Shown: positions 1 through 56,885 of the stretch, in pieces
Position numbering within the stretch: the stretch's first letter is position 1
How the letters are laid out: each line of letters opens with the position of its first letter
Assembly (NCBI GenBank): GCA_022925895.1
Contig: JAKSYS010000397.1
Span: 1-56,885 of the forward strand
Length of the DNA stretch: 56,885 bases
From: Fragilaria crotonensis
Lineage: Eukaryota > Bacillariophyta > Fragilariophyceae > Fragilariales > Fragilariaceae
Direction of reading: 5' to 3'
Program-made: the position numbers and the translations under genes
The notes under the pieces: model-generated
What the model was told of the DNA's origin: nothing
The model's database searches: none
The model's input: only the letters and a program-made list of their open reading frames with translations

Positions 1-1
1 G

Positions 2-309
2 TGGGCTTGTGGTAAGCTTCGAGTCAACTCTCCGCACCTTTTCGATTGCTGGACGAAAGAGCAGATCAGTTGTTTTATAACGGTACACCTCAAGCTGTAG
101 CGAACTGCGCCATGGCTTGTGGTACGCTTGGTGTTAAGTCTCCCAAGCTTTTTGAATTGTTGGACAAAAATGCCGAATGGTTGCTCGACAAGGGCAACGA
201 ACAAGAGATCGAGAATTGTATTCGTGCTTGCACTCTGCTTGGAGTCGATGCTCCTAGGCTACGAAATTTGACGAGGAAAAAGGCAGGAAAGTCTCCCAGG
301 CGTAGGTAA
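2..309 (+). CDS. C-terminal end of a helical repeat protein (RAP/OPR-like), frame interrupted
   Basis: The gene enters from the left edge. Two or three degenerate helical repeats can be read, with the recurring pattern ACG-LGV-SP-LF-LLD followed by a short helix and QAVANCA; the product ends in a basic tail (GKSPRRR). This resembles the pair-of-helices repeats in organellar RNA-binding proteins of the RAP/OPR type, but no RAP domain is visible, so the family is an inference. The first 40 bases continue the repeat in frame 2 (WACGKLRVNSPHLF); the rest is in frame 1. The switch lies in the T-run at 39-42, where one more T would restore a continuous repeat. Frame 1 itself has a TAA at 13-15, so no start codon in the window explains it. 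Confidence 0.5.
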
Positions 310-1069
310 GCAAGGTATATACTGGTACTCCAGAGCTTGAATACTCGGAATACCTGCTTGCTGGACTTGATTCCGCATAAGCACCCGGCAGCACCATCTA
401 TGGAAGGACGTCCCAAGTTAAGCATGCTACTCCCTTGTCTACCGCCACTATATCAAATGGTTCAAGGCTCTGCGTTTTTTGTACTCTGTGGAGGGTGTAA
501 TGAAGAGGGAAAATTGCAGCAACCAGGTATAATATAGTGCCCCTGGGGTGGGTATGTACAAGTAACCTTGTTTCCAAACGAAACTGGACATCTCATCCAA
601 CTACAGGTACTGAAATCTATAATGCGCCATGCACTACTTGTACGTGTCCTGGATTGAGCGCTGTTTACTGTATATTGAACACGGAACATGACAGTAAAGC
701 ACGAGCTACTAGCTAGTGGCTACCGGTAGTAGTATCATCAACCATCAACTGGTCAATACACGTACAAGTACTGTAGTAGCACTTCAACCTATAGTTACCG
801 TCACAATTGTACTATAGTACCACATGTGCACTGTGCTACCAGTACCCAGCTTGTGTTCACAATCGATGCAGGCGAGAGAAGAGGCGTGTGGCGGAGCGCA
901 GGAAACAAGAAACAACAAGCCAGGTCAGGGGTCAGGGATTCATTTACCTTCGTACCGTCGGCATTGTTCACCCACTGTAACCGAAGGCGCACCAAATACC
1001 TCACTGTTACTCCAAGGCGATACAATCACAGAATAGCTTCAGCGCAGCTCATTAAAGAAGGTCGCAAGC
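310..1069. other. intergenic, no gene recognised
   Basis: No convincing coding signal on either strand. The stretch is rich in GTAC/TAGTAC steps like other intergenic DNA here and must hold the promoter of the ISD11 gene that follows. Confidence 0.5.
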
Positions 1070-1376
1070 ATGTCGATATCATTGTTCCGTTCCTTAATGA
1101 AAGAAGCGCGGAAGATTCCAGACTACAATTTCCGCACGTACGCGTTGCGAAGAGTGAAGGCAGGATTCGAGAAAAGCAGACAAGTTGAAGGGTGAGGGGG
1201 TTTCTCCAACGTTCTGTTCAATGTTCCAACATGTATGTTACTAACAGTTTTTATGCATTTTATGCAGAGAGGAAGCGTCTGCGTTACGCACACAAGGGCA
1301 GCAACAATTGGAGGTCCTTAGAAGGCAGGCGGCTCTGGGACAAATGTTTCCAAGTGCGAAAAGTGTTATGGATTAA
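1070..1376 (+). CDS. LYRM4: ISD11/LYRM4-type LYR protein, iron-sulfur assembly factor (2 exons)
   Basis: Spliced gene for a protein of about 76 residues. Exon 1 (1070-1191) begins MSISLFRSLMKEARKIPDYN and continues with the family pattern YNFRTYALRRVKAGF. Exon 2 (1268-1376) gives a tail containing QLEVLRRQ and ending SVMD. The 76 nt intron (1192-1267) starts GTGAGG and ends TTTTATGCAG. ISD11 is known to stabilise the mitochondrial cysteine desulfurase NFS1 in the matrix complex that supplies sulfur for Fe-S clusters. Length, the Leu-Phe-Arg form of the LYR motif and the YNFR block all fit. The two exons lie in different frames, so neither is obvious as a long ORF. It converges on the XPA-like gene, leaving 73 bp between the stop codons. 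Confidence 0.9.
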
Positions 1377-1449
1377 CTCTATAGGTTGGGTCGGTCTATG
1401 TGCGACGTCTACTACGGCGAGAAATAGTTACAGAAACACGCAAACCCAA

Positions 1450-1893
1450 TTACTTGAATAGATCTTTATTTCTTTCCAAGTCCTTGCGAAAACGCTCCTC
1501 AGCTCGCCTGTTACGTTCCGCAATCAAACCACCCAACCCCCCAAATCGCTCCCTCGCACGACGTCGAATCTCGGCTCTATCGTACAATTTCATAGGCTTA
1601 AATCCTTTGCCGCGAGGGTTTGTCTTCTCAACGTACGAGCAGACAGCCAAAGTGCCTTCGGGGAGACAATACACCTGTTTTGCTTCCCTCTGGGTGACAA
1701 ACTTGGAAGCAGCTATTTCAAACTCCTCTAAATCGATCTCTTCGTCAACTTTTGTTTCTATCCTAATCTTCTTCTCACACCTCTCCTTCGCTTCGTCTTC
1801 ACCAACAACAACACTCTCCCTTTTCTTTTTCTGTAACTGCAACGCACGCTCCCGATTTTGACGAATCAACTCCTTTTGTTCCTCCGTCAACAT
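1450..1893 (-). CDS. small XPA C-terminal-domain-like protein with RPA-binding-type N-terminal helix
   Basis: 147 residues. The N-terminus LTEEQKELIRQNRERALQLQ resembles the RPA32-binding helix found in XPA, TIPIN, UNG2 and SMARCAL1. Residues of about 55-145 (ASKFVTQREAKQVYCLPEGT, then NP-G-G-KPMKLYDRAEIRRRARERFGG and a charged helix) follow the order of the XPA/Rad14 DNA-binding C-terminal subdomain: T-x-x-EAK, the Y-L-L turn, KLY and a long basic helix. The Cys4 zinc finger of true XPA is absent. XPA verifies damage in nucleotide excision repair; a zincless short relative may bind DNA and RPA only, which is inference. The whole frame is intact and rich in Arg, Glu and Lys. An alternative is another nuclear basic protein sharing the helix pattern. 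Confidence 0.5.
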   Translation of the reverse strand: MLTEEQKELIRQNRERALQLQKKKRESVVVGEDEAKERCEKKIRIETKVDEEIDLEEFEIAASKFVTQREAKQVYCLPEGTLAVCSYVEKTNPRGKGFKPMKLYDRAEIRRRARERFGGLGGLIAERNRRAEERFRKDLERNKDLFK

Positions 1894-1905
1894 AGTAGTG
1901 GTATC

Positions 1906-2079
1906 TTACTGTGAAGAGGAAGCAAGCTGCCGATCAGCACGTTCTCCGAAAAAGACGTATGCCAGACGAACGCCAGCAAAGTAAAGGCCCAGACGACCGA
2001 AGAAACTCAACCCTGAATAGAACGGAGAGGATGGTCTAGATGATCCGTCGGATTGGCCGTCAGGATAGAGCACAAACAT
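1906..2079 (-). CDS. possible small protein of unknown function
   Basis: An ORF of 57 codons from an internal ATG (77 codons from the first possible start at 2139) lies just upstream of the XPA-like gene on the same strand, ending 12 bases before its ATG. It has a Ser/Pro-rich start and one hydrophobic stretch (YSGLSFFGRLGLYFAGVRLA) broken by arginines, so it is not a clean membrane span. I do not recognise it. It may simply be part of the 5' leader of the XPA-like transcript. Confidence 0.25.
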   Translation of the reverse strand: MFVLYPDGQSDGSSRPSSPFYSGLSFFGRLGLYFAGVRLAYVFFGERADRQLASSSQ

Positions 2080-2139
2080 TCCGAAGCGATTTGAGCAGGA
2101 GTGGATTAGAAGGAGGTTGCGACTGGTGAATGACAACAA

Positions 2140-2885
2140 AAGGAAGTGCTCCGTGGGTATGTGGAATTGTACCCGATGCAGTGAGTCTGCTTTGACCTCT
2201 GACTTAATGTACTAGTACTACTCTCGTAGTACTTATACCACGAAAATGGGTCGGAAAGAAACTTCAGAGATATGCGGAGTGTCGTGGGGGAACGGTTTGA
2301 CAGCATTGGCAGCCACACGAAAGTCTCGTACGTCCTTGACACGTCACGGGCAGAGGCGCACAGGTGCATTGATTTTTATATGGGAACGTGCAGTCTACAA
2401 GTACAGTACTGCAGTATGCAGTATTGATAAAAGTGACAGTTGCCTTATGTACTCGTAATTCAACGAAACTCCGAAAAACCAGTCAAATCTTGACTAAGAG
2501 TAGTAGCTCATTGTGAAGAGCAACAACTTCCTACTAGTAGCTAGAGACAACATGAACTATACAAACATAAGCAGTGCGATCTAAGTGCTCCATTACCTTA
2601 TGTGGAATAATGTTGAGTCTCTCCTCACGTCATCTAAAGCAGTGGTGCACATGCTCCATCACCCTTCCTCATTTCGACAGAGCATTCTGAAAGAGCTTAG
2701 GCCCTACTTCCATACTCTAGTGCACTGTGAACCAAGAATTCAGAAGTAAGACATAGCAATCACCTTTTAGGAAGACCTTTACCTAGACGATGTGGGGAGT
2801 GAAATCGCTGTTCTCAAGTGCAACTCGTGACAGCAACGGTTCGTGCACACAAATTAAGACGTCAAGTTTGCCGCCCGAATAACAT
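2140..2885. other. intergenic, no gene recognised
   Basis: No supported coding region. It separates the 3' end of the sirtuin gene from the small ORF upstream of the XPA-like gene. GTAC/AGTACT-rich stretches occur at 2210-2240 and 2395-2425. Confidence 0.5.
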
Positions 2886-4907
2886 TCAAGTACTGCACTG
2901 TGCTGGAAGGCTACTAAAGGATAGCGAAGTCTGCGAAGGCAATACAATCCATTCAACTCTGAGTCTTTTCGCTGAAGCAGCTGCAGCTTCTCGTTCAGTC
3001 CTTTCTTTCAAAACCTGGTCGCTCTTTTCCGGCAGTTGCCCACAAAGCTTTTGGAGATCTTCCAGCCATCCCAGTTCAACGGCCAGGTCAAGTAGGACTT
3101 CGTCAACATCGCCTTGAGCAAAGAAATCTCGTTTGGATTGCTCCGAATAATCAATGCCAAGTTGGTAGCCAACAGGCTCACGATTCACAACCACACGCAT
3201 AGCGGTGCGAGGACAGCAGTACACCAAACTATTTGCCGGGGCCACTGCCAATGACGTACCAACGACAATCAAAAGGTCAATACCTGGAAGATCTTCACGG
3301 ACACAGCGGAAGAATTCACCAGGTAGCGAGGAGCGAAATAGGACGATGGATGGCTTCATGGCTTCGTAGCCGCAGAGCTGGCAGGCAATGGGCGTTGAAG
3401 ATATGGGCGCTTTTTGGTCTTTCCCAGTCAAGTCTTTAATGTTCTTTTCTACAAGAGTGCAAAAACCCTGAAAGTCAGACTTTGTCTTGCAAAGGGCACA
3501 CTCCGCTTCATCCATTGAACCATGCACCATGACAACCTTTTCACGCGGTAAGTTTGTGCACTGGCCTTCGAGGCCATCAATGTTCTGTTGATACAGGCGA
3601 GTTAACTTTCCCGTCTTGATGTGCAGCAGTTCCACAAAGCGATGCGCCAAAGTCGCCTTCCACAATTTATCTCGGGTCCCGAGTATAAATGGTCGATTGA
3701 GTTCCAGACAGGGAAGTGGGTTCTGTAGGAAGAGGTTCATATCTAACGCAAACGTCGGGTCTGCACGGATGGCTTCGCGCTCTTCCAAAGAGGCGGTCAG
3801 CAGGCCCGGTCGGAGCGTATCGTACAAACCACCAGCGGATCGAAAATCAGGAATACCACTGGCCACGGACATGCCCGCACCTGCAAGGATGGCAATGGAC
3901 TGGCATTCATCAGAAAGAATAAACCGAGCGACATCGGATAATGACCGCGGAGGTCGGTCAAAGGGATACACACGCTCGTCCTCATCGCCAAAGATTGAGG
4001 CGATAATTCGACGAACGCCTTGCTCAGAGCGAGTATCGTCCTGACTTGATTCGGGGTTTGAGTCCTCATCAGACGATGATTCATCTGAACCGTCGACGCC
4101 TTCCTCATTAGTTTGCGGCGCTTCTCGACAATTCAATGCCTTAAGCTTCTCTGTCAATTCATCCACAAGAGGATCGTTAAGATACGCCTGACATGCATGG
4201 CACCAGACTGATAATTCCTGAAGATTGGCAGCAATGCAGTGGCCAGCCTTGTCGTCACCAGGATCAGACTCCAAAGTGACTTGGTAGTGCGCCAAACCGT
4301 GTGCCTTGTCGTCGGGCGAACAAAAAACAACTCCGCATTGCAAACACAACCAATTCTGTGCGGTATCTTCATTGCTCTCGACAGAATGAACACTATCATC
4401 TGACTTCGGGATACATTCAGTGCAAGAGATATTCGTAGATGTTGGCAACTGTTCGTGTTGGAGGAGAATATGGCTCCGGACATGCGGACAGTGTGAAATT
4501 GGTACATTGGGACAGCATTTGGATTCTTCCCCGGGATGGCCTTCTAATTTATCAGCAAGCACCAGATCCTCCTGTTTTGCAAACAAGTCGCTTGATTCTT
4601 GCGCGTGCCCGCCAGTATGAACGTTTGCCGGCCGCTCCTCGTCACCATTACCGGCATCTTCACGTAGCATTGCCTCTGCCAGTAGAGGGCGATTACTGTG
4701 ACTATTTCCGTTGGTAGCGACATCTGAAATATCTTGGTTCGCTACGTGCTCTAGCTCATCACCATTGGCAACACGACGATCTGGCGGACCTGATGGAGGG
4801 GAGGAAACGCCATCTTGCGAGGACATCAGGTCAGCAAGTAAAGTGCTATCATCAACAGGATTTGACGAAGCACGAAGATTCATGCAATGATGAGGAGCAT
4901 GCGCCAA
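2886..4907 (-). CDS. ZnF-UBP domain fused to a Sir2 NAD-dependent deacylase
   Basis: 673 residues. A disordered acidic N-terminus (1-135) is followed by a ZnF-UBP/BUZ domain at about 138-245 (HCPHVRSHILL; NWLCLQCGVVFC; HGLAHY; LSVWCHACQAYL), an acidic linker (265-300) and a class I-like Sir2 core at about 325-610. The core shows the NAD-binding GAGMSVASGIPDFRS (343-357), QNIDGLE (441-447), catalytic His in MVHGS (462), zinc ligands CALC (470/473) and CQLC (509/512), and VVGTSLAVAP. Sirtuins remove acyl groups from lysines using NAD. ZnF-UBP domains, as in HDAC6, USP5 and BRAP, usually bind the free C-terminus of ubiquitin. Joining both echoes HDAC6, an unrelated deacetylase with a BUZ. The Arg expected after the third Cys pair (CSRY in the neighbour) is replaced (CSPDD). 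An alternative start is Met9. Confidence 0.93.
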   Translation of the reverse strand: MAHAPHHCMNLRASSNPVDDSTLLADLMSSQDGVSSPPSGPPDRRVANGDELEHVANQDISDVATNGNSHSNRPLLAEAMLREDAGNGDEERPANVHTGGHAQESSDLFAKQEDLVLADKLEGHPGEESKCCPNVPISHCPHVRSHILLQHEQLPTSTNISCTECIPKSDDSVHSVESNEDTAQNWLCLQCGVVFCSPDDKAHGLAHYQVTLESDPGDDKAGHCIAANLQELSVWCHACQAYLNDPLVDELTEKLKALNCREAPQTNEEGVDGSDESSSDEDSNPESSQDDTRSEQGVRRIIASIFGDEDERVYPFDRPPRSLSDVARFILSDECQSIAILAGAGMSVASGIPDFRSAGGLYDTLRPGLLTASLEEREAIRADPTFALDMNLFLQNPLPCLELNRPFILGTRDKLWKATLAHRFVELLHIKTGKLTRLYQQNIDGLEGQCTNLPREKVVMVHGSMDEAECALCKTKSDFQGFCTLVEKNIKDLTGKDQKAPISSTPIACQLCGYEAMKPSIVLFRSSLPGEFFRCVREDLPGIDLLIVVGTSLAVAPANSLVYCCPRTAMRVVVNREPVGYQLGIDYSEQSKRDFFAQGDVDEVLLDLAVELGWLEDLQKLCGQLPEKSDQVLKERTEREAAAASAKRLRVEWIVLPSQTSLSFSSLPAQCST

Positions 4908-5290
4908 TCAGAATCCGCTGAAACGTCAGCATTTTCGAGCGTTTCACGTCAGAAATTCACAAATGTGCCAGTGCCAGTAGTCTCCTGTTCTGTCCTACCA
5001 AAATTGCTTTGACTGTCAACCCTCTACTCCAGTATGCATTGTAGCGACGTTAGGGATCTTACTGAGATCTATGCAAGGCAAGTTTGGATTACTAGTATTG
5101 GAGAACTCCAGTAATGTGTAAAAGATCCAGGAATACAGAGTGACGCTTTAGAGCTTGCTCGCAGGACTGTAATCTAGATTATCGAAGGGAAATGTGCGAC
5201 CTCATCAGTGTCGAGCAATGGTGTACTGGAGCATAGTAGCATGGAGAATACTGCACCCTCCGATCAGACAAAAGCAGTTGCAACATCATG
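4908..5290. other. intergenic between the two ZnF-UBP genes
   Basis: 383 bp with no coding signal. It must hold the promoter of the sirtuin fusion and the 3' end of the UBA/ZnF-UBP gene, which run in the same direction. Confidence 0.5.
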
Positions 5291-6052
5291 CTATACTTCG
5301 TCCGCAAACTTAAGCTCTTCTAGCTTCCTCACCAGCCCTTGCACAACTGGGTCCTCGAGATAAGCCTGACAGGCATGGCACCAAACTGATAAATCGGCCA
5401 AACTAACGCCCACACAATGGCCTGCGTGATCTTCTCCAGGATCACATTCCAAGGTGTCCTTATAATGGGCAATGCCATGACCATTCACATAACGTGAACA
5501 TCGCACAACTCCACATTGCAAACAAATCCAATTTTCACGCGACGGACAAGAACCATCGTCATCGACATCGGATTTGGCGAATCCAGTCCCTTGCTTGGGT
5601 GCGACATGACTACATGTGGCGTGATGAGGCGATGCCAGTTTGTCAGGACTCAGGAGAACATGGTGCTGAACGTGTGGGCAGTCGGATATCGGAACCACTG
5701 GCCCTCCTTGGTCCTGGGCCAGATCACCATCCAAGATGTAATTATAGGCAGCTGTCACGTCAGGACCGACCGCCTCAACGGCGTCTTGAGCGACGTGCGG
5801 AGGAAAGCCAAACACATTTTCAAGAGTATCAATGACTTTCACAACGTCTGCTATTGTCGCAGTTTCGTACGAGACGGCGTGTGCTGACGACCCAGCCGCG
5901 ACCGTAGTCGTTGCTGCAGCGGATGCTGCTAATGATTGATGATCCATGTTGGCAGATGCGCTCGTGACTTGGTCATCCCTCGCTTGCGACGATGGAGAAG
6001 CTTGTTCGTCCATGGGCGGCATGGCGGATCGGTGGATGGAGTTTTGTGTCAT
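5291..6052 (-). CDS. UBA plus ZnF-UBP ubiquitin-binding protein
   Basis: 253 residues. A low-complexity Ala/Ser-rich N-terminus precedes a UBA-like helical segment (about 68-110: VKVIDTLENVFGFPPHVAQD and AAYNYILDGD) and a complete ZnF-UBP domain (about 124-232). The domain has DCPHVQHHVLLS, NWICLQCGVVRCSRYVNGH, AHYKDTLECDPGEDHAGHC and LSVWCHACQAYLEDP. The CSRY Arg and the W/Y pocket residues needed to hold the ubiquitin Gly-Gly tail are present. No catalytic domain is seen, so it is probably a ubiquitin receptor or adaptor. Its ZnF is clearly the closest relative in view of the one in the adjacent sirtuin gene, including identical LSVWCHACQAYL, pointing to local duplication. Start chosen at the first Met; Met11, Met14 and Met36 are alternatives. 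Confidence 0.9.
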   Translation of the reverse strand: MTQNSIHRSAMPPMDEQASPSSQARDDQVTSASANMDHQSLAASAAATTTVAAGSSAHAVSYETATIADVVKVIDTLENVFGFPPHVAQDAVEAVGPDVTAAYNYILDGDLAQDQGGPVVPISDCPHVQHHVLLSPDKLASPHHATCSHVAPKQGTGFAKSDVDDDGSCPSRENWICLQCGVVRCSRYVNGHGIAHYKDTLECDPGEDHAGHCVGVSLADLSVWCHACQAYLEDPVVQGLVRKLEELKFADEV

Positions 6053-6198
6053 CAGATGTGTGTTCCGTTGGAGATCTACAAGTACCGGTACCAGGTACTA
6101 TACTCCGTAGAACTACGTACGACAGTACTCGTGCACTATATTAACGGTCATTCGTATCATGAACATCCTCATTTTGACAGACTTGCACAGTGGTACTC

Positions 6199-6972
6199 TA
6201 GTGTCTACCCACCCGGGCCCTTGCCTTAATTAATCCAATTTTATGCCTTAATTAACCCCATCATTTTCGTACGTGTGCAAGACGATTTTCTGTAGGTTTC
6301 ATACTAGGGGCTACCAAAAAAATGCTCCAATTGCAGTCATCAATTTGAAAAGATAACGACACTGATCACCATTCATTTGATTCAATTTCCTTTTTCTTTG
6401 TTTTCAGTGGAAGTCACTGATGGAAGAAAAGCTTGTCACTTGATTTTATCCCAATCAGTCTCGACTAAAAGTATCTACTTGCAGTGGTGGGTACATGTTC
6501 TACGCAGCTAAAACAGTTTTAATTTTGAAGTCCATTTTCATTTCAATTCTGCAATGCCGAATTGAGACTTTAACCGCAAACATGCTGAGTGACCGATGAC
6601 CAACTGCTTTTCAAAAGAATCTGGCATCCTTGCTCTTTAAGTTGAATTCATCTTCTGACTGTTTTTACAAAGTTGCCAAACAAGGAATTTTTTCAAACGC
6701 TTGGTACATATTCACCACACGATTTCTGTGAAATGATGAAACTGGAGGATAGAAAAAATTCGTGCATAACAACTGAAATAACTCCATCACAAAAACCGCT
6801 GACCCTCTGCCACTTCAAACCATGCACCTTCATACTGTTCTGAAGACGATGTCGAAGTTTGGTGTCTGAGGAACGATGTACAAGATAACACGAGCGATTT
6901 TCCACATGTGCAAAAACGGGATTAATTAACCCCAAATGGGGTTAATTAACCCCGTCAGGTGGGTAGACACTA
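6199..6972. mobile_element. MITE-like element with 13-16 bp inverted ends and TA flanks
   Basis: A perfect inverted pair of 16 bp bounds this stretch: CTAGTGTCTACCCACC at 6198-6213 and its reverse complement at 6958-6973. The TA inside both ends can be read as a TA target duplication, giving ends that begin GTGTCTACCCACC. Subterminal TTAATTAA motifs sit near both ends (about 6226-6258 and 6921-6953). The interior has no transposase and only spurious ORFs, so it would be non-autonomous. The TA duplication suggests a Tc1/mariner-type source, which is inference. Confidence 0.7.
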
Positions 6973-7335
6973 GTATTACCTCGGAAATGCGACCGAAGTA
7001 GTACTTCTCTTATAGGATTCCACCGATCTTACGGATTAATTAGAACTGGTACTATGTTGCATAATAGGGGTACTTGATGACGTTTTTCGTGCGTTTGCGT
7101 GGGGCATATGAACTGCAAACAATAGTACCAGCATTTTGGGTTCTGCAACATCTGTTGCACCTACGGTATCTTTACGTGCTTCGTATATGGAACGAATGCA
7201 ACTTTTTTCCCGAGGTACTCTTCTACGTTTTGCAATACTAGTTCTACTTGTAATGCAGTACCCTGACACTCTTGAGTACAAGTACTCCGGACTCCACACT
7301 CCACAGTGACACAAATAAGAACCACCACTCAACAG
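6973..7335. other. intergenic, no gene recognised
   Basis: Short stretch between the MITE and the unresolved coding patch. A minus-strand ORF crosses it but has no protein-like composition. Confidence 0.4.
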
Positions 7336-7792
7336 AGATGGTGATGAACCATCGACACTGCCATTGGCGGCGCCGCCGGAGTCCTGGCGGGCTCCTCGCC
7401 ACACAGATTCCGGATAATGTTGCGCCTGCCGCTCTCTCCTCCCTGATGGATCTGGGAATGCTCTTTGGAGCAGCCTCCTCGTTTGCTGGCGTCAAGTCCC
7501 CACGGCCGAAGTGGCCTCCTCTCAAAAGCACCTTGGGACAGGCCACCCGCGCCATTCAGACGGCCCGATCAACGCCGCAGCCGTGGCTGTGGCAGCCCTT
7601 GTTGAACAATTCAAGCCATCCCATGACAAATGACGGGATATGCCAAGACGGCGAAGGTCGACGAGTCCGTCGACGAGTACGACAAATCACGGGAGGCGAA
7701 GGTCGACGAGTACATACAACACGCACAATCGATTCCAGATCGAGACACCCAAGGTTTCACAAGAAAAGGTGGGAGAGGAGATGGCTGAGAAA
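7336..7792 (+). pseudogene. unresolved protein-like patch spread over three frames
   Basis: Protein-like text moves between frames on the plus strand: a glycine/alanine segment (IGGAAGVLAGSS, frame of 7350), then IPDNVAPAALSSLMDLGMLF with FAGVKSPRPKWPPLKSTLGQ, then INAAAVAVAALVEQFKPSHD, then AKTAKVDESVDEYDKSREAK with VDEYIQHAQSIPDRDTQG near 7640-7745. Together these could be one small protein broken by three single-base shifts, but no family is recognised. It may instead be a decayed gene or one with introns I cannot place. The GTCGACGAGT motif is repeated at about 7656-7716. Confidence 0.3.
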
Positions 7793-8369
7793 TCGTGAAG
7801 ATCCCGGCAAGGCGGTGTCTCCTGCCGAACAGCTGTTTTCATGCAAAATGGCCGATGCCTCCGTTTGCTGTTGTGACGCCTACTAAGCGCGGCCTCCTTT
7901 TGTCCAGCATGTTCTTCACGAACCCCTTTTCCACAATCTGCATGACAAAAACTCTATGCACAACACTAAGTTGTCTTGGCAGAATGGGACTCTCAATTGC
8001 AATCTCATGAGTTAGTTCTTCTGTTGTTCATTGTCTTAGTGCTTTTTCACTGTTCACACTTCACACTGTTTTTAGTATACTTGACTTACAGTACTCTATT
8101 TTATCACGGCGACAGCACGGTGTTTTTGCTACTTGGTACATATACCAAGGCCTACGTGGTTGCTTTATTTGTTTCATGAATTTGAGGTACATCCGTAGTA
8201 CAAGTAAGTGGCCCTGCCTGGGGATTTTGTGGGCGACACGTTATTAGGATTGGATATTGTCAACACACAACTTTCTGCACCTTTCATCACCATTGCGGAC
8301 CGCAGTGCTCACGGGCCTATACAGTAGAACGCTGAAGTACGAAGTAACCTACAATAGCGCATCTTGAAA
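7793..8369. other. intergenic, no gene recognised
   Basis: No supported gene; T-rich DNA around 8010-8120 gives hydrophobic spurious ORFs. The promoter of the following plus-strand gene must lie near 8200-8369. Confidence 0.45.
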
Positions 8370-9163
8370 ATGTCGAAGCGAGGCGGAATCGCGTCAGGCC
8401 CGCGCCTGGCAATGAAACGGAATTCCCCGACCAGTGGAAATGATCTGTCAGCAGCAATACAAACGCTGGATGAAGACACGATGTTACAAGCATGCTCCTT
8501 ACTGCTGTCTGAACGGGATTATCAAGATGATGTCGTTGAAGAGGAGTCGGATTATTCCAAATTAATAGCGTTATTCGTGAAATGCAACGACGCTGCACGC
8601 GTGGTGGAGCGGCATGCGGCCCAACACACCATCAGGACTGCCTTCCTTAAATGCGTCTATCCCGCCCCACATCAGCGACAATTACTCCAAGTGCTCGTGC
8701 CGCGGCAGCAGCGGCACGGCCGGTGAAACACAGGGACATTTGATTCATGAATCCTCCGAGACGCATGTCTGCCATGGCACCCATGGCACGTCCTGGTCCA
8801 GGTGTGGCGGCGTCGCGAATGAAGGGAGCACCCAGTGCTAACCAAAGGCCTACGCTGAAGCGTGTGCCGAGTGATTCGTCGCTCGCTTCCATAACTTCTA
8901 CTTCGTCCAATCGGTCCGCTGCGAAGAAGGCACGTCTGCTCACTGGAACTGCCCTACCGGACACCAACAACAAAGGTACAGCTCCTCCACCAGAGGCTCT
9001 CAATTTTTTGCAGGCTCTCAACAATCAACACACCTCTCAAGAAGATGATAACGTTCCGGTTCCAACAGAGGAGACTGAAGAGTCGAACACTCGAGCAGCT
9101 AAGGCCGATACCAGTATCAAGGTACAGCCAGGAAAACGACATTCTCCTAGAAAGCGAGGATAA
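8370..9163 (+). CDS. unknown nuclear-type, low-complexity protein in two reading frames
   Basis: The first segment (8370-8726) starts MSKRGGIASGPRLAMKRNSP and contains a helical stretch, LDEDTMLQACSLLLSERDYQ. The second (8747-9163) is Pro/Ser/Ala-rich, with MAPMARPGPGVAASRMKGAP, RPTLKRVPSDSSLASITSTS and a basic end, PGKRHSPRKRG. The frames differ and the second has no obvious promoter of its own, so I treat them as one gene joined by an unrecognised short intron or a frameshift between about 8640 and 8746. An Ala-rich run in the second frame (SARAAAAARPVKH, 8690-8730) supports this, since it stops only at a TGA 10 bases before the next ATG. Basic patches suggest a nuclear protein. No family is recognised. 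Confidence 0.45.
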
Positions 9164-9207
9164 CACTTGATCTTACAGTACCTGGTAGCTTAATGGATTA
9201 TTAACCA

Positions 9208-10932
9208 TTAGTTTTCGTTGTCACCTCTGCGTTGTTTCTTCAGCTTTTTCGTGAAACCACGCTTCCGACTAAACGCCTCCTTGACGGTTGCTTCGTCAGC
9301 ATCGTCAACGTCGCCTTCCAATATCATGCGTTCTTGCCTTTGTTCAGCCTCACGCACAACCTCAATTAATTCACGTTGCTTAGAATCGTAGAAAATTATT
9401 CCTCGTCCATTGCGATTTCCAGCGCGACCGCAACGACCCATGCGATGCAGATGTGCCACCACGTTGCCAGCAAACTCCAGTTGTACAACTGCTGTAACTC
9501 CCGGGACATCCAATCCGCGTGCTCCCAAGTCTGTACATACCAGAATAGACACCACGTCGTCGTCTTCGGAGTTGTCCTTTGAAGCTGGCGAGTAGTTGCG
9601 AAAGCGTTCCAAATTTTGCGTCCTTTCTTCCAACGGAATCTTGGCGTGGTATTTCACGCTTGGGAATCCAGCTCGTTCCAGTGCTCCCTGTGCGCCGTCA
9701 ACATCGTCGCCGGAATTCAGAAACACCATGACCTTTTCTCCCAGAAGGCCTCCCTCGCCAGGTGGAGTTTTCAATAGTTCCACCAATCGCTCCATTCGCT
9801 CTTTGTTGCCTTCGATTTCCATCCACAGAGTCCGTTCCCGGAGTCCGTAGTGCCGAGCACTGTGCATTCCTGCCATGGCGACACGCTCAGCATACGGAAA
9901 TTTCTTTTGCAGGTAGGCATCGACAGATCTCAATCCCATATCAGGCAATGTGGCAGCAACAAACACATGTTGGACTCTCTTGATCTCATAACTGGCATCC
10001 AGCTTGGTGGTGCGTCTAAATCCCAATAAGACATTCTCCAATTGACGAATGTAACCCCCATCCAGCAACATGTCGGCTTCGTCCACAATCAACGTGTTGA
10101 TATCGGCAAACATTTCAATGTTGGCTGGTTTTAATCCCAATGGCCCTACCGCTGCCGGTGTGGAAATGATAATATCTACCGGAGGGTCGTTCCCTCCCAG
10201 AGCAACACAATTGCGAAAGGGTTGGAAATCTTTGGGTTCCGACAGGCCCCCCGGCATGACAGCAATGCGAACAACCGTGCTGGGGTCCACGTTGTCGCCA
10301 TCGTGACTACGAGATGCCAAATCGAAACGATTATTTCCAACCAAGCATTGTGAACCTCCGCACAGTGGCATGGCCATGCGAACCACTTGATTGACAAGTT
10401 CCTTGTTCGGTACTAGGATGATCGCACGAGCGAAATCATACGTCACCCTGTTGTTTTTGTTTTCGGCCTTTTGTTGCAGAATTTCATCCACGAGCGGCAA
10501 TAGATACGCGAGCGTTTTACCACTCCCTGTTTCTGCACCAATAGTCACGTCGGTGCCCGCTTGAATGGCGGGATACGCGGAGGCTTGGACGGCTGATGGG
10601 CGACAGAGGCCCAACTGTTCCAAGCGCTGCAGCAGGAGGGGAGATTTGACACCAATGGATTGAAACGTAACATCCGGGGCTGCAAAGAAATCATAAATGG
10701 CGTCAGCTGGTTCAGTGGAGAACAAACGTGTCTGCAGTTGTCGTTGTACTGGCTTGCGTGGTTGAGCTCTGTACGCGTCGGAGGATCGGCATGGTAGCGA
10801 GCATGGCGAAGTAAATGCCACCATACTTCGTCGTGGAACTTGTGATACCCTTGCCGACGCTACTCTTAGGACACGTTGCATCATGAGAAAAAGAATGAAA
10901 GAGCAACGAACCATGGGCCGTCGTGGCAGCAA
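9208..10932 (-). CDS. DEAD-box ATP-dependent RNA helicase, probably mitochondrial
   Basis: 574 residues, intact. After a Q-motif region (F-SIGV...RPSAVQ) the helicase motifs come in order: I AETGSGKT (133-140), II VDEAD, III AAT in VAATLPDMG (usually SAT), then IV-VI with ILVCTDLGARGLDVPGV and HRMGRCGRAGNR. It ends in a basic tail (FSRKRGFTKKLKKQRRGDNE). The N-terminal 70 residues are Arg-rich with amphipathic character (MMQRVLRVASARVSQVPRRS) and TRLFSTEP, which looks like a mitochondrial presequence and its cleavage region; a plastid role is less likely because no Ala-Phe junction is seen. Such helicases remodel RNA during organelle ribosome assembly or splicing. The SAT to AAT change is the only odd residue. 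Confidence 0.93.
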   Translation of the reverse strand: MLPRRPMVRCSFILFLMMQRVLRVASARVSQVPRRSMVAFTSPCSLPCRSSDAYRAQPRKPVQRQLQTRLFSTEPADAIYDFFAAPDVTFQSIGVKSPLLLQRLEQLGLCRPSAVQASAYPAIQAGTDVTIGAETGSGKTLAYLLPLVDEILQQKAENKNNRVTYDFARAIILVPNKELVNQVVRMAMPLCGGSQCLVGNNRFDLASRSHDGDNVDPSTVVRIAVMPGGLSEPKDFQPFRNCVALGGNDPPVDIIISTPAAVGPLGLKPANIEMFADINTLIVDEADMLLDGGYIRQLENVLLGFRRTTKLDASYEIKRVQHVFVAATLPDMGLRSVDAYLQKKFPYAERVAMAGMHSARHYGLRERTLWMEIEGNKERMERLVELLKTPPGEGGLLGEKVMVFLNSGDDVDGAQGALERAGFPSVKYHAKIPLEERTQNLERFRNYSPASKDNSEDDDVVSILVCTDLGARGLDVPGVTAVVQLEFAGNVVAHLHRMGRCGRAGNRNGRGIIFYDSKQRELIEVVREAEQRQERMILEGDVDDADEATVKEAFSRKRGFTKKLKKQRRGDNEN

Positions 10933-11231
10933 CGTCTACGTTGGAGCGTTCTTGAAATTTTGTTCTTCGTGCAATTGATCGGGGCACCCGTCACATCTTT
11001 ATCTCGTCTGCATGATGGGTGGAAGTGCTCCCCGATGACAAGGACAGTGTGACGGACAGGCGCCATTATTTGCGAGCAGTGAATCGCAGTACTGGGAATG
11101 ACTCTACTGTAGTACTGGAGTGCTATTCAAATTACTATACGTCCTCTCTCGTCAGCCCGGAGAAATGTCCTTACTTTGTTGGATTTTTGTCCGACGTCCC
11201 ATGGCCCACTTCCCACTGGGACGATGTGACG

Positions 11232-11972
11232 ATGCTACAGCTCCGAGCCATCCTTGCGCTTGTGATTAACGTTGCTGCGACTTCAGTGGTACATGCCTTT
11301 TCTCCATGTCCACCGCCTCGATTTGATGTATTTTGCGACAAGATTGTTGGTCTCTGGCATACGTCCCGAGGAAGTCGAACAGTCGAGGATGTGATGCGGT
11401 CATGTGGAGGTGCCATCCAGGGGATTCGCGACAACGACTTCTACCTGAATCGTGCCGACGATGGGTTTTGTTATTTCGATTGTGGAAGCTATTCGTATGG
11501 ACCAGTTGATATTGCAACTGTATCGCCTTCCAATAGACTCCTTGCTAGTTTGGCTTTGCCAAATGTGAGAATCTGGTTATCATCACATGAGGGTATACTT
11601 ACTGTGGACGCAACCCTGTTGCCCAACATTAAATCGGAAGCGGATGCCACGGTCCTGCTAGAAAACGTAGTGCTGCCCATCGCCAGTACTAGACCAGAAT
11701 TCTGCGTGGGGAGACAACTGCAATGTCGAATGGCATCGCCTTCACAACCTTGGATGATGCAACGCGTTCTGTGGGAGTCTCGACAAGTTTCTGATGAAAA
11801 TCACGATCCACTTGTCGGCCCGTTTCAATGTTGGATTGAACATACAGATAATACAATATCCATGGGAGTGTCATGCGAATCAAGTGGATACGTTAAGGAG
11901 ATTCTGCGAAGCTACAACGTTGACAGTGGCAAACAATGTAAAGTTACGCTTCAGGAGGGCAGGCTGTTGTAG
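11232..11972 (+). CDS. predicted plastid protein of unknown function, lipocalin-sized
   Basis: About 246 residues from the ATG at 11232, chosen because it opens a signal peptide (MLQLRAILALVINVAATSVV) ending HA|FSP. A Phe right after the signal peptide is the hallmark of import into complex plastids of diatoms. The ORF stays open upstream to 11019, but that part lacks protein character. The mature part begins FDVFCDKIVGLWHTSRGSRT and includes VEDVMRSCGGAIQGIRDNDF and NRADDGFCYFDCGSYSYGP. I believe this matches a conserved stramenopile plastid family of unknown function; the GLW start and size suggest a beta-barrel, but that is inference. Six or more cysteines may form disulfides. Confidence 0.75.
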   Translation: MLQLRAILALVINVAATSVVHAFSPCPPPRFDVFCDKIVGLWHTSRGSRTVEDVMRSCGGAIQGIRDNDFYLNRADDGFCYFDCGSYSYGPVDIATVSPSNRLLASLALPNVRIWLSSHEGILTVDATLLPNIKSEADATVLLENVVLPIASTRPEFCVGRQLQCRMASPSQPWMMQRVLWESRQVSDENHDPLVGPFQCWIEHTDNTISMGVSCESSGYVKEILRSYNVDSGKQCKVTLQEGRLL

Positions 11973-12265
11973 GTCTGCCACGTGCTCGCTGGACATCAGC
12001 ATACAGCGTAGGCGCTTGGTTCGTACATGTTCTCGTCATCGCGGAATACATTACTTTCATGCTACATCCTTGTTGTGGCATCATGCGCTCTCAATTCTCA
12101 CACTCTTGTCACACATGAGCTGATGAATATTATGGTAAGAAATGGAGTAGCACTTGTTCTCCGAGTCCGATTGTCAGTTACCGTTTATCTCCTTCGCGAG
12201 CATTTGAAGCACACTGTAATATTTCAAACTTCAAACACAGCAATGTGTGTTGTTGGGAATCCGCA

Positions 12266-12863
12266 TACCACATAAAAAGTGCCTGGAGCCGTTACTTTCA
12301 CCCCGTTGTGGACTAAAGATATCTTGCTCAAAATTGCTTTGATTTCAATTCTGTTTGCTTACAAGTGCTGTGTAATGTTCTTGGCTATCCAGAACATTAA
12401 TCATCCTTTTACCAGAGCAAGAATTGATGAAGTTGTCGCTGAACTTGTGACGCTCATTTTAGAATTTAACAGCTCCAGGCACTTCATTTAAATGTAAACA
12501 TACCTTAAGACATTTTTTTGGTATCGGTTGAGATTTTTCACCCCATTTGACTATGATTTTTTGTACGTGTTTTCTACTGCTACAGAGTTTTTCCCTATTG
12601 GTGGTACGCGATCAATGGGGTGAAATCCCCGAGGGGAGAAAAATTGCCACCCCTCAACTTCCAGTGAGCTTTACAACCCAGTCTACAAATTGGTTAATTC
12701 ACTGCTCCAGACAACATTGTTATATTGTATATCAGAGATCAACTCTTCCATAGCAAGTGCTATCAATTTCTTAAAATTGAGTGACTTCTTTGTAGGAGGA
12801 GGCGAAAAAACCCCGTTTAACGGCTCCAGCGGTCGAAACGGCTCCAGGCACTTTTTATGTGGT
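12266..12863. mobile_element. MITE with perfect 26 bp inverted ends and TA target duplication
   Basis: The ends are perfect inverted repeats at 12268-12293 and 12837-12861, starting CCACATAAAAAGTGCCTGG and continuing AGCCGTT, each flanked by TA (12266-12267 and 12862-12863). Inside, the GGCTCCAG end motif recurs at about 12820-12829, and a TTTCACCCC motif occurs twice (12297 and 12537). There is no transposase ORF. Terminal sequence differs from the element at 6199, so this is a separate family with the same TA-type insertion. Confidence 0.8.
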
Positions 12864-13267
12864 AGTGTGTGTGCTCTAGAGAGGGGTTATACGTTGTACA
12901 GATTTTGTAGTAGTAGGAGAAGTCGGAACTTCATCGCGCATCAGATTTCAGATCGGTACCAGGTACTGTACCTGGTACTTGTACTATCGACTCTGAGCAC
13001 AGCACGTGTTCACGTGAGTGCTGGTACCCTTGTACGTGGTTCCAATCTCCCATGGGAAAAGAGAGGCGGAAGCCACATTCGTCACGGAGTCCGGGCGATA
13101 GAGATCGCAATTCGCACATAATTCTTGCTCTTGTTTGGTGAGCGACTAAACATACGATCGCCCACTTTCCACCACACTGTATCATTTTAATATGCGGTAT
13201 GCTGATGAATAGTAAGACTTGACATTCTTGGAGTATCGACTATCGACCACAATACCTAGTAGCACAG
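12864..13267. other. intergenic with a GTACC palindrome
   Basis: No gene. It holds the perfect palindromic motif at 12956-12978 and the promoter region of the glycosyltransferase gene. Confidence 0.5.
12956..12978. repeat. intergenic palindrome, GTACCAGGTAC type
   Basis: GTACCAGGTAC, one central T, then its reverse complement GTACCTGGTAC. Similar palindromes occur at 16469, 46487 and 56783, always between genes. Confidence 0.8.
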
Positions 13268-14728
13268 ATGTCCGCGATGGTACACAAACGAAAAGACAGT
13301 GATCTTCCTGACGTTTGCGATCGGCACGGTGGCTCATCGAGCACACATTTTGATCACCAATTACCACACCACCATTATCACAATCACCATCACCATCACC
13401 ACCACAGAAACAAGAATGAGCCATGTTGTCCAATGCAAGTTGCAGTGATGTTTTTCATTGTGTTTTATTTGGGTGGTGGGTTCTTCGTAGTTCTGTTCTC
13501 TGCGGCGAGTTTGGTTGCAAGCGGTGAAATGTCGCCTGCCGACGTTGAGCTCATGACATTCCATCATCGAACCAACTTGAACCCGAGGACGCGTGCCGAC
13601 CGATTCCCATCGGTCGAAGATCGAGTCAAGTTTTACATGTCGGATTGGTATCTACAACCTTGCAGCGACGAGGACAAACTTGGATACTCTGAAGTATACA
13701 ATGGGAACTACACAATCATACGGGTTGATGTTGACGCACAGAGCTACGATTTTTATGGTTCTATTCAGCGAAATAAGCCCCTCTATCTCGATCCTTCGGT
13801 ATTGTCGACTTGCACCAGCAGCCTTTTCAATTTGGCCCTGAGAACCGTGTCGTTTCAAAAGTCTCAATCTCATCTCGTTGATGATAGGAGGCATCATCGA
13901 CCAATCTGTGCAGATCTGGAAGGATTGCTTCCTCTCAAACCCAGCTTGGCTTATTTTGGTGGTGTTGGACCCTCCATTCCGGTTCCCTTGTTTAGCTCAG
14001 TCCGAGATGTCTCACTCGTACCATTTGCATCTCCCGAATCTTGTCGGACAAAAAGTAGTCCGAAGTCAGACAGGAACTCCCCTATACTTTGGCGAATGTC
14101 GAGTCGTCGACAGTTTGATATGCTGGTGAGTTCGAAACTTCGAGACATCCCTTGGGAAAAGAAGACTCCCACTGCCGTGTTTCGAGACTCGGGACGATTA
14201 CTCGATTCGAGGGATGAGTGTTTGGAGGACCTAGTTTGTCGATTCATCATCGAACACGCCAATTCGAAACTGATTAATGCCGGTTATGAACTGGATTTCC
14301 GAAAGCCGGTGCCGCACACTATCGATGGCATTGTCGTAACTCGTGACCCGTTGGGCACGCGATCCTTGCAGTCGCACAAAATAATCATCGACTTCAACAA
14401 TGGCCACCACGATAACGGTGTTCAACTGGCCTGGAAACTCTACAGCACGTCGGTGTTACTCATGCCTATACCAACGCAAGCAACTTGGTTGATGGAGCCA
14501 TTACTCATGCCCTGGAAGCACTTTATTCCTTTGAATGACACGAACGCTGAAGAAATGGTGCAATGGGTAATTGATAACGATGAGGAGGCGCATCGCATAT
14601 CGGAACGTGCATCGCTTTTTCTTCATGATCTTCTCCTTCATCCTCAAGCTATGATTGACGAAGAGAATATCAAGCGCCAAATGATTGAACGCTATCAAGC
14701 TCACTGGATCTATAAAGTTAGTGAATAA
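13268..14728 (+). CDS. type II membrane glycosyltransferase, CAP10/GT90-like
   Basis: 486 residues. The short cytoplasmic part is His-rich (HHHYHNHHHHHHHR, residues 34-47), followed by one signal-anchor span (about 57-85, VAVMFFIVFYLGGGFFVVLF) and a long lumenal domain. Near the C-terminus (about 370-455) it shows the GT90 pattern: KIIIDFNNG, a short helix, LLMPIPTQATWLMEPLLMPW, then KHFIPLNDTNAEEMVQWVID with NDEEAHRISERAS, equivalent to the HFIPL...W...ND-EA-IA-A core of CAP10/POGLUT enzymes. The family moves xylose or glucose onto glycans or proteins in the Golgi or ER. The middle region is divergent. Its stop overlaps the convergent prenyltransferase gene by 11 bp. Confidence 0.7.
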   Translation: MSAMVHKRKDSDLPDVCDRHGGSSSTHFDHQLPHHHYHNHHHHHHHRNKNEPCCPMQVAVMFFIVFYLGGGFFVVLFSAASLVASGEMSPADVELMTFHHRTNLNPRTRADRFPSVEDRVKFYMSDWYLQPCSDEDKLGYSEVYNGNYTIIRVDVDAQSYDFYGSIQRNKPLYLDPSVLSTCTSSLFNLALRTVSFQKSQSHLVDDRRHHRPICADLEGLLPLKPSLAYFGGVGPSIPVPLFSSVRDVSLVPFASPESCRTKSSPKSDRNSPILWRMSSRRQFDMLVSSKLRDIPWEKKTPTAVFRDSGRLLDSRDECLEDLVCRFIIEHANSKLINAGYELDFRKPVPHTIDGIVVTRDPLGTRSLQSHKIIIDFNNGHHDNGVQLAWKLYSTSVLLMPIPTQATWLMEPLLMPWKHFIPLNDTNAEEMVQWVIDNDEEAHRISERASLFLHDLLLHPQAMIDEENIKRQMIERYQAHWIYKVSE

Positions 14729-15725
14729 CGCCGCGCTTCTTCTCCAACTCTTCCACTCTATAAATCCAGTACTTGCGGCGAATCAAATCGTATTGTAAAG
14801 CCATGGCCTTGCACGTGTCAATCGCCTCGACAATGCTCTCGGTAGTTCCACTCATCTCCAACATATCGATGCGAGCCGAATTCAGGTTGACACACGCTTC
14901 TTGATCGCGCCCGGCATCCTCTAGGACTTGTTTGACATCTGTCGCCGCCTTTAAGTAATGGGCAACCATGGCCGGTGTGTTTTGTTCCTTGAGGATGCCA
15001 ATCAAATATCGCCAAGGTGATTCATTGTAGGGATCGATCGACGCAATTTCAATTGCATAATCAGCCTCTTGACGAGCAGTTTCTTCTGTCAATGGATCAC
15101 GATTTCCTCTATATGGACTGCAAACCATCGTTGATTCCATGCCGAGTTATTTCGACAGTCTTCTACAATCAAGTCATTGGAAAATTTAATTTCATCCAAA
15201 AACAATTGATCCATCGCAACCACTCGAATGATCCATTGCCGTGACGACCACATGTGATAATTCTTTCCATCTTCACTCAAAACTGTCGCAATGTAATCCA
15301 ACTCCCTTCGCGCCTTTGCTTCGTCGATTCCGGAGGCTTCCAACAAGAAACGACGATGAAATGCGATCTGATAATTCTTTGGATTGGGATCCACCCAACT
15401 TTGCCGCCAATTCCAAGTCTTTCTGTACCAGTTCCTCGCTCAAACCAATATTCTCCAAACATAATCGACGAAAGTGCCAAACAGTGTAGTTGGCTGGATT
15501 GAGTTGGAGGCAAATGGTGGTCAATTGCAGTGCTCGTTCAGATCGTTCATCGGCCTTGAGAATGGCCCGCATGTAATCGTAACCCAGAGTAAAATCTGGT
15601 TTGTAGTCAATCCTACAGACTGGTTGCGCACCATCGCCTTGAGGAACAGGAGTTACGTCTGAGAAAACAATGGGGATCTCATGTGTCAACATGGTCAGAC
15701 TGCGCCGTAATGGATGGTTGCCCAA
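14718..15725 (-). CDS. FNTA: protein farnesyl/geranylgeranyltransferase alpha subunit, two frameshifts
   Basis: Three consecutive ORFs give one FNTA-like protein of about 335 residues. Part 1 (15725 to about 15397) has FSDVTPVPQGDG, DYMRAIL, SERALQLT and NPANYTVWHFRR. Part 2 (to about 15112) has VDPNPKNYQIAFHRRFLLE, MWSSRQW and NNSAWNQRW. Part 3 (to 14718) has YNESPWRYLIGIL and YDLIRRKYW. These are the alpha-alpha prenyltransferase repeats (NY-W-R/HRR, W-R-W, N-SAWN-R) in proper order. The alpha subunit pairs with a beta subunit to attach farnesyl or geranylgeranyl groups to CaaX proteins. The shifts are at the CCC run 15394-15396 (one base too many) and near 15109-15114 (one too few); they cancel, so the last third returns to the first frame. 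Met12 is a likely start. Confidence 0.88.
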
Positions 15726-16811
15726 CCCACCATCAACAAGACACTGAACTATGTTACCCGCTGCGGTGCTCTATGGCATGTAAATTCATTGGCAAGGTTT
15801 GTCAGATCATACTGTGCCACTGTTGGTAATATCGACGGTCCTACCGTACGATGCGATGACAGTGTCGATGGCAACGGTGCTACTGTACCACGCGACAACA
15901 CTGCAAGTACGAAAACTATCTGTTCGATCGGATCGTGTGCTAGCTATGTCCTGGACGATGATGATCTTGGTTGGACAGTTGTGAACAGAGGTTCAAACAA
16001 GTCCAAGACCAAGACCTGACATAAGGATTTATGCCAAGAGGCATGCAAGTGTTGGAAAGCCTTTATAGGCATATGTACTAATGGATCCGGGGTTAGATTA
16101 ACCCAGTGGGATTACTTTCAGTCTTGGAGTTGGTCTTGTTCCAACTTGGACTTAAGGAAAGTGGTCTTGTGTTTGTTCTGCTTGTACTGGATGAGATGTG
16201 TGGTTAATCTTGGGAGCTTTTGGAGTCCAGGAACAAGATTGGAATAGATCTAGAAAGTGTAATTTCTAGAACTCACAATATTCGAAAACAGGATCTAGTA
16301 GCGTCGAGTTCACTACTGGATAGAGAGTCTACGGTATTGGGAATCAGAGATATTTAACAAAGGTTACCGTTCGAAGTCATACTGTTCACTCGGAGCTCGG
16401 ATTAGACTGGGTCCCAAGTTAAAAATGATCGTTGAGCACCGGAGTACCCAGTTATACGTAGTACCGATACCAGGTACAGTACCTGGTGAACACGGCTTTC
16501 GCGGATGGAATTTGAGCAGATATAGCCGAATGGAAGATTCTCTTACTGTATTGGAGTACTGTACAACCTCAAGAAACATGTACCCGTAAGGTATGTAGAA
16601 CATTTCTGACATGTGCGAACACATGCATACGCCGAGAGCATGCGAACGTTGAGTCATCGTCGTCTCTTCCCGTCACACACGCAAGAATCGGACTGTCGGC
16701 ACGACTTGTTCGCGGTCGATGTTGTTCCGTAGATCTACTAGAAGAGATTGCTTCATAGTAACCTGTGCACTGGCAATTGATCTCACGACGTATTTGCATG
16801 ACTGTTGAACC
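15726..16811. other. intergenic, no gene recognised
   Basis: About 1.1 kb with only compositionally poor ORFs. It contains a GTACC palindrome at 16469-16487 and must hold both the FNTA and TLC gene promoters, which diverge. Confidence 0.45.
16469..16487. repeat. intergenic palindrome, ACCAGGTAC type
   Basis: ACCAGGTAC, a central A, then GTACCTGGT. Same family as the palindrome at 12956. Confidence 0.75.
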
Positions 16812-17734
16812 ATGGCAACGACTCAATCAGCACTTGCGCAAGGCTTGGACCCCATTTCATCCTTCCTTCTCTACGCAATTAGAGTGACTTTGGATGACAA
16901 TGGAGCATGGGAATGGAATCTGAGGTTGGTGGGTGTCGTTTCCGCAATTGTTCTAATGGTCATCAAGTTCACCTTTCACAAGGCCTATGGGATTGATTGG
17001 TTCTCCCTGACGAATGCGATTGTGACGGGTTTCGAGCAGTAGTGGTTGTCTATCTCAACTCATATGCGTCGGAAGCGATGACTGGATTTCCAGGTATGAA
17101 GATATTGTTATTTCTTGGTACACGTGCCGTATTTGAAAATGTATTATCTGTACAGTGGTTCAACGTCTCATTTACTTCTTCCACAGAGCCATTTCGGACG
17201 GCACAATGCGATGCCCCTCTAACGAGCCTGCATCGCATACTTCCTGCGGTAGCCATGGGATACGCCGTTATCGACGTTATCGATGGTTTTACAGTTGGAA
17301 TAGACTTCTTGATTCACGGGATTTTGACCTTATCAGTGATGCTGTTTTTCTGTGAACTGGATAGACCTCAGATTGTGGCACCCTTTGTCATTATGGAATG
17401 CTCCACGATCTTCCTGAACTTTGTGCGAGCCACGTTTCTGGATGAGACGGGTAGTCTCGTGGTGCAGCTTCTGTTCGCGATCACATTCACTCTATGTCGC
17501 ATTATCATTGTTCCTCCCTTGCATTTCCATGTGACGAAAGCTCTCTTCATGGCGGAAACGAATGATTGTGACGGGCCCTACTTCAAGTGGGTCGTTCTTC
17601 TGTTCGGAGTGTTCTTCAATTCCTTGAATGCATTTTGGTTCTACAAACTAGTTCGCAAAGTGCGACGAAAGCTGTCAGGTAAAGAGAAGATCAAAGACAA
17701 ATTGTGTCTGACGAGCACAACTAAGACGGACTGA
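16812..17734 (+). CDS. TLC-domain (TRAM-LAG1-CLN8) multi-pass membrane protein, one intron, one frameshift
   Basis: A membrane protein of about 275 residues. The first frame (16812 to about 17032) carries an N-terminal span and SLTNAIVTGF; the second continues RAVVVVYLNSYASEAMTGFP. One base seems missing near 17032. A canonical intron follows (17094-17186, GTATGA...TTCTTCCACAG); at 93 nt it contains no stop, so it reads through. After splicing comes EPFRTAQCDAPL, LHRILPAVAMGYAVIDVIDG, a conserved-type His in FLIHGILTLS, ECSTIFLNFVR and further spans, with a Lys-rich cytosolic end. This order (span-rich, H near the middle, E-STxFLN) fits TLC proteins such as ceramide synthases and TLCD lipid regulators. 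The short length and lack of a Lag1 motif favour the TLCD side. Confidence 0.75.
17094..17186 (+). other. spliceosomal intron in the TLC gene
   Basis: GTATGA donor, pyrimidine-rich TTTACTTCTTCCACAG acceptor, length 93 nt (a multiple of three with no in-frame stop). Splicing joins GFP to EPFRTAQ, which improves the family match. Confidence 0.75.
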
Positions 17735-18177
17735 GGATCCGGATCAAAACATAGTACCAGGTAGTCCTTTTCAATACCAGAAAAGTTGTGAATCTACATA
17801 TTAGGATGATGTAATACGACTGACGCCTGCCGTGAAATCATGGTTGGCATCAAATCCGTAAGAGCTCAACATTTACGAGCGGCTGCATTAATATTGAACG
17901 TCCTGATTATGCTGGGCTGATACGGACGCAATCACACCTACCAACTTTCTCGCTCACGTAACCGATGAGACTTCCCCCCTTGATCGCTCCGAGCGATAGT
18001 CATGACAAGAACGGAATGCCCGACCCGACCAGTATCTTCCAACAACTTGATAGTAAAGGCACTTTAGAATGCTGTGCTCCGCGCCTAGCAGGAGCTGAGC
18101 CATCCAATATCAACGGTATAGATCAGGACAGTGTCCAAATGAATTTTTCTCGAACAAATCGGCTTTTGATTTCCCAA
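17735..18177. other. intergenic, no gene recognised
   Basis: Convergent gene ends on both sides. A 73-codon plus ORF at 17965 overlaps the end of the next gene and is not convincing. Confidence 0.5.
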
Positions 18178-19527
18178 TTATCCTGACCCTTTCGACGCAT
18201 TTTTCGTCGGCACCATGGGCGATGGCATTCCCGCAACCTCACTCTTCTTCTTTGAGCTCGGGTGTTTACCTTTGTTGCCTCGTACCACACCACCATTTCC
18301 GACCTTGTTCGTATGATTGGTGCGACCCTTGCTAAGATCCTTCTTTGCACTAGTGTTGACGGCAGATGCCGAATGCCGATGCTGCTTTCCTGTAGGAGTG
18401 TCCTTCACTAACGTTTTCTTAACCTTTTTGCGATTTGCTTCTTCGTTACGCTTGGCACGCAAATGCAAGACAATGGCCGCCAGCTTCTGATCCGAGTCTG
18501 CCCCATTCTCTCCATGGCCGACTCCTCCACCGGGAAGCGGCTTGGGACGACTCTGACGTTCCTCGGTTGCCTTGACTTGTTTGGTGAAGAAGAGCTTGTA
18601 TTCATTTGTGTTTTCAATGGATACTTCGCGACGGTCGCGGGTTTCCTTATCACGCCAAGCCTTTCCATTGACAGAAGCTTCAACTTGGCACTTTCCATAC
18701 AACTGAGACGTTTTGGCGTCTTCGTCCGCCAATGCGGATAGAGATTCGATGGCTTGCAGGAGCTGCAATTTGGCAAGGGACGATAAGCGACTCTTTTCTG
18801 CCGCCGAGAACATGGGAGTCAAAGTCTTGGTCGATTCCTTAACAGGAGCCTTCACTGTCGCATTAGTTTGCATCGCGTCATTCTTGTCGGTATTTGGAGC
18901 CTCACTGTCGAGGTTCTTCACATCCCCTCCATCACGCGTTGTATTGGCAGTGCCTCCGTTCGCTGCGACATCGACTGGAGCCGGCACAACGACCTTCACC
19001 GCAGTTTGAGGTGATGGTACTGGAGGAACAGGCGCAGTCAAAACAAAGTAGGCACATCCATGCTTTTCACCGCGACGACGAGACGTTTTAGCAGGAACCA
19101 CATATAAGGCCCGTGCCGTAATGAAAGGACCTTCGACTGAGACGGCGGTGTCTCCTTTGACGACATCGACCAGAGTCAACTGTTCTGTCTGTTTGACTAG
19201 GACATCACCATTTGATGCTTCATCAGGCATCGGCGTGACACCATCATTTTCATCCTTCACCTGTGTCGATAACACCAGCTTTTCATCTGCAATTATCTTC
19301 TCCACTGACGCCATGTCCAGCTTGATCGGAAGGCTAGATTTGGCGTTGACATGTGCGATCATGTTGCCCACCACTCTCAAAATTTGTTCAGCGGTATGGA
19401 ATGGCAATTTACGAAAGGTCACTTTAGTCTGTTGCACCTGCCATGGAGTTCTGCTGATGCCATTGTTGCGGTTCCGAGGCTGACGGCCTCGGCGTCGCCC
19501 CTTGTTGGGGTTGCGACGCTCCGTCAT
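18178..19527 (-). CDS. basic RNA-binding-type protein, possible UPF3/Smg4 relative
   Basis: 449 residues, intact. The N-terminus is a basic Arg/Asn tract (MTERRNPNKGRRRGRQPRNR), then TKVTFRKLPFHTAEQILRVV opens a possible RRM-like fold, as UPF3 proteins do with K-V-R-LP. A later strand reads FITARALYVVPAKTSRRRGE and HGCAYFVLT. The rest is Ala/Thr/Lys-rich and disordered, with charged helices (RNEEANRKKVKKTLVK) and a very basic C-terminus. UPF3 links exon-junction complexes to UPF2 in nonsense-mediated decay. The match is partial: the strands between the two blocks are long and acidic. A generic nuclear RNA-binding or ribosome-biogenesis protein is an equally fair reading. Confidence 0.4.
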   Translation of the reverse strand: MTERRNPNKGRRRGRQPRNRNNGISRTPWQVQQTKVTFRKLPFHTAEQILRVVGNMIAHVNAKSSLPIKLDMASVEKIIADEKLVLSTQVKDENDGVTPMPDEASNGDVLVKQTEQLTLVDVVKGDTAVSVEGPFITARALYVVPAKTSRRRGEKHGCAYFVLTAPVPPVPSPQTAVKVVVPAPVDVAANGGTANTTRDGGDVKNLDSEAPNTDKNDAMQTNATVKAPVKESTKTLTPMFSAAEKSRLSSLAKLQLLQAIESLSALADEDAKTSQLYGKCQVEASVNGKAWRDKETRDRREVSIENTNEYKLFFTKQVKATEERQSRPKPLPGGGVGHGENGADSDQKLAAIVLHLRAKRNEEANRKKVKKTLVKDTPTGKQHRHSASAVNTSAKKDLSKGRTNHTNKVGNGGVVRGNKGKHPSSKKKSEVAGMPSPMVPTKNASKGSG

Positions 19528-20269
19528 GGTGACTTTTCAAAAGCTGGCTAGTAGAAAGTGGGACAGTGACAAATCTCTGGACGCCCGTTGACTGGATGTT
19601 GAACAAAAGAAAGACAAGCCCATCTGCTCACAGACAGACGAGCAGGTAGATACAGACAAGATGACACACGTACCACCGACGCAAAATGACGAATGACCCG
19701 AATTTCATGAGGTCGTTTCATAATTAGACTAGTAAATCACGTTGAACTGCAGAACTGGTAAATGGGTGACGTCTGCGATGTGAGCGTTGAAGTATGCCAA
19801 TTAAACATTGAGAACACTCCGAACTGTTGGTAGACCTTCGGTATACTAATAATCATCAAGAACCACTGATTCTACGTGTATCATACTTGAAAAAATTATT
19901 ACAGCAGTCCAACTTATCTTTTATAGTACTACTCGCTCTACCTCTGCCTACGTGATACTGGGAGTATCGTAGCTTGTGCGTATAAAAGTACCTGGTAATC
20001 TGGCCTCTGGTACACGTTTGCGTTGGTGCACACGTTTGAGAGATTTCTCGGTTTTTTCTCGTTGTTGCTCGCGTGGTTGATGTGCTCTATGGCTCAATCC
20101 CACTTAAGTGCTCTTCCACGTTCACTCTTCTGCTCCCTCATTCTTGTGCAACGAGACTGATCATCGCGGGCTCCCACTCACAATTCCAAGACACCAGGCA
20201 TTACTTAAGTAATCGTATCAGAATCCATTGATATCCCAAGGACAACACTCTTTCGACCAAATACAAACC
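19528..20269. other. divergent promoter region
   Basis: 742 bp between the minus-strand UPF3-like gene and the plus-strand amidotransferase. No ORF is supported; pyrimidine-rich DNA precedes the amidotransferase start. Confidence 0.5.
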
Positions 20270-21320
20270 ATGTGTCAATTACTGGGGATGAACTGCGCAA
20301 CTCCTACCGACTTCTCCTTCTCGTTCCGAGGTTTCTGTCAACGTGGAGGGACCACAGACATTCATTCACATGGATGGGGCTTGGCGATTTACGAGGGGCG
20401 AGGGTTAAGAACATTTCTTGACACGGAGCCAGCATCGACGTCCCCAGTCGCTGAGTTGGTGTCAGTGTACCCGATCAAGACCTACAACATGATGGCCCAT
20501 GTCCGATACGCGACGCAAGGCGAAGTGTCGTTAGAGAATGTGCATCCATTTTCGAGAGAATTGGTACGTTCCTAAATTCACTATAGCCCTGGGCTGATGC
20601 GCTACCTAAAGTTGACATGTGTTCTCATCCATCTTATTTTCCAGTGTCTCTGTAGTGGGGCATTCATTGGACCTTCTGTCACAATGGCGAAGTTCCTAAA
20701 TTCTCCAGTGATATGAACCAGCACCCTCTGCTCGGAAATACTCAACCATCGGATGTATCTTACAATCCTGTCGGCGACACTGATTCTGAAGCCGTTTCTG
20801 TGCTATTCTCAACAGTTTAAAAGCTGAGTTTAAGGACCTGCCTACTCTTCCCGTCTTGCACAAATTCATCAAGAAAGTGTGCGACGAAATTGTCGCAGGG
20901 CATGACAGCGACACAATTTTCAACTTTCTGCTGGGATGCGGTCAATATACGTTGTTTGCCTACAGCTGGCCTGGACGACGTCCAGGCTCAAAAGTCTGGA
21001 ATGGACTGTGGTATATTATTCGCGAGCCGCCATTCTCTACTGCACAATTGGTTGATTGCGACTACAGTATTGATTTTGCACAAGTCACAAACCCAGGAGA
21101 TCGAGTGGCTGTCATTGCTACAAAACCATTAACGAGCGAAGAAGGCTGGAGGGAATTCCAACGCGGCGAACTTCTCATGTTTGATCACGGCTTGCCTTAC
21201 TCAGATCCTGAAATGTGTGCTAATGTCGAACGACAAGGGCGTGGGTTGCAGAGCAAGACCTTTCGTAAAATGGGGCTGCTGGCCAGTTGCAATATATCGG
21301 CACCTACATTTGCTACCTAA
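20270..21320 (+). CDS. class II glutamine amidotransferase, YafJ-like (intron plus frameshift)
   Basis: Start set at 20270 so that Cys2 (MCQLLGMN) becomes the N-terminal nucleophile of class II amidotransferases after Met removal. Exon 1 has RGGTTDIHSHGWGLAIYEGR, MMAHVRYATQGEVSLENVHP and FSREL. Intron 20564-20655 (92 nt, GTACGT...CTGTAG) joins this to WGIHWTFCHNGEVPKF, the glutaminase His-Asn-Gly block, then HPLLGNTQPSDVSYNPVGDT and DSEAV. A base is missing in the T-run at 20795-20797; the rest is in another frame (CAILNSLKAEFKDLPTLP to SAPTFAT). The fold hydrolyses glutamine to give ammonia; no partner domain is present, as in YafJ/DUF-type proteins whose substrate is unknown. About 290 residues overall. 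Confidence 0.88.
20564..20655 (+). other. spliceosomal intron in the amidotransferase gene
   Basis: GTACGT donor and TGTCTCTGTAG acceptor. An earlier TTTTCCAG at 20644 is an alternative acceptor, but only the later one puts WGIHWTFCHNGE in frame. Confidence 0.75.
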
Positions 21321-21965
21321 CGACGCTGGGGTCTGTGACTTGCAGGATGAATCATTCTCAGTTGTTTTGCGGTTGTTATTGTAATTGCGCGGTAGAAAAA
21401 CACTAGATCTGTTTAATTTATAGCGGAACCATTGTTAACGATGCTTACAGCTATTAGGCGAGGCCTCTTTTAACCTGGTTGAGCTCGCGCCATTGGCAAT
21501 GGCTTCAACCAAACCAAGTATCAAATTCCTACTGCTGTTGTAAAAACCGATTCACAGACCAGGGTGGAACGTGTACGCGTCCCGGCTTATAATTGAAATC
21601 GTGTTTTGGCTACCATGTCATTCTCGGGCTGGAATAGTTCATTTCCACGGTATACTTCGCCGAGTCACGCTGAATCCCTCCACGAGGGAAAGATTCAATG
21701 CGGACGAGCTCCTCGGCAAAGCCGCGCTTTCAGCGGTTGAGATGGTACGCATGTTACGCGAGTCAATCTAGGGAAATTGAAATGCTAGCTATTGTGACAA
21801 ACTAGGCCAAAGTCTCAGGTATAAAGGCATTTGCGCCAAAGTCTAGAATATTGAGCTGTTAGTCTTGGTTACGTGCATTATATCAGTGGCGGGATTATGC
21901 TTCCCGTCGCGTAGTGTGGCGTCCTTTCTAAGACATGATTCCTTCCGATGGCACAAGAGGAACTT
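21321..21965. other. intergenic, no gene recognised
   Basis: Convergent gene ends. A 66-codon plus ORF at 21571 (ending RFNADELLGKAALSAVEMVR) has some protein-like text but no start context or family, so it is left uncalled. Confidence 0.45.
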
Positions 21966-23435
21966 TCATTTTGTAAACCGAGATGCCTTTCTCTTGTTCA
22001 TCCGATACAGAGCCACACTCAGTAAGAAAAATATCACCGAGGCAATGAGTAAACCGCGTGAAGCGGTGCTGGTGGTAGGTTGGCTCGCCATTGAAAACAC
22101 CGTGGTCAAGCCAGCACTGGATCCCCGATAGCCTCCGTAGCCGTAGGTCACCCCCAGTACTTCCACTTGAACGATAGTGCCTTGTTGATGAGCAATCGTA
22201 ATGTCGCGAAAGTCAGCAGGGATCATCTCTGTCTTGGTTCTGAATTTCATACACTGGTTCACGTCCGTGTATCCAGCGTCATCGACACAATCAAAGGATT
22301 GGCCGTCCTCGTCTTCGCCTCCACCTTCTCGACCTTCCTTGAGATCAGAATTGAATCCAAGGTCATATGCCTTGCAAGGTTGGCAAACCTTGAACGCGTC
22401 AAAGGCATTGTTCCACTTAGTAAGATCCTCTTCCAAACTGTATACGGTACCCCACTCACTGTCGCTTTCCGAGCTCGACACGTACTTTCCTAAAACGTCT
22501 TCAACAGACATGTTGCCGGTGTAATCCAAGGAGCAACGACTATCTGTGTAGAGCCCAAGCCCTATGCGTCCTTCCACCATTGGTTTTGTTTCATAGTACA
22601 GGGTATTACCCCTTTCATCCAGCTGGCCGGTGCTGGTACAATCACATGGCCAGAGATGTCGATCGGTTTGCATGTAGCTGTATTCCTCATCTGACCATAT
22701 GCAGACACCAGCATGCTTAAAAAGCTGTTCCATCCACTCGTGATAATTGGGTTCTTTGAAGAACCCCAACAAAGTAAATGACGTGCTCTTCAAGTGACAA
22801 TCCATTTTCGCGCATCGGCCGTCTTTCGCCTTGCACGAACTGGAATCCCACTTGTTGTTAATGCGATCATAGAACTGGTATTCTCCGATGCCGCCGCCAG
22901 AATAGTTCAAATCAATGTAGGCTGCCCACATGAGGTACCTTTGGCATGCTGGTTCATCTTCACTGTCCTGTTCTTGGTCATTCTCTTGATCATCGCCTCC
23001 CTTGTGATTGTTACGAGGCGCATTACAATCGATGAAGAAACCCAAGAGTCGCCATGCTTGAGAATAGTCATCATAGTAAGTTTCAGTGCCATCGATGAAT
23101 TGCTTCTCATATTCACTGGCACTGCCCTTCAAAAGTCTGTCCAGGGCAATTTTAACTGCAGGGTTCGTATCCACTTCAGCCGATGCCTGAAACTCCATTC
23201 CAGGGTAGAGCGACATCCATTCCTTGCCTGTGTCTGGTACGTCTCCTCTCATCATGTAGCCAGGCACAGCCAAGCTCTTGTCGCTAACTCCATCGACGAT
23301 GCGGAAAATAAAATTAATAGATTCGTTGTAATCATGCAGGAAGCCACCATGTTTAGAGGCATGCACCTTGACCCAGAAATGTGAAAGTGGTTGCTTGCGC
23401 AGATGGCAAATAATCTCACTGAGGAATTTGATCAT
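21966..23435 (-). CDS. large secreted/type I membrane protein, diatom-type, unknown function
   Basis: About 489 residues from the ATG at 23435. A long Cys-rich ectodomain carries CQRYLMWAAYIDLNYSGGGI, EYQFYDRINNKWDSSSC, KMDCHLKSTSFTLLGFFKEP and WMEQLFKHAGVCIWSDEEYS. One C-terminal span (about 462-482, LLIASVIFFLLSVALY) is followed by a short basic tail (RMNKRKASRFTK). This domain order looks like a conserved protein group of diatoms, but I cannot name a function. No clear signal peptide is visible at the ORF start (MIKFLSEIICHLRKQP), so a first exon may lie upstream. It is divergent from another secreted single-span protein, which suggests a shared surface or wall role (inference). Confidence 0.7.
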   Translation of the reverse strand: MIKFLSEIICHLRKQPLSHFWVKVHASKHGGFLHDYNESINFIFRIVDGVSDKSLAVPGYMMRGDVPDTGKEWMSLYPGMEFQASAEVDTNPAVKIALDRLLKGSASEYEKQFIDGTETYYDDYSQAWRLLGFFIDCNAPRNNHKGGDDQENDQEQDSEDEPACQRYLMWAAYIDLNYSGGGIGEYQFYDRINNKWDSSSCKAKDGRCAKMDCHLKSTSFTLLGFFKEPNYHEWMEQLFKHAGVCIWSDEEYSYMQTDRHLWPCDCTSTGQLDERGNTLYYETKPMVEGRIGLGLYTDSRCSLDYTGNMSVEDVLGKYVSSSESDSEWGTVYSLEEDLTKWNNAFDAFKVCQPCKAYDLGFNSDLKEGREGGGEDEDGQSFDCVDDAGYTDVNQCMKFRTKTEMIPADFRDITIAHQQGTIVQVEVLGVTYGYGGYRGSSAGLTTVFSMASQPTTSTASRGLLIASVIFFLLSVALYRMNKRKASRFTK

Positions 23436-23954
23436 CGTTAACACGTTTTGTACCTACAAAACATTCTGCATTTCTCAGAAACAGAAGCTGACCAGCTTGC
23501 CACATGAATTCAAAGGTTGTATAAGTGTAAATAAAATATATGAAAGTTGAGTTATTGCTTGTATACATTGATGGATGCCCATTGGAATGTACCTGGGTCG
23601 ACTGTGATGGTGCACGTGTACTACTACTTGTACCTCGATTCCCGATTAGTATTCGATTTGACGGGAATGATCTTATAAGTCAAACTTATACTATGAACTA
23701 TGGGTCAAACTTATACTGATATGTGTACTCTAGTACTCGACAATAATTCAGCGTCCTTTTTCGATTGCGGGTAAACACAACTGTAATTAAGATAAGCCAT
23801 AATCGAAATTACTATCCCAAAATCACAGACATTTTCCCATAAGTAAAATCACGTCAAATTTTTTGCTCACCAAAAATCGGTTTCTCCAAGGAGTTTGCGT
23901 ATTCAGTACAACGATAGTCGTTTTGTGATACCTCTAGAGAGCTACTCGACGACG
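23436..23954. other. divergent promoter region of two secreted-protein genes
   Basis: 519 bp without a supported gene. The motif GTCAAACTTATACT occurs twice (about 23678-23691 and 23703-23718). Confidence 0.5.
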
Positions 23955-25445
23955 ATGCTTTCGATTAAGACTCTGCCGGTCGTTGCCACGATCCTTTGGT
24001 TGTCTGTGGCAGTCAAGGACAGTGACTACTACCCCCCTGGTGTTTCCAACCCGAATGTGAACCAGAAAATGTACTGGAAAGATGCTGTAAATGTTCTCCA
24101 AGACCTCGACCAATTCGAGAGTTTACACATCTTGTTTCACGGCTGTGTGTACGTGTCGTTCTTTTGTTCAACAGTCCCTTTCCTTGGAATCATTGTTTCT
24201 CACATTCTTTCTCAACATAACGTTTGGTGATGTGACAGATGGTCCAAATACGGTGGTCGTTACGGCAACAATCAAGATGACAACGGAGACCAAAACATAG
24301 ATGTCAACAACGGATGTGGTGGTGACGGAGGAGAGTATTTTTGGTACTTGGGACAAACTCAATGCTTTCGCGCCAATGTAGCATATTCGTTGTACGGCGT
24401 TCTCAAGGGGGCATCACATTCAGGAAATTTTTGTCAGAAGAGCACATACATCAATTCATTCTTTACCACCTACGGCATTGAGAGCTTTGGTGGACCCCTG
24501 GGTCTCGACATCGACACGGCCAACTCATATTGCACCACCCAGGAGCCTGAGAATGGGCAAAACGAGTATTATGTCGACGAAATTGACGATGACTATCTTA
24601 GCAGTAACGCGGAATTCATCAACTACCAAGCGTACACATCATTCGGAACGGGGTGTTCCGCCGGCAAATTTGTCACCGACAAATACTCTGGTGCCTTCTG
24701 CCGTGGTGATTTGTACATTGAGACTCTTGACACGCTGGATTCGTTTAACTCGGCGATTGAGTCCCTCGGATGCACTCAAATATATTCAAGGTCAAACAGC
24801 GGTGGCAGAGAATTAGAAGATAACGACTACGATTTTGCAGACCAAGCGGCCGTCAGCGTTCTGTCCTTTTCAACTGCATGTGATATTCGTCAATATCCGC
24901 AAGAATGTCCAGATCCGTACGGGAAAAAAGTCGAGTATGCTTCGAATATGGAACGCTCGCTCTCTGGCATTGCCATGACTTCACGAAGTCCCATGCACAC
25001 AGTGACGAATTTCTGTGCCTTCCTCTTTGTCATGTTTGGGTTGCTATTCGTTGCTATGGCGTACAATGTTCACAGCAAGGCTGCTCGCAAGTCAAAGACG
25101 CGAGGATCAAACGCAATTTAAGAAGAATCAAGAAGCACGGGGTGGCAACCCACAAGAGGCTGTTCCTCCTCCTTCGCCTCCTCGGGAAGTGGCGCATCTA
25201 TCGAATCGTCGGAGGCCAACGATTCTTGGAACGTGTCAGCGACTATTTCACAAACCGCGGCGATGCTAAGGGAGAAGATACGGTTCTTCACCGAGGGCGA
25301 AACCGCGAACCCTGTGACACCGAACGATGACGGTTCAGCCCCTTCTGGCGGTCAAGTAGAGGTGCCACCGCCACCGCAGAAACTGGAGGCAAAGAGAAGC
25401 CGATTGCATTCCTTTTCTCGCAGATTGTTTGGCAGGAAACAATAG
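23955..25445 (+). CDS. secreted single-span membrane protein, diatom-type, unknown function (2 exons)
   Basis: Starts at the ATG at 23955 with a signal peptide (MLSIKTLPVVATILWLSVAV). Intron 24149-24238 (90 nt, GTACGT...TGTGACAG) contains a stop and joins FHGCV to WSKYGGRYGNNQDD. The ectodomain holds NNGCGGDGGEYFWYLGQTQC, FRANVAYSLYGVLKG, TYGIESFGGPLGLDI and many cysteines. A single span (NFCAFLFVMFGLLFVAMAYN) comes near the end. The frame stops at 25121, but the DNA stays protein-like to 25445 in two frames (QTQFKKNQEARGGNPQEAVP, then ANDSWNVSATISQTAAMLRE to FSRRLFGRKQ). The cytoplasmic tail therefore probably continues through a compensating pair of frameshifts. Function unknown; it lies divergent to the other secreted protein. 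Confidence 0.7.
24149..24238 (+). other. spliceosomal intron in the secreted-protein gene
   Basis: GTACGT donor and TGTGACAG acceptor, 90 nt with an in-frame TGA. Splicing gives the continuous text HGCVWSKYGG. Confidence 0.8.
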
Positions 25446-25804
25446 TAGTCTAGATGACACGCAGTGAAGCAGTACTTGGTTTAAAAGAGTTGTTTAAGGT
25501 GTCGTAGCATGTTAAACGCAGCTGTTCAGCTTTATTCGGAGCTAACTCCATTCGATGGCCGACCCTTTCTTAATGTGAGTATTCAAGAGTACAAGTACTC
25601 CGGTTAGAAGAGAGTCAATCGGTAGTAGTTTATGGTGTACGTAGTATGAACAAAGATTTTTAGTACTATCTATCATAGAGTATGATACACCTATAAGCTA
25701 CACCTGTAGTATCGTTACTCGATCAATTCCCTTACTGCAGGAGCTATGCGTGTATTGTAGTTTCAGGCTGTGTTTTTTTTGTCATCATTCAACCATTATC
25801 AACC
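25446..25804. other. intergenic, promoter of the cyclophilin gene
   Basis: 359 bp with no coding signal. The next ATG sits in a good start context (ACCATGG). Confidence 0.5.
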
Positions 25805-27424
25805 ATGGTGAAACGCCAAAAGGAAAAACAGTATCAGTCAGCCACTGAACACAAAGCGAACTCTCATTTGAGGGCAGGTGGCAAGAGTGGCGCTGGGAAT
25901 GGCCCAGAACGACGATTACCCTTTCACTGCTGTGCCTTGACGTTGACCCCTTACCAGCACCCTGTTTGCACCTCGAACGGAATCGTCTTTGAGAACACAG
26001 CTCTTCTTCCTTTCTTGTTGACCCATAAGAAAGATCCAGTCACTGGTGAGCCGCGAACAACGAGAGATGTTATCACACTTAACATGGACAAGGACGAGGA
26101 AGGACAGTGGCAGTGCCCTATCCTAACCAAACCCTTTATTGATCACACCAAGATAGTCGCCATTCGGCATGGGAATGAGGCCAATGTGTATTCATGGCAA
26201 GCTTATCATGAACTGAATCTTAAAACGAAGAATATGGAGGATTTGATTTCTGGCGAGAAATTCACGAAAGCGGATGTCATGATCCTCAATGATCCCGATG
26301 ATCTTGAGTTAAACAAAGCGAGAGATATCAATAACTTTCACCACGTATTACATGCTCGGTCGCTAGAGGATTCGAGACCGGGCACGAACGTGCAGCGATC
26401 TGTAACGGCAACACGTGTTATGGAGAAACTTGCGGCCTACAAGCGGAGTGTCGCTCTGGCAAGTAATGGTGGTGGAGACTCCAAGAAACCGAGGATAACA
26501 AGTGAAATGGTGACCGGAGCAAAGATGACCTCGGGTATGACTTCCGGATCGTTGACAAGCTCTTCGATGAATATCTCCAGCACGAGCGAGTCTCGTGAAG
26601 CCACCCAGGAAGAGATTCTGCAGGCTCAGTTCGCGGTTATGAAGAAACGGAAGCGGAAGGGCTACGCGACACTGCACACCAACATGGGTGACATTGGCTT
26701 GGAGCTACACTGTGACATTGCTCCAAGAACATGCACCAACTTCTTGGGGCTTGCCGAATCGGGAATATACAATGGATCTAACTTTCATAGACTTATTCCT
26801 AGTTTCATGATTCAAGGCGGTAAAGGTGATCCAGACGATTCCTTATGGGGTGGTCCATTCAATGACGAATTTGATGATCGTCTCAAACACGACGACGAAG
26901 GGATCATGTCCATGGCTAATTCAGGTCCCAGAACAAATAAGCGGCAATTTTTTCTTACGTTCGCACCAGCGCCGCACCTGGACCGCAAGCATAGCATATT
27001 TGGGCGAGTAATACAAGGGAAAAATGTGTTGAGGGAAATGAAGAAAGTACCGACCGCCAAGAAAGATCGTCCAGTTCATGATATCACGATTACTGGGATC
27101 ACTGTGCTTGTGAACCCAGCAAAAGAAGCAGAAGAGTTGGAGCGCGAGAGAATAGAAAAGTTGATCAGCCAGCAAGCCAGCCATGTACAGTCGCGGGATG
27201 CGTCGGCATTGGGGAAAAACGCTAGCCAAGCCAAGCCAGAAACGTTGCCCATTGCCAGCTCATTGCGTGAAAGTGGTGCCCCAGCCATTGGCAAGTATCT
27301 GTCACAACGACTCACACCGTCTGCTGCAACTGCTAGTACCGAAGTCGAAGGTCTTGTGGAAAAGGCCAGCCGGTTGCCACCGCCGCCCAAGAAGAGTACT
27401 TTCGGTGACTTCAGCGGTTGGTGA
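25805..27424 (+). CDS. PPIL2: PPIL2/CYC60-type U-box plus cyclophilin, spliceosomal
   Basis: 539 residues, intact. The N-terminal half has the split U-box pair typical of PPIL2: FHCCALTLTPYQHPVCTSNG with VFENTALLPFLLTHKKDPVT, then WQCPILTKPFIDHTKIVAI and the following SGEKFTKADVMILNDP. The cyclophilin domain (about 278-440) has TNMGDIGLELHCDIAPRTC, NFHRLIPSFMIQGG with the catalytic Arg, MANSGPRTNKRQFFLTF and HSIFGRVIQG. The Trp that binds cyclosporin in CypA is His/Leu here (PHLDRKH), as is common in nuclear cyclophilins. The tail is disordered and ends PPPPKKSTFGDFSGW. PPIL2 is a spliceosome component with peptidyl-prolyl isomerase fold and ubiquitin-ligase-type U-box. Confidence 0.95.
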   Translation: MVKRQKEKQYQSATEHKANSHLRAGGKSGAGNGPERRLPFHCCALTLTPYQHPVCTSNGIVFENTALLPFLLTHKKDPVTGEPRTTRDVITLNMDKDEEGQWQCPILTKPFIDHTKIVAIRHGNEANVYSWQAYHELNLKTKNMEDLISGEKFTKADVMILNDPDDLELNKARDINNFHHVLHARSLEDSRPGTNVQRSVTATRVMEKLAAYKRSVALASNGGGDSKKPRITSEMVTGAKMTSGMTSGSLTSSSMNISSTSESREATQEEILQAQFAVMKKRKRKGYATLHTNMGDIGLELHCDIAPRTCTNFLGLAESGIYNGSNFHRLIPSFMIQGGKGDPDDSLWGGPFNDEFDDRLKHDDEGIMSMANSGPRTNKRQFFLTFAPAPHLDRKHSIFGRVIQGKNVLREMKKVPTAKKDRPVHDITITGITVLVNPAKEAEELERERIEKLISQQASHVQSRDASALGKNASQAKPETLPIASSLRESGAPAIGKYLSQRLTPSAATASTEVEGLVEKASRLPPPPKKSTFGDFSGW

Positions 27425-28014
27425 TACCCATGTCCCTTCTAATCCCAGTACTTGTATCTTGTTTAAGACGTGACGCCTTTCTCCAGGCAACCCAAGGGGA
27501 GGGGCGCTAGAACTTCGGTTGTTTCCTAAAGATAGCGACAGTCCCCATTCGACGTCGGAACTTTTACAATGATCGGAGCCGTGACCTAATCCTAGCAAAA
27601 AAAAATGAGAACACAAATTGATAGGCATGTTAAAGCCTGCTGAGTTGGAATAGGGTCAAGCACGACGAAGAAAGGAAGAGTTAATCTGAACTCCAGTAAC
27701 TCAGAGGTATGAGAAGCGTACGGAGTGAACGAGCGCATGACACACTGGCCGTGACTTACAAGTAGCAACTAACAAATGACAATACCAACTGACAGATATG
27801 CTCAAACCTGCGAGTCGGAATATGGTCGAACGAGGAAGGAAGGTTTAACGTGTAACTCAGAGGTCAGAGCAGCTTACAGAGTAAAGGAGAGGTAAGGGAT
27901 AACACACTTGCCATGCGCGTCTGGTTAGTACCAATATCCACTTGAATGAGTTACTACCTTAAAGTGGAAGACTGTAACAGCAAAATAGTCGGAGTTTTGC
28001 ACATAAATTCATGA
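27425..28014. other. intergenic with a diverged tandem duplication
   Basis: Convergent gene ends. It contains two diverged copies of a unit of about 165 bp (see the repeat entry); no gene is recognised. Confidence 0.55.
27628..27955. repeat. two diverged tandem copies of a ~165 bp unit
   Basis: Copy 1 (from about 27628) and copy 2 (from about 27797) share ordered blocks: TTAAAGCCTGC/TCAAACCTGC, GAGTTGGAATAGGGTC/GAGTCGGAATATGGTC, GGAAG, GTAACTCAGAGGT, CGTACGGAGT/CTTACAGAGT, and ACACACTGGCC/ACACACTTGCC. Confidence 0.65.
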
Positions 28015-31000
28015 TTAAAGGTCGAAATGCTTCATAATGACACGACTGATTCTCGTTGTAACTTCCGCCCCGCCGTCCGCCTTGTTGGTCATGAAACCTA
28101 TCGAAAGGCCGCTGTCTGGGTGATGCAATCCAATCGAACCGCCGACACCAGCATGGCCAAACCCATGGTTACTCTTGTCGAAACTTACAAGTTGGTAGCC
28201 TAAACCAAGCGACACCCGGCGTTCCTCATCATCGGTGGCCATAACAGTGGCTCCCTGCAGCGCGCCGACAATCGTTTCAGTCGCGACCGGTGTGGAAACC
28301 ATCTCGATGGTGGCATTGTCCAGAACTTTGCCGCTTCGTCCGAGGTCATGATAGAAGTGGGCCAATCCCATAGCCGAAAATCGCCCACCAGCCGAAGGAA
28401 CATTGGCCTCTTGAGCAATTCCACAGTTCCAAATGCGAGAGTCCAGTAAAAACTCTTTGCCTCGAAATGCTTTCAAGACATCGCTGTTGACTGCTTGGGG
28501 AGTATCTTCTCCCATGGCTTGCGATTCGCGTTGTTGTTGAATCATGCGACTTGCTCGAATGTCGGCTGTCACAACTTGTGACATAGCGAGACCGCCGCTA
28601 CCACCGCAAGGACGAAAACCCAGACTAAGCGTCTCTTGTGATAATTTGGGTTCAAGAATCTTGGAGTAGACTTCTTCAAAGGTCACCACCTTCGCGTGCC
28701 TTTGGTGATAGGCACCACAAAGAGCACCGGCTACCAGCCACCCGAACGACATAAAGTGATACTCGCTGACATCGCCTGGCGCACGAGTTGGCAAAAGAGT
28801 GGCTTCGGGACTTTCCGGGTGGTACTCATACGCCGCAGCACATGTCTCGCAGGACGCCAGTGACTTGATTGTCATAGTATAAGGCATGGAGGTCCATAAT
28901 CCAGCTTGATGCATCAAAATATGACGCAGCGTGATCCTACGCTTCCACTCCCAACGTTGCTGAACCTCAGCTGGAGACAAATCCAGCGCAATCGCGACTT
29001 CGGGAGGAGGTTTCTCTGTGGGGCAAAAATTCGGCCAGACACGTTTGCAAACTGGTTCGTCGTAATCGAGATAACCCTCCTTGACCATCATGTGGGCGAT
29101 CGTTGCGGCAACTGCTTTTGTGCATGAGAACCCCAAAACCAATGAATTATTCTGCATGAGCGAGTGCCTTTTAAGGCCTCCTAATGTTCCAGCCGTGACG
29201 TTGGCAAGGTACTCTCCATTTTTGTCCAAGACACAAACTTGTGCACCATCCACCTTGTTTTCGTCTTGGAGTTCCTTAATGGTGGCCAGAAGCTTATCAT
29301 TAAGTGGCACATCCTTGATTTCAACGCGCACGGGGGGCTTTGAGGGAGATTGGCTGGATCTTGACGCCAAAAGGAGTCCGCGCTCGGCGTACGGCTTCAA
29401 GACGTCGAGATACGCCATCTCCACCGAGAGGCGAGAGCCAAGACCATGAACAAGCTCGTTCACCCGAACAAAGAAAAAGAACTCTCCAGGATATGCCTTC
29501 GAATCCATGGGAATCTTTTCTCCCTTCTTTCTTGCTTGCATTCGTTGTTGGTCTACTTTTATCTTCGCCTTTATGCGCTTACGAGACTTCGCTCCTTGAA
29601 CAACATCTCGCAAGAGGAACCTCATTCCCTCCATATCTTCAGCGACGTTTTCACGCTTCATCTTAAGCCCGACAGAGTCGAAGGCATCCAGAAGCATACC
29701 GAAGTCAAGAGTCGCAGCAGCTAGCGCCATTTGACAAAATGCCAAACGCTTGTCTGCGGGCATTCGCTTCGCCAGACCCCAATCCAGCAGCACCAAGGTG
29801 AAGCCTTCCTTGCTTACACTGGTTCCAGGTCTGAGGAAAACATTCCCTGGATGAGGATCTCCATTGAAAATTTCTGACACATACATCATCTGAGCAAATG
29901 TTTGGGACACAGCATCCATGACGGCATCGCGCGAAATTCCTTCGCGTTCCATCATCTCAAAATCGTCAACACGGCCTCCTTCACAAAATGACATGACTAA
30001 GAAGTTTCGACTGGTCAGATGCATAAATGGACGAGGGATCTCAACTTGAAAAGGTACCGGCTTTGGGATGGCATTCGTGATGTTAGTGTAGACTACATCG
30101 TTTTCCTGAAACATTGTGTCGATCGACTTTTTGGCGTCCAAAAGATTGTGAGCCTCGGAAACAAAGTCAAGTTCGTGCCTTGCCTCTTTCGCCCACTCAT
30201 TCATCAGAATTTCAAAGAATTCATATTCTTTATCCATCCACGCCACGATTCGAGCGATCACTTTTAGAGACCAGAAGTCGTCAGTCATCAGTGTGCTGGC
30301 ACTTGGATGTTGAACTTTTATAACAACCTTTTCCCCGGTCGCCTTTACACGAGCCACGTGCACTTGACCAATAGAAGCTGAAGCAAGAGGGACGGGATTA
30401 ATGTCCGTCAACTGATCAAGAACCTTTCGTGGTAGCTTAAAATCGTTCCAATCCGTCGGAGGCGCTTCATCTTGTAGACGCTTGAGCTCTCGCACATACG
30501 CAACCGGCATGAAATCAGCACGCGAGGATAGGTACTGAGCAGTCTTGGTCCACAGACCCTTCAAACGAAGGATCGAAACGTAAAGAAAACGAGCCGACAC
30601 TTCATAGTTGGCGTCCCAAATCGCATCCTCCGGACAGTCTTCGCCAAAGGCAGGCACATCTGACCGTTCCGGCGTCACGAATGTTTTTTCGCGCCATCGT
30701 GCCAAGCGCGTCCTCGCAATGACAATGAAGGCGATGGTAAAGACCTCAAATCGGCGGTGCGTGATGCCATATGTCATACGGTTGTACAAATAGGGATACG
30801 AGGCAAGGGAAAGTTTCAGGATCCACCATAGAAGTGGATGAAGAACTAGTTGCTGTTCCAACAACGGTGGAAGCATGTCAACCGTATAGATTACAAATCG
30901 TAGATAGAGATAAAGCGAGCAAACGGACATCCCCAAGGCTGTTACTCGCGCTGCGATGTCAAGCTGCTGTACCGATACAAGAATATTTTGAGCTTCCAAT

Positions 31001-31212
31001 CGAGCGCAACGCGAGGAAAGGGTGGCAACATCCTTGGTAAGTCGCTCAATCGTCTCCTCAGGGGTGACTTCTACGTCTTCAGCGCAGTCGGCACTAGATG
31101 CGGTCGTGAAGACGACAGCTTTGCTCGGTGAACCAACCCCTCCCCTTGTGCCTCCAGAAACGGCGACACCAGTACCATCAGTTGTCGTCTGCGAATTCTT
31201 CATTGGATCCAA
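28015..31212 (-). CDS. ABC1/UbiB atypical kinase fused to a serine beta-lactamase-like domain
   Basis: 1065 residues, intact. The N-terminus (about 100-190) has hydrophobic spans. The ABC1 kinase-like domain (about 205-560) shows KTAQYLSSRADFMP in place of the KxGQ motif, the Ala-rich-loop region ASIGQVH, the lysine strand VVIKVQHP, HELDFVSEA, FNGDPHPGNV and LLDWGLAK. The C-terminal half (about 640-1060) is a class C beta-lactamase/LACTB-type domain with the nucleophile motif FSCTKA (Ser near 693, Lys near 696), ITLRHILMHQAGLW and HAGVGGS near the end. ABC1 proteins support ubiquinone or plastoquinone-linked lipid metabolism in mitochondria and plastids. The same domain pair is known in plants (Arabidopsis At5g24810). 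The lactamase-like part probably acts as an esterase or peptidase, not on antibiotics. Confidence 0.93.
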   Translation of the reverse strand: MDPMKNSQTTTDGTGVAVSGGTRGGVGSPSKAVVFTTASSADCAEDVEVTPEETIERLTKDVATLSSRCARLEAQNILVSVQQLDIAARVTALGMSVCSLYLYLRFVIYTVDMLPPLLEQQLVLHPLLWWILKLSLASYPYLYNRMTYGITHRRFEVFTIAFIVIARTRLARWREKTFVTPERSDVPAFGEDCPEDAIWDANYEVSARFLYVSILRLKGLWTKTAQYLSSRADFMPVAYVRELKRLQDEAPPTDWNDFKLPRKVLDQLTDINPVPLASASIGQVHVARVKATGEKVVIKVQHPSASTLMTDDFWSLKVIARIVAWMDKEYEFFEILMNEWAKEARHELDFVSEAHNLLDAKKSIDTMFQENDVVYTNITNAIPKPVPFQVEIPRPFMHLTSRNFLVMSFCEGGRVDDFEMMEREGISRDAVMDAVSQTFAQMMYVSEIFNGDPHPGNVFLRPGTSVSKEGFTLVLLDWGLAKRMPADKRLAFCQMALAAATLDFGMLLDAFDSVGLKMKRENVAEDMEGMRFLLRDVVQGAKSRKRIKAKIKVDQQRMQARKKGEKIPMDSKAYPGEFFFFVRVNELVHGLGSRLSVEMAYLDVLKPYAERGLLLASRSSQSPSKPPVRVEIKDVPLNDKLLATIKELQDENKVDGAQVCVLDKNGEYLANVTAGTLGGLKRHSLMQNNSLVLGFSCTKAVAATIAHMMVKEGYLDYDEPVCKRVWPNFCPTEKPPPEVAIALDLSPAEVQQRWEWKRRITLRHILMHQAGLWTSMPYTMTIKSLASCETCAAAYEYHPESPEATLLPTRAPGDVSEYHFMSFGWLVAGALCGAYHQRHAKVVTFEEVYSKILEPKLSQETLSLGFRPCGGSGGLAMSQVVTADIRASRMIQQQRESQAMGEDTPQAVNSDVLKAFRGKEFLLDSRIWNCGIAQEANVPSAGGRFSAMGLAHFYHDLGRSGKVLDNATIEMVSTPVATETIVGALQGATVMATDDEERRVSLGLGYQLVSFDKSNHGFGHAGVGGSIGLHHPDSGLSIGFMTNKADGGAEVTTRISRVIMKHFDL

Positions 31213-31564
31213 AGTGAGATGCTACGAATTCGCCGAGACCTGCTGCTCGAATAAGTTCGTTCGGCTTCTCAGAGCTACAATTTGCATTCGTAGCCTGATC
31301 AACACGTGCTTTTCTGGGAACAATTTGCGTTCATTGAATTGCCACTTCTTGTTGTACGAATGACGCTTTCTTCTCGAGTTCATCGTCGTTCCAAAGAAGA
31401 TCTTCTCTGTCGTGCGTGCGTTGTTGTCCATGTCCCTCCGTATGACATATAGTGTATCATATGATATGCGACCTACGCGTTCCATTGAGTCAGCAATTCT
31501 TTACGTGTATGCAGTATGCATAGCAGGTACAAGCACGTCCTTGAATATCCATATTCATACATAC
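31213..31564. other. intergenic, no gene recognised
   Basis: Promoter side of the ABC1/beta-lactamase gene, then the start of the repeat-rich block. Confidence 0.5.
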
Positions 31565-31566
31565 TG

Positions 31567-31745
31567 TACACCAGAGTCCTGCACTGGGTACCCATACCCA
31601 GTACCCACCCAGTACCCACCCATACCCATGGATAATGGGTGGGTATGGGCACGCCCAACCAGTGGGTGGGTGGGTATGGGTGGTCCAAACTCCACTGCGC
31701 AAATCGTGGGTGGGTAATGGGTGGTCTAACCTGCCCACACGAATC
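31567..31745. repeat. G-rich/C-rich dispersed repeat, copy A
   Basis: The block starts with the tag CCAGAGTCCTGCACTGGGTA, then C-rich ACCCA units, and from 31635 G-rich ATGGGTGGGTATGGG units. A related copy lies at 36685-36870 with the G-rich core in the same orientation but the tag inverted. Confidence 0.75.
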
Positions 31746-31770
31746 GACCATTGGACTCCAGTACTCCAAG

Positions 31771-31820
31771 TATCCTGTATCCTGTATCCTGTATCCTGTA
31801 TCCTGTATCCTGTATCCTGT
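31771..31820 (+). repeat. 7 bp minisatellite TATCCTG x7
   Basis: Seven perfect consecutive copies of TATCCTG. Confidence 0.95.
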
Positions 31821-31879
31821 AGCTAGTAGCCATAGGATACTCCAGTACCATTTCCTAGTGTGCTGCGAGGCGCAAATCA

Positions 31880-33102
31880 ATGTTGATTGTCACAATCCCC
31901 AATTTAATTCATATTCTGCGTTCAGACTTGGAGTTGCAGAAAATAGTCCGATCAATGCTTCATTGGTGATATTGATGGCACCCTTGGATTGTATGTACTA
32001 AGCTTACTCATAGACTAGTACACAAATCAATGTGCCTCAATCCCAAAGAACAGGTCCTGGGTGCCAAATTCCTCTGTAGATGCAAAATGTGAGGGCTGAA
32101 ATGGAGATGCAAAAAATGCTACTGTCAGGAATTATGAAGATTTTTGGTCGTACTGACGGCAGCCATTGATTGCAATGGATATGCAAACTGATTGACTAGT
32201 GGGCAATTCAATGAGCAATTTGCAACTATAGCACATTTGATGCTTTCCACTTAAATGGATGATATTCAGTAGGCAGACAGTGAGATAAAACAAAATTGTA
32301 CTGGTGTGGGTTGCTTGGAGTGCATTGATTGTATTGCTTGATGGCATCCTTAGAAGTGCTTCACTTTCCAAGCTCATTGACTTCTTGAACAAGATTCAAT
32401 GCATGATCCCAGAATGCAATAAAAATACTACGCAGAAATTCTTGTTTTGGAAATGATAAACTAGCTGTCATGATGGTTTTTAAGTGTGTATTGGGTGTAT
32501 TGACAGCACCCTTTGATTGTCAGTACTATCCATGCCCATCAACACTTGTTGAATTCAATGCACAAATCAACACTTTGGGTGTGGGATCCTAGTTAAACAG
32601 GTGCAAAATCTGTGGTCAACCTGGGAATTGGAAAGTTTTGGTCAATATTTGTTGAGTTTTTATTGGTTGTGGTATTGATGAATTGATGACACCCATTGAT
32701 GGTAACTGACTTCTGGTAAACTCAGTGCACAAGCAAATCCACACTTGTTTACTTGGTGTAGGATCCGTGCTCAAATGCAAAAACTGCGGTCAGCTATGGG
32801 CATGGAGAAATTATTCTGCCATTGTTTGCTGTATTTTCTTCAGTTGTTTTGTTGACCCTTCTTGATTCTAACAACTTTCACTACAACTGACTGTTGCGCA
32901 AGCAAGTATGCAAAACCCCGGAGTTCACAACTTTTGCAGATTGGGGGTTCCCACTTCAATTCATATTCTGTGGTCAGACTTGGAGATGCGGAAGATGGTC
33001 CTGCCAAAGTCTCTTTCAGTTGCATTGGTGATAATCATGACACCCTTGAATTTTTCGTAGTGAGCTTACTTTTTGGTTGAATCACAAGGCGATGCACAGC
33101 CA
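31880..33102. repeat. diverged copies of the foldback repeat units
   Basis: This stretch has no gene but repeatedly shows pieces of the arm units that follow: TGATATTGATGGCACCCTTG, GTGAGGGCTG-A-TGGAGATGCA, and GACGGCAGCC-TTGATTG with ATTGACTAGTG-GCAATTCA. They are older and more diverged than the arms at 33103-34930. Confidence 0.6.
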
Positions 33103-34930
33103 AGCCCCAAATAAACAGGGTGCAGGATCCCCATTGCAATGAAAAATCTGAGGGCTGCATTGGAGATGCAGAACAAATCTTCTGTCAAGGATTGTTGAGG
33201 GTGTATCAGAAATGTTTTTGACAACCTAGGATTTTTGTAGTGAGCTTACTTATTGGTTGAAAGGCAAGTTAGTGCACAAGCCCCAAATATACAGGGTGCA
33301 GGGTCCCCATTGTAATGAAAAATCTGAGGGCTGCATTGGAGATGCAGAACAAATCTTCTGTCAAGGATTGTTAAGGGTGTATCAGAAATGTTTTTGACAC
33401 CCTAGGTTTTTTTTGTAGTGAGCTTACTTATTGGTTGAAAGACAAGTTAGTGCACAAGCCCCAAATATACAGGGTGCGGGGACCCCTTTGTAATGCAAAA
33501 TCTGAGGGCTGAATTAAAGATGCAGAAAAAATGTTCTGCCAGAGTTTGTCAAGTTTGCATTGATGATACCGACGGCATCCTTTGATTGGAGTGGGTATAT
33601 ATACCCATTGACTAGTGTGCAATTCAGTGGGTAATTTGCCAGAATTGCCGATACAGGGTTTTTTGATTAATGAATATTCTGCAGTCAGACATTAATATTC
33701 CGCAGAATTGTACTGATGTATTTTGTTGAGTGTGTATGGATTGTATTGATGGCATCCTGAGATCCTTTCAACCTTTTTTGCTCATTGACTTCTTGAAGAT
33801 TCAATTATGATGCCAAAATGTGAACAAAAAAATACACAATAATGATCAATACTCAATCAATTTTGGATTTTTAAAAAATCAAAAACTGGCATTTACTCCA
33901 TCATCAAATGCCTGAGACTCATTGGCTGAAGCTCCCGCAACAATATTCGCTTTGGGAGTTTGTGTTGGTGTTAGCGACATAAGTTAACGTGAAATTAAGG
34001 ATGCGATCACATGTTAGCTACTAGTGTTGTAGTTATACAAATCAGAAGTACTTTATGTTCTGAGCTTGTCAGTTGCACTATAACAACCCTGGCATTGACT
34101 TTCGTTGCTGGAGCTTCTGTAAATGAGTCTCAGGCATTTGATGATGGAGTAAATGCCAGTTTTTGATTTTTTTTAAATCCAAAATTGATTGAGTATTGAT
34201 CATTATTGTGTAATTTTTGGTTCGCATTTTGGCATCATAATTGAATCTTCAAGAAGTCAATGAGCAAAAAGGTTGAAAGGATCTCAGGATGCCATCAATA
34301 ATCCATACACACTCAACAAAATACATCAGTACAATTCTGCGGAATATTGTGTCTGACTGCAGAATATTCATTAAAAAAACCCTGTATCGGCAATTCTGGC
34401 AAATTACCCACTGAATTGCACACTAGTCAATGGGTATATATACCCACTCCAATCAAAGGATGCCGTCGGTATCATCAATGCAAACTTGACAAACTCTGGC
34501 AGAACATTTTTCTGCATCTTTAATTCAGCCCTCAGATTTTGCATTACAAAGGGTCCCGCACCCTGTATATTTGGGGCTTGTGCACTAACTTGTCTTTCAA
34601 CCAATAAGTAAGCTCACTACAAAAAACCTAGGGTGTCAAAAACATTTCTGATACACCCTTAACAATCCTTGACAGAAGATTTGTTCTGCATCTCAATGCA
34701 GCCCTCAGATTTTGCATTACAATGGGGACCCTGCACCCTGTATATTTGGGGCTTGTGCACTGACTTGCCTTTCAACCAATAAGTAAGCTCACTACAAAAA
34801 TCCTAGGTTGTCAAAAACATTTCTGATACACCCTCAACAATCCTTGACAGAAGATTTGTTCTGCATCTCCAATGCAGCCCTCAGATTTTTCATTGCAATG
34901 GGGACCCTGCACCCTGAATATTTGGGGCTT
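33103..34930. mobile_element. foldback structure: ~830 bp inverted arms around a ~160 bp loop
   Basis: The left arm (33103-33942) is repeated as near-identical reverse complement in the right arm (34104-34930). Each arm holds two to three direct units of about 180 bp (for example GTAGTGAGCTTACTTATTGG with CAAGCCCCAAATATACAGGG, seen at 33236 and 33416). The inner ends read GGCATTTACTCCATCATCAA on the left and its complement on the right. The 161 bp spacer codes for nothing obvious. Long inverted arms made of tandem subrepeats are the hallmark of foldback-type elements; no transposase is present. Confidence 0.85.
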
Positions 34931-35500
34931 TTGCATTGACTATCATACTAGCTAGTCAGCATTGAATAAAGGGATACAAAAATCCATGGGTGGAACAGTG
35001 AGAAAACCTTTAAGAATTATATTTTGCATCTCTAACTCAGACTTCAGATTATGCACGAACGCAACGTGTAGGAAAAAGACTGTGTACCGGTTACTGGTGT
35101 ACTGAAATCGCTGAACACCGGTAGTAGACTACGGCACTACGGTAGTACACCAAGTACAATCATGATTACGATTTGCCAACAACTGAGTAAATTGATTTGA
35201 CTTTACAACAATAAAAAATTGTACAAAAACCAGGACCATTTTGTAGTAGTAACTCAGAAGCCCTGATGGCATTAGATGTATTGCTACTACTAGCTACTAG
35301 TATGCAAAGTTTAGTACCTAGTACTACATAGATAGGATGGGGGATCAGGAAGAGCACTGCCAAGTTCTAGTTTACCTGCTGCTACCGTAATGATTTTACT
35401 GTACTTCCATCAAATACATTTAGCTGCTGTTTTTCTCTGTCTGCCAAAGCCAAGATATCTTCATCAGCAATCATGTCGACTCCACCAGTCAGATTCCGCA
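34931..35500. other. intergenic, no gene recognised
   Basis: GTAC/TAGTAC-rich DNA between the foldback arm and the hAT relic. Confidence 0.45.
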
Positions 35501-36424
35501 TCAGGCATTGTCATCGTTCTCCTCTTCAATCATCAGGTTCTGGCATGCAAGATTGTCTTCAGCAGCAGCCAGCAAGAAATGGAGATCCAAGATGTTGTAG
35601 CCACTTGCAGAATTGAGAACTTCTTGTTGTGTCCATTTTACGGAGAAGAAGAAGGTGCTTTGCATTAACATGTATCGCAGTCCCTGTCTCAACCTTTGCA
35701 GCACCTAGCTATCCGGGCACACATGCAACTGTGCACAAGTTTGCCAACTTGTGGTTTCTCTCTCCCCCACCACTTGCTCCAGCTACGTTGCGGTGTACTG
35801 CAGACAGCAGGTGTTTGATTGAACTGTAGTCAGAGTCGTCGGACAACATCCGCACCTCTGACGGTTTCATCATTGTATCCTTGAAGTTGCGAAACATCTC
35901 TTCATTTGAATTGTCATGCTTGGACCTTGTAATGTAAGTGGCAAACTCACCGAACATTTTCTGATGACGGTCATCATTGCCATTTGCAAGACGAGCGAGA
36001 GCAATCTTGGCTTCTTGTTGATTAATTGACGGCTTCCCCAGTTGAAGGAACTCTTCTCCAAATTCACCTGCAATCCTTGTCCGCCTCTCAGTATACATTG
36101 CTGGATGAGTTGCCAAGGCAAGTGCATGTGCTTCTGTGTAGATGGTTGCAAGACAATGGTCTGTTAGTATTGTCATTCAAAACAATATCATCATTATTCA
36201 GGTTCAAGCCTTACTTGACAGCACCATCAAGCTTCTTCAGGTGATATTTTATTGCAACAAAGCATGCATAAACAGCAGACAAGGCAGAAGGAGGTAGCAT
36301 CCTTGCCTTCAAAATAGGTGGGACAGGAACTGATTGTTCGAAAAAGGACTTCGAAAGCGGCGACGCCCTTCCAATACGCCGGATCTGCGACAAGCTGCTT
36401 CAGCTTGTGCAGCTTGTCACACAT
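35501..36424 (-). pseudogene. relic of a hAT-type transposase, C-terminal part
   Basis: Pieces in several minus-strand frames fall in the order expected for the end of a hAT transposase: LHKLKQLVADPAYWKGVAAF (36424 on), then VYACFVAIKYHLKKLDGAV, then TIYTEAHALALATHP (from 36176) and a dimerisation-domain-like end, LLSAVHRNVAGASGGGERNH KLAN, with the typical S-ERNH core. A further piece (LNSASGYNILDLHFLL) follows at about 35600. No DDE catalytic part or terminal repeats are seen, and the frames are broken, so this is a decayed 3' half. The family call rests on motif order only. Confidence 0.45.
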
Positions 36425-36684
36425 GTCGATGTCAAGAGAGGGGAGTAAGGGGTTGCTGTTTGATGGACAGCACGTGCATAAAACATGTTTAACTTCTGCA
36501 TTGCGTCTGCCTTGAGAGAATCAAAGTGTTGCCGACCACCAGAAAAGAATGATGAAATATTTTACAGGTGTTGTAAACAGCGTCTATTAAACAGCAATTA
36601 AACAAACACATCCATAGTTATAGTTCGCGGAGTGCGTACTACAGTGTGCTCTCGTGTTGTGTCGAACAGGGATTTTTACGCGAG

Positions 36685-36870
36685 GACAACGGGTAGAATG
36701 GGTAATGGGTGGGTATGGGTACGACCTAGTGGGCGTGGGTGGGTAATGGGTGGTCCGAGCTCGACCGTGCGAAGAGTGGGTGGGTCATGGGTGGTCCAAG
36801 CCTGCGTACCGGCTCCCTTGGGTACCCATGGGCACAGGCGTCATACCCAGTGCAGGACTCTGCTGTACAC
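36685..36870. repeat. G-rich dispersed repeat, copy B
   Basis: GGGTAATGGGTGGGTATGGG units followed by GGGTGGGTCATGGGTGGTCC and, at 36842-36866, the inverted form of the tag seen in copy A at 31567. Copy B ends about 20 bp before the Mutator-like element. Confidence 0.75.
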
Positions 36871-36888
36871 ACATTGTAATTATAAATA

Positions 36889-37367
36889 GGGGAAATTACA
36901 ATATCACGCATTTTTTTGCCACTTTTCAATATAGTACAATGACTTACTATCCACAAATTCGTATTTTACTATATACTACATTTACAATTGTATTTTACAA
37001 TATCACGCATTTTGAAAAGAGACATTTACAATATCACGCATTGTTTTGCCCCTTTTTACTATATCGCTTTTGTCGCCTGCCATGCCCGACCTCCACGGAC
37101 GTCATGGTACACCATCTCGTAACATTCATCAAAGATGGTTCACACTCATCGCTCCACCATGTCGTACATACGCAACGAACATCATCATCACTCACTTCTC
37201 ATCTGTCGTTCGTTTACTAAGCGTCATACTTTGAGTGTGGTCATAATTCTTCTCCCTGCTCTTTTGTTTCAGAACAACAACTCAATCTTCATCTATATGG
37301 TCAACAAAATGGCACCAAATCTGAGATCAACAGTAGTCCCATACACAATCTGCGTCACGGTACTGTA
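36889..37367. repeat. left terminal inverted repeat of the MULE
   Basis: About 479 bp matching 43938-44417 in reverse complement with few differences. TTACAATATCACGCA occurs three times (36896, 36995, 37026), a likely transposase binding site. The spurious ORF starting MVHTHRSTMSYIRN is present in both repeats and is not counted as a gene. Confidence 0.9.
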
Positions 37368-37474
37368 CGACCTATTGAAGCAAATTTCCAATCTTACATA
37401 AACAATGATCTCATCGTGGCATGCTTCATGATGTACCCGTTCTCGTTTCTTCTACTTATTGTCATTGTTACCAA

Positions 37475-39475
37475 CTAGTGCACTAGGACAAGTTCTTCGG
37501 TTGTGCCTCTTCTTCCACAAATGGAACATTTCACAGGAGAATCCTCGCTTTCAATGAACTTACTGCGTTTGCGAATTCGTTTTGTTTTCGGTCGTCCAGA
37601 TTGCCGTTTTGGCACGTTTGGTTCCTTTGTTTCACCATCATATACAGTCGTCTCCAAGCATACAGGAAAACGTTCTTCTTGAAAGTGTTGTGCACGAACT
37701 CAAATGTGTAGAATGGATGGACCAAACTTCTCAGAACATAACTGAATTCCTTTTCCTGCCATTTCCTGAAGACTGCACATGCATGTCGACACGGGTACAG
37801 GAAGTCTTGCCATACCCCAGCTGCTGCACTCCAAGTATGGTTTGACAACAAGGACACGGTCTGGATCTCCATAGGATCGTGCCATCCGTTGCACATTGTC
37901 ATCGCCATTTTCATCAACTATCGATATTGGTTCCACCACCTTGAAGTCACCACACCCCACCTCCAACTCATCGACCGTCATAGACGCAGCGGCATCCACC
38001 TACGTTTTAGAATCTGGGCAACTCTAGGCACCACCTCCGATCCATCTCGTTCAGCATACTTCTTTCGGCAAGCACACACTCTCGTCGTCATTATGTCAAG
38101 AATTTTGTTCACAGCCTCCAGCCATCCAAGATTCCTTGCTTCCGATAACATACTGTTCGCCGACTCGGAAGTGTTCGAAGTTACAATCCCATACCTTGGA
38201 GGCAACTGAGCAGGTGACGGTGACGGTGAATCTGAGTACCACTGAGTACTCTGCCACAGAACACCCGACGCCGTTATGCCTTCCAAATATGTGGCGGCCT
38301 CTGGCTTGACCTTTCGAATCTCATCTAGCAACAGGCTGGCATTTCGTGTTGAGAATGATTTGGCTATTGAACACACAAACTTCGAACACTGCTTTCCATA
38401 CTTCTGCGTTACATTCGCTTCGATGTGTCTAGCACAGCTCATTTCGTACTTATTCGGGAACACCGATTTCAATGCCTCCTTCAGGCCTTTGTCTCTGTCT
38501 GAAATGAAAAGAAACGGCGGCCTAACAACGCCATCCGTGTCAGTGTCGCCATAGCCCTGATCATCAATGATTGGACACGCTTTTTTCAACAATTCAAGCA
38601 TCTTTTTCCACGTTGCTCCATCCTCGTTTCCGGCGGAGATCATAAACCCAATGGGGAAGATGTCATTGCACCCACTGAGAACTGATGCTATGTACAGAGT
38701 TCCCTTGTGTTCGCTCCTCAAATGTGTAGCATCCAACGACACTACTGGTCGAACAAACTTCAGCAACCCATTCATGATACCAGGAAATACATGAAGATCG
38801 ACAAGTCTCTTCTCCTCATCCCTAGTATACCCAATCACAGAACCAGGATTCGTTTTCTTCAAGCCCTCCAAAAATGGGATGACCATTTCGAAGTTTTTCA
38901 CGGAAGCATTTCTCATGCTACTGGTTTGAAAGCGTAGCGCCCTGTACGCTGTCATGTACGAAACGACAACCCCCCGACTTCGTCGCAGCTGTCTTCACAA
39001 CGTCCGCCGGTGTTGGAGCTCCCTTCTTCGTGCGAACTATCTGATCGATAACATCATCAAGCACTGCATTTCGCCTCTTCTTCCACTTTCTCCCATCAGC
39101 TGCCTGTTTAGGTCGGCACACCTCACTGTGCATACCCGTAATCTTTCGGACGCAGAACATACCGTCGGATCGCCGCCTAGATATCAACACACGAAACGGA
39201 CAGTCGACGTGCTCCATACATTGAAATTGTTTGAAACGGTCGCAAATGGAACGTTGCACTCTCAAACGATTACCCGATCTGACCTCATACTTTTCAATAA
39301 ACGGTACCACCTCTTCCAAGGTTGAGAAGCAGTCAACGTTCGCGTCATCAAGGATGTCATACAATACATAATCCTTTGTAGCCACTGAATTTCCCTGCTT
39401 TCTGTCGACTTCCTCTCCTGTCAGGGTGGAAGTGCCGACGCTGTGATCGTGCTTCTCCTTGCCATCGGATTGCAA
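37475..39475 (-). CDS. MULE transposase, interrupted by about four frameshifts
   Basis: Read on the minus strand. The N-terminal MuDR-type region (39475-38930) has FSTLEEVVPFIEKYEV, VDCPFRVLISRRRSDG and GGCRFV. The next frame (from 38945) continues SYMTAYRALRFQ and holds the DDE core: VVSLDATHLRSEHKGTLYIA, NEDGATWKKMLELLKK, FLFISDRDKGLKEAL, the C-x2-H motif in EMSCARHIEANV and the NTSESANSML block. Then come a SWIM-type zinc finger (VWQDFLYPCRHACAVFRKW) and a basic tail with a knuckle (KCSICGRRG). Frame changes lie near 38945, 37985, 37830 and 37655. All expected MULE parts are present in order, so the enzyme would be complete if the shifts are sequence errors. The second Cys of the SWIM C-x-C is not seen in either frame. 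Confidence 0.88.
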
Positions 39476-39569
39476 ACTGTACTCGTCACTGCTGTCGCAG
39501 GTGACGTAGTCATCATCATCATCATCTCCCTCAGCCCTGTCGTCGTCGTCGTCGTCATCGTCGTGATTC

Positions 39570-40497
39570 TCATTCCTCTTCTCTATCCTCGCCTGCGCTC
39601 TGTCTGCTGTTTTTTGCCGATAAAACGTTACTCACCCTGGCAGGACGATCTGCCTCCTCAGCCTGCAACGTTGTCAACACCAGGACAGCAGCACTCACAT
39701 CACTGTCGGAACTGAGCCTTCGTTCCTTCTTTGGTTCTTTATGAATGACCTCCAGCCCAAAACTGTCTAAGATGCTACTTCCGCGCAACTTAGGAAAGCA
39801 ATCACGCACAACCTGACTTGTTGTTCCCAAGTCAGCACCATCCCCAAATACTGTCACCAGCCTACTTCGCAGTTTGGTGACGTCTTGTTGCCGAAACGTT
39901 TCTCTCGTGACATCAATGCCCTCGATGAGGTGTAATACAACACCCACTGCAAACAAGCCGCAGTCAAACCCATTCTTCTGGATGGGACAATCACAATAAT
40001 GCACCCTGCCAATCAGCGCCGCGTCACTTTCCCTTAGGTGTGCATGTTTTCTCGTGTAGAATGAAATTGTGAATGAATAAATTCACAACCTTTACGATGC
40101 AAAGGACATCGGGGTGAACCTGACGTGTGCGGCGTACCAGGAATCATAAAACGTCATGTCATTTACGAACTCCGGCGTTGAGATCGAACAGTCCAGGCAT
40201 AGCACAAAAATGATTTCCCAACACAATCGGGATAAGCAGCCTGTTGAGAGTACGCGGCGATCCAAAACAAGCTTTCATTTGTTGCCGAATACGAGCGACG
40301 TTCCGACTGCGAGCAAGTTTACGTCCTCTCGTCGTCTCGTCTTCCACGAGTTCTGGATTATCATTGATCAAGTCATTACATGAATTGAAGTACTCATAGG
40401 TGCCAAGGCTTCCTATGTGAGATACATTCGTGGAAATTACCTCCTGGGAGGGACAGATCGCTGCAATATACAGTCCAATAACAAAGTGCTCAGCCAA
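39570..40497 (-). CDS. Ulp1/SENP-like (C48) cysteine protease carried by the MULE, frameshifted
   Basis: Minus-strand pieces in order: LNRLLIPIVLGNHFCAM with the catalytic His (first frame, ends 40159), a YDSWYAAHVRF block (about 40150-40110, equivalent to the YDS of Ulp1 proteases), and CPIQKNGFDCGLFAVGVVLH with the oxyanion Gln and catalytic Cys in the frame that starts at 40004. The tail is acidic (AGEDREEE). Ulp1 enzymes cut SUMO or related tags; plant Kaonashi-type MULEs are known to carry such a domain, with unclear purpose. Two frame changes lie at about 40165 and 40050. The next 40 codons toward the transposase are a run of Asp (frame of the transposase), so both may once have been one polyprotein, which is inference. 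Confidence 0.75.
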
Positions 40498-40699
40498 GCA
40501 TTCGTTGACAGCGCAGAAGTGTCATCACTGCTGGGTGATATCCATCCAGAAAAGCGAGGATCTCCCGGAAACGTGCCTCCTTCATGGTATGTTTGTGGTG
40601 ATCACAACACAACTCAAAGACACCCTCAAAAGAGGAAGATGACAACCGATGGTGGCTTGAGAATTCGATGTAAAAGTGGTACTTGTACGCTTCCGTAGC

Positions 40700-41391
40700 A
40701 TTACGTCTAAGTGCAACGCTTAAGTGTTACGTCTAAGTAAAATACCTAAGCCTAGTAAGTGTTATTCATTTCAATTCATTTAAGAACGTGCGTGCGTTTT
40801 GCTATGAAAAAACAAGATTTCTGTAGGGGGTTGGTGTGTACTATATTGCCAAGTCACTATACACTAACCTACATGACTAGAGATAAATATCAAAATTTTG
40901 CTGTCTTTGGCGCGTTTGTTGGCTAATTAGTAGTACTTTCGCGCGCTGGTAGGCTAATTAGTAGTCCATGATTCAAATTCACGCAAATTTCAACGTAAAA
41001 CATGTACTAACCAAAGAATTGCGCGCGGAGTTCTATGTCTTCTCAAGTCAAGTTTACTTCTTCTTCGTCTATCATTCCGAACAATCTTCGCATTCACCTC
41101 TTAACCTGAGGCCACCTCACTACCAGGAGCGCATCATCATTTCCCTGCCATCTAGCCGGGAATGCTTGTTGCGTCGACAGAGTACTTTCTCTCCCTGCCA
41201 TTTAGCTTGGAGCTCTAAGTATTTGGTCACCTTAGTAGAACGAGGTGTCCTTGACGTAGGGTTAGAGTTGTTTCCACTGAAACAAATTCCATCTGCCATC
41301 TAGCCGACGGAGTTCGTTTTGCTGTCAACAAGTTTACTGTACTCTCCCTGCCATTTAGCTGTGAGTGTATAGTATTGGCAAGGCATTTGCC
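40700..41391 (+). promoter_or_regulatory. non-coding leader of ORF3 with repeated CTGCCATYTAGC motif
   Basis: Between the divergent Ulp1 and ORF3 genes inside the MULE. CTGCCATCTAGC or CTGCCATTTAGC occurs four times (41145, 41195, 41293, 41348), the last 33 bp before the ORF3 ATG. GGCTAATTAGTAGT occurs twice (40921 and 40952). Regulatory function is inferred from position only. Confidence 0.4.
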
Positions 41392-43646
41392 ATGTCGGAC
41401 TTGATACCAAACGAAGACAACGAAACGTTGAAGGCGCGATGTCGGACGTCCATTTGTCGGTCAACTATGCTCAACTTTGGAAAGGAAAATCCACGTGTGG
41501 TAGTGGTGGATCCTTCAAGAAAACGGTTAAGTAACAAGATGCCGAAAAAACGCAAGCAGAGGAATTACTTTCCTTCCAGTCCAAAGGTGTTGGCGCTTCT
41601 ACTGAAGTGCTTCCCCTTGAACGGCGGTAATTTCAGTGAAGGTCGGGAATTTGCGACTGCGTTTCGCGATGCAACGAAAACAGGGACGATGAAGGGCGAG
41701 GTCGAGATATGTGGGACACCCTTGCGATGGATAGCGTATGCGCTTGCTTGTTCATTCGGTATCAACAACGATTCGGATCGTAGTACTGCCATCACGCAAT
41801 TGCGGTCTCTGGATGACATGTTCATGAAGCACGGATCATCCTCCGAATTCCTTTCGGAATTCATCCTAATGGATGTCATCTGTAATCGGAGGATTACCCC
41901 GACGGCTGCCGCGGCATTGGGTATAAGTGACTCAAGTTATGGTAACTTGGGTGAAGACGACGTCATTATGGCACCTGCGTCTGAAGAAAAAGACCTGGAT
42001 GATGTCAACGACTTCAAGTACAGGACTCTCCTTGCGTTCCTCCCAGGGGCGGGTGTATTTTACGCTGTAAGGGACTGGCGAAGAAAGTCAGAAGGTGTAG
42101 AAGGTTCCAGGATTGCCATGGACATGAGTTGGTTTCGTCTAAAGACTGGCATGGAGCAGTCGCCGCAGTCGGACTTGCAATTTGGTGGGGATGGTTACGT
42201 TAAAAGGTTTGCCAGCATTACGAGAAAGGGGTCGCCACAGTCTACTTTTGTGTCAGCGTGGAGAGTTGCGTACCATCCCGCCACAATAAATTTTCCGCGT
42301 GAAGTGTTCACGTCAACACAATGCGCGGATCACGAAGGCCCAAGGATGCCACCAGATCTTATCTCTGGCCACGATGTGGGTGCGTGGCCAGTTCTGACCG
42401 AGCTCAGGAATACAACCGCCGCCTTGTCAACTCTAATTCCACAAGGGTGGGTGGTCGTCATTACGCTCCTGGGTGCTTGCATCTTAACATCCCCGATACT
42501 TGCTGGATTGTTGATCCTGGGGAACGCCCATTCGTTGACATCATAGTCGACATTGCACCACCAGTGTCAAGCACAATTGGGAGGAAGTCTGTCATCATGG
42601 TCCGAAGCGTTCTTGACGCATCACTCAAGTCGCGGTATTGTCATCTGAAGCAACAATATGACGTTGTCGGTTGCCTAGACGCAATTGTGGAACACAACTC
42701 ACTTCTGCGTCGGAATGTACCTGTTGGCACGGCGAGACAGAACAAAGGAGATGTTGGGACAATGCATGCCATTGGGACACGAGTGCTCCTTGACGGATCG
42801 GGTACTGTTGGATACGCCGCTAACTATAAGGTGCCGCAAACAGTACTGAAAAGGTTTATTGCGGCGTTCGCAACTATCGGTATGTGCTGTTTTCCCGATG
42901 TGCTGTCTGTTGTTCAACACATGGAAGCCGATTCATCTCTTCCACCCATTGCTCCGATGGGTGAAAATGACTGCAATGGGATCCGGGTGGGCTACACGAT
43001 TGATATGAGCGTTGACCTAGGAAATGCGTCGCATTTCGACGTAAACGACGCGTCGCAGGGCTTTAGTGTGTGGACAGAGGAAATGCCCGGTTGTGCATCA
43101 AACTGGTACTTGATCTTCCCCAATTTGCACGGAAGGAGGCCATGCGGAACGGAGTACAATGGCATTGCCGTCAAGCTTTATCATGGGACAGCCATAAGCT
43201 GGGACGGACGTGCTGTGAGACATTGCACGTCGGTGTCTCGACCGGATGGGCAAGGTACAGCACCAGTACGCTCGGGTTGTTGGAATGGCAACAATCACTT
43301 ATATGGCACCTTCACGGCAGCCAAGGAAAAAGTTGTGGCGGCAGGTCGACGTCGTGCTTCAGGAAGTAGTGCGGCAGCAGATGTTGTCACGAATGTGGCA
43401 CAATCAAATACAGGGCGCCCGAAGAGACTATTCCACGAGGTGAAGGAGAAGGACGACGAAATGAAGAAGATCACCTCTGGATCACATGACCGTGATGACA
43501 GCAATGACGAGGCAGAAACATACATTCGTCGTTGTATTCAGCATGGTTGTCGTTACAACGATGACGACGACGTTGTAATCGCTACTGCAAGAGGGATGCA
43601 GGGGAGGAAGGGATGGCACGTCAATTCCAGTCTGACTTGGAAATGA
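41392..43646 (+). CDS. MULE ORF3: candidate 2-oxoglutarate/Fe-type oxygenase-like protein, one frameshift
   Basis: About 750 residues in two frames. The first (41392 to about 42500) starts MSDLIPNEDNETLKARCRTS, with a basic patch (RKRLSNKMPKKRKQR) and an unrecognised helical domain (FPSSPKVLALLLKCFPLNGG). The second (42321 frame, used from about 42450) has IPDTCWIVDPGERPF and, near its end, HFDVNDASQGFSVWTEEMPG, NWYLIFPNLHG, KLYHGTAISWDGRAVRHCTS and NHLYGTFTAAKEKVV. H238, D240 and H301 of the second frame make an HxD...H arrangement with beta-rich spacing like the double-stranded beta-helix of 2OG/Fe(II) oxygenases; Arg306 could face the co-substrate. That reading is inference. No function is established. 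The C-terminus is acidic and disordered. Confidence 0.6.
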
Positions 43647-43937
43647 CAAGTGACGAAGACTGTCCTAGAGTGCAGGCACGGAGGAGGCAGGCAATGCGTA
43701 ATCGTTTGTTGGGTCTGGATTTGTACAGACCTGACGGCGATAAAGAATGCTGTTCAAAAGATACTGATGACAACGATGAAGACAATTGATGTTGATGTTA
43801 ATGATAACTAACTTGCACATCAAGTGCGAAGTATAATGGTAGCAAAGTGAGTTAACAGCAAAAAGCAGTGAACACACTGGTAAGATAATGGCATGTTGCC
43901 CTTCATGGGCTTCGCTACGTCAGTAGGTTGTTTGTGG

Positions 43938-44417
43938 TACAGTACCGTGACGCAGATTGTGTATGGGACTACTGTTGATCTCAGATTTGGTGCCATTTCG
44001 TTGACCATATAGATGAAGATTGAGTTGTAGTTCTGAAACAAAAGAGCAGAGAGAAGAATTATGACCACACTCAAAGTATGATGCTTAGTAAACGAACGAC
44101 AGATGAGAAGTGAGTGATGATGATGTTCGTTGCGTATGTACGACATGGTGGAGCGATGAGTGTGAACCATCTTTGATGAATGTTACGAGATGGTGTACCA
44201 TGACGTCCGTGGAGGTCGGGCATGGCAGGCGACAAAAGCGCGATATAGTAAAAAGGGGCAAAACAATGCGTGATATTGTAAATGTCTCTTTTCAAAATGC
44301 GTGATATTGTAAAATACAATTGTAAATGTAGTATATAGTAAAATACGAATTTGTGGATAGTAAGTCATTGTACTATATTGAAAAGTGGCAAAAAAATGCG
44401 TGATATTGTAATTTCCC
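43938..44417. repeat. right terminal inverted repeat of the MULE
   Basis: About 480 bp, reverse complement of 36889-37367, ending TGCGTGATATTGTAATTTCC then C. The flanking 9 bp TTATAAATA at 44418-44426 copies 36880-36888. Confidence 0.9.
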
Positions 44418-44426
44418 TTATAAATA

Positions 44427-47012
44427 TGCATAGTACAGTAGTACCATAATTAAATTGGAGTACTAGTAGTAGTCCCTGGTACTCCGATCTGCTGGATTAC
44501 TGAACTAATACAGTAATACAGTACTCGTACGCCATAGCGTATCAAACGCATCCGACTGCACTAATCGCATACAAGGTACGTGTGAGTAAGTCATAGTATG
44601 ACATATGGATAGGGATGCCTGAGTCAATGTGCGCGTGTGTCTTGCAAACTGTCAACTCTCAGGATTTGGGATTCGTGCTGTTACGGATCTACCCGGGGCG
44701 ATGACTTAACCTCTCTCGGTTGCGGCTGCGACAAAAAGCCAAACTTTGATTGGACGGGAGCATCTTTTCCGTGGATTCATAAGTTATGCTTGGGGATGTG
44801 TACTACAAGCTCAGACAGTCCGATACAACCCCCAACAGAAGATCGATTATCACTTCTTCCTCGGCTCGTCTTGCCACCATCATCCGGGCTTTGCAGGATT
44901 ACTCCTTAGCGCTTTGGACTTAACCAAACACGATTCTTCATGAGCAAAGTCTACACAGCGTGTCAATTATTCCCTTCCAGCTGAACCACGACATCCTCAC
45001 TCAAGTGAATGCCCTTAAAGTCAGTCTCTCTCATCAACCTTGCACTTACTTCAAGTTTCTCTGGAAGCCCGCCTACTTCAGTCTCCTCGCCAACGCCTAC
45101 ATTGGTAACGTCTAGATTGCCTAGCGTCGTCAGATGCTTTGTCAGCAGGCTACCAATTCCTACCCGTCGCCAATTCCACAGACAGAAATTGCAGGCGCGA
45201 GTGACCGGACCACATCAACTGCTACTCAACTAAGGCAACAATCAACTACACCGTCATACTGCATCAGCTCTACTGACTTTCCGGCTCAAGTAGGCCTCTT
45301 TCCAGCTTCACCTACAACATGCTCCAGCACCGCCACTAACTCAGTGACTACTCAACTCCTAGCTAGTATGGGCAGCTAATAGTACCCTTTGAAACCCCCA
45401 CACCTGGTCTCTCAATCTCACCCCAGTCTCAAATTGATTTGCCCGCTGCATGTGGCCAGCACCATGAAATTCAGCGGCCTACTAGAGATAGACATCTGAT
45501 AAACATGACTTGAAAAGTTTAGTATAAATGCAATAAGTATGGATCTACTGACACCATACTATCATACTTATGCATCATGTTGAGGTCGTAGTAATGTGCT
45601 AGCTACAATGGTGTGGTCAATGGGAGGGACAGCCTCACAGCCGTTGGCTTGTGCTTAGGGAGAGAGGATGGTGGATTGATTGTAACTTACATGAGATGTA
45701 TGCAGTGAAGGACGGAAAAAGCATAGTATCATTAAAAGCTTGCAGGAGAAGGGGTTAGAAAGTGTTAAGAAAGGCATGTGAAAACTTGAAGCAGATTTTG
45801 AGAGATTGGCTGTATATGCCCCTTAAATGTAGCTGTCAGCCACCCTATGAAGGGTGATGGTCATCTGTGTGAGTCAAGCACCCCGGTACACGATTACAGT
45901 GGCAGCACGGTAAATTATGTTTCTCTTTTTTTGTTTACGCCCTTTGAAGAATGTCTACTCTAAGGTTACAATTGAGATGCTGGCATTGAGAACAGAGCCA
46001 CGAGCGACCAGGTATTGTACATCCCATTTTTTTGAAGACCTGCTGAAGAGGACAAGATCATGTGATGTTGCTGGCATTTTTCTTGAAGACTGTGCAATAG
46101 CTGAAGTGGTACCAGTACCTGTCAACACTGGTTCAAGCAGAAAGTACCACCAAGAATTACTAGTACTACTTGCACTACTGTAAACCAAATAGGTCAAGTA
46201 ACAGATTAATATGGAAGCCTGAGTGCACAGGTGCACCCTGCACTTAGACAGGGGATTCTGAACTGAAAGAAGCAAGGATGAGCAATGACATATACTTCTG
46301 TTTTGAAGATGAAGATCTCTTTGGAGCTTTGGAGTACGTTCTATTTCAGGAAGTTTTCAGTTGATTTTTGTTGTGTTCGACGTTCCACTGTCACATGTCG
46401 TACTAGCTAGTACTACAGTACCAGGGTACTTGTACGTCCATTTTGTCGTCCGATGGACTGTAATATAGTAGAACAGGTGTTCAAGTACCAGGTACTGGTA
46501 CCTGGTGCTCCAGTACAGTAAGTGTAGGTCGGGCAACTGAGAAATTTACCGGTCCCTCATTTGTCGGACATTCGAGGAACTGGCGTGCTGGCGTGCATTG
46601 TGGGACATCCAAAACATATATGGACAAATTGATGATGTCATCATGACAAACTACCAGTGCAATGCAGCGAAGACTCAGCGAGAATTTGGAGATTTGAGGT
46701 TGGGCGTTCTGGGTTGCGCGATCATCAACGCGAGTGAGAGGATTCAAATCACCGTGATTCACGTTGTCTCAGGTCATAAGCTGGAGGATGCATTCTCTTT
46801 GATTCTTGGGCACACGATACACACTGATCCTTCGGTTTACACCCATTAACAATAGAACGTAGGACGCAATTCAAAACTTCCTTTCGCGAGACTCGAGAGT
46901 GTGGGTTCAAAGAAGTTTACTGCCTTGATTCCATCCTGGATCCCAATAAATCTGGACGCCAACATTCCTGTCGATAGTTTTGACTTTGTTCCACGTTTTG
47001 GTACCATCTGGC
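44427..47012. other. intergenic, no supported gene
   Basis: About 2.6 kb. A plus-strand stretch near 44746-44850 (REHLFRGFISYAWG...QTVRYNPQQKIDYH) faintly resembles a retroelement polyprotein segment but is too short to call. Further on there are only poor ORFs. A 73-codon open frame at 46853-47071 ends at a stop and is not linked to the RING gene. A GTACC palindrome lies at 46487-46506. Confidence 0.45.
46487..46506. repeat. intergenic palindrome, ACCAGGTAC type
   Basis: ACCAGGTAC, central TG, then GTACCTGGT. Same family as 12956 and 56783. Confidence 0.75.
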
Positions 47013-47987
47013 ATGTCCATCGTCGATGGCCTTTTAACCTTTCCATGTCGGTACTTACAGGAGCCACAGAAAGGTGAGACCGAACCAAACGCATTCGTAG
47101 CGCTTTGGACAGCAAAGCCCAAGCTAGTGGGTTGTTTCTTTGCCGCAATACTTATCGCAATAATGGTGTGCTACTGCATTATTCGAGACTTTCTTTACCG
47201 CAAATGGGGTATCCGCTGCTTCCCGAGGCAGCGTTCTCCGCAACACTTGCGGCTAGAAAGTGAACGCCGTGCAATTGAAAGACAACTCGAAGCACAAGAA
47301 TTGCATCACAGCGAGGTGATCATGGCACGGCGCATTGAACGTCGACAGAAATACAAGCAATTCTTGGCTCCATACACTATGGTAAGTTTCGAGATCGATA
47401 TTGGCGTTGATATACTTGAAAGTCTTGTGTGGACTAACCACCTTTTTCTGCGTGGCTTTCCAGATTGTCACGAACACAGATTTTGTCCATGCTGTTGATA
47501 AAGCTGATGGCTCGCGCGAGATTCACCAGATTCATGACGAAGCAACTGGGGATACGATTGATGTCGAAGCCGCCAATCATACCGCAATCCGTCGCGACAA
47601 TAAGGTGGAAGTGAACGAACGCATGGTCAAGATTGCAAACTCAGTGACAGGGGAGCCCCGTTATGTTGATGGCAATTGTTCGATTTGCTTGCTGGACTAC
47701 AAGGTAGGAGATGCTGTGATCCGGTCAACGCGCAGAGATTGTTCACATGCCTTCCATGACGAGTGTATCCTTTCGTGGCTTTCCCAAGGAAAAAACGTTG
47801 CCCCATTTGTCGAAATTTTTTCGTCCCAGCGTCGAAAATCGACTGCAAGAAGGTCATTACCCACGACTTGAACGACTTAGAGGCATCCACTCCGGGGACC
47901 CATTTGGCTGAGGCGGAGGAAGACTTGGAAATGGAAATTGATCATCTTGATCACTTCGATAACGACATAAATCATCCCGACAGATGA
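47013..47987 (+). CDS. membrane-anchored RING-H2 E3 ubiquitin ligase (intron plus frameshift)
   Basis: Exon 1 from the ATG at 47013 has one membrane span (KLVGCFFAAILIAIMVCYCI) and a charged helix (RRAIERQLEAQELHHSEVIM). Intron 47382-47463 (82 nt, GTAAGT...TTTCCAG) joins YTM to IVTNTDFVHAVDKADG. The RING-H2 finger begins CSICLLDYKVGDAVI and continues CSHAFHDECILSWL. Its last pair is reached only after a frame change in the A-run at 47790-47795: one more A gives KRCPICRNFF. The acidic tail ends EEDLEMEIDHLDHFDNDINH. The order C-x2-C...C-x-H-x2-H-x2-C...C-x2-C is then complete. Such proteins ubiquitinate membrane or secretory-pathway targets. Start choice is tentative because the 5' side could hold another exon. 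Confidence 0.85.
47382..47463 (+). other. spliceosomal intron in the RING gene
   Basis: GTAAGT donor and GGCTTTCCAG acceptor, 82 nt; splicing joins the two protein-like frames without loss. Confidence 0.85.
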
Positions 47988-48199
47988 CGTGACTTGTTTC
48001 GTGACTGCATCCAGAGCTAGTAGCGATGATGATGGATCAGCGGCCGCGGCGGCACTTTCTTGTCAACAATCTTTCTAGAGCTGTAAAGCACATTGATTTG
48101 AAGTCCTTCCATATATTAAGTTGCAAACATTTTTGTGTCCAAAAATACCTCGAGCACAAAGGCAAGTTTTCGATGAAACGCTGATGTGAGCGAAGCTTG

Positions 48200-48490
48200 T
48201 TAGAAGCTTTCCCCAGTGTGCAAGCCCCAAGCCTTCATGTCGAAACAGGTCAAATCAGCCAGTTCTTGATCCGCGATTCCATCAAATGCTGACTTTTCCA
48301 TTCGGGAATCAGGTACAGCAATCACAACACACCCGGCAGCCTTGGCAGATTGGCATCCGGATATTGAATCCTCAAAGACTAGACAGTCCTTAGGATCTAC
48401 TCCTAGTCGTCGTGCGGCTTCTAAAAATGTATCGGGAGCCGGTTTACCATTTCGAACAAGTGGATCATCGCCCGTGACGGTCGCAATCAC
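48200..48490 (-). pseudogene. C-terminal half of a HAD-superfamily hydrolase
   Basis: 96 codons with the beta-phosphoglucomutase/GPP-type HAD C-terminal motifs: VTGDDPLVRNGKPAPD (motif III Lys) and CLVFEDSISGCQSAKAAGC (motif IV Glu-Asp), then an ordinary HAD end. The N-terminal half with the catalytic DxD is missing: the frame has a TAG just upstream and the glycosylase gene ends 57 bp away on the same strand. It is therefore a truncated remnant or the tail of a gene whose front was lost here. Confidence 0.75.
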
Positions 48491-48546
48491 CGTCTACGAC
48501 ATGCTCGAGGCCGCGCGTTGCCTCATATCATGATCTTCCTGCACTA

Positions 48547-50721
48547 TCAAGCTGCACGAACACTCCAGTCTATGGGGTCTTTCCCGGCTGCTTCCAGGGC
48601 GCTATTAGTCCGACTGAAGCATCGCGAACCCAGAAATGGCGCATTCGTTTTCGACGCCCCCAAGGGACTTGGATGGCTGGTCCGTATCATCGTGTGACGG
48701 GTCTCGTCGACACTAGATGCCTTCAGTTGGGCAGGTCTACCCCACAACAAGAAGACGATACCCTCCTTCTCATCGCTCAACGCCTTGATAACGGCATCTG
48801 TGAACTGCTCCATCCCCTTTTGGCGTGACTGTTGGCTTCGCCGGCACGAACAGTCAGGACAGCGTTGAGTAGTAGGACGCCTTGCTCGGCCCAACAAGTC
48901 AGATGGCCACTCCGCGGAAGATCGATTCCCACATCAGCTTGTGCTTCCTTGAAAATATTCTGCAGGGACGGAGGAGGTCTCACTCCTGGACGGACAGAGA
49001 ACGACAGCCCATGACCCTGCCCAGGCCCGTGGTAGGGATCCTGGCCAACAATCACTACTTTCACAGAATCCAGAGGGCAGAGATTCAGCGCTGCAAACAC
49101 TTCGTCTTCTGGGGGATACACTTCAATTCCTTGAGAGCGCTCCTCGTCGATGAAATTTGCCAGTTCACGAAACTCGTCAGAGTGTAAAACATCAGCGAGA
49201 GCTTTCCGCCACCCTATATCCTTCAGACCCGCCTCGAGACGTCCCTCGGGATCAACTGTGGTTGTGATGGTCTTCGAAGCTGCGCTTGTAGCATTTAAGG
49301 CAGCTGCCTGTCGAAGAAATGCAGTCGTAGTAGGCTTGGGGAAAACGCCAGCATCCATTTCGTGGACAACCATCCTCTCTGTTAACTTCCTTCGAGTGGC
49401 TGATGAAGGACCCGCGTCTCGGGCAGCATTTAAATCTATGCTGTCATTCGCCTTCCTCCCGTTACTGTCCTTGGTGTCAATGCCATCACATCGCGCGGTC
49501 CGCGGCATAAACAACTGATCTTCCGTGTACCAGATTGTTCGGCCGTGTGGGCCCTCGATCTCTTTCTTGACTGGTTTTCCCTTGACACAGAACGTCCGTC
49601 CATAGCACTGCAATTGAAACTCGAAACGACCCTTATTGCCTTCAGCGTCACGATAGGACCCTCCGGGTCGTGTCAGACCTTGAACCTGATAGGATTGGAG
49701 TGCAGTCAGTTGCAATTCCCGCAAGAGCGAGCGCTGCTGATCTAGAAATTTCGCCAAGGGAACAGAAGGGGTCAATCCTGGCACGATACAAGCCTTCTGC
49801 TAAAATGTAGTTACCCACACCGCTGACTTTCTTCTCGGAAACGCGACGACGTTAGCTAAGGGAAAAGAGTGGTCCAGATGTTGCTTCGAACCTTGATTCC
49901 AACGCACCTTTTGATTCATCAGGAACTTGCAAACATTGAGCTCTGACTTTTGAGCAGCCACAAGTTCCACAAACAAATCCTCCGTCGTCGTTTCGACATT
50001 TAAAATATCTGGCCCGAGAGACTTGAGTTTGTCGTGCAGGGCAGCGGCAGACAAACTGAATTTGAGCGTCCCAAAGTTACGAGGATCATGATAGAAGATG
50101 GGACAAGCTGAGTCAGCATCTCCTGCATGCCTTTCTAACTGTATCACCCATCGTGGTTCGGTGGATTGTAAATGATTCATCGATGCCGCAACAAACCGAC
50201 CGCTCATGCCAAGAGTAATCCAAATAGAGCGTTGGAAATCGTCATCGGGCGGGTTGCTCCCATCATTCAATACCATGTAAATAAACTTTCCTTTGGCATT
50301 CCATTCCTGCACTATATCTGTAGGCTCATTGGTCAAGTTGAGAGTCTGGATAAAATCTTCATATCCCCTCTGGAGGTCCATGCCGAACATAACGGCCAGA
50401 AAGAAATTGCACCCCTCGAAAGGCCATTCCAACACCACCTTGCAGCTGATCCACGACGGTTCGTACTTCGGGTCCTTCTGGCATCATTTTGATTGTGGAT
50501 CGGCTGTAGTGTCGCAGCTTGCATGATAACGGCGGAAATCTTGAGTCTGTCACCAATCTACCAAATCTACCAAGGTGAACCGACGAAAAGGCTTCGACGA
50601 ACCTCATCTGCCTTATCATTATGGTCAAGGCGAAAAATAAACCAGAAGAATAGGCCGCGATCATAGTCGAACGAGAGTTCGAAGGGGAAACTTGGCGCGG
50701 TTTGTCTTCATGTACACACAA
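48547..50721 (-). CDS. Fpg/Nei glycosylase fused to uracil-DNA glycosylase (UNG), one intron, three frameshifts
   Basis: The catalytic Fpg/Nei start MPEGPEVRTVV lies at 50484, after a possible presequence from 50721 or 50664. The Fpg part continues GYEDFIQTL, WITLGMSGRFV, YHDPRNFGTLKF, then across an intron (49831-49907, GTGCGT...) into KKVSGVGNYILAEGLYRARI, the helix-two-turns-helix, and GGSYRDAEGNKGRFEFQLQC with a finger lacking usual zinc cysteines. A linker (about 49500-49270) leads to UNG: VVIVGQDPYHGPGQGHGLSF, LLLNAVLTVRAGEANSH, VFLLWG, HPSPLGA and PIDW. All catalytic blocks of both enzymes are visible. Frame breaks: CCCC at 50364-50367 (extra base), near 49741 (extra), near 48812 (missing). 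Fpg/Nei removes oxidised bases; UNG removes uracil. Confidence 0.88.
49831..49907 (-). other. spliceosomal intron in the Fpg-UNG gene
   Basis: Minus-strand GTGCGT donor, GCTAAC branch-like site and CGAGAAG acceptor (77 nt; a 74 nt version ending CCGAG is possible). Joining gives LMNQKKVSGVGNYILAE, the conserved Fpg core. Confidence 0.75.
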
Positions 50722-50949
50722 TTGTCGCCATCGTGTATTTCATTTTAGTCTGAAGTCTGAGAAGATGATCTGACACCTGCCACCCGACACTCGCATACTA
50801 CAGCACTGTAGTAGAGTAATCGCTACGGTACAGTCTCATCCAGAACTCCCGCATCTCTACCTGGTACAGTAGCCTGGTAATACAGTGGTTTTCTTTTTAC
50901 ATCCCGCTATCCGGTATCATACAATAGGGTTTTAAGTTTGAGCGATTAT

Positions 50950-51274
50950 ATGCGACGACCACGACGAAACTGGACTGACACCCGCATCCACGTGGCAGCG
51001 ATTACTCTCCCATATTCTTCGGGAGGATCGTGGTCAGAGTAGCCGGGATGCCGGATTTTGGTTGGAGCGACGCCAACGACATCAATCCGAACGAATCTGC
51101 AAATTGAGAATCTGCCGAGCTTTTCGCCAGTTTTCCTCCGATGGCGGGTCTGATCCCGGCTATCGCATCAGCACAAAATTCTATCCTGGTTTAAAATATG
51201 TTCCAGACGCGCCTTACGAATTGTTGCACTTGCAGACAGCTTCTAACTTTCGCACTATTCTTCAACAAGTCTGA
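50950..51274 (+). CDS. possible small basic protein, frameshifted
   Basis: An ATG at 50950 opens MRRPRRNWTDTRIHVAAITL; a second frame, open without ATG from 50942, reads WQRLLSHILREDRGQSSRDA, then RISTKFYPGLKYVPDAPYEL and ends at 51274. Together they could be one basic protein of about 105 residues with a single-base shift near 51000. No family is recognised and the call rests on composition only. Confidence 0.3.
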
Positions 51275-51379
51275 CCTCAATCTCCATACTAACGGTATAC
51301 TTGATACAACTACTGCCTGTCGGTAGCGTAAACCAGAGCACTAAGTATTCAAAACGCAAGAGCACTTGACTTGAGAGCC

Positions 51380-52390
51380 ATGGACACTTCACCAGCATTA
51401 CCGTTGCGCAATATTGACGGGCTTTCTTTGAATGTTTTGGATGGCTCGGAAAATACGTACTCCTATCAAACCATTACAAACAGTGTGATTGCCGGATACG
51501 TTGCAGGAGTCTGCGGTGTATCAATTGGACACCCCATGGACAGTCTCAAAGTCTTCCTTCAAACGGAAGCATCGAGCAAGGATGCCAACCGAATAACTCC
51601 ACCGATCTCCAAAGCGGCTCCCAAAGGCGTTGCTCACATGAGCACCCTCGCTACTCCTGTCAAGACGCGAGACCTTTCCCTCCGAGCGCTATACGCTGGC
51701 GTGTCGGGTCCTCTCGTGACAGTGGGGCTGGTGCAGAGTGCCAATTTCTGTATGTACGATTCATTCAGACGAATCTTGCACAGAAGAGATCATCCATTCG
51801 CCTCGGATGTGGATTACATGCAGCACGATTCGATATGTAACGTGGCAATATCCTCCATGGCCGCTGGGAGTCTCTTGTCGTTCGTGACATCGCCGTTGCT
51901 GGTCCTCAAGACGAAACAACAAGTCATGACGTGGACATTTTCCACGGCCGTGCGAGACACTCTAAAACGACGCAACCAGCCAGCAGCCCTCAACTTTTTC
52001 GTAGGGTTTGGTCCGCATTTTCTTTCCGAAACTATCGGCCGAGGCGTCTACTTTGCATCGTATGAAGGACTCAAACGAGGCATGGCTGGCCCCGACCAAC
52101 CGGCGACCCTGTCGCAGCGAATGATGGCGGCAGGCGCGTCTGGAGTTTTGTGTTGGTCAGTCATTTTCCCTCTTGACGTGCTACGCAATCGACTCTATGC
52201 CAAGGCCATTGCCGTGGATGCCGGTAGTGCGTGGGAGATGGCCAAGTCCATGTACAGGGATGGAGCACTGAAGCCATTTTACAGAGGTTTTGGGATAACG
52301 GTTCTGAGAGCTGGACCAGTATCGGCCGCTGTCTTGCCAGTATATGATACAACGCTGGAGTGGCTCAATTGTAGGACTTCCAGCTCATGA
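51380..52390 (+). CDS. mitochondrial carrier family (SLC25) transporter
   Basis: About 336 residues from the ATG at 51380 (context GCCATGG). Three repeats are visible. Repeat 1 has the signature GHPMDSLKVFLQT after AGYVAGVCGVS; repeat 2 has SPLLVLKTKQQV after ISSMAAGSLLS; repeat 3 has FPLDVLRNRLYAKAIA after AAGASGVLCWSV. Each is followed by the Y-G / FYRG-type second helix (RALYAGVSGPLVTVG, FFVGFGPHFLSETIGRGVYF, FYRGFGITVLRAGPVSAA). The second signature lost its acidic residue (PLLVLK). This is the usual inner-membrane carrier layout; the substrate is not clear, though carnitine/amino-acid-type carriers share the GHPxDxxKV start. Confidence 0.92.
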   Translation: MDTSPALPLRNIDGLSLNVLDGSENTYSYQTITNSVIAGYVAGVCGVSIGHPMDSLKVFLQTEASSKDANRITPPISKAAPKGVAHMSTLATPVKTRDLSLRALYAGVSGPLVTVGLVQSANFCMYDSFRRILHRRDHPFASDVDYMQHDSICNVAISSMAAGSLLSFVTSPLLVLKTKQQVMTWTFSTAVRDTLKRRNQPAALNFFVGFGPHFLSETIGRGVYFASYEGLKRGMAGPDQPATLSQRMMAAGASGVLCWSVIFPLDVLRNRLYAKAIAVDAGSAWEMAKSMYRDGALKPFYRGFGITVLRAGPVSAAVLPVYDTTLEWLNCRTSSS

Positions 52391-52630
52391 GAGTAAGCGA
52401 ATGTGCGACAATAAATCATTGATGAACCCCGAACCAAGTAGAAGACATACACTACAGACCAAAATCAGACATCTTAACAGGGTTACCGTTCTTCTACATA
52501 GCCTGTGAGCTTCGTTTAGCCTGCAAAAAATGGGTTGGTCAATGACTGTCGGCGGTGAGATTCATCGCCAACAGCCCCAGACCATTCCAATCCTCCTCGC
52601 CATCCCTCTTCGTTACTAGCGATATGCGCC
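52391..52630. other. intergenic between convergent gene ends
   Basis: Short gap between the carrier and LSM14 stops; no gene. Confidence 0.5.
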
Positions 52631-53739
52631 TTATGACGCTGATACAGGGGGCAGGTTACCATCTCCGTGGAATCGACTTCGCCCTCGGCCGTTACCACGT
52701 CCCCTCCCACGGCCTCGTCCACGTCCTCTTCCATCACCGCGCCCTTCCCCTCTACCTCGTCCGTTTCCTCCCCTCCCGCCACCTCGGCCGCGTCCAGTGA
52801 ATCGACGGTTGCCATTGAGTGCTACAGCACCAAATGTTTCGGTATTCAAGTTTCGTTCATGGACACCACGTAAGCGATTGTCCACTCCCTTTTCCTTGTC
52901 CGTGGCATCACATGATATCGAGTCAAAAAAATCATCCTTTTCGTACGCTACACTTTCAAATGGCGTATTGTTGCCGATTTCATTGTCATCATTGTCATCG
53001 CTGATTTCTTTCTCAAAGTTAGCCAGGTTCGATTCAAAGTCAAAGTCATCCGCAGGGGTGAGTAATGAATTCGTGTTGCGGGCGCCTCGTTCTTTACGGG
53101 CCAGCAAACTAGCTCCAGTTCCAATCGCGTGCTGTTGCAGCTGTGCATTGGTGTTGGGTTTCCTCGGCCTAGGCTGTCTTTTCGAGCGAAACTTTGGATC
53201 GTCTTTCTTATCTTCTTGAGGATCGGGTGCGTCATCGAGTACTGGCTTTTCCAGTTCTGGGTGGCTTGGTGGAGCCGGAATGTCCCCGGGGTCAGGTAGG
53301 TCAATCGGATTCGGAAGGTCGGCAGGGTCGGGTAGAGCGATAGGCTCTGGAGCTGGTGGGATAGGAGGGAGGGGAGGGTCCGGCGCTTTCTCATGCACGT
53401 GGAGGTCCTTGATGTCGGATCCGCGAAAGACTAAATAGGGATGAATCGCATCCTGGGGAGGGACATATGTGCCTGAAGGATCTGATTGTTCACGACCTTC
53501 CGTGCCCAAAGATTTCACATTCTGAAGGGCAACTGTTGCATCAGCCTCGTTAATCGAGAAGAGCGTTCCTTCATATCGAATGTTCTTCTTTGAAAGAAGC
53601 GAAATGCGACTTCCTGCAACACAGATGAAGAATAGGTAACGGCTCTATTGAGTTGTCGAGTCAAGAACATCTGCTACGGAGGAACTAGTACTACGTCCAC
53701 GGACAGCGCTGTCAACTTACCAATCAAGGGATTTGCCAT
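52631..53739 (-). CDS. LSM14: LSM14/Scd6/RAP55-type P-body protein (2 exons)
   Basis: Exon 1 (53739-53721) encodes MANPLIG; exon 2 runs from 53613. The intron (53614-53720, 107 nt, GTAAGT...TGTTGCAG) is clear. The divergent LSm domain follows as SRISLLSKKNIRYEGTLFSI, NEADATVALQNVKSLGTEGR and HPYLVFRGSDIKDLHV, exactly the LSM14 order. A Pro-rich linker leads to the DFDF/FDF motif (DDFDFESNLANFEKE), which in this family binds the helicase DDX6. An FFD box (EKDDFFDSIS), a TFG box (NTETFGAVALNG) and a C-terminal RGG/RG tract complete it, 333 residues in all. LSM14 proteins repress translation and help mRNA decapping in P-bodies. The spliced length is a whole number of codons, with no break. Confidence 0.95.
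53614..53720 (-). other. spliceosomal intron in LSM14
   Basis: GTAAGT donor and TGTTGCAG acceptor, 107 nt, splitting the Gly codon after MANPLI. Confidence 0.9.
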
Positions 53740-54459
53740 GGTTACTGCTTCTCTCTTCTCGGTAAAGAATTAACGCTCTTCTCACAAGAACTCTTGTTGC
53801 ACAATTACTACGCTTCAACAGGTCCACTGAAGCTCGTTCCAGACGACAGATAGCCAAGATAGTGTACGATAACTGATGTTACGCAATTCTTATTTATGTC
53901 TGCGAGCTATAAAAGTCCTGGCATTTCACCTTTCACCTGCTATCTATCCATGCGTATATATCGAATATCAAATCGCATCCGCTGCCGTCACAACCGAGTA
54001 CCAGTACTAAAGAAAGAGACCTGTATCGGTACACGTAAGGTCGGTGAATATGCATAGATTCGACATGCTCATGGGTCATGGGTCATGGGTCATCATGGGC
54101 TGGTGGGCTGGTAGCTGGTAGTCCGTCTCAAGTAATACAACTGTACCCAGATACGCCAGTACTACGAGTACCTGGTACTTGTACATCGTACTTGTAGCAC
54201 TCGGGGTACCAGTACTCGAGAATTTTGGAGTACTAGTACATAATATCGGATTTCAGCCATCCGCCGATTTAGACATTGTTTAGCTCTCTTCCTGGTAACC
54301 GAGCACACATTGGAGTACTCATTGCTCCACTGGCTACGACCTCGAGGGCCACCAATTGGACTGCAAGTCACTGGAGGTATCAGGTATCACTCTATTGGTA
54401 TCATTAAAGTTTGTAGCGTTCTATACATCTCAGCGGGGCCATCGTTGTCCATGTTGCAT
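53740..54459. other. intergenic with a short GGGTCAT array
   Basis: No gene. Three copies of a 7 bp unit GGGTCAT lie at about 54071-54091. The rest is GTAC-rich. Confidence 0.55.
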
Positions 54460-56021
54460 TCATTGATTCTTCACCTCTTCAGGCCAATCCATCGTTATCC
54501 GGAGACTGTCCATGGCCTTGAAATGACGATGCGGGTTTTCGATGTAGTCCCCGACTTCATACCACCACGCCCGTTTCGAGGGTGCTGGTGGCTTTAGGAC
54601 AGGAGAGGTAGGGATTCGCGTCACCGTCTGCTCGGCAGCTACAGGCTCTACTCCCAACAACTGCGATACCTTTGTGGACGCCAAAAATCCTCGAAAGGGG
54701 TTCGATGGAGAGCCCAACCCAGTGGATGGCTGCGCGACAACAGTATCGTCAACGAAGCAACCATTGCGAATCTTGCAAAATTGATCAGGGTTCATTCCAG
54801 CCTCTTTGGCGATGGAATACACCTTCTTCATGGATTCTGGGGAGAGTTCGCGATTTCGCGCGTAAACGAATGCGCCGTCATAAGTATTCTGGCGCGTTTT
54901 ACCATTGTAGTACACAAATTTGAACTCCTGTTGATCTGGGTCGTTCTGGCCTATCACATACCAGTTTTCCCAGAATTCTGTCATACAGCGAGGAAACGAG
55001 TTAGCTCGGTCGTCGAACATTTCAGGAGATTGACCATCGAACTTTCAACTTACTCAAACCAAACATTTCACCCTCTGAGTGTGCTGTTCGTGCGTAGGAA
55101 ACTTCGTTATTTGATCCCTTGTTGAGTACAAGCTTCTCTAGGGGATTCATGACTGAGTCAAACACCATGGTCTCGTGTGTTTCGTAGTCATTGAACCCAA
55201 TAGATTGAGATCCATACATGAGACCATCATCCGGGCTCAACATCACATTTTCTCGCACATTCTTTGGCGGAGGGGGACTGCCGTCAGGCAAGAGATGAGG
55301 CATCGAGAATTGAACGTCGAGCTGCAATTTATTATTGGTGCTAAATATGTTGCCGTCGTCTGGAGAAGAAAAGGTGTTGCGCTGGCAGGCATAACAATCA
55401 TAGTTTGGGTTGAATCCAACAACCTTGTACCAACTTCCCTCCATCGACTTGAGATCGAAATTTTGTATGGTTGGTGAAGGTGACCGTGGTTCGTCGCCGA
55501 ACTTATCTGCTCCACCGTCAAGATTGCAATTTTGATACAGGCATTGTCCTCAATAGTGCATTTCAGCAGGTTATCCAGATTCTTATCACCGTATCGCGCC
55601 ATGCACCCGGTGATGCATGCATTGTCGCCCAAGCACTTCGCAGTGCATGTTAAACCCTTTCGACAAGACGGATCGTCAGCGAGACAAGCCTTGGCTTGAA
55701 GAGAGCACTTGTCGACCAAGCAAGTCTGATCAATGAGTGACGAATCAAAGCTCCCCGTACTTCGCGGCAAGTTCGTCCTCCGCAAAGGCTGGAGCGTGGA
55801 ACATGAATGCTGCTGAGATTGCGGCAGTGGCAAACACGGTCGCAGCATACCTGGCTGTCTTTTTCAATATGTGTTCATCATCCAAAGCCATGGCTATTGG
55901 ACTCCGCTGATGCCGTAATTGTTGATGTAATACTCGAAGCGAAAGAGCTGGCTGGTACGAAGGCATCTGCTAATCCCAGCAATGCAACCAGTAGCGCATA
56001 AGACGTAGTTGCTATCTTCAT
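54460..56021 (-). CDS. VDE: violaxanthin/diadinoxanthin de-epoxidase, plastid lumen (intron, three frameshifts)
   Basis: The presequence MKIATTSYALLVALLGLADA|FVP is a signal peptide with the diatom plastid Ala-Phe junction; a second hydrophobic stretch (TAAISAAFMFHAPAFA|EDE) is a thylakoid-lumen signal. The Cys-rich domain follows (LIDQTCLVDKCSLQAKACLA, CRKGLTCTAKCLGDNACITG). The lipocalin core has MEGSWYKVVGFNPNYDCYAC, then after an intron (54978-55053, 76 nt, GTAAGT...ATGACAG) FWENWYVIGQNDPDQQEFKF and VYYNGKTRQNTYDGAF. The C-terminus is a Glu/Arg-rich end. VDE removes epoxides from xanthophylls in acid lumen, using ascorbate, to start photoprotective quenching. Frame breaks lie near 55900, at CCCC 55753-55756 (one extra) and near 55528 (one missing); all domains are otherwise complete. 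Confidence 0.95.
54978..55053 (-). other. spliceosomal intron in VDE
   Basis: GTAAGT donor, TGTATGACAG acceptor, 76 nt; splicing restores MFGLKFWENWYVIG. Confidence 0.9.
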
Positions 56022-56885
56022 GATTGTTCCGTATTCAGATGTTGTGGAGGAAGGTATCAAAAGAAGCTGCGTGTACTGTGTAACAGGAAGTCTCCGTCAA
56101 TACAATCAAGGTTGATCAAGCAAAGGCCGTTCAAGTTTAATATGATGCTATGCCAAGAAGGTCATGTGGGGCTATGTGCTACGATACGTGGTAGGTGGAG
56201 ACAAGACGTCGGTTTAAAGGTTGGCGTTTTGCTTACGAGAGAGGTAACCCGTTTGGCGTTTGGTAGGCGTATGGAGGATTCACAAATTGACCGATCCTCA
56301 ACATAGAGAGGAGATAAACTCAAAACTACGTAGCAAATCTTCGTCTTGAAACTTCAACTTTACGCCTTTTTCCAGATTGCTACTAGTAGTAGAACTTTGA
56401 TGTATGCATACTGTGTACATCGTGCAAAGGTACCAGGTACAAGTACATGGCACTTGGCTCCAAACTCAGCATATCCTACTATATTATAAATTAATTGTGT
56501 GTGTGTGTTGCGTGCGTCTGTTACGGTTTATGACCACTCTGGGGTACTGGATCAAATGTTGCACTGTTACGTGGATTACATGTACTACAGGTCTACAGTA
56601 CATAAACGGACGGTAATTTATGTTGAAACGACAGTGTGTTACGTTACTGAACTACAATACTGTACGAATTCAAAGTTACTGGATGGAATACTCATTGAAT
56701 TTGCTGTGAACAGGTTGCTTGACAAATGCTATGATACTGTAAAATATACCGTGCGATGAACTGCAATACTGGGGCATGATAAGTACCAGGTACCTGGTAC
56801 GTACTTCATGAAGTTTCCTACGTTGGTACCATGGTACTGCATACCGTAAGGAAAAAAAGTAGTGATACGGAGTACGACCAGGTTG
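56022..56885. other. intergenic, VDE promoter side, no gene recognised
   Basis: No supported gene. The right end contains a perfect 18 bp GTACC palindrome and many GTAC steps. Confidence 0.5.
56783..56800. repeat. perfect 18 bp palindrome GTACCAGGTACCTGGTAC
   Basis: Perfectly self-complementary; same motif family as 12956, 16469 and 46487. Confidence 0.9.

Follow-up and report, generated by a model that had tools for sequence, protein, structure and literature searches.

A Mutator-like element of the diatom Fragilaria crotonensis with a fused Ulp1-transposase gene and a second gene shared with Plavaka-type transposons

Background

The window, positions 1 to 56,885 of a contig of Fragilaria crotonensis (JAKSYS010000397.1), contains between positions 36889 and 44417 what a preliminary description read as a recent Mutator-like element (MULE) with three open reading frames, for a MULE transposase, a Ulp1 protease and a protein with an HxD...H pattern. 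Silicon transporter genes are abundant in the host genome. Is the whole of this segment one transposable element, or has one of its genes arrived as a separate transposon nested within it? And, if the HxD...H gene belongs to the element, does it encode an enzyme that acts against silencing, an accessory of transposition, or mere cargo? Here we investigate the element, its copies and the relatives of its genes in the same genome.

Results and Discussion

A complete element with long inverted ends

Analysis of its ends, target duplication and Pfam domains identifies the segment as a complete Mutator-like element (Table 1). Long terminal inverted repeats and a target duplication of about 9 bp are characteristic of the Mutator superfamily, and both are present. 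The inverted ends, put at about 480 bp in the preliminary description, measure about 483 bp and are 98% alike, with terminal inverted repeat arms of 312 + 187 nt, each 98% complementary. The perfect 9-bp duplication that it reported was found on either side. A 17-nt motif is present three times in each end, giving six matches in the window against 0 expected, and at least 44 places in the genome match the element end, two of them in the window itself (40 of 92 candidates scored). The ends are therefore not the product of chance, and the motif repeats are candidate binding sites for the transposase. The window has no match in Rfam.

Table 1. Coordinates of the element and its features in the window
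Feature	Position	Strand	Basis or remark
Left target-site duplication, TTATAAATA	36880..36888	.	9/9 identity with right copy
Left terminal inverted repeat, ~483 bp, first letters GGGGAAATTACAATATCACG	36889..37371	+	Arms 98% complementary
Three copies of 17-nt motif TTACAATATCACGCATT, at 36896, 36995, 37026	36896..37042	+	Motif count
Ulp1-MULE transposase gene	37452..40585	-	Pfam; start codon complement 40583-40585; frame broken by short indels
Open piece, MULE DDE core	37978..38994	-	PF10551 E 1.6e-9, 38.5 bits, cut-off 27.6
Open piece, Ulp1 Gln/Cys block	39570..40082	-	PF02902 E 5e-5, 23.7 bits, cut-off 20.7
Intergenic region, 806 bp, between divergent start codons	40586..41391	.	Position only
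ORF3, HxD...H protein	41392..43789	+	799 codons from ATG in L001
His-Phe-Asp (HxD), putative metal site	43032..43040	+	H and D invariant in 25/25 full domain rows, 18 distinct
Distal invariant His, in SWDGRxxRHCTS	43221..43223	+	Invariant in 25/25 full domain rows, 18 distinct
Right terminal inverted repeat	43934..44417	-	Arms 98% complementary
Three copies of TTACAATATCACGCATT, right end	44265..44411	-	Motif count
Right target-site duplication, TTATAAATA	44418..44426	.	9/9 identity with left copy

Recent copies elsewhere in the genome

Other full copies, with different 9-bp duplications, were sought and found. Ten copies, counting that of the window, have the full set of modules in a single order. 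With relatives included, all modules are present in one order and orientation in 12 of the 15 coding copies examined (the window copy, L001-L008, L011, L019 and C873), at about 65-100% protein identity; the remaining three (L009, L010 and L012) are deletion copies that have lost parts. Four protein pieces of the near-identical copy L001 cover the window copy at 99% (MULE), 94% (DBD), 98% (Ulp1) and 100% (ORF3). The duplications were surveyed in 19 copies, the relatives L019 and L027 included, with small shifts allowed at each end. Both ends were located in 16 of these, and the duplication is 9/9 in 10, 8/9 in three and absent in three, namely L009 and L010, each with one end truncated, and L019. 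The 9-bp duplications of the insertions are A+T-rich. A candidate for an empty site, C450:45067-45200, from among 40 joined-flank matches, was rejected; beyond the duplication it continues for 11 bases, at 91%, which is too little.

The copies are very recent, as had been supposed. Over 7.5 kb, a single substitution separates L005 from L006, against 21 indels, 20 of which are of 1-2 nt. Given this excess of indels, many 1-2 nt gaps may be assembly errors. The frames in the window are interrupted by gaps of this size, and compared with L001, in which 808 codons are open, its ORF3 is short of two single bases, near 42394 and near 43603. We have therefore set aside the view that the window holds a decayed copy.

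One gene for Ulp1 and transposase

The leftward gene encodes an N-terminal Ulp1 protease followed by a putative MuDR-type DBD, a MULE DDE core and a SWIM finger. Matches to MULE (PF10551), Transposase_mut and Peptidase_C48 are above the Pfam cut-offs in the window frames, in agreement with the DDE core and Ulp1 blocks first described; PF10551 is also above cut-off in L026 and L027. The SWIM finger, described as well, is above cut-off in L001 and L027 and below it in the window piece and L026. All three of the L001 matches to MULE (4.4e-9), SWIM (9.3e-6) and Peptidase_C48 (4.4e-9) are above cut-off. DBD_Tnp_Mut, at E 0.0013-0.0027, is below its own cut-off, as is a possible C-terminal zinc knuckle.

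Ulp1 and MULE had been counted as separate ORFs. In the relative C873 they occupy a single open frame of 1042 codons, and other fused frames are of 967, 997 and 968 codons. Because the two are fused, the element has two genes, not three. The dN/dS is 0.11 for MULE and 0.17 for Ulp1. From its position, the intergenic region is probably a bidirectional promoter.

The second gene, ORF3

The divergent third ORF of the preliminary description is present, as ORF3. Its domain alignment contains 25 of 30 rows, near-identical copies among them, five having been dropped as truncated or diverged in the tail. The H and D of HxD and the distal His that are invariant in it (Table 1), numbered H105, D107 and H168 from window position 42720, are invariant also in the 21/21 rows of another alignment, A2. 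Of the histidines of the whole ORF3 protein P0001, just two are kept in 14/14 long rows, that of HxD and one distal His. The rows conserve the H-x-D/E...H pattern of the facial triad of Fe(II)/2OG oxygenases; no conserved Arg or Lys stands out in the alignment about 10 residues past the distal His. ORF3 evolution is constrained, with dN/dS of 0.10-0.30 in four pairs (three distant pairs, which were saturated, were excluded).

Searches with ORF3 in Pfam, PHROGs (best 0.13) and PDB gave no match that approached a cut-off, and no relatives were found in collections of viral contigs and of phage and prokaryote genomes. The best PDB matches, to viral glycoprotein GP1 with the single sequence (0.012) and to tubulin polymerization-promoting protein with profiles (0.096 and 0.24), are at chance level, and a match of the ORF3 tail to the NCBIfam ParD model, at 18.4 bits (E 0.0016) where the cut-off is 46.2, was dismissed. 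AlphaFold prediction of the window ORF3 domain alone from a single sequence had a pLDDT of 28.6 and is uninformative on the fold. The Tet_JBP model matches neither P0001 up to E 10 nor six other ORF3 members up to E 1, and a search of the entire genome for canonical TET/JBP genes with this model (PF12851) found none up to E 10.

ORF3 in Plavaka-type elements

ORF3 relatives adjoin Plavaka-type transposases in the same genome. In the C529 element, one lies next to a Plavaka transposase (PF18759, E 1.1e-7, 31.8 bits, cut-off 26.3). This element, in one copy only, has the ends CATCAGAAGG..CCTTCTGATG (CATCA..TGATG) and CA/CA flanks, a 2-bp duplication; it has the domain of Plavaka and the ends and duplication given for PlavakaB in section 3.2.2 of PMC12730594. 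Plavaka-type elements of this genome also carry another accessory gene, ORFX. The preliminary description proposed a MULE with an added HxD...H module; the combination is present in multiple copies, but the module is not private to it. ORF3 is a portable module common to MULE and Plavaka-type elements of one genome.

Might ORF3, Ulp1 or both, then, belong to a separate transposon nested in the MULE? The presence of ORF3 in Plavaka-type elements would fit this, as would the Plavaka-type matches within 7 kb of the MULE-linked ORF3 loci C22 and C40:97719, which are presumed to be neighbouring elements. However, weak pairs of 20-30 nt are the sole internal inverted pairs between the outer ends, ORF3 has the same place and direction in copies whose likeness ranges from about 65 to 100%, and Ulp1 is in frame with MULE. 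Nothing marks ORF3 as nested, the three exceptions to the module order being copies that have lost parts. We reject a nested insertion of ORF3, and regard this explanation in general as extremely improbable.

MULE-linked ORF3 rows form one clade with support of 99/99, in an unrooted tree from which the direction of transfer is unreadable; on this evidence the MULE-borne copies trace to one transfer. ORF3 is absent within 8.5-9 kb in 4/4 relatives at 48-58% MULE identity. One ORF3-less Ulp1-MULE relative, L027, is complete, with both ends and a perfect 9-bp duplication. As Ulp1-MULEs without ORF3 exist, the transfer was probably into the MULE lineage.

Could ORF3 be passive cargo, a gene taken up from the host in the manner of Pack-MULEs and of no use to the element? 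Capture of host genes is common in MULEs (PMC2528002), and the candidate places for ORF3 in the genome are very many (531 at first look, 56 scored). Against such passive carriage are the low dN/dS and long open frames of ORF3 and the retention of all modules in every coding copy other than the three deletion copies. Furthermore, of 44 ORF3 loci merged by hand, 40 have a MULE, Ulp1, Plavaka-type or ORFX match no more than 7 kb away, and 37 have a transposase proper. Capture as cargo is therefore very unlikely.

A stronger alternative is that ORF3 is no enzyme but assists transposition or binds DNA, as a second subunit of the apparatus might, its HxD...H residues being zinc-binding or structural. 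No enzyme family was detected for ORF3, and the presence of ORFX in Plavaka-type elements makes elements with several genes usual in this genome. Yet no other P0001 histidines are kept in the long rows, and the family accompanies transposases of two unrelated superfamilies, for which action on the host fits better than a part in one transpososome. We consider an accessory role rather unlikely.

A possible attack on silencing

We lean, with some reserve, towards an autonomous-type diatom MULE that has a fused Ulp1-transposase and, as a portable module acquired in one transfer, ORF3, a predicted anti-silencing oxygenase of Fe(II)/2-oxoglutarate type. The transposase would bind the 17-nt motif, of which each end has three copies, and move the element by cut and paste, and its Ulp1 domain could remove SUMO or ubiquitin-like marks from the transposase, host chromatin or repair factors. 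ORF3 would oxidise a silencing mark of the element, most likely methylated DNA and possibly methylated histone. Its mode of action would resemble that of the TET/JBP dioxygenases carried by transposons of fungi, or of the proteins with which VANDAL MULEs of plants counter silencing. We infer for ORF3 both an oxygenase fold and an anti-silencing role. Its presence in unrelated elements of one genome suggests a shared tool, perhaps for escape from host silencing.

The evidence for methylation, as read from the genome sequence, is thin. The host has DNA_methylase (PF00145) matches in 13 stretches. Mismatches in CpG context number 24/50, 20/52 and 15/39 in three copy pairs and 4/16, 4/24 and 3/14 in others, to be set beside a yardstick of 10.8% of positions, which understates chance because the CG may come from either copy. 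CpG is not depleted (observed/expected 0.99).

More tentatively, for we hold it possible but doubtful, ORF3 may represent, in diatoms, a new family of oxygenases that are carried by transposons and act on nucleic acids or histones. By sequence the family would lie outside TET/JBP; it would pass between unrelated DNA transposon superfamilies, the Ulp1-MULE and two or more Plavaka-type lineages, and clear silencing marks from their DNA. It would then parallel the TET-bearing transposons of fungi, either as an independent development or through a very ancient link; in the present element, where a SUMO protease accompanies it, the two would attack host silencing from two sides. If true, the diatom case would extend transposon anti-silencing, as in fungal TET/JBP and plant VANDAL elements, to stramenopiles and to another superfamily. 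The many recent copies of the ORF3 family provide material on which to test the erasure of methylation marks by selfish DNA in algae. Some laboratory diatoms are transformable, which makes such a test practical.

Comparison with known systems

Ulp1-MULEs are already known, and a complete relative without the third gene, L027, exists. Is the element therefore a catalogued type, its third ORF annotated as a hypothetical gene? This could be true alongside any of the readings above. Ulp1 is reported in Mutator elements of hydra, lancelet, Arabidopsis, maize, rice and melon (PMC2836005), and diatom MULEs with a SWIM finger are listed as a group (MULE-Diatoms, group 37; PMC6446971, 2019), which shares with our element its stramenopile host. 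No such element appears among the papers listed in literature searches, however, and the listed group differs by description, with ends of 123-124 bp, one ORF and no extra domain given in the table of PMC6446971. We judge earlier cataloguing to be decidedly unlikely.

The Ulp1-bearing MULEs of Arabidopsis (KI-MULEs), melon and rice likewise join a MULE transposase and Ulp1 (C48) in one element. KI-MULEs are described as non-TIR elements with Ulp reversed relative to mudrA, other Ulp-bearing MULEs having it in both orientations (PMC2528002). The preliminary description mentioned the Ulp1 domains of Kaonashi-type plant MULEs. The diatom element shares Ulp1 with KI-MULEs but does not fit this account of them: its ends measure about 483 bp, its Ulp1 is N-terminal and forms one frame with the transposase, and it has a second gene, which is divergent.

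VANDAL MULEs (Vandal is named in the introduction of PMC12730594) likewise combine a MULE with an extra gene, possibly one that counters their own silencing. They are set apart from the diatom element by descriptions only, on the HxD...H site and the long ends. VANC, the anti-silencing protein of VANDAL MULEs, binds DNA and is not known to have an HxD...H site; nor are long inverted ends known from VANDALs.

ORF3 is unlike fungal TET/JBP genes in having no match to the Tet_JBP model, although fungal members of PE type are likewise nearly undetectable by sequence (PMC12730594). No MULE is among the 11 carrier lineages of that study, the text of which names MuDR twice, in its introduction, and contains diatom and Ulp1 0 times. 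Its TET/JBP-bearing fungal DNA transposons include Kyakuja, Dileera, Zisupton, Plavaka, EnSpm, hAT, Helitron and others; as in the diatom, an HxD...H gene is common to unrelated superfamilies in one genome. Fungal PlavakaB has CATCA..TGATG ends and a 2-3 bp duplication, and all TET+ Plavaka are PlavakaB (PMC12730594, section 3.2). Plavaka carriers with CATCA..TGATG ends are thus found alike in the fungal TET/JBP set and, as the C529 element, in this diatom.

Structure of the element

The window carries a complete Mutator-like element whose inverted repeats of about 483 bp have arms that are 98% complementary, with a perfect duplication, TTATAAATA, on both sides. The motif TTACAATATCACGCATT is found in three exact copies per end; the six in the window compare with none in 100 shuffles. 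On the minus strand of the window, MULE and Ulp1 lie in separate frames, and the preliminary description counted the MULE transposase, the Ulp1 protease and the HxD...H protein (ORF3) as three ORFs. The modules stand, yet their number does not: the same region is a single open frame in relatives of the element (1042 codons in C873, 967 in L019, 997 in L026 and 968 in L027), leaving two genes. In the two relatives scanned, L026 and L027, Peptidase_C48, MULE and Transposase_mut are above their Pfam cut-offs, as is SWIM in L027, and the MuDR DBD is under its cut-off in both. The DDE residues and, for Ulp1, the blocks with His, Asp, Gln and Cys were assigned by eye.

Locations of the element, its surroundings and other ORF3 carriers
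Feature	Location	Observation
Mutator-like element	window 36889-44417	Ulp1-MULE gene minus strand, ORF3 plus strand
Left flank of insertion	window 36783-36872	belongs to a dispersed repeat; the genome has 37 or more other copies of 80-92 nt, at least 90% alike
Fold-back type structure	window 33038-34941	a tandem repeat of 175-176 bp forms two arrays in inverted orientation, with a shorter inverted core between them; the longest pair of arms measures 237 nt at 98% complementarity
Two adjoining minus-strand ORFs	window 2886-6097	common zinc-finger block DCPHV..H, NWxCLQCGVV; first ORF runs on into a possible sirtuin domain (both by eye)
C529 Plavaka-type element	L028:2154-9901 and L029, C529:17653-27776	inside an apparent non-LTR retrotransposon (by eye)
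Second Plavaka-like carrier	C137:62500-79400 (L045 + L020) and C76 (L030 + L046)	second Plavaka-like transposase, ORF3, another ORF of no known kind; at least 9.6 kb; 99.3% alike over all of C76 that was compared
C873 ORF3 relative	L017:1311-5010	751 codons, near copy in L022; same strand as a lone Ulp1-like ORF (34% to the element's Ulp1); no own transposase recognised

Copies and recent movement

The genome searched comprises 62.1 Mb in 881 contigs, and 18 of its 19 silicon transporter matches are above the family cut-off, which makes a diatom host very likely. At least 44 matches to the element's end, the window's two included, are present (40 of 92 candidates scored), and 16 genomic stretches were retrieved for comparison. 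The preliminary description had called for a search for further full copies with the same modules, each with its own 9-bp duplications, and such copies exist. Ten copies (window, L001-L008, L011) have MULE, DBD, Ulp1 and ORF3 in one order and orientation, L004 being cut by a contig end with ORF3 present to 76%. The full module set is also found in the diverged L019 and C873 elements. Three are deletion copies (L009, L010, L012) and four are short copies without the coding part (L013-L016).

Duplications were checked in 19 copies including the relatives L019 and L027, and both ends were placed in 16. All nine bases are duplicated in 10 of these (window, L002, L003, L006, L008, L012-L015, L027), eight of nine in three (L001, L005, L011) and none in three; L009 and L010 have one end truncated, and L019 lacks a duplication despite long, intact ends. 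Derivatives have moved as well, since a perfect duplication flanks the deletion copy L012 and each of the short L013-L015. The short set, L013-L016, consists of MITE-like, non-coding derivatives of 0.2-0.8 kb built from the element's ends; three of the four have all 9 bp duplicated, and for L016 one end was not located.

The window copy differs from L001 by 16 substitutions and 24 indels, L005 from L006 by 1 and 21, and L006 from L008 by 3 and 23. These low substitution counts indicate very recent movement. Is the window copy then dead? Of its 22 short gaps, 18 fall at homopolymers of at least 3 nt, a context that makes up 23% of all element positions, and the indels among L005, L006 and L008 are mostly of 1-2 nt. 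Such a ratio of substitutions to indels could hardly come from biological decay; we therefore suspect assembly errors behind many of the 1-2 nt frame gaps of the window copy and do not call it dead. L005, L006 and L008 point to indel errors in the assembly, and a broken frame in any of its genes calls for cautious reading.

Conservation of ORF3

The divergent HxD...H ORF of the preliminary description is borne out as a gene, with 808 open codons in L001 (protein P0001). Of 531 candidate places in this genome 56 were scored, and at least 64 stretches match ORF3; merging these by hand gave 44 loci, a lower bound. The domain alignment spans 220 residues in 25 full rows, 18 of them distinct. Only two histidines are invariant in all 25, that of the H-x-D and one 63 residues on, in SWDGRxxRHCTS. 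Across the whole protein, these two are the sole P0001 histidines kept in 14/14 long rows, with three others in 13/14. Their spacing and context match those of the iron site in oxygenases of the Fe(II)/2-oxoglutarate type. The facial triad of such enzymes is described in the available text of PMC12730594.

ORF3 scores near no cut-off in Pfam, PHROGs (best 0.13) or NCBIfam, sequence and profile searches of PDB gave no meaningful match, and no relatives were found in IMG/VR, phages or GTDB genomes. Its dN/dS is 0.15 for L001/L041 and 0.10 for L001/L019, both rough with dS above 1, 0.30 for L001/L006 and 0.26 for C873b/L022; three more distant pairs are saturated. With values of 0.11 for the transposase and 0.17 for Ulp1, at dS near 2, selection therefore keeps ORF3 about as strongly as the transposase.

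ORF3 in other transposons

ORF3 is shared between transposon types. Within 7 kb around each of the 44 loci, a MULE and/or Ulp1 match is present at 22, two with Ulp1 alone; the MULE match at C873:62763 comes from a neighbouring element, and C22 and C40:97719 have Plavaka-type matches as well. A Plavaka-type transposase and/or the accessory gene ORFX is found without MULE/Ulp1 at 11 loci; C637 has ORFX alone, close to a contig end. A second Plavaka-like transposase is present at seven (C137, C76, C17, C43, C471, C526, C405). Four have no such match (C511, C482:135621, C108:111352, C592), the ORF3 of C511 and C482:135621 being MULE-type by identity. ORFX lies on the 5'-end side of ORF3, without MULE, at 10/44 loci.

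The clearest Plavaka case is the C529 element, with a 1159-codon transposase (PF18759 Plavaka, 1.1e-7), ORF3, ORFX, 24-bp ends that start CATCA, flanked by a CA/CA duplication. Pfam gives no match for the second Plavaka-like protein, whose alignment with the first covers 717 residues at 22% identity (E 1e-33). The ORF3 relative on C873 possibly represents a third carrier type.

In a maximum-likelihood tree of 30 ORF3 rows, 23 different, with an arbitrary root and weak deep forks, the 12 MULE-linked rows form one clade (99/99). Its sister is a seven-row group (fork 94/96); six of those rows come from loci with the second Plavaka-like transposase. The four relatives L024-L027 all contain Ulp1-MULE, and five ORF3 queries found no ORF3 in their 8.5-9 kb. 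L027 is complete: some 4.35 kb long, it has inverted ends with GGGGAAATTACAA at the termini and is flanked by TTTAAAAAA duplications. These Ulp1-MULEs without ORF3 suggest that ORF3 was added to a Ulp1-MULE; most simply, one lineage would have gained it.

Comparison with known systems

From their families, the MULE core would cut and paste the element at its end motifs and Ulp1 would act as a SUMO-type protease. More tentatively, ORF3 might oxidise a silencing mark. The genome has 13 DNA_methylase matches. CpG-context mismatches make up 24/50, 20/52 and 15/39 in three copy pairs and 4/16, 4/24 and 3/14 in others, against a yardstick of 10.8% of positions, at best a hint at methylation.

The element had been thought perhaps an undescribed class. 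The accessory HxD...H gene appears to be new, and among the matches listed in open-licence literature no MULE with such a gene was found; Ulp1 in Mutator elements was already known, as the available parts of PMC2836005 and PMC2528002 state. Diatom MULEs were known too, and the MULE-Diatoms group, in the available text of PMC6446971, has one ORF, whereas here there are two genes. With its apparently new accessory gene, this Mutator element would count among the transposons presumed to counter silencing. The ORF3 carriers have a close analogy in fungal DNA transposons with TET/JBP dioxygenases, of which the available text of PMC12730594 describes 11 lineages, transferred across superfamilies. 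No MULE is among the 11 carrier lineages in that text, whereas here a MULE carries ORF3. All TET-bearing Plavaka fall, according to the same text, in the group with CATCA..TGATG ends, and the start of the ORF3-bearing C529 element is like theirs.
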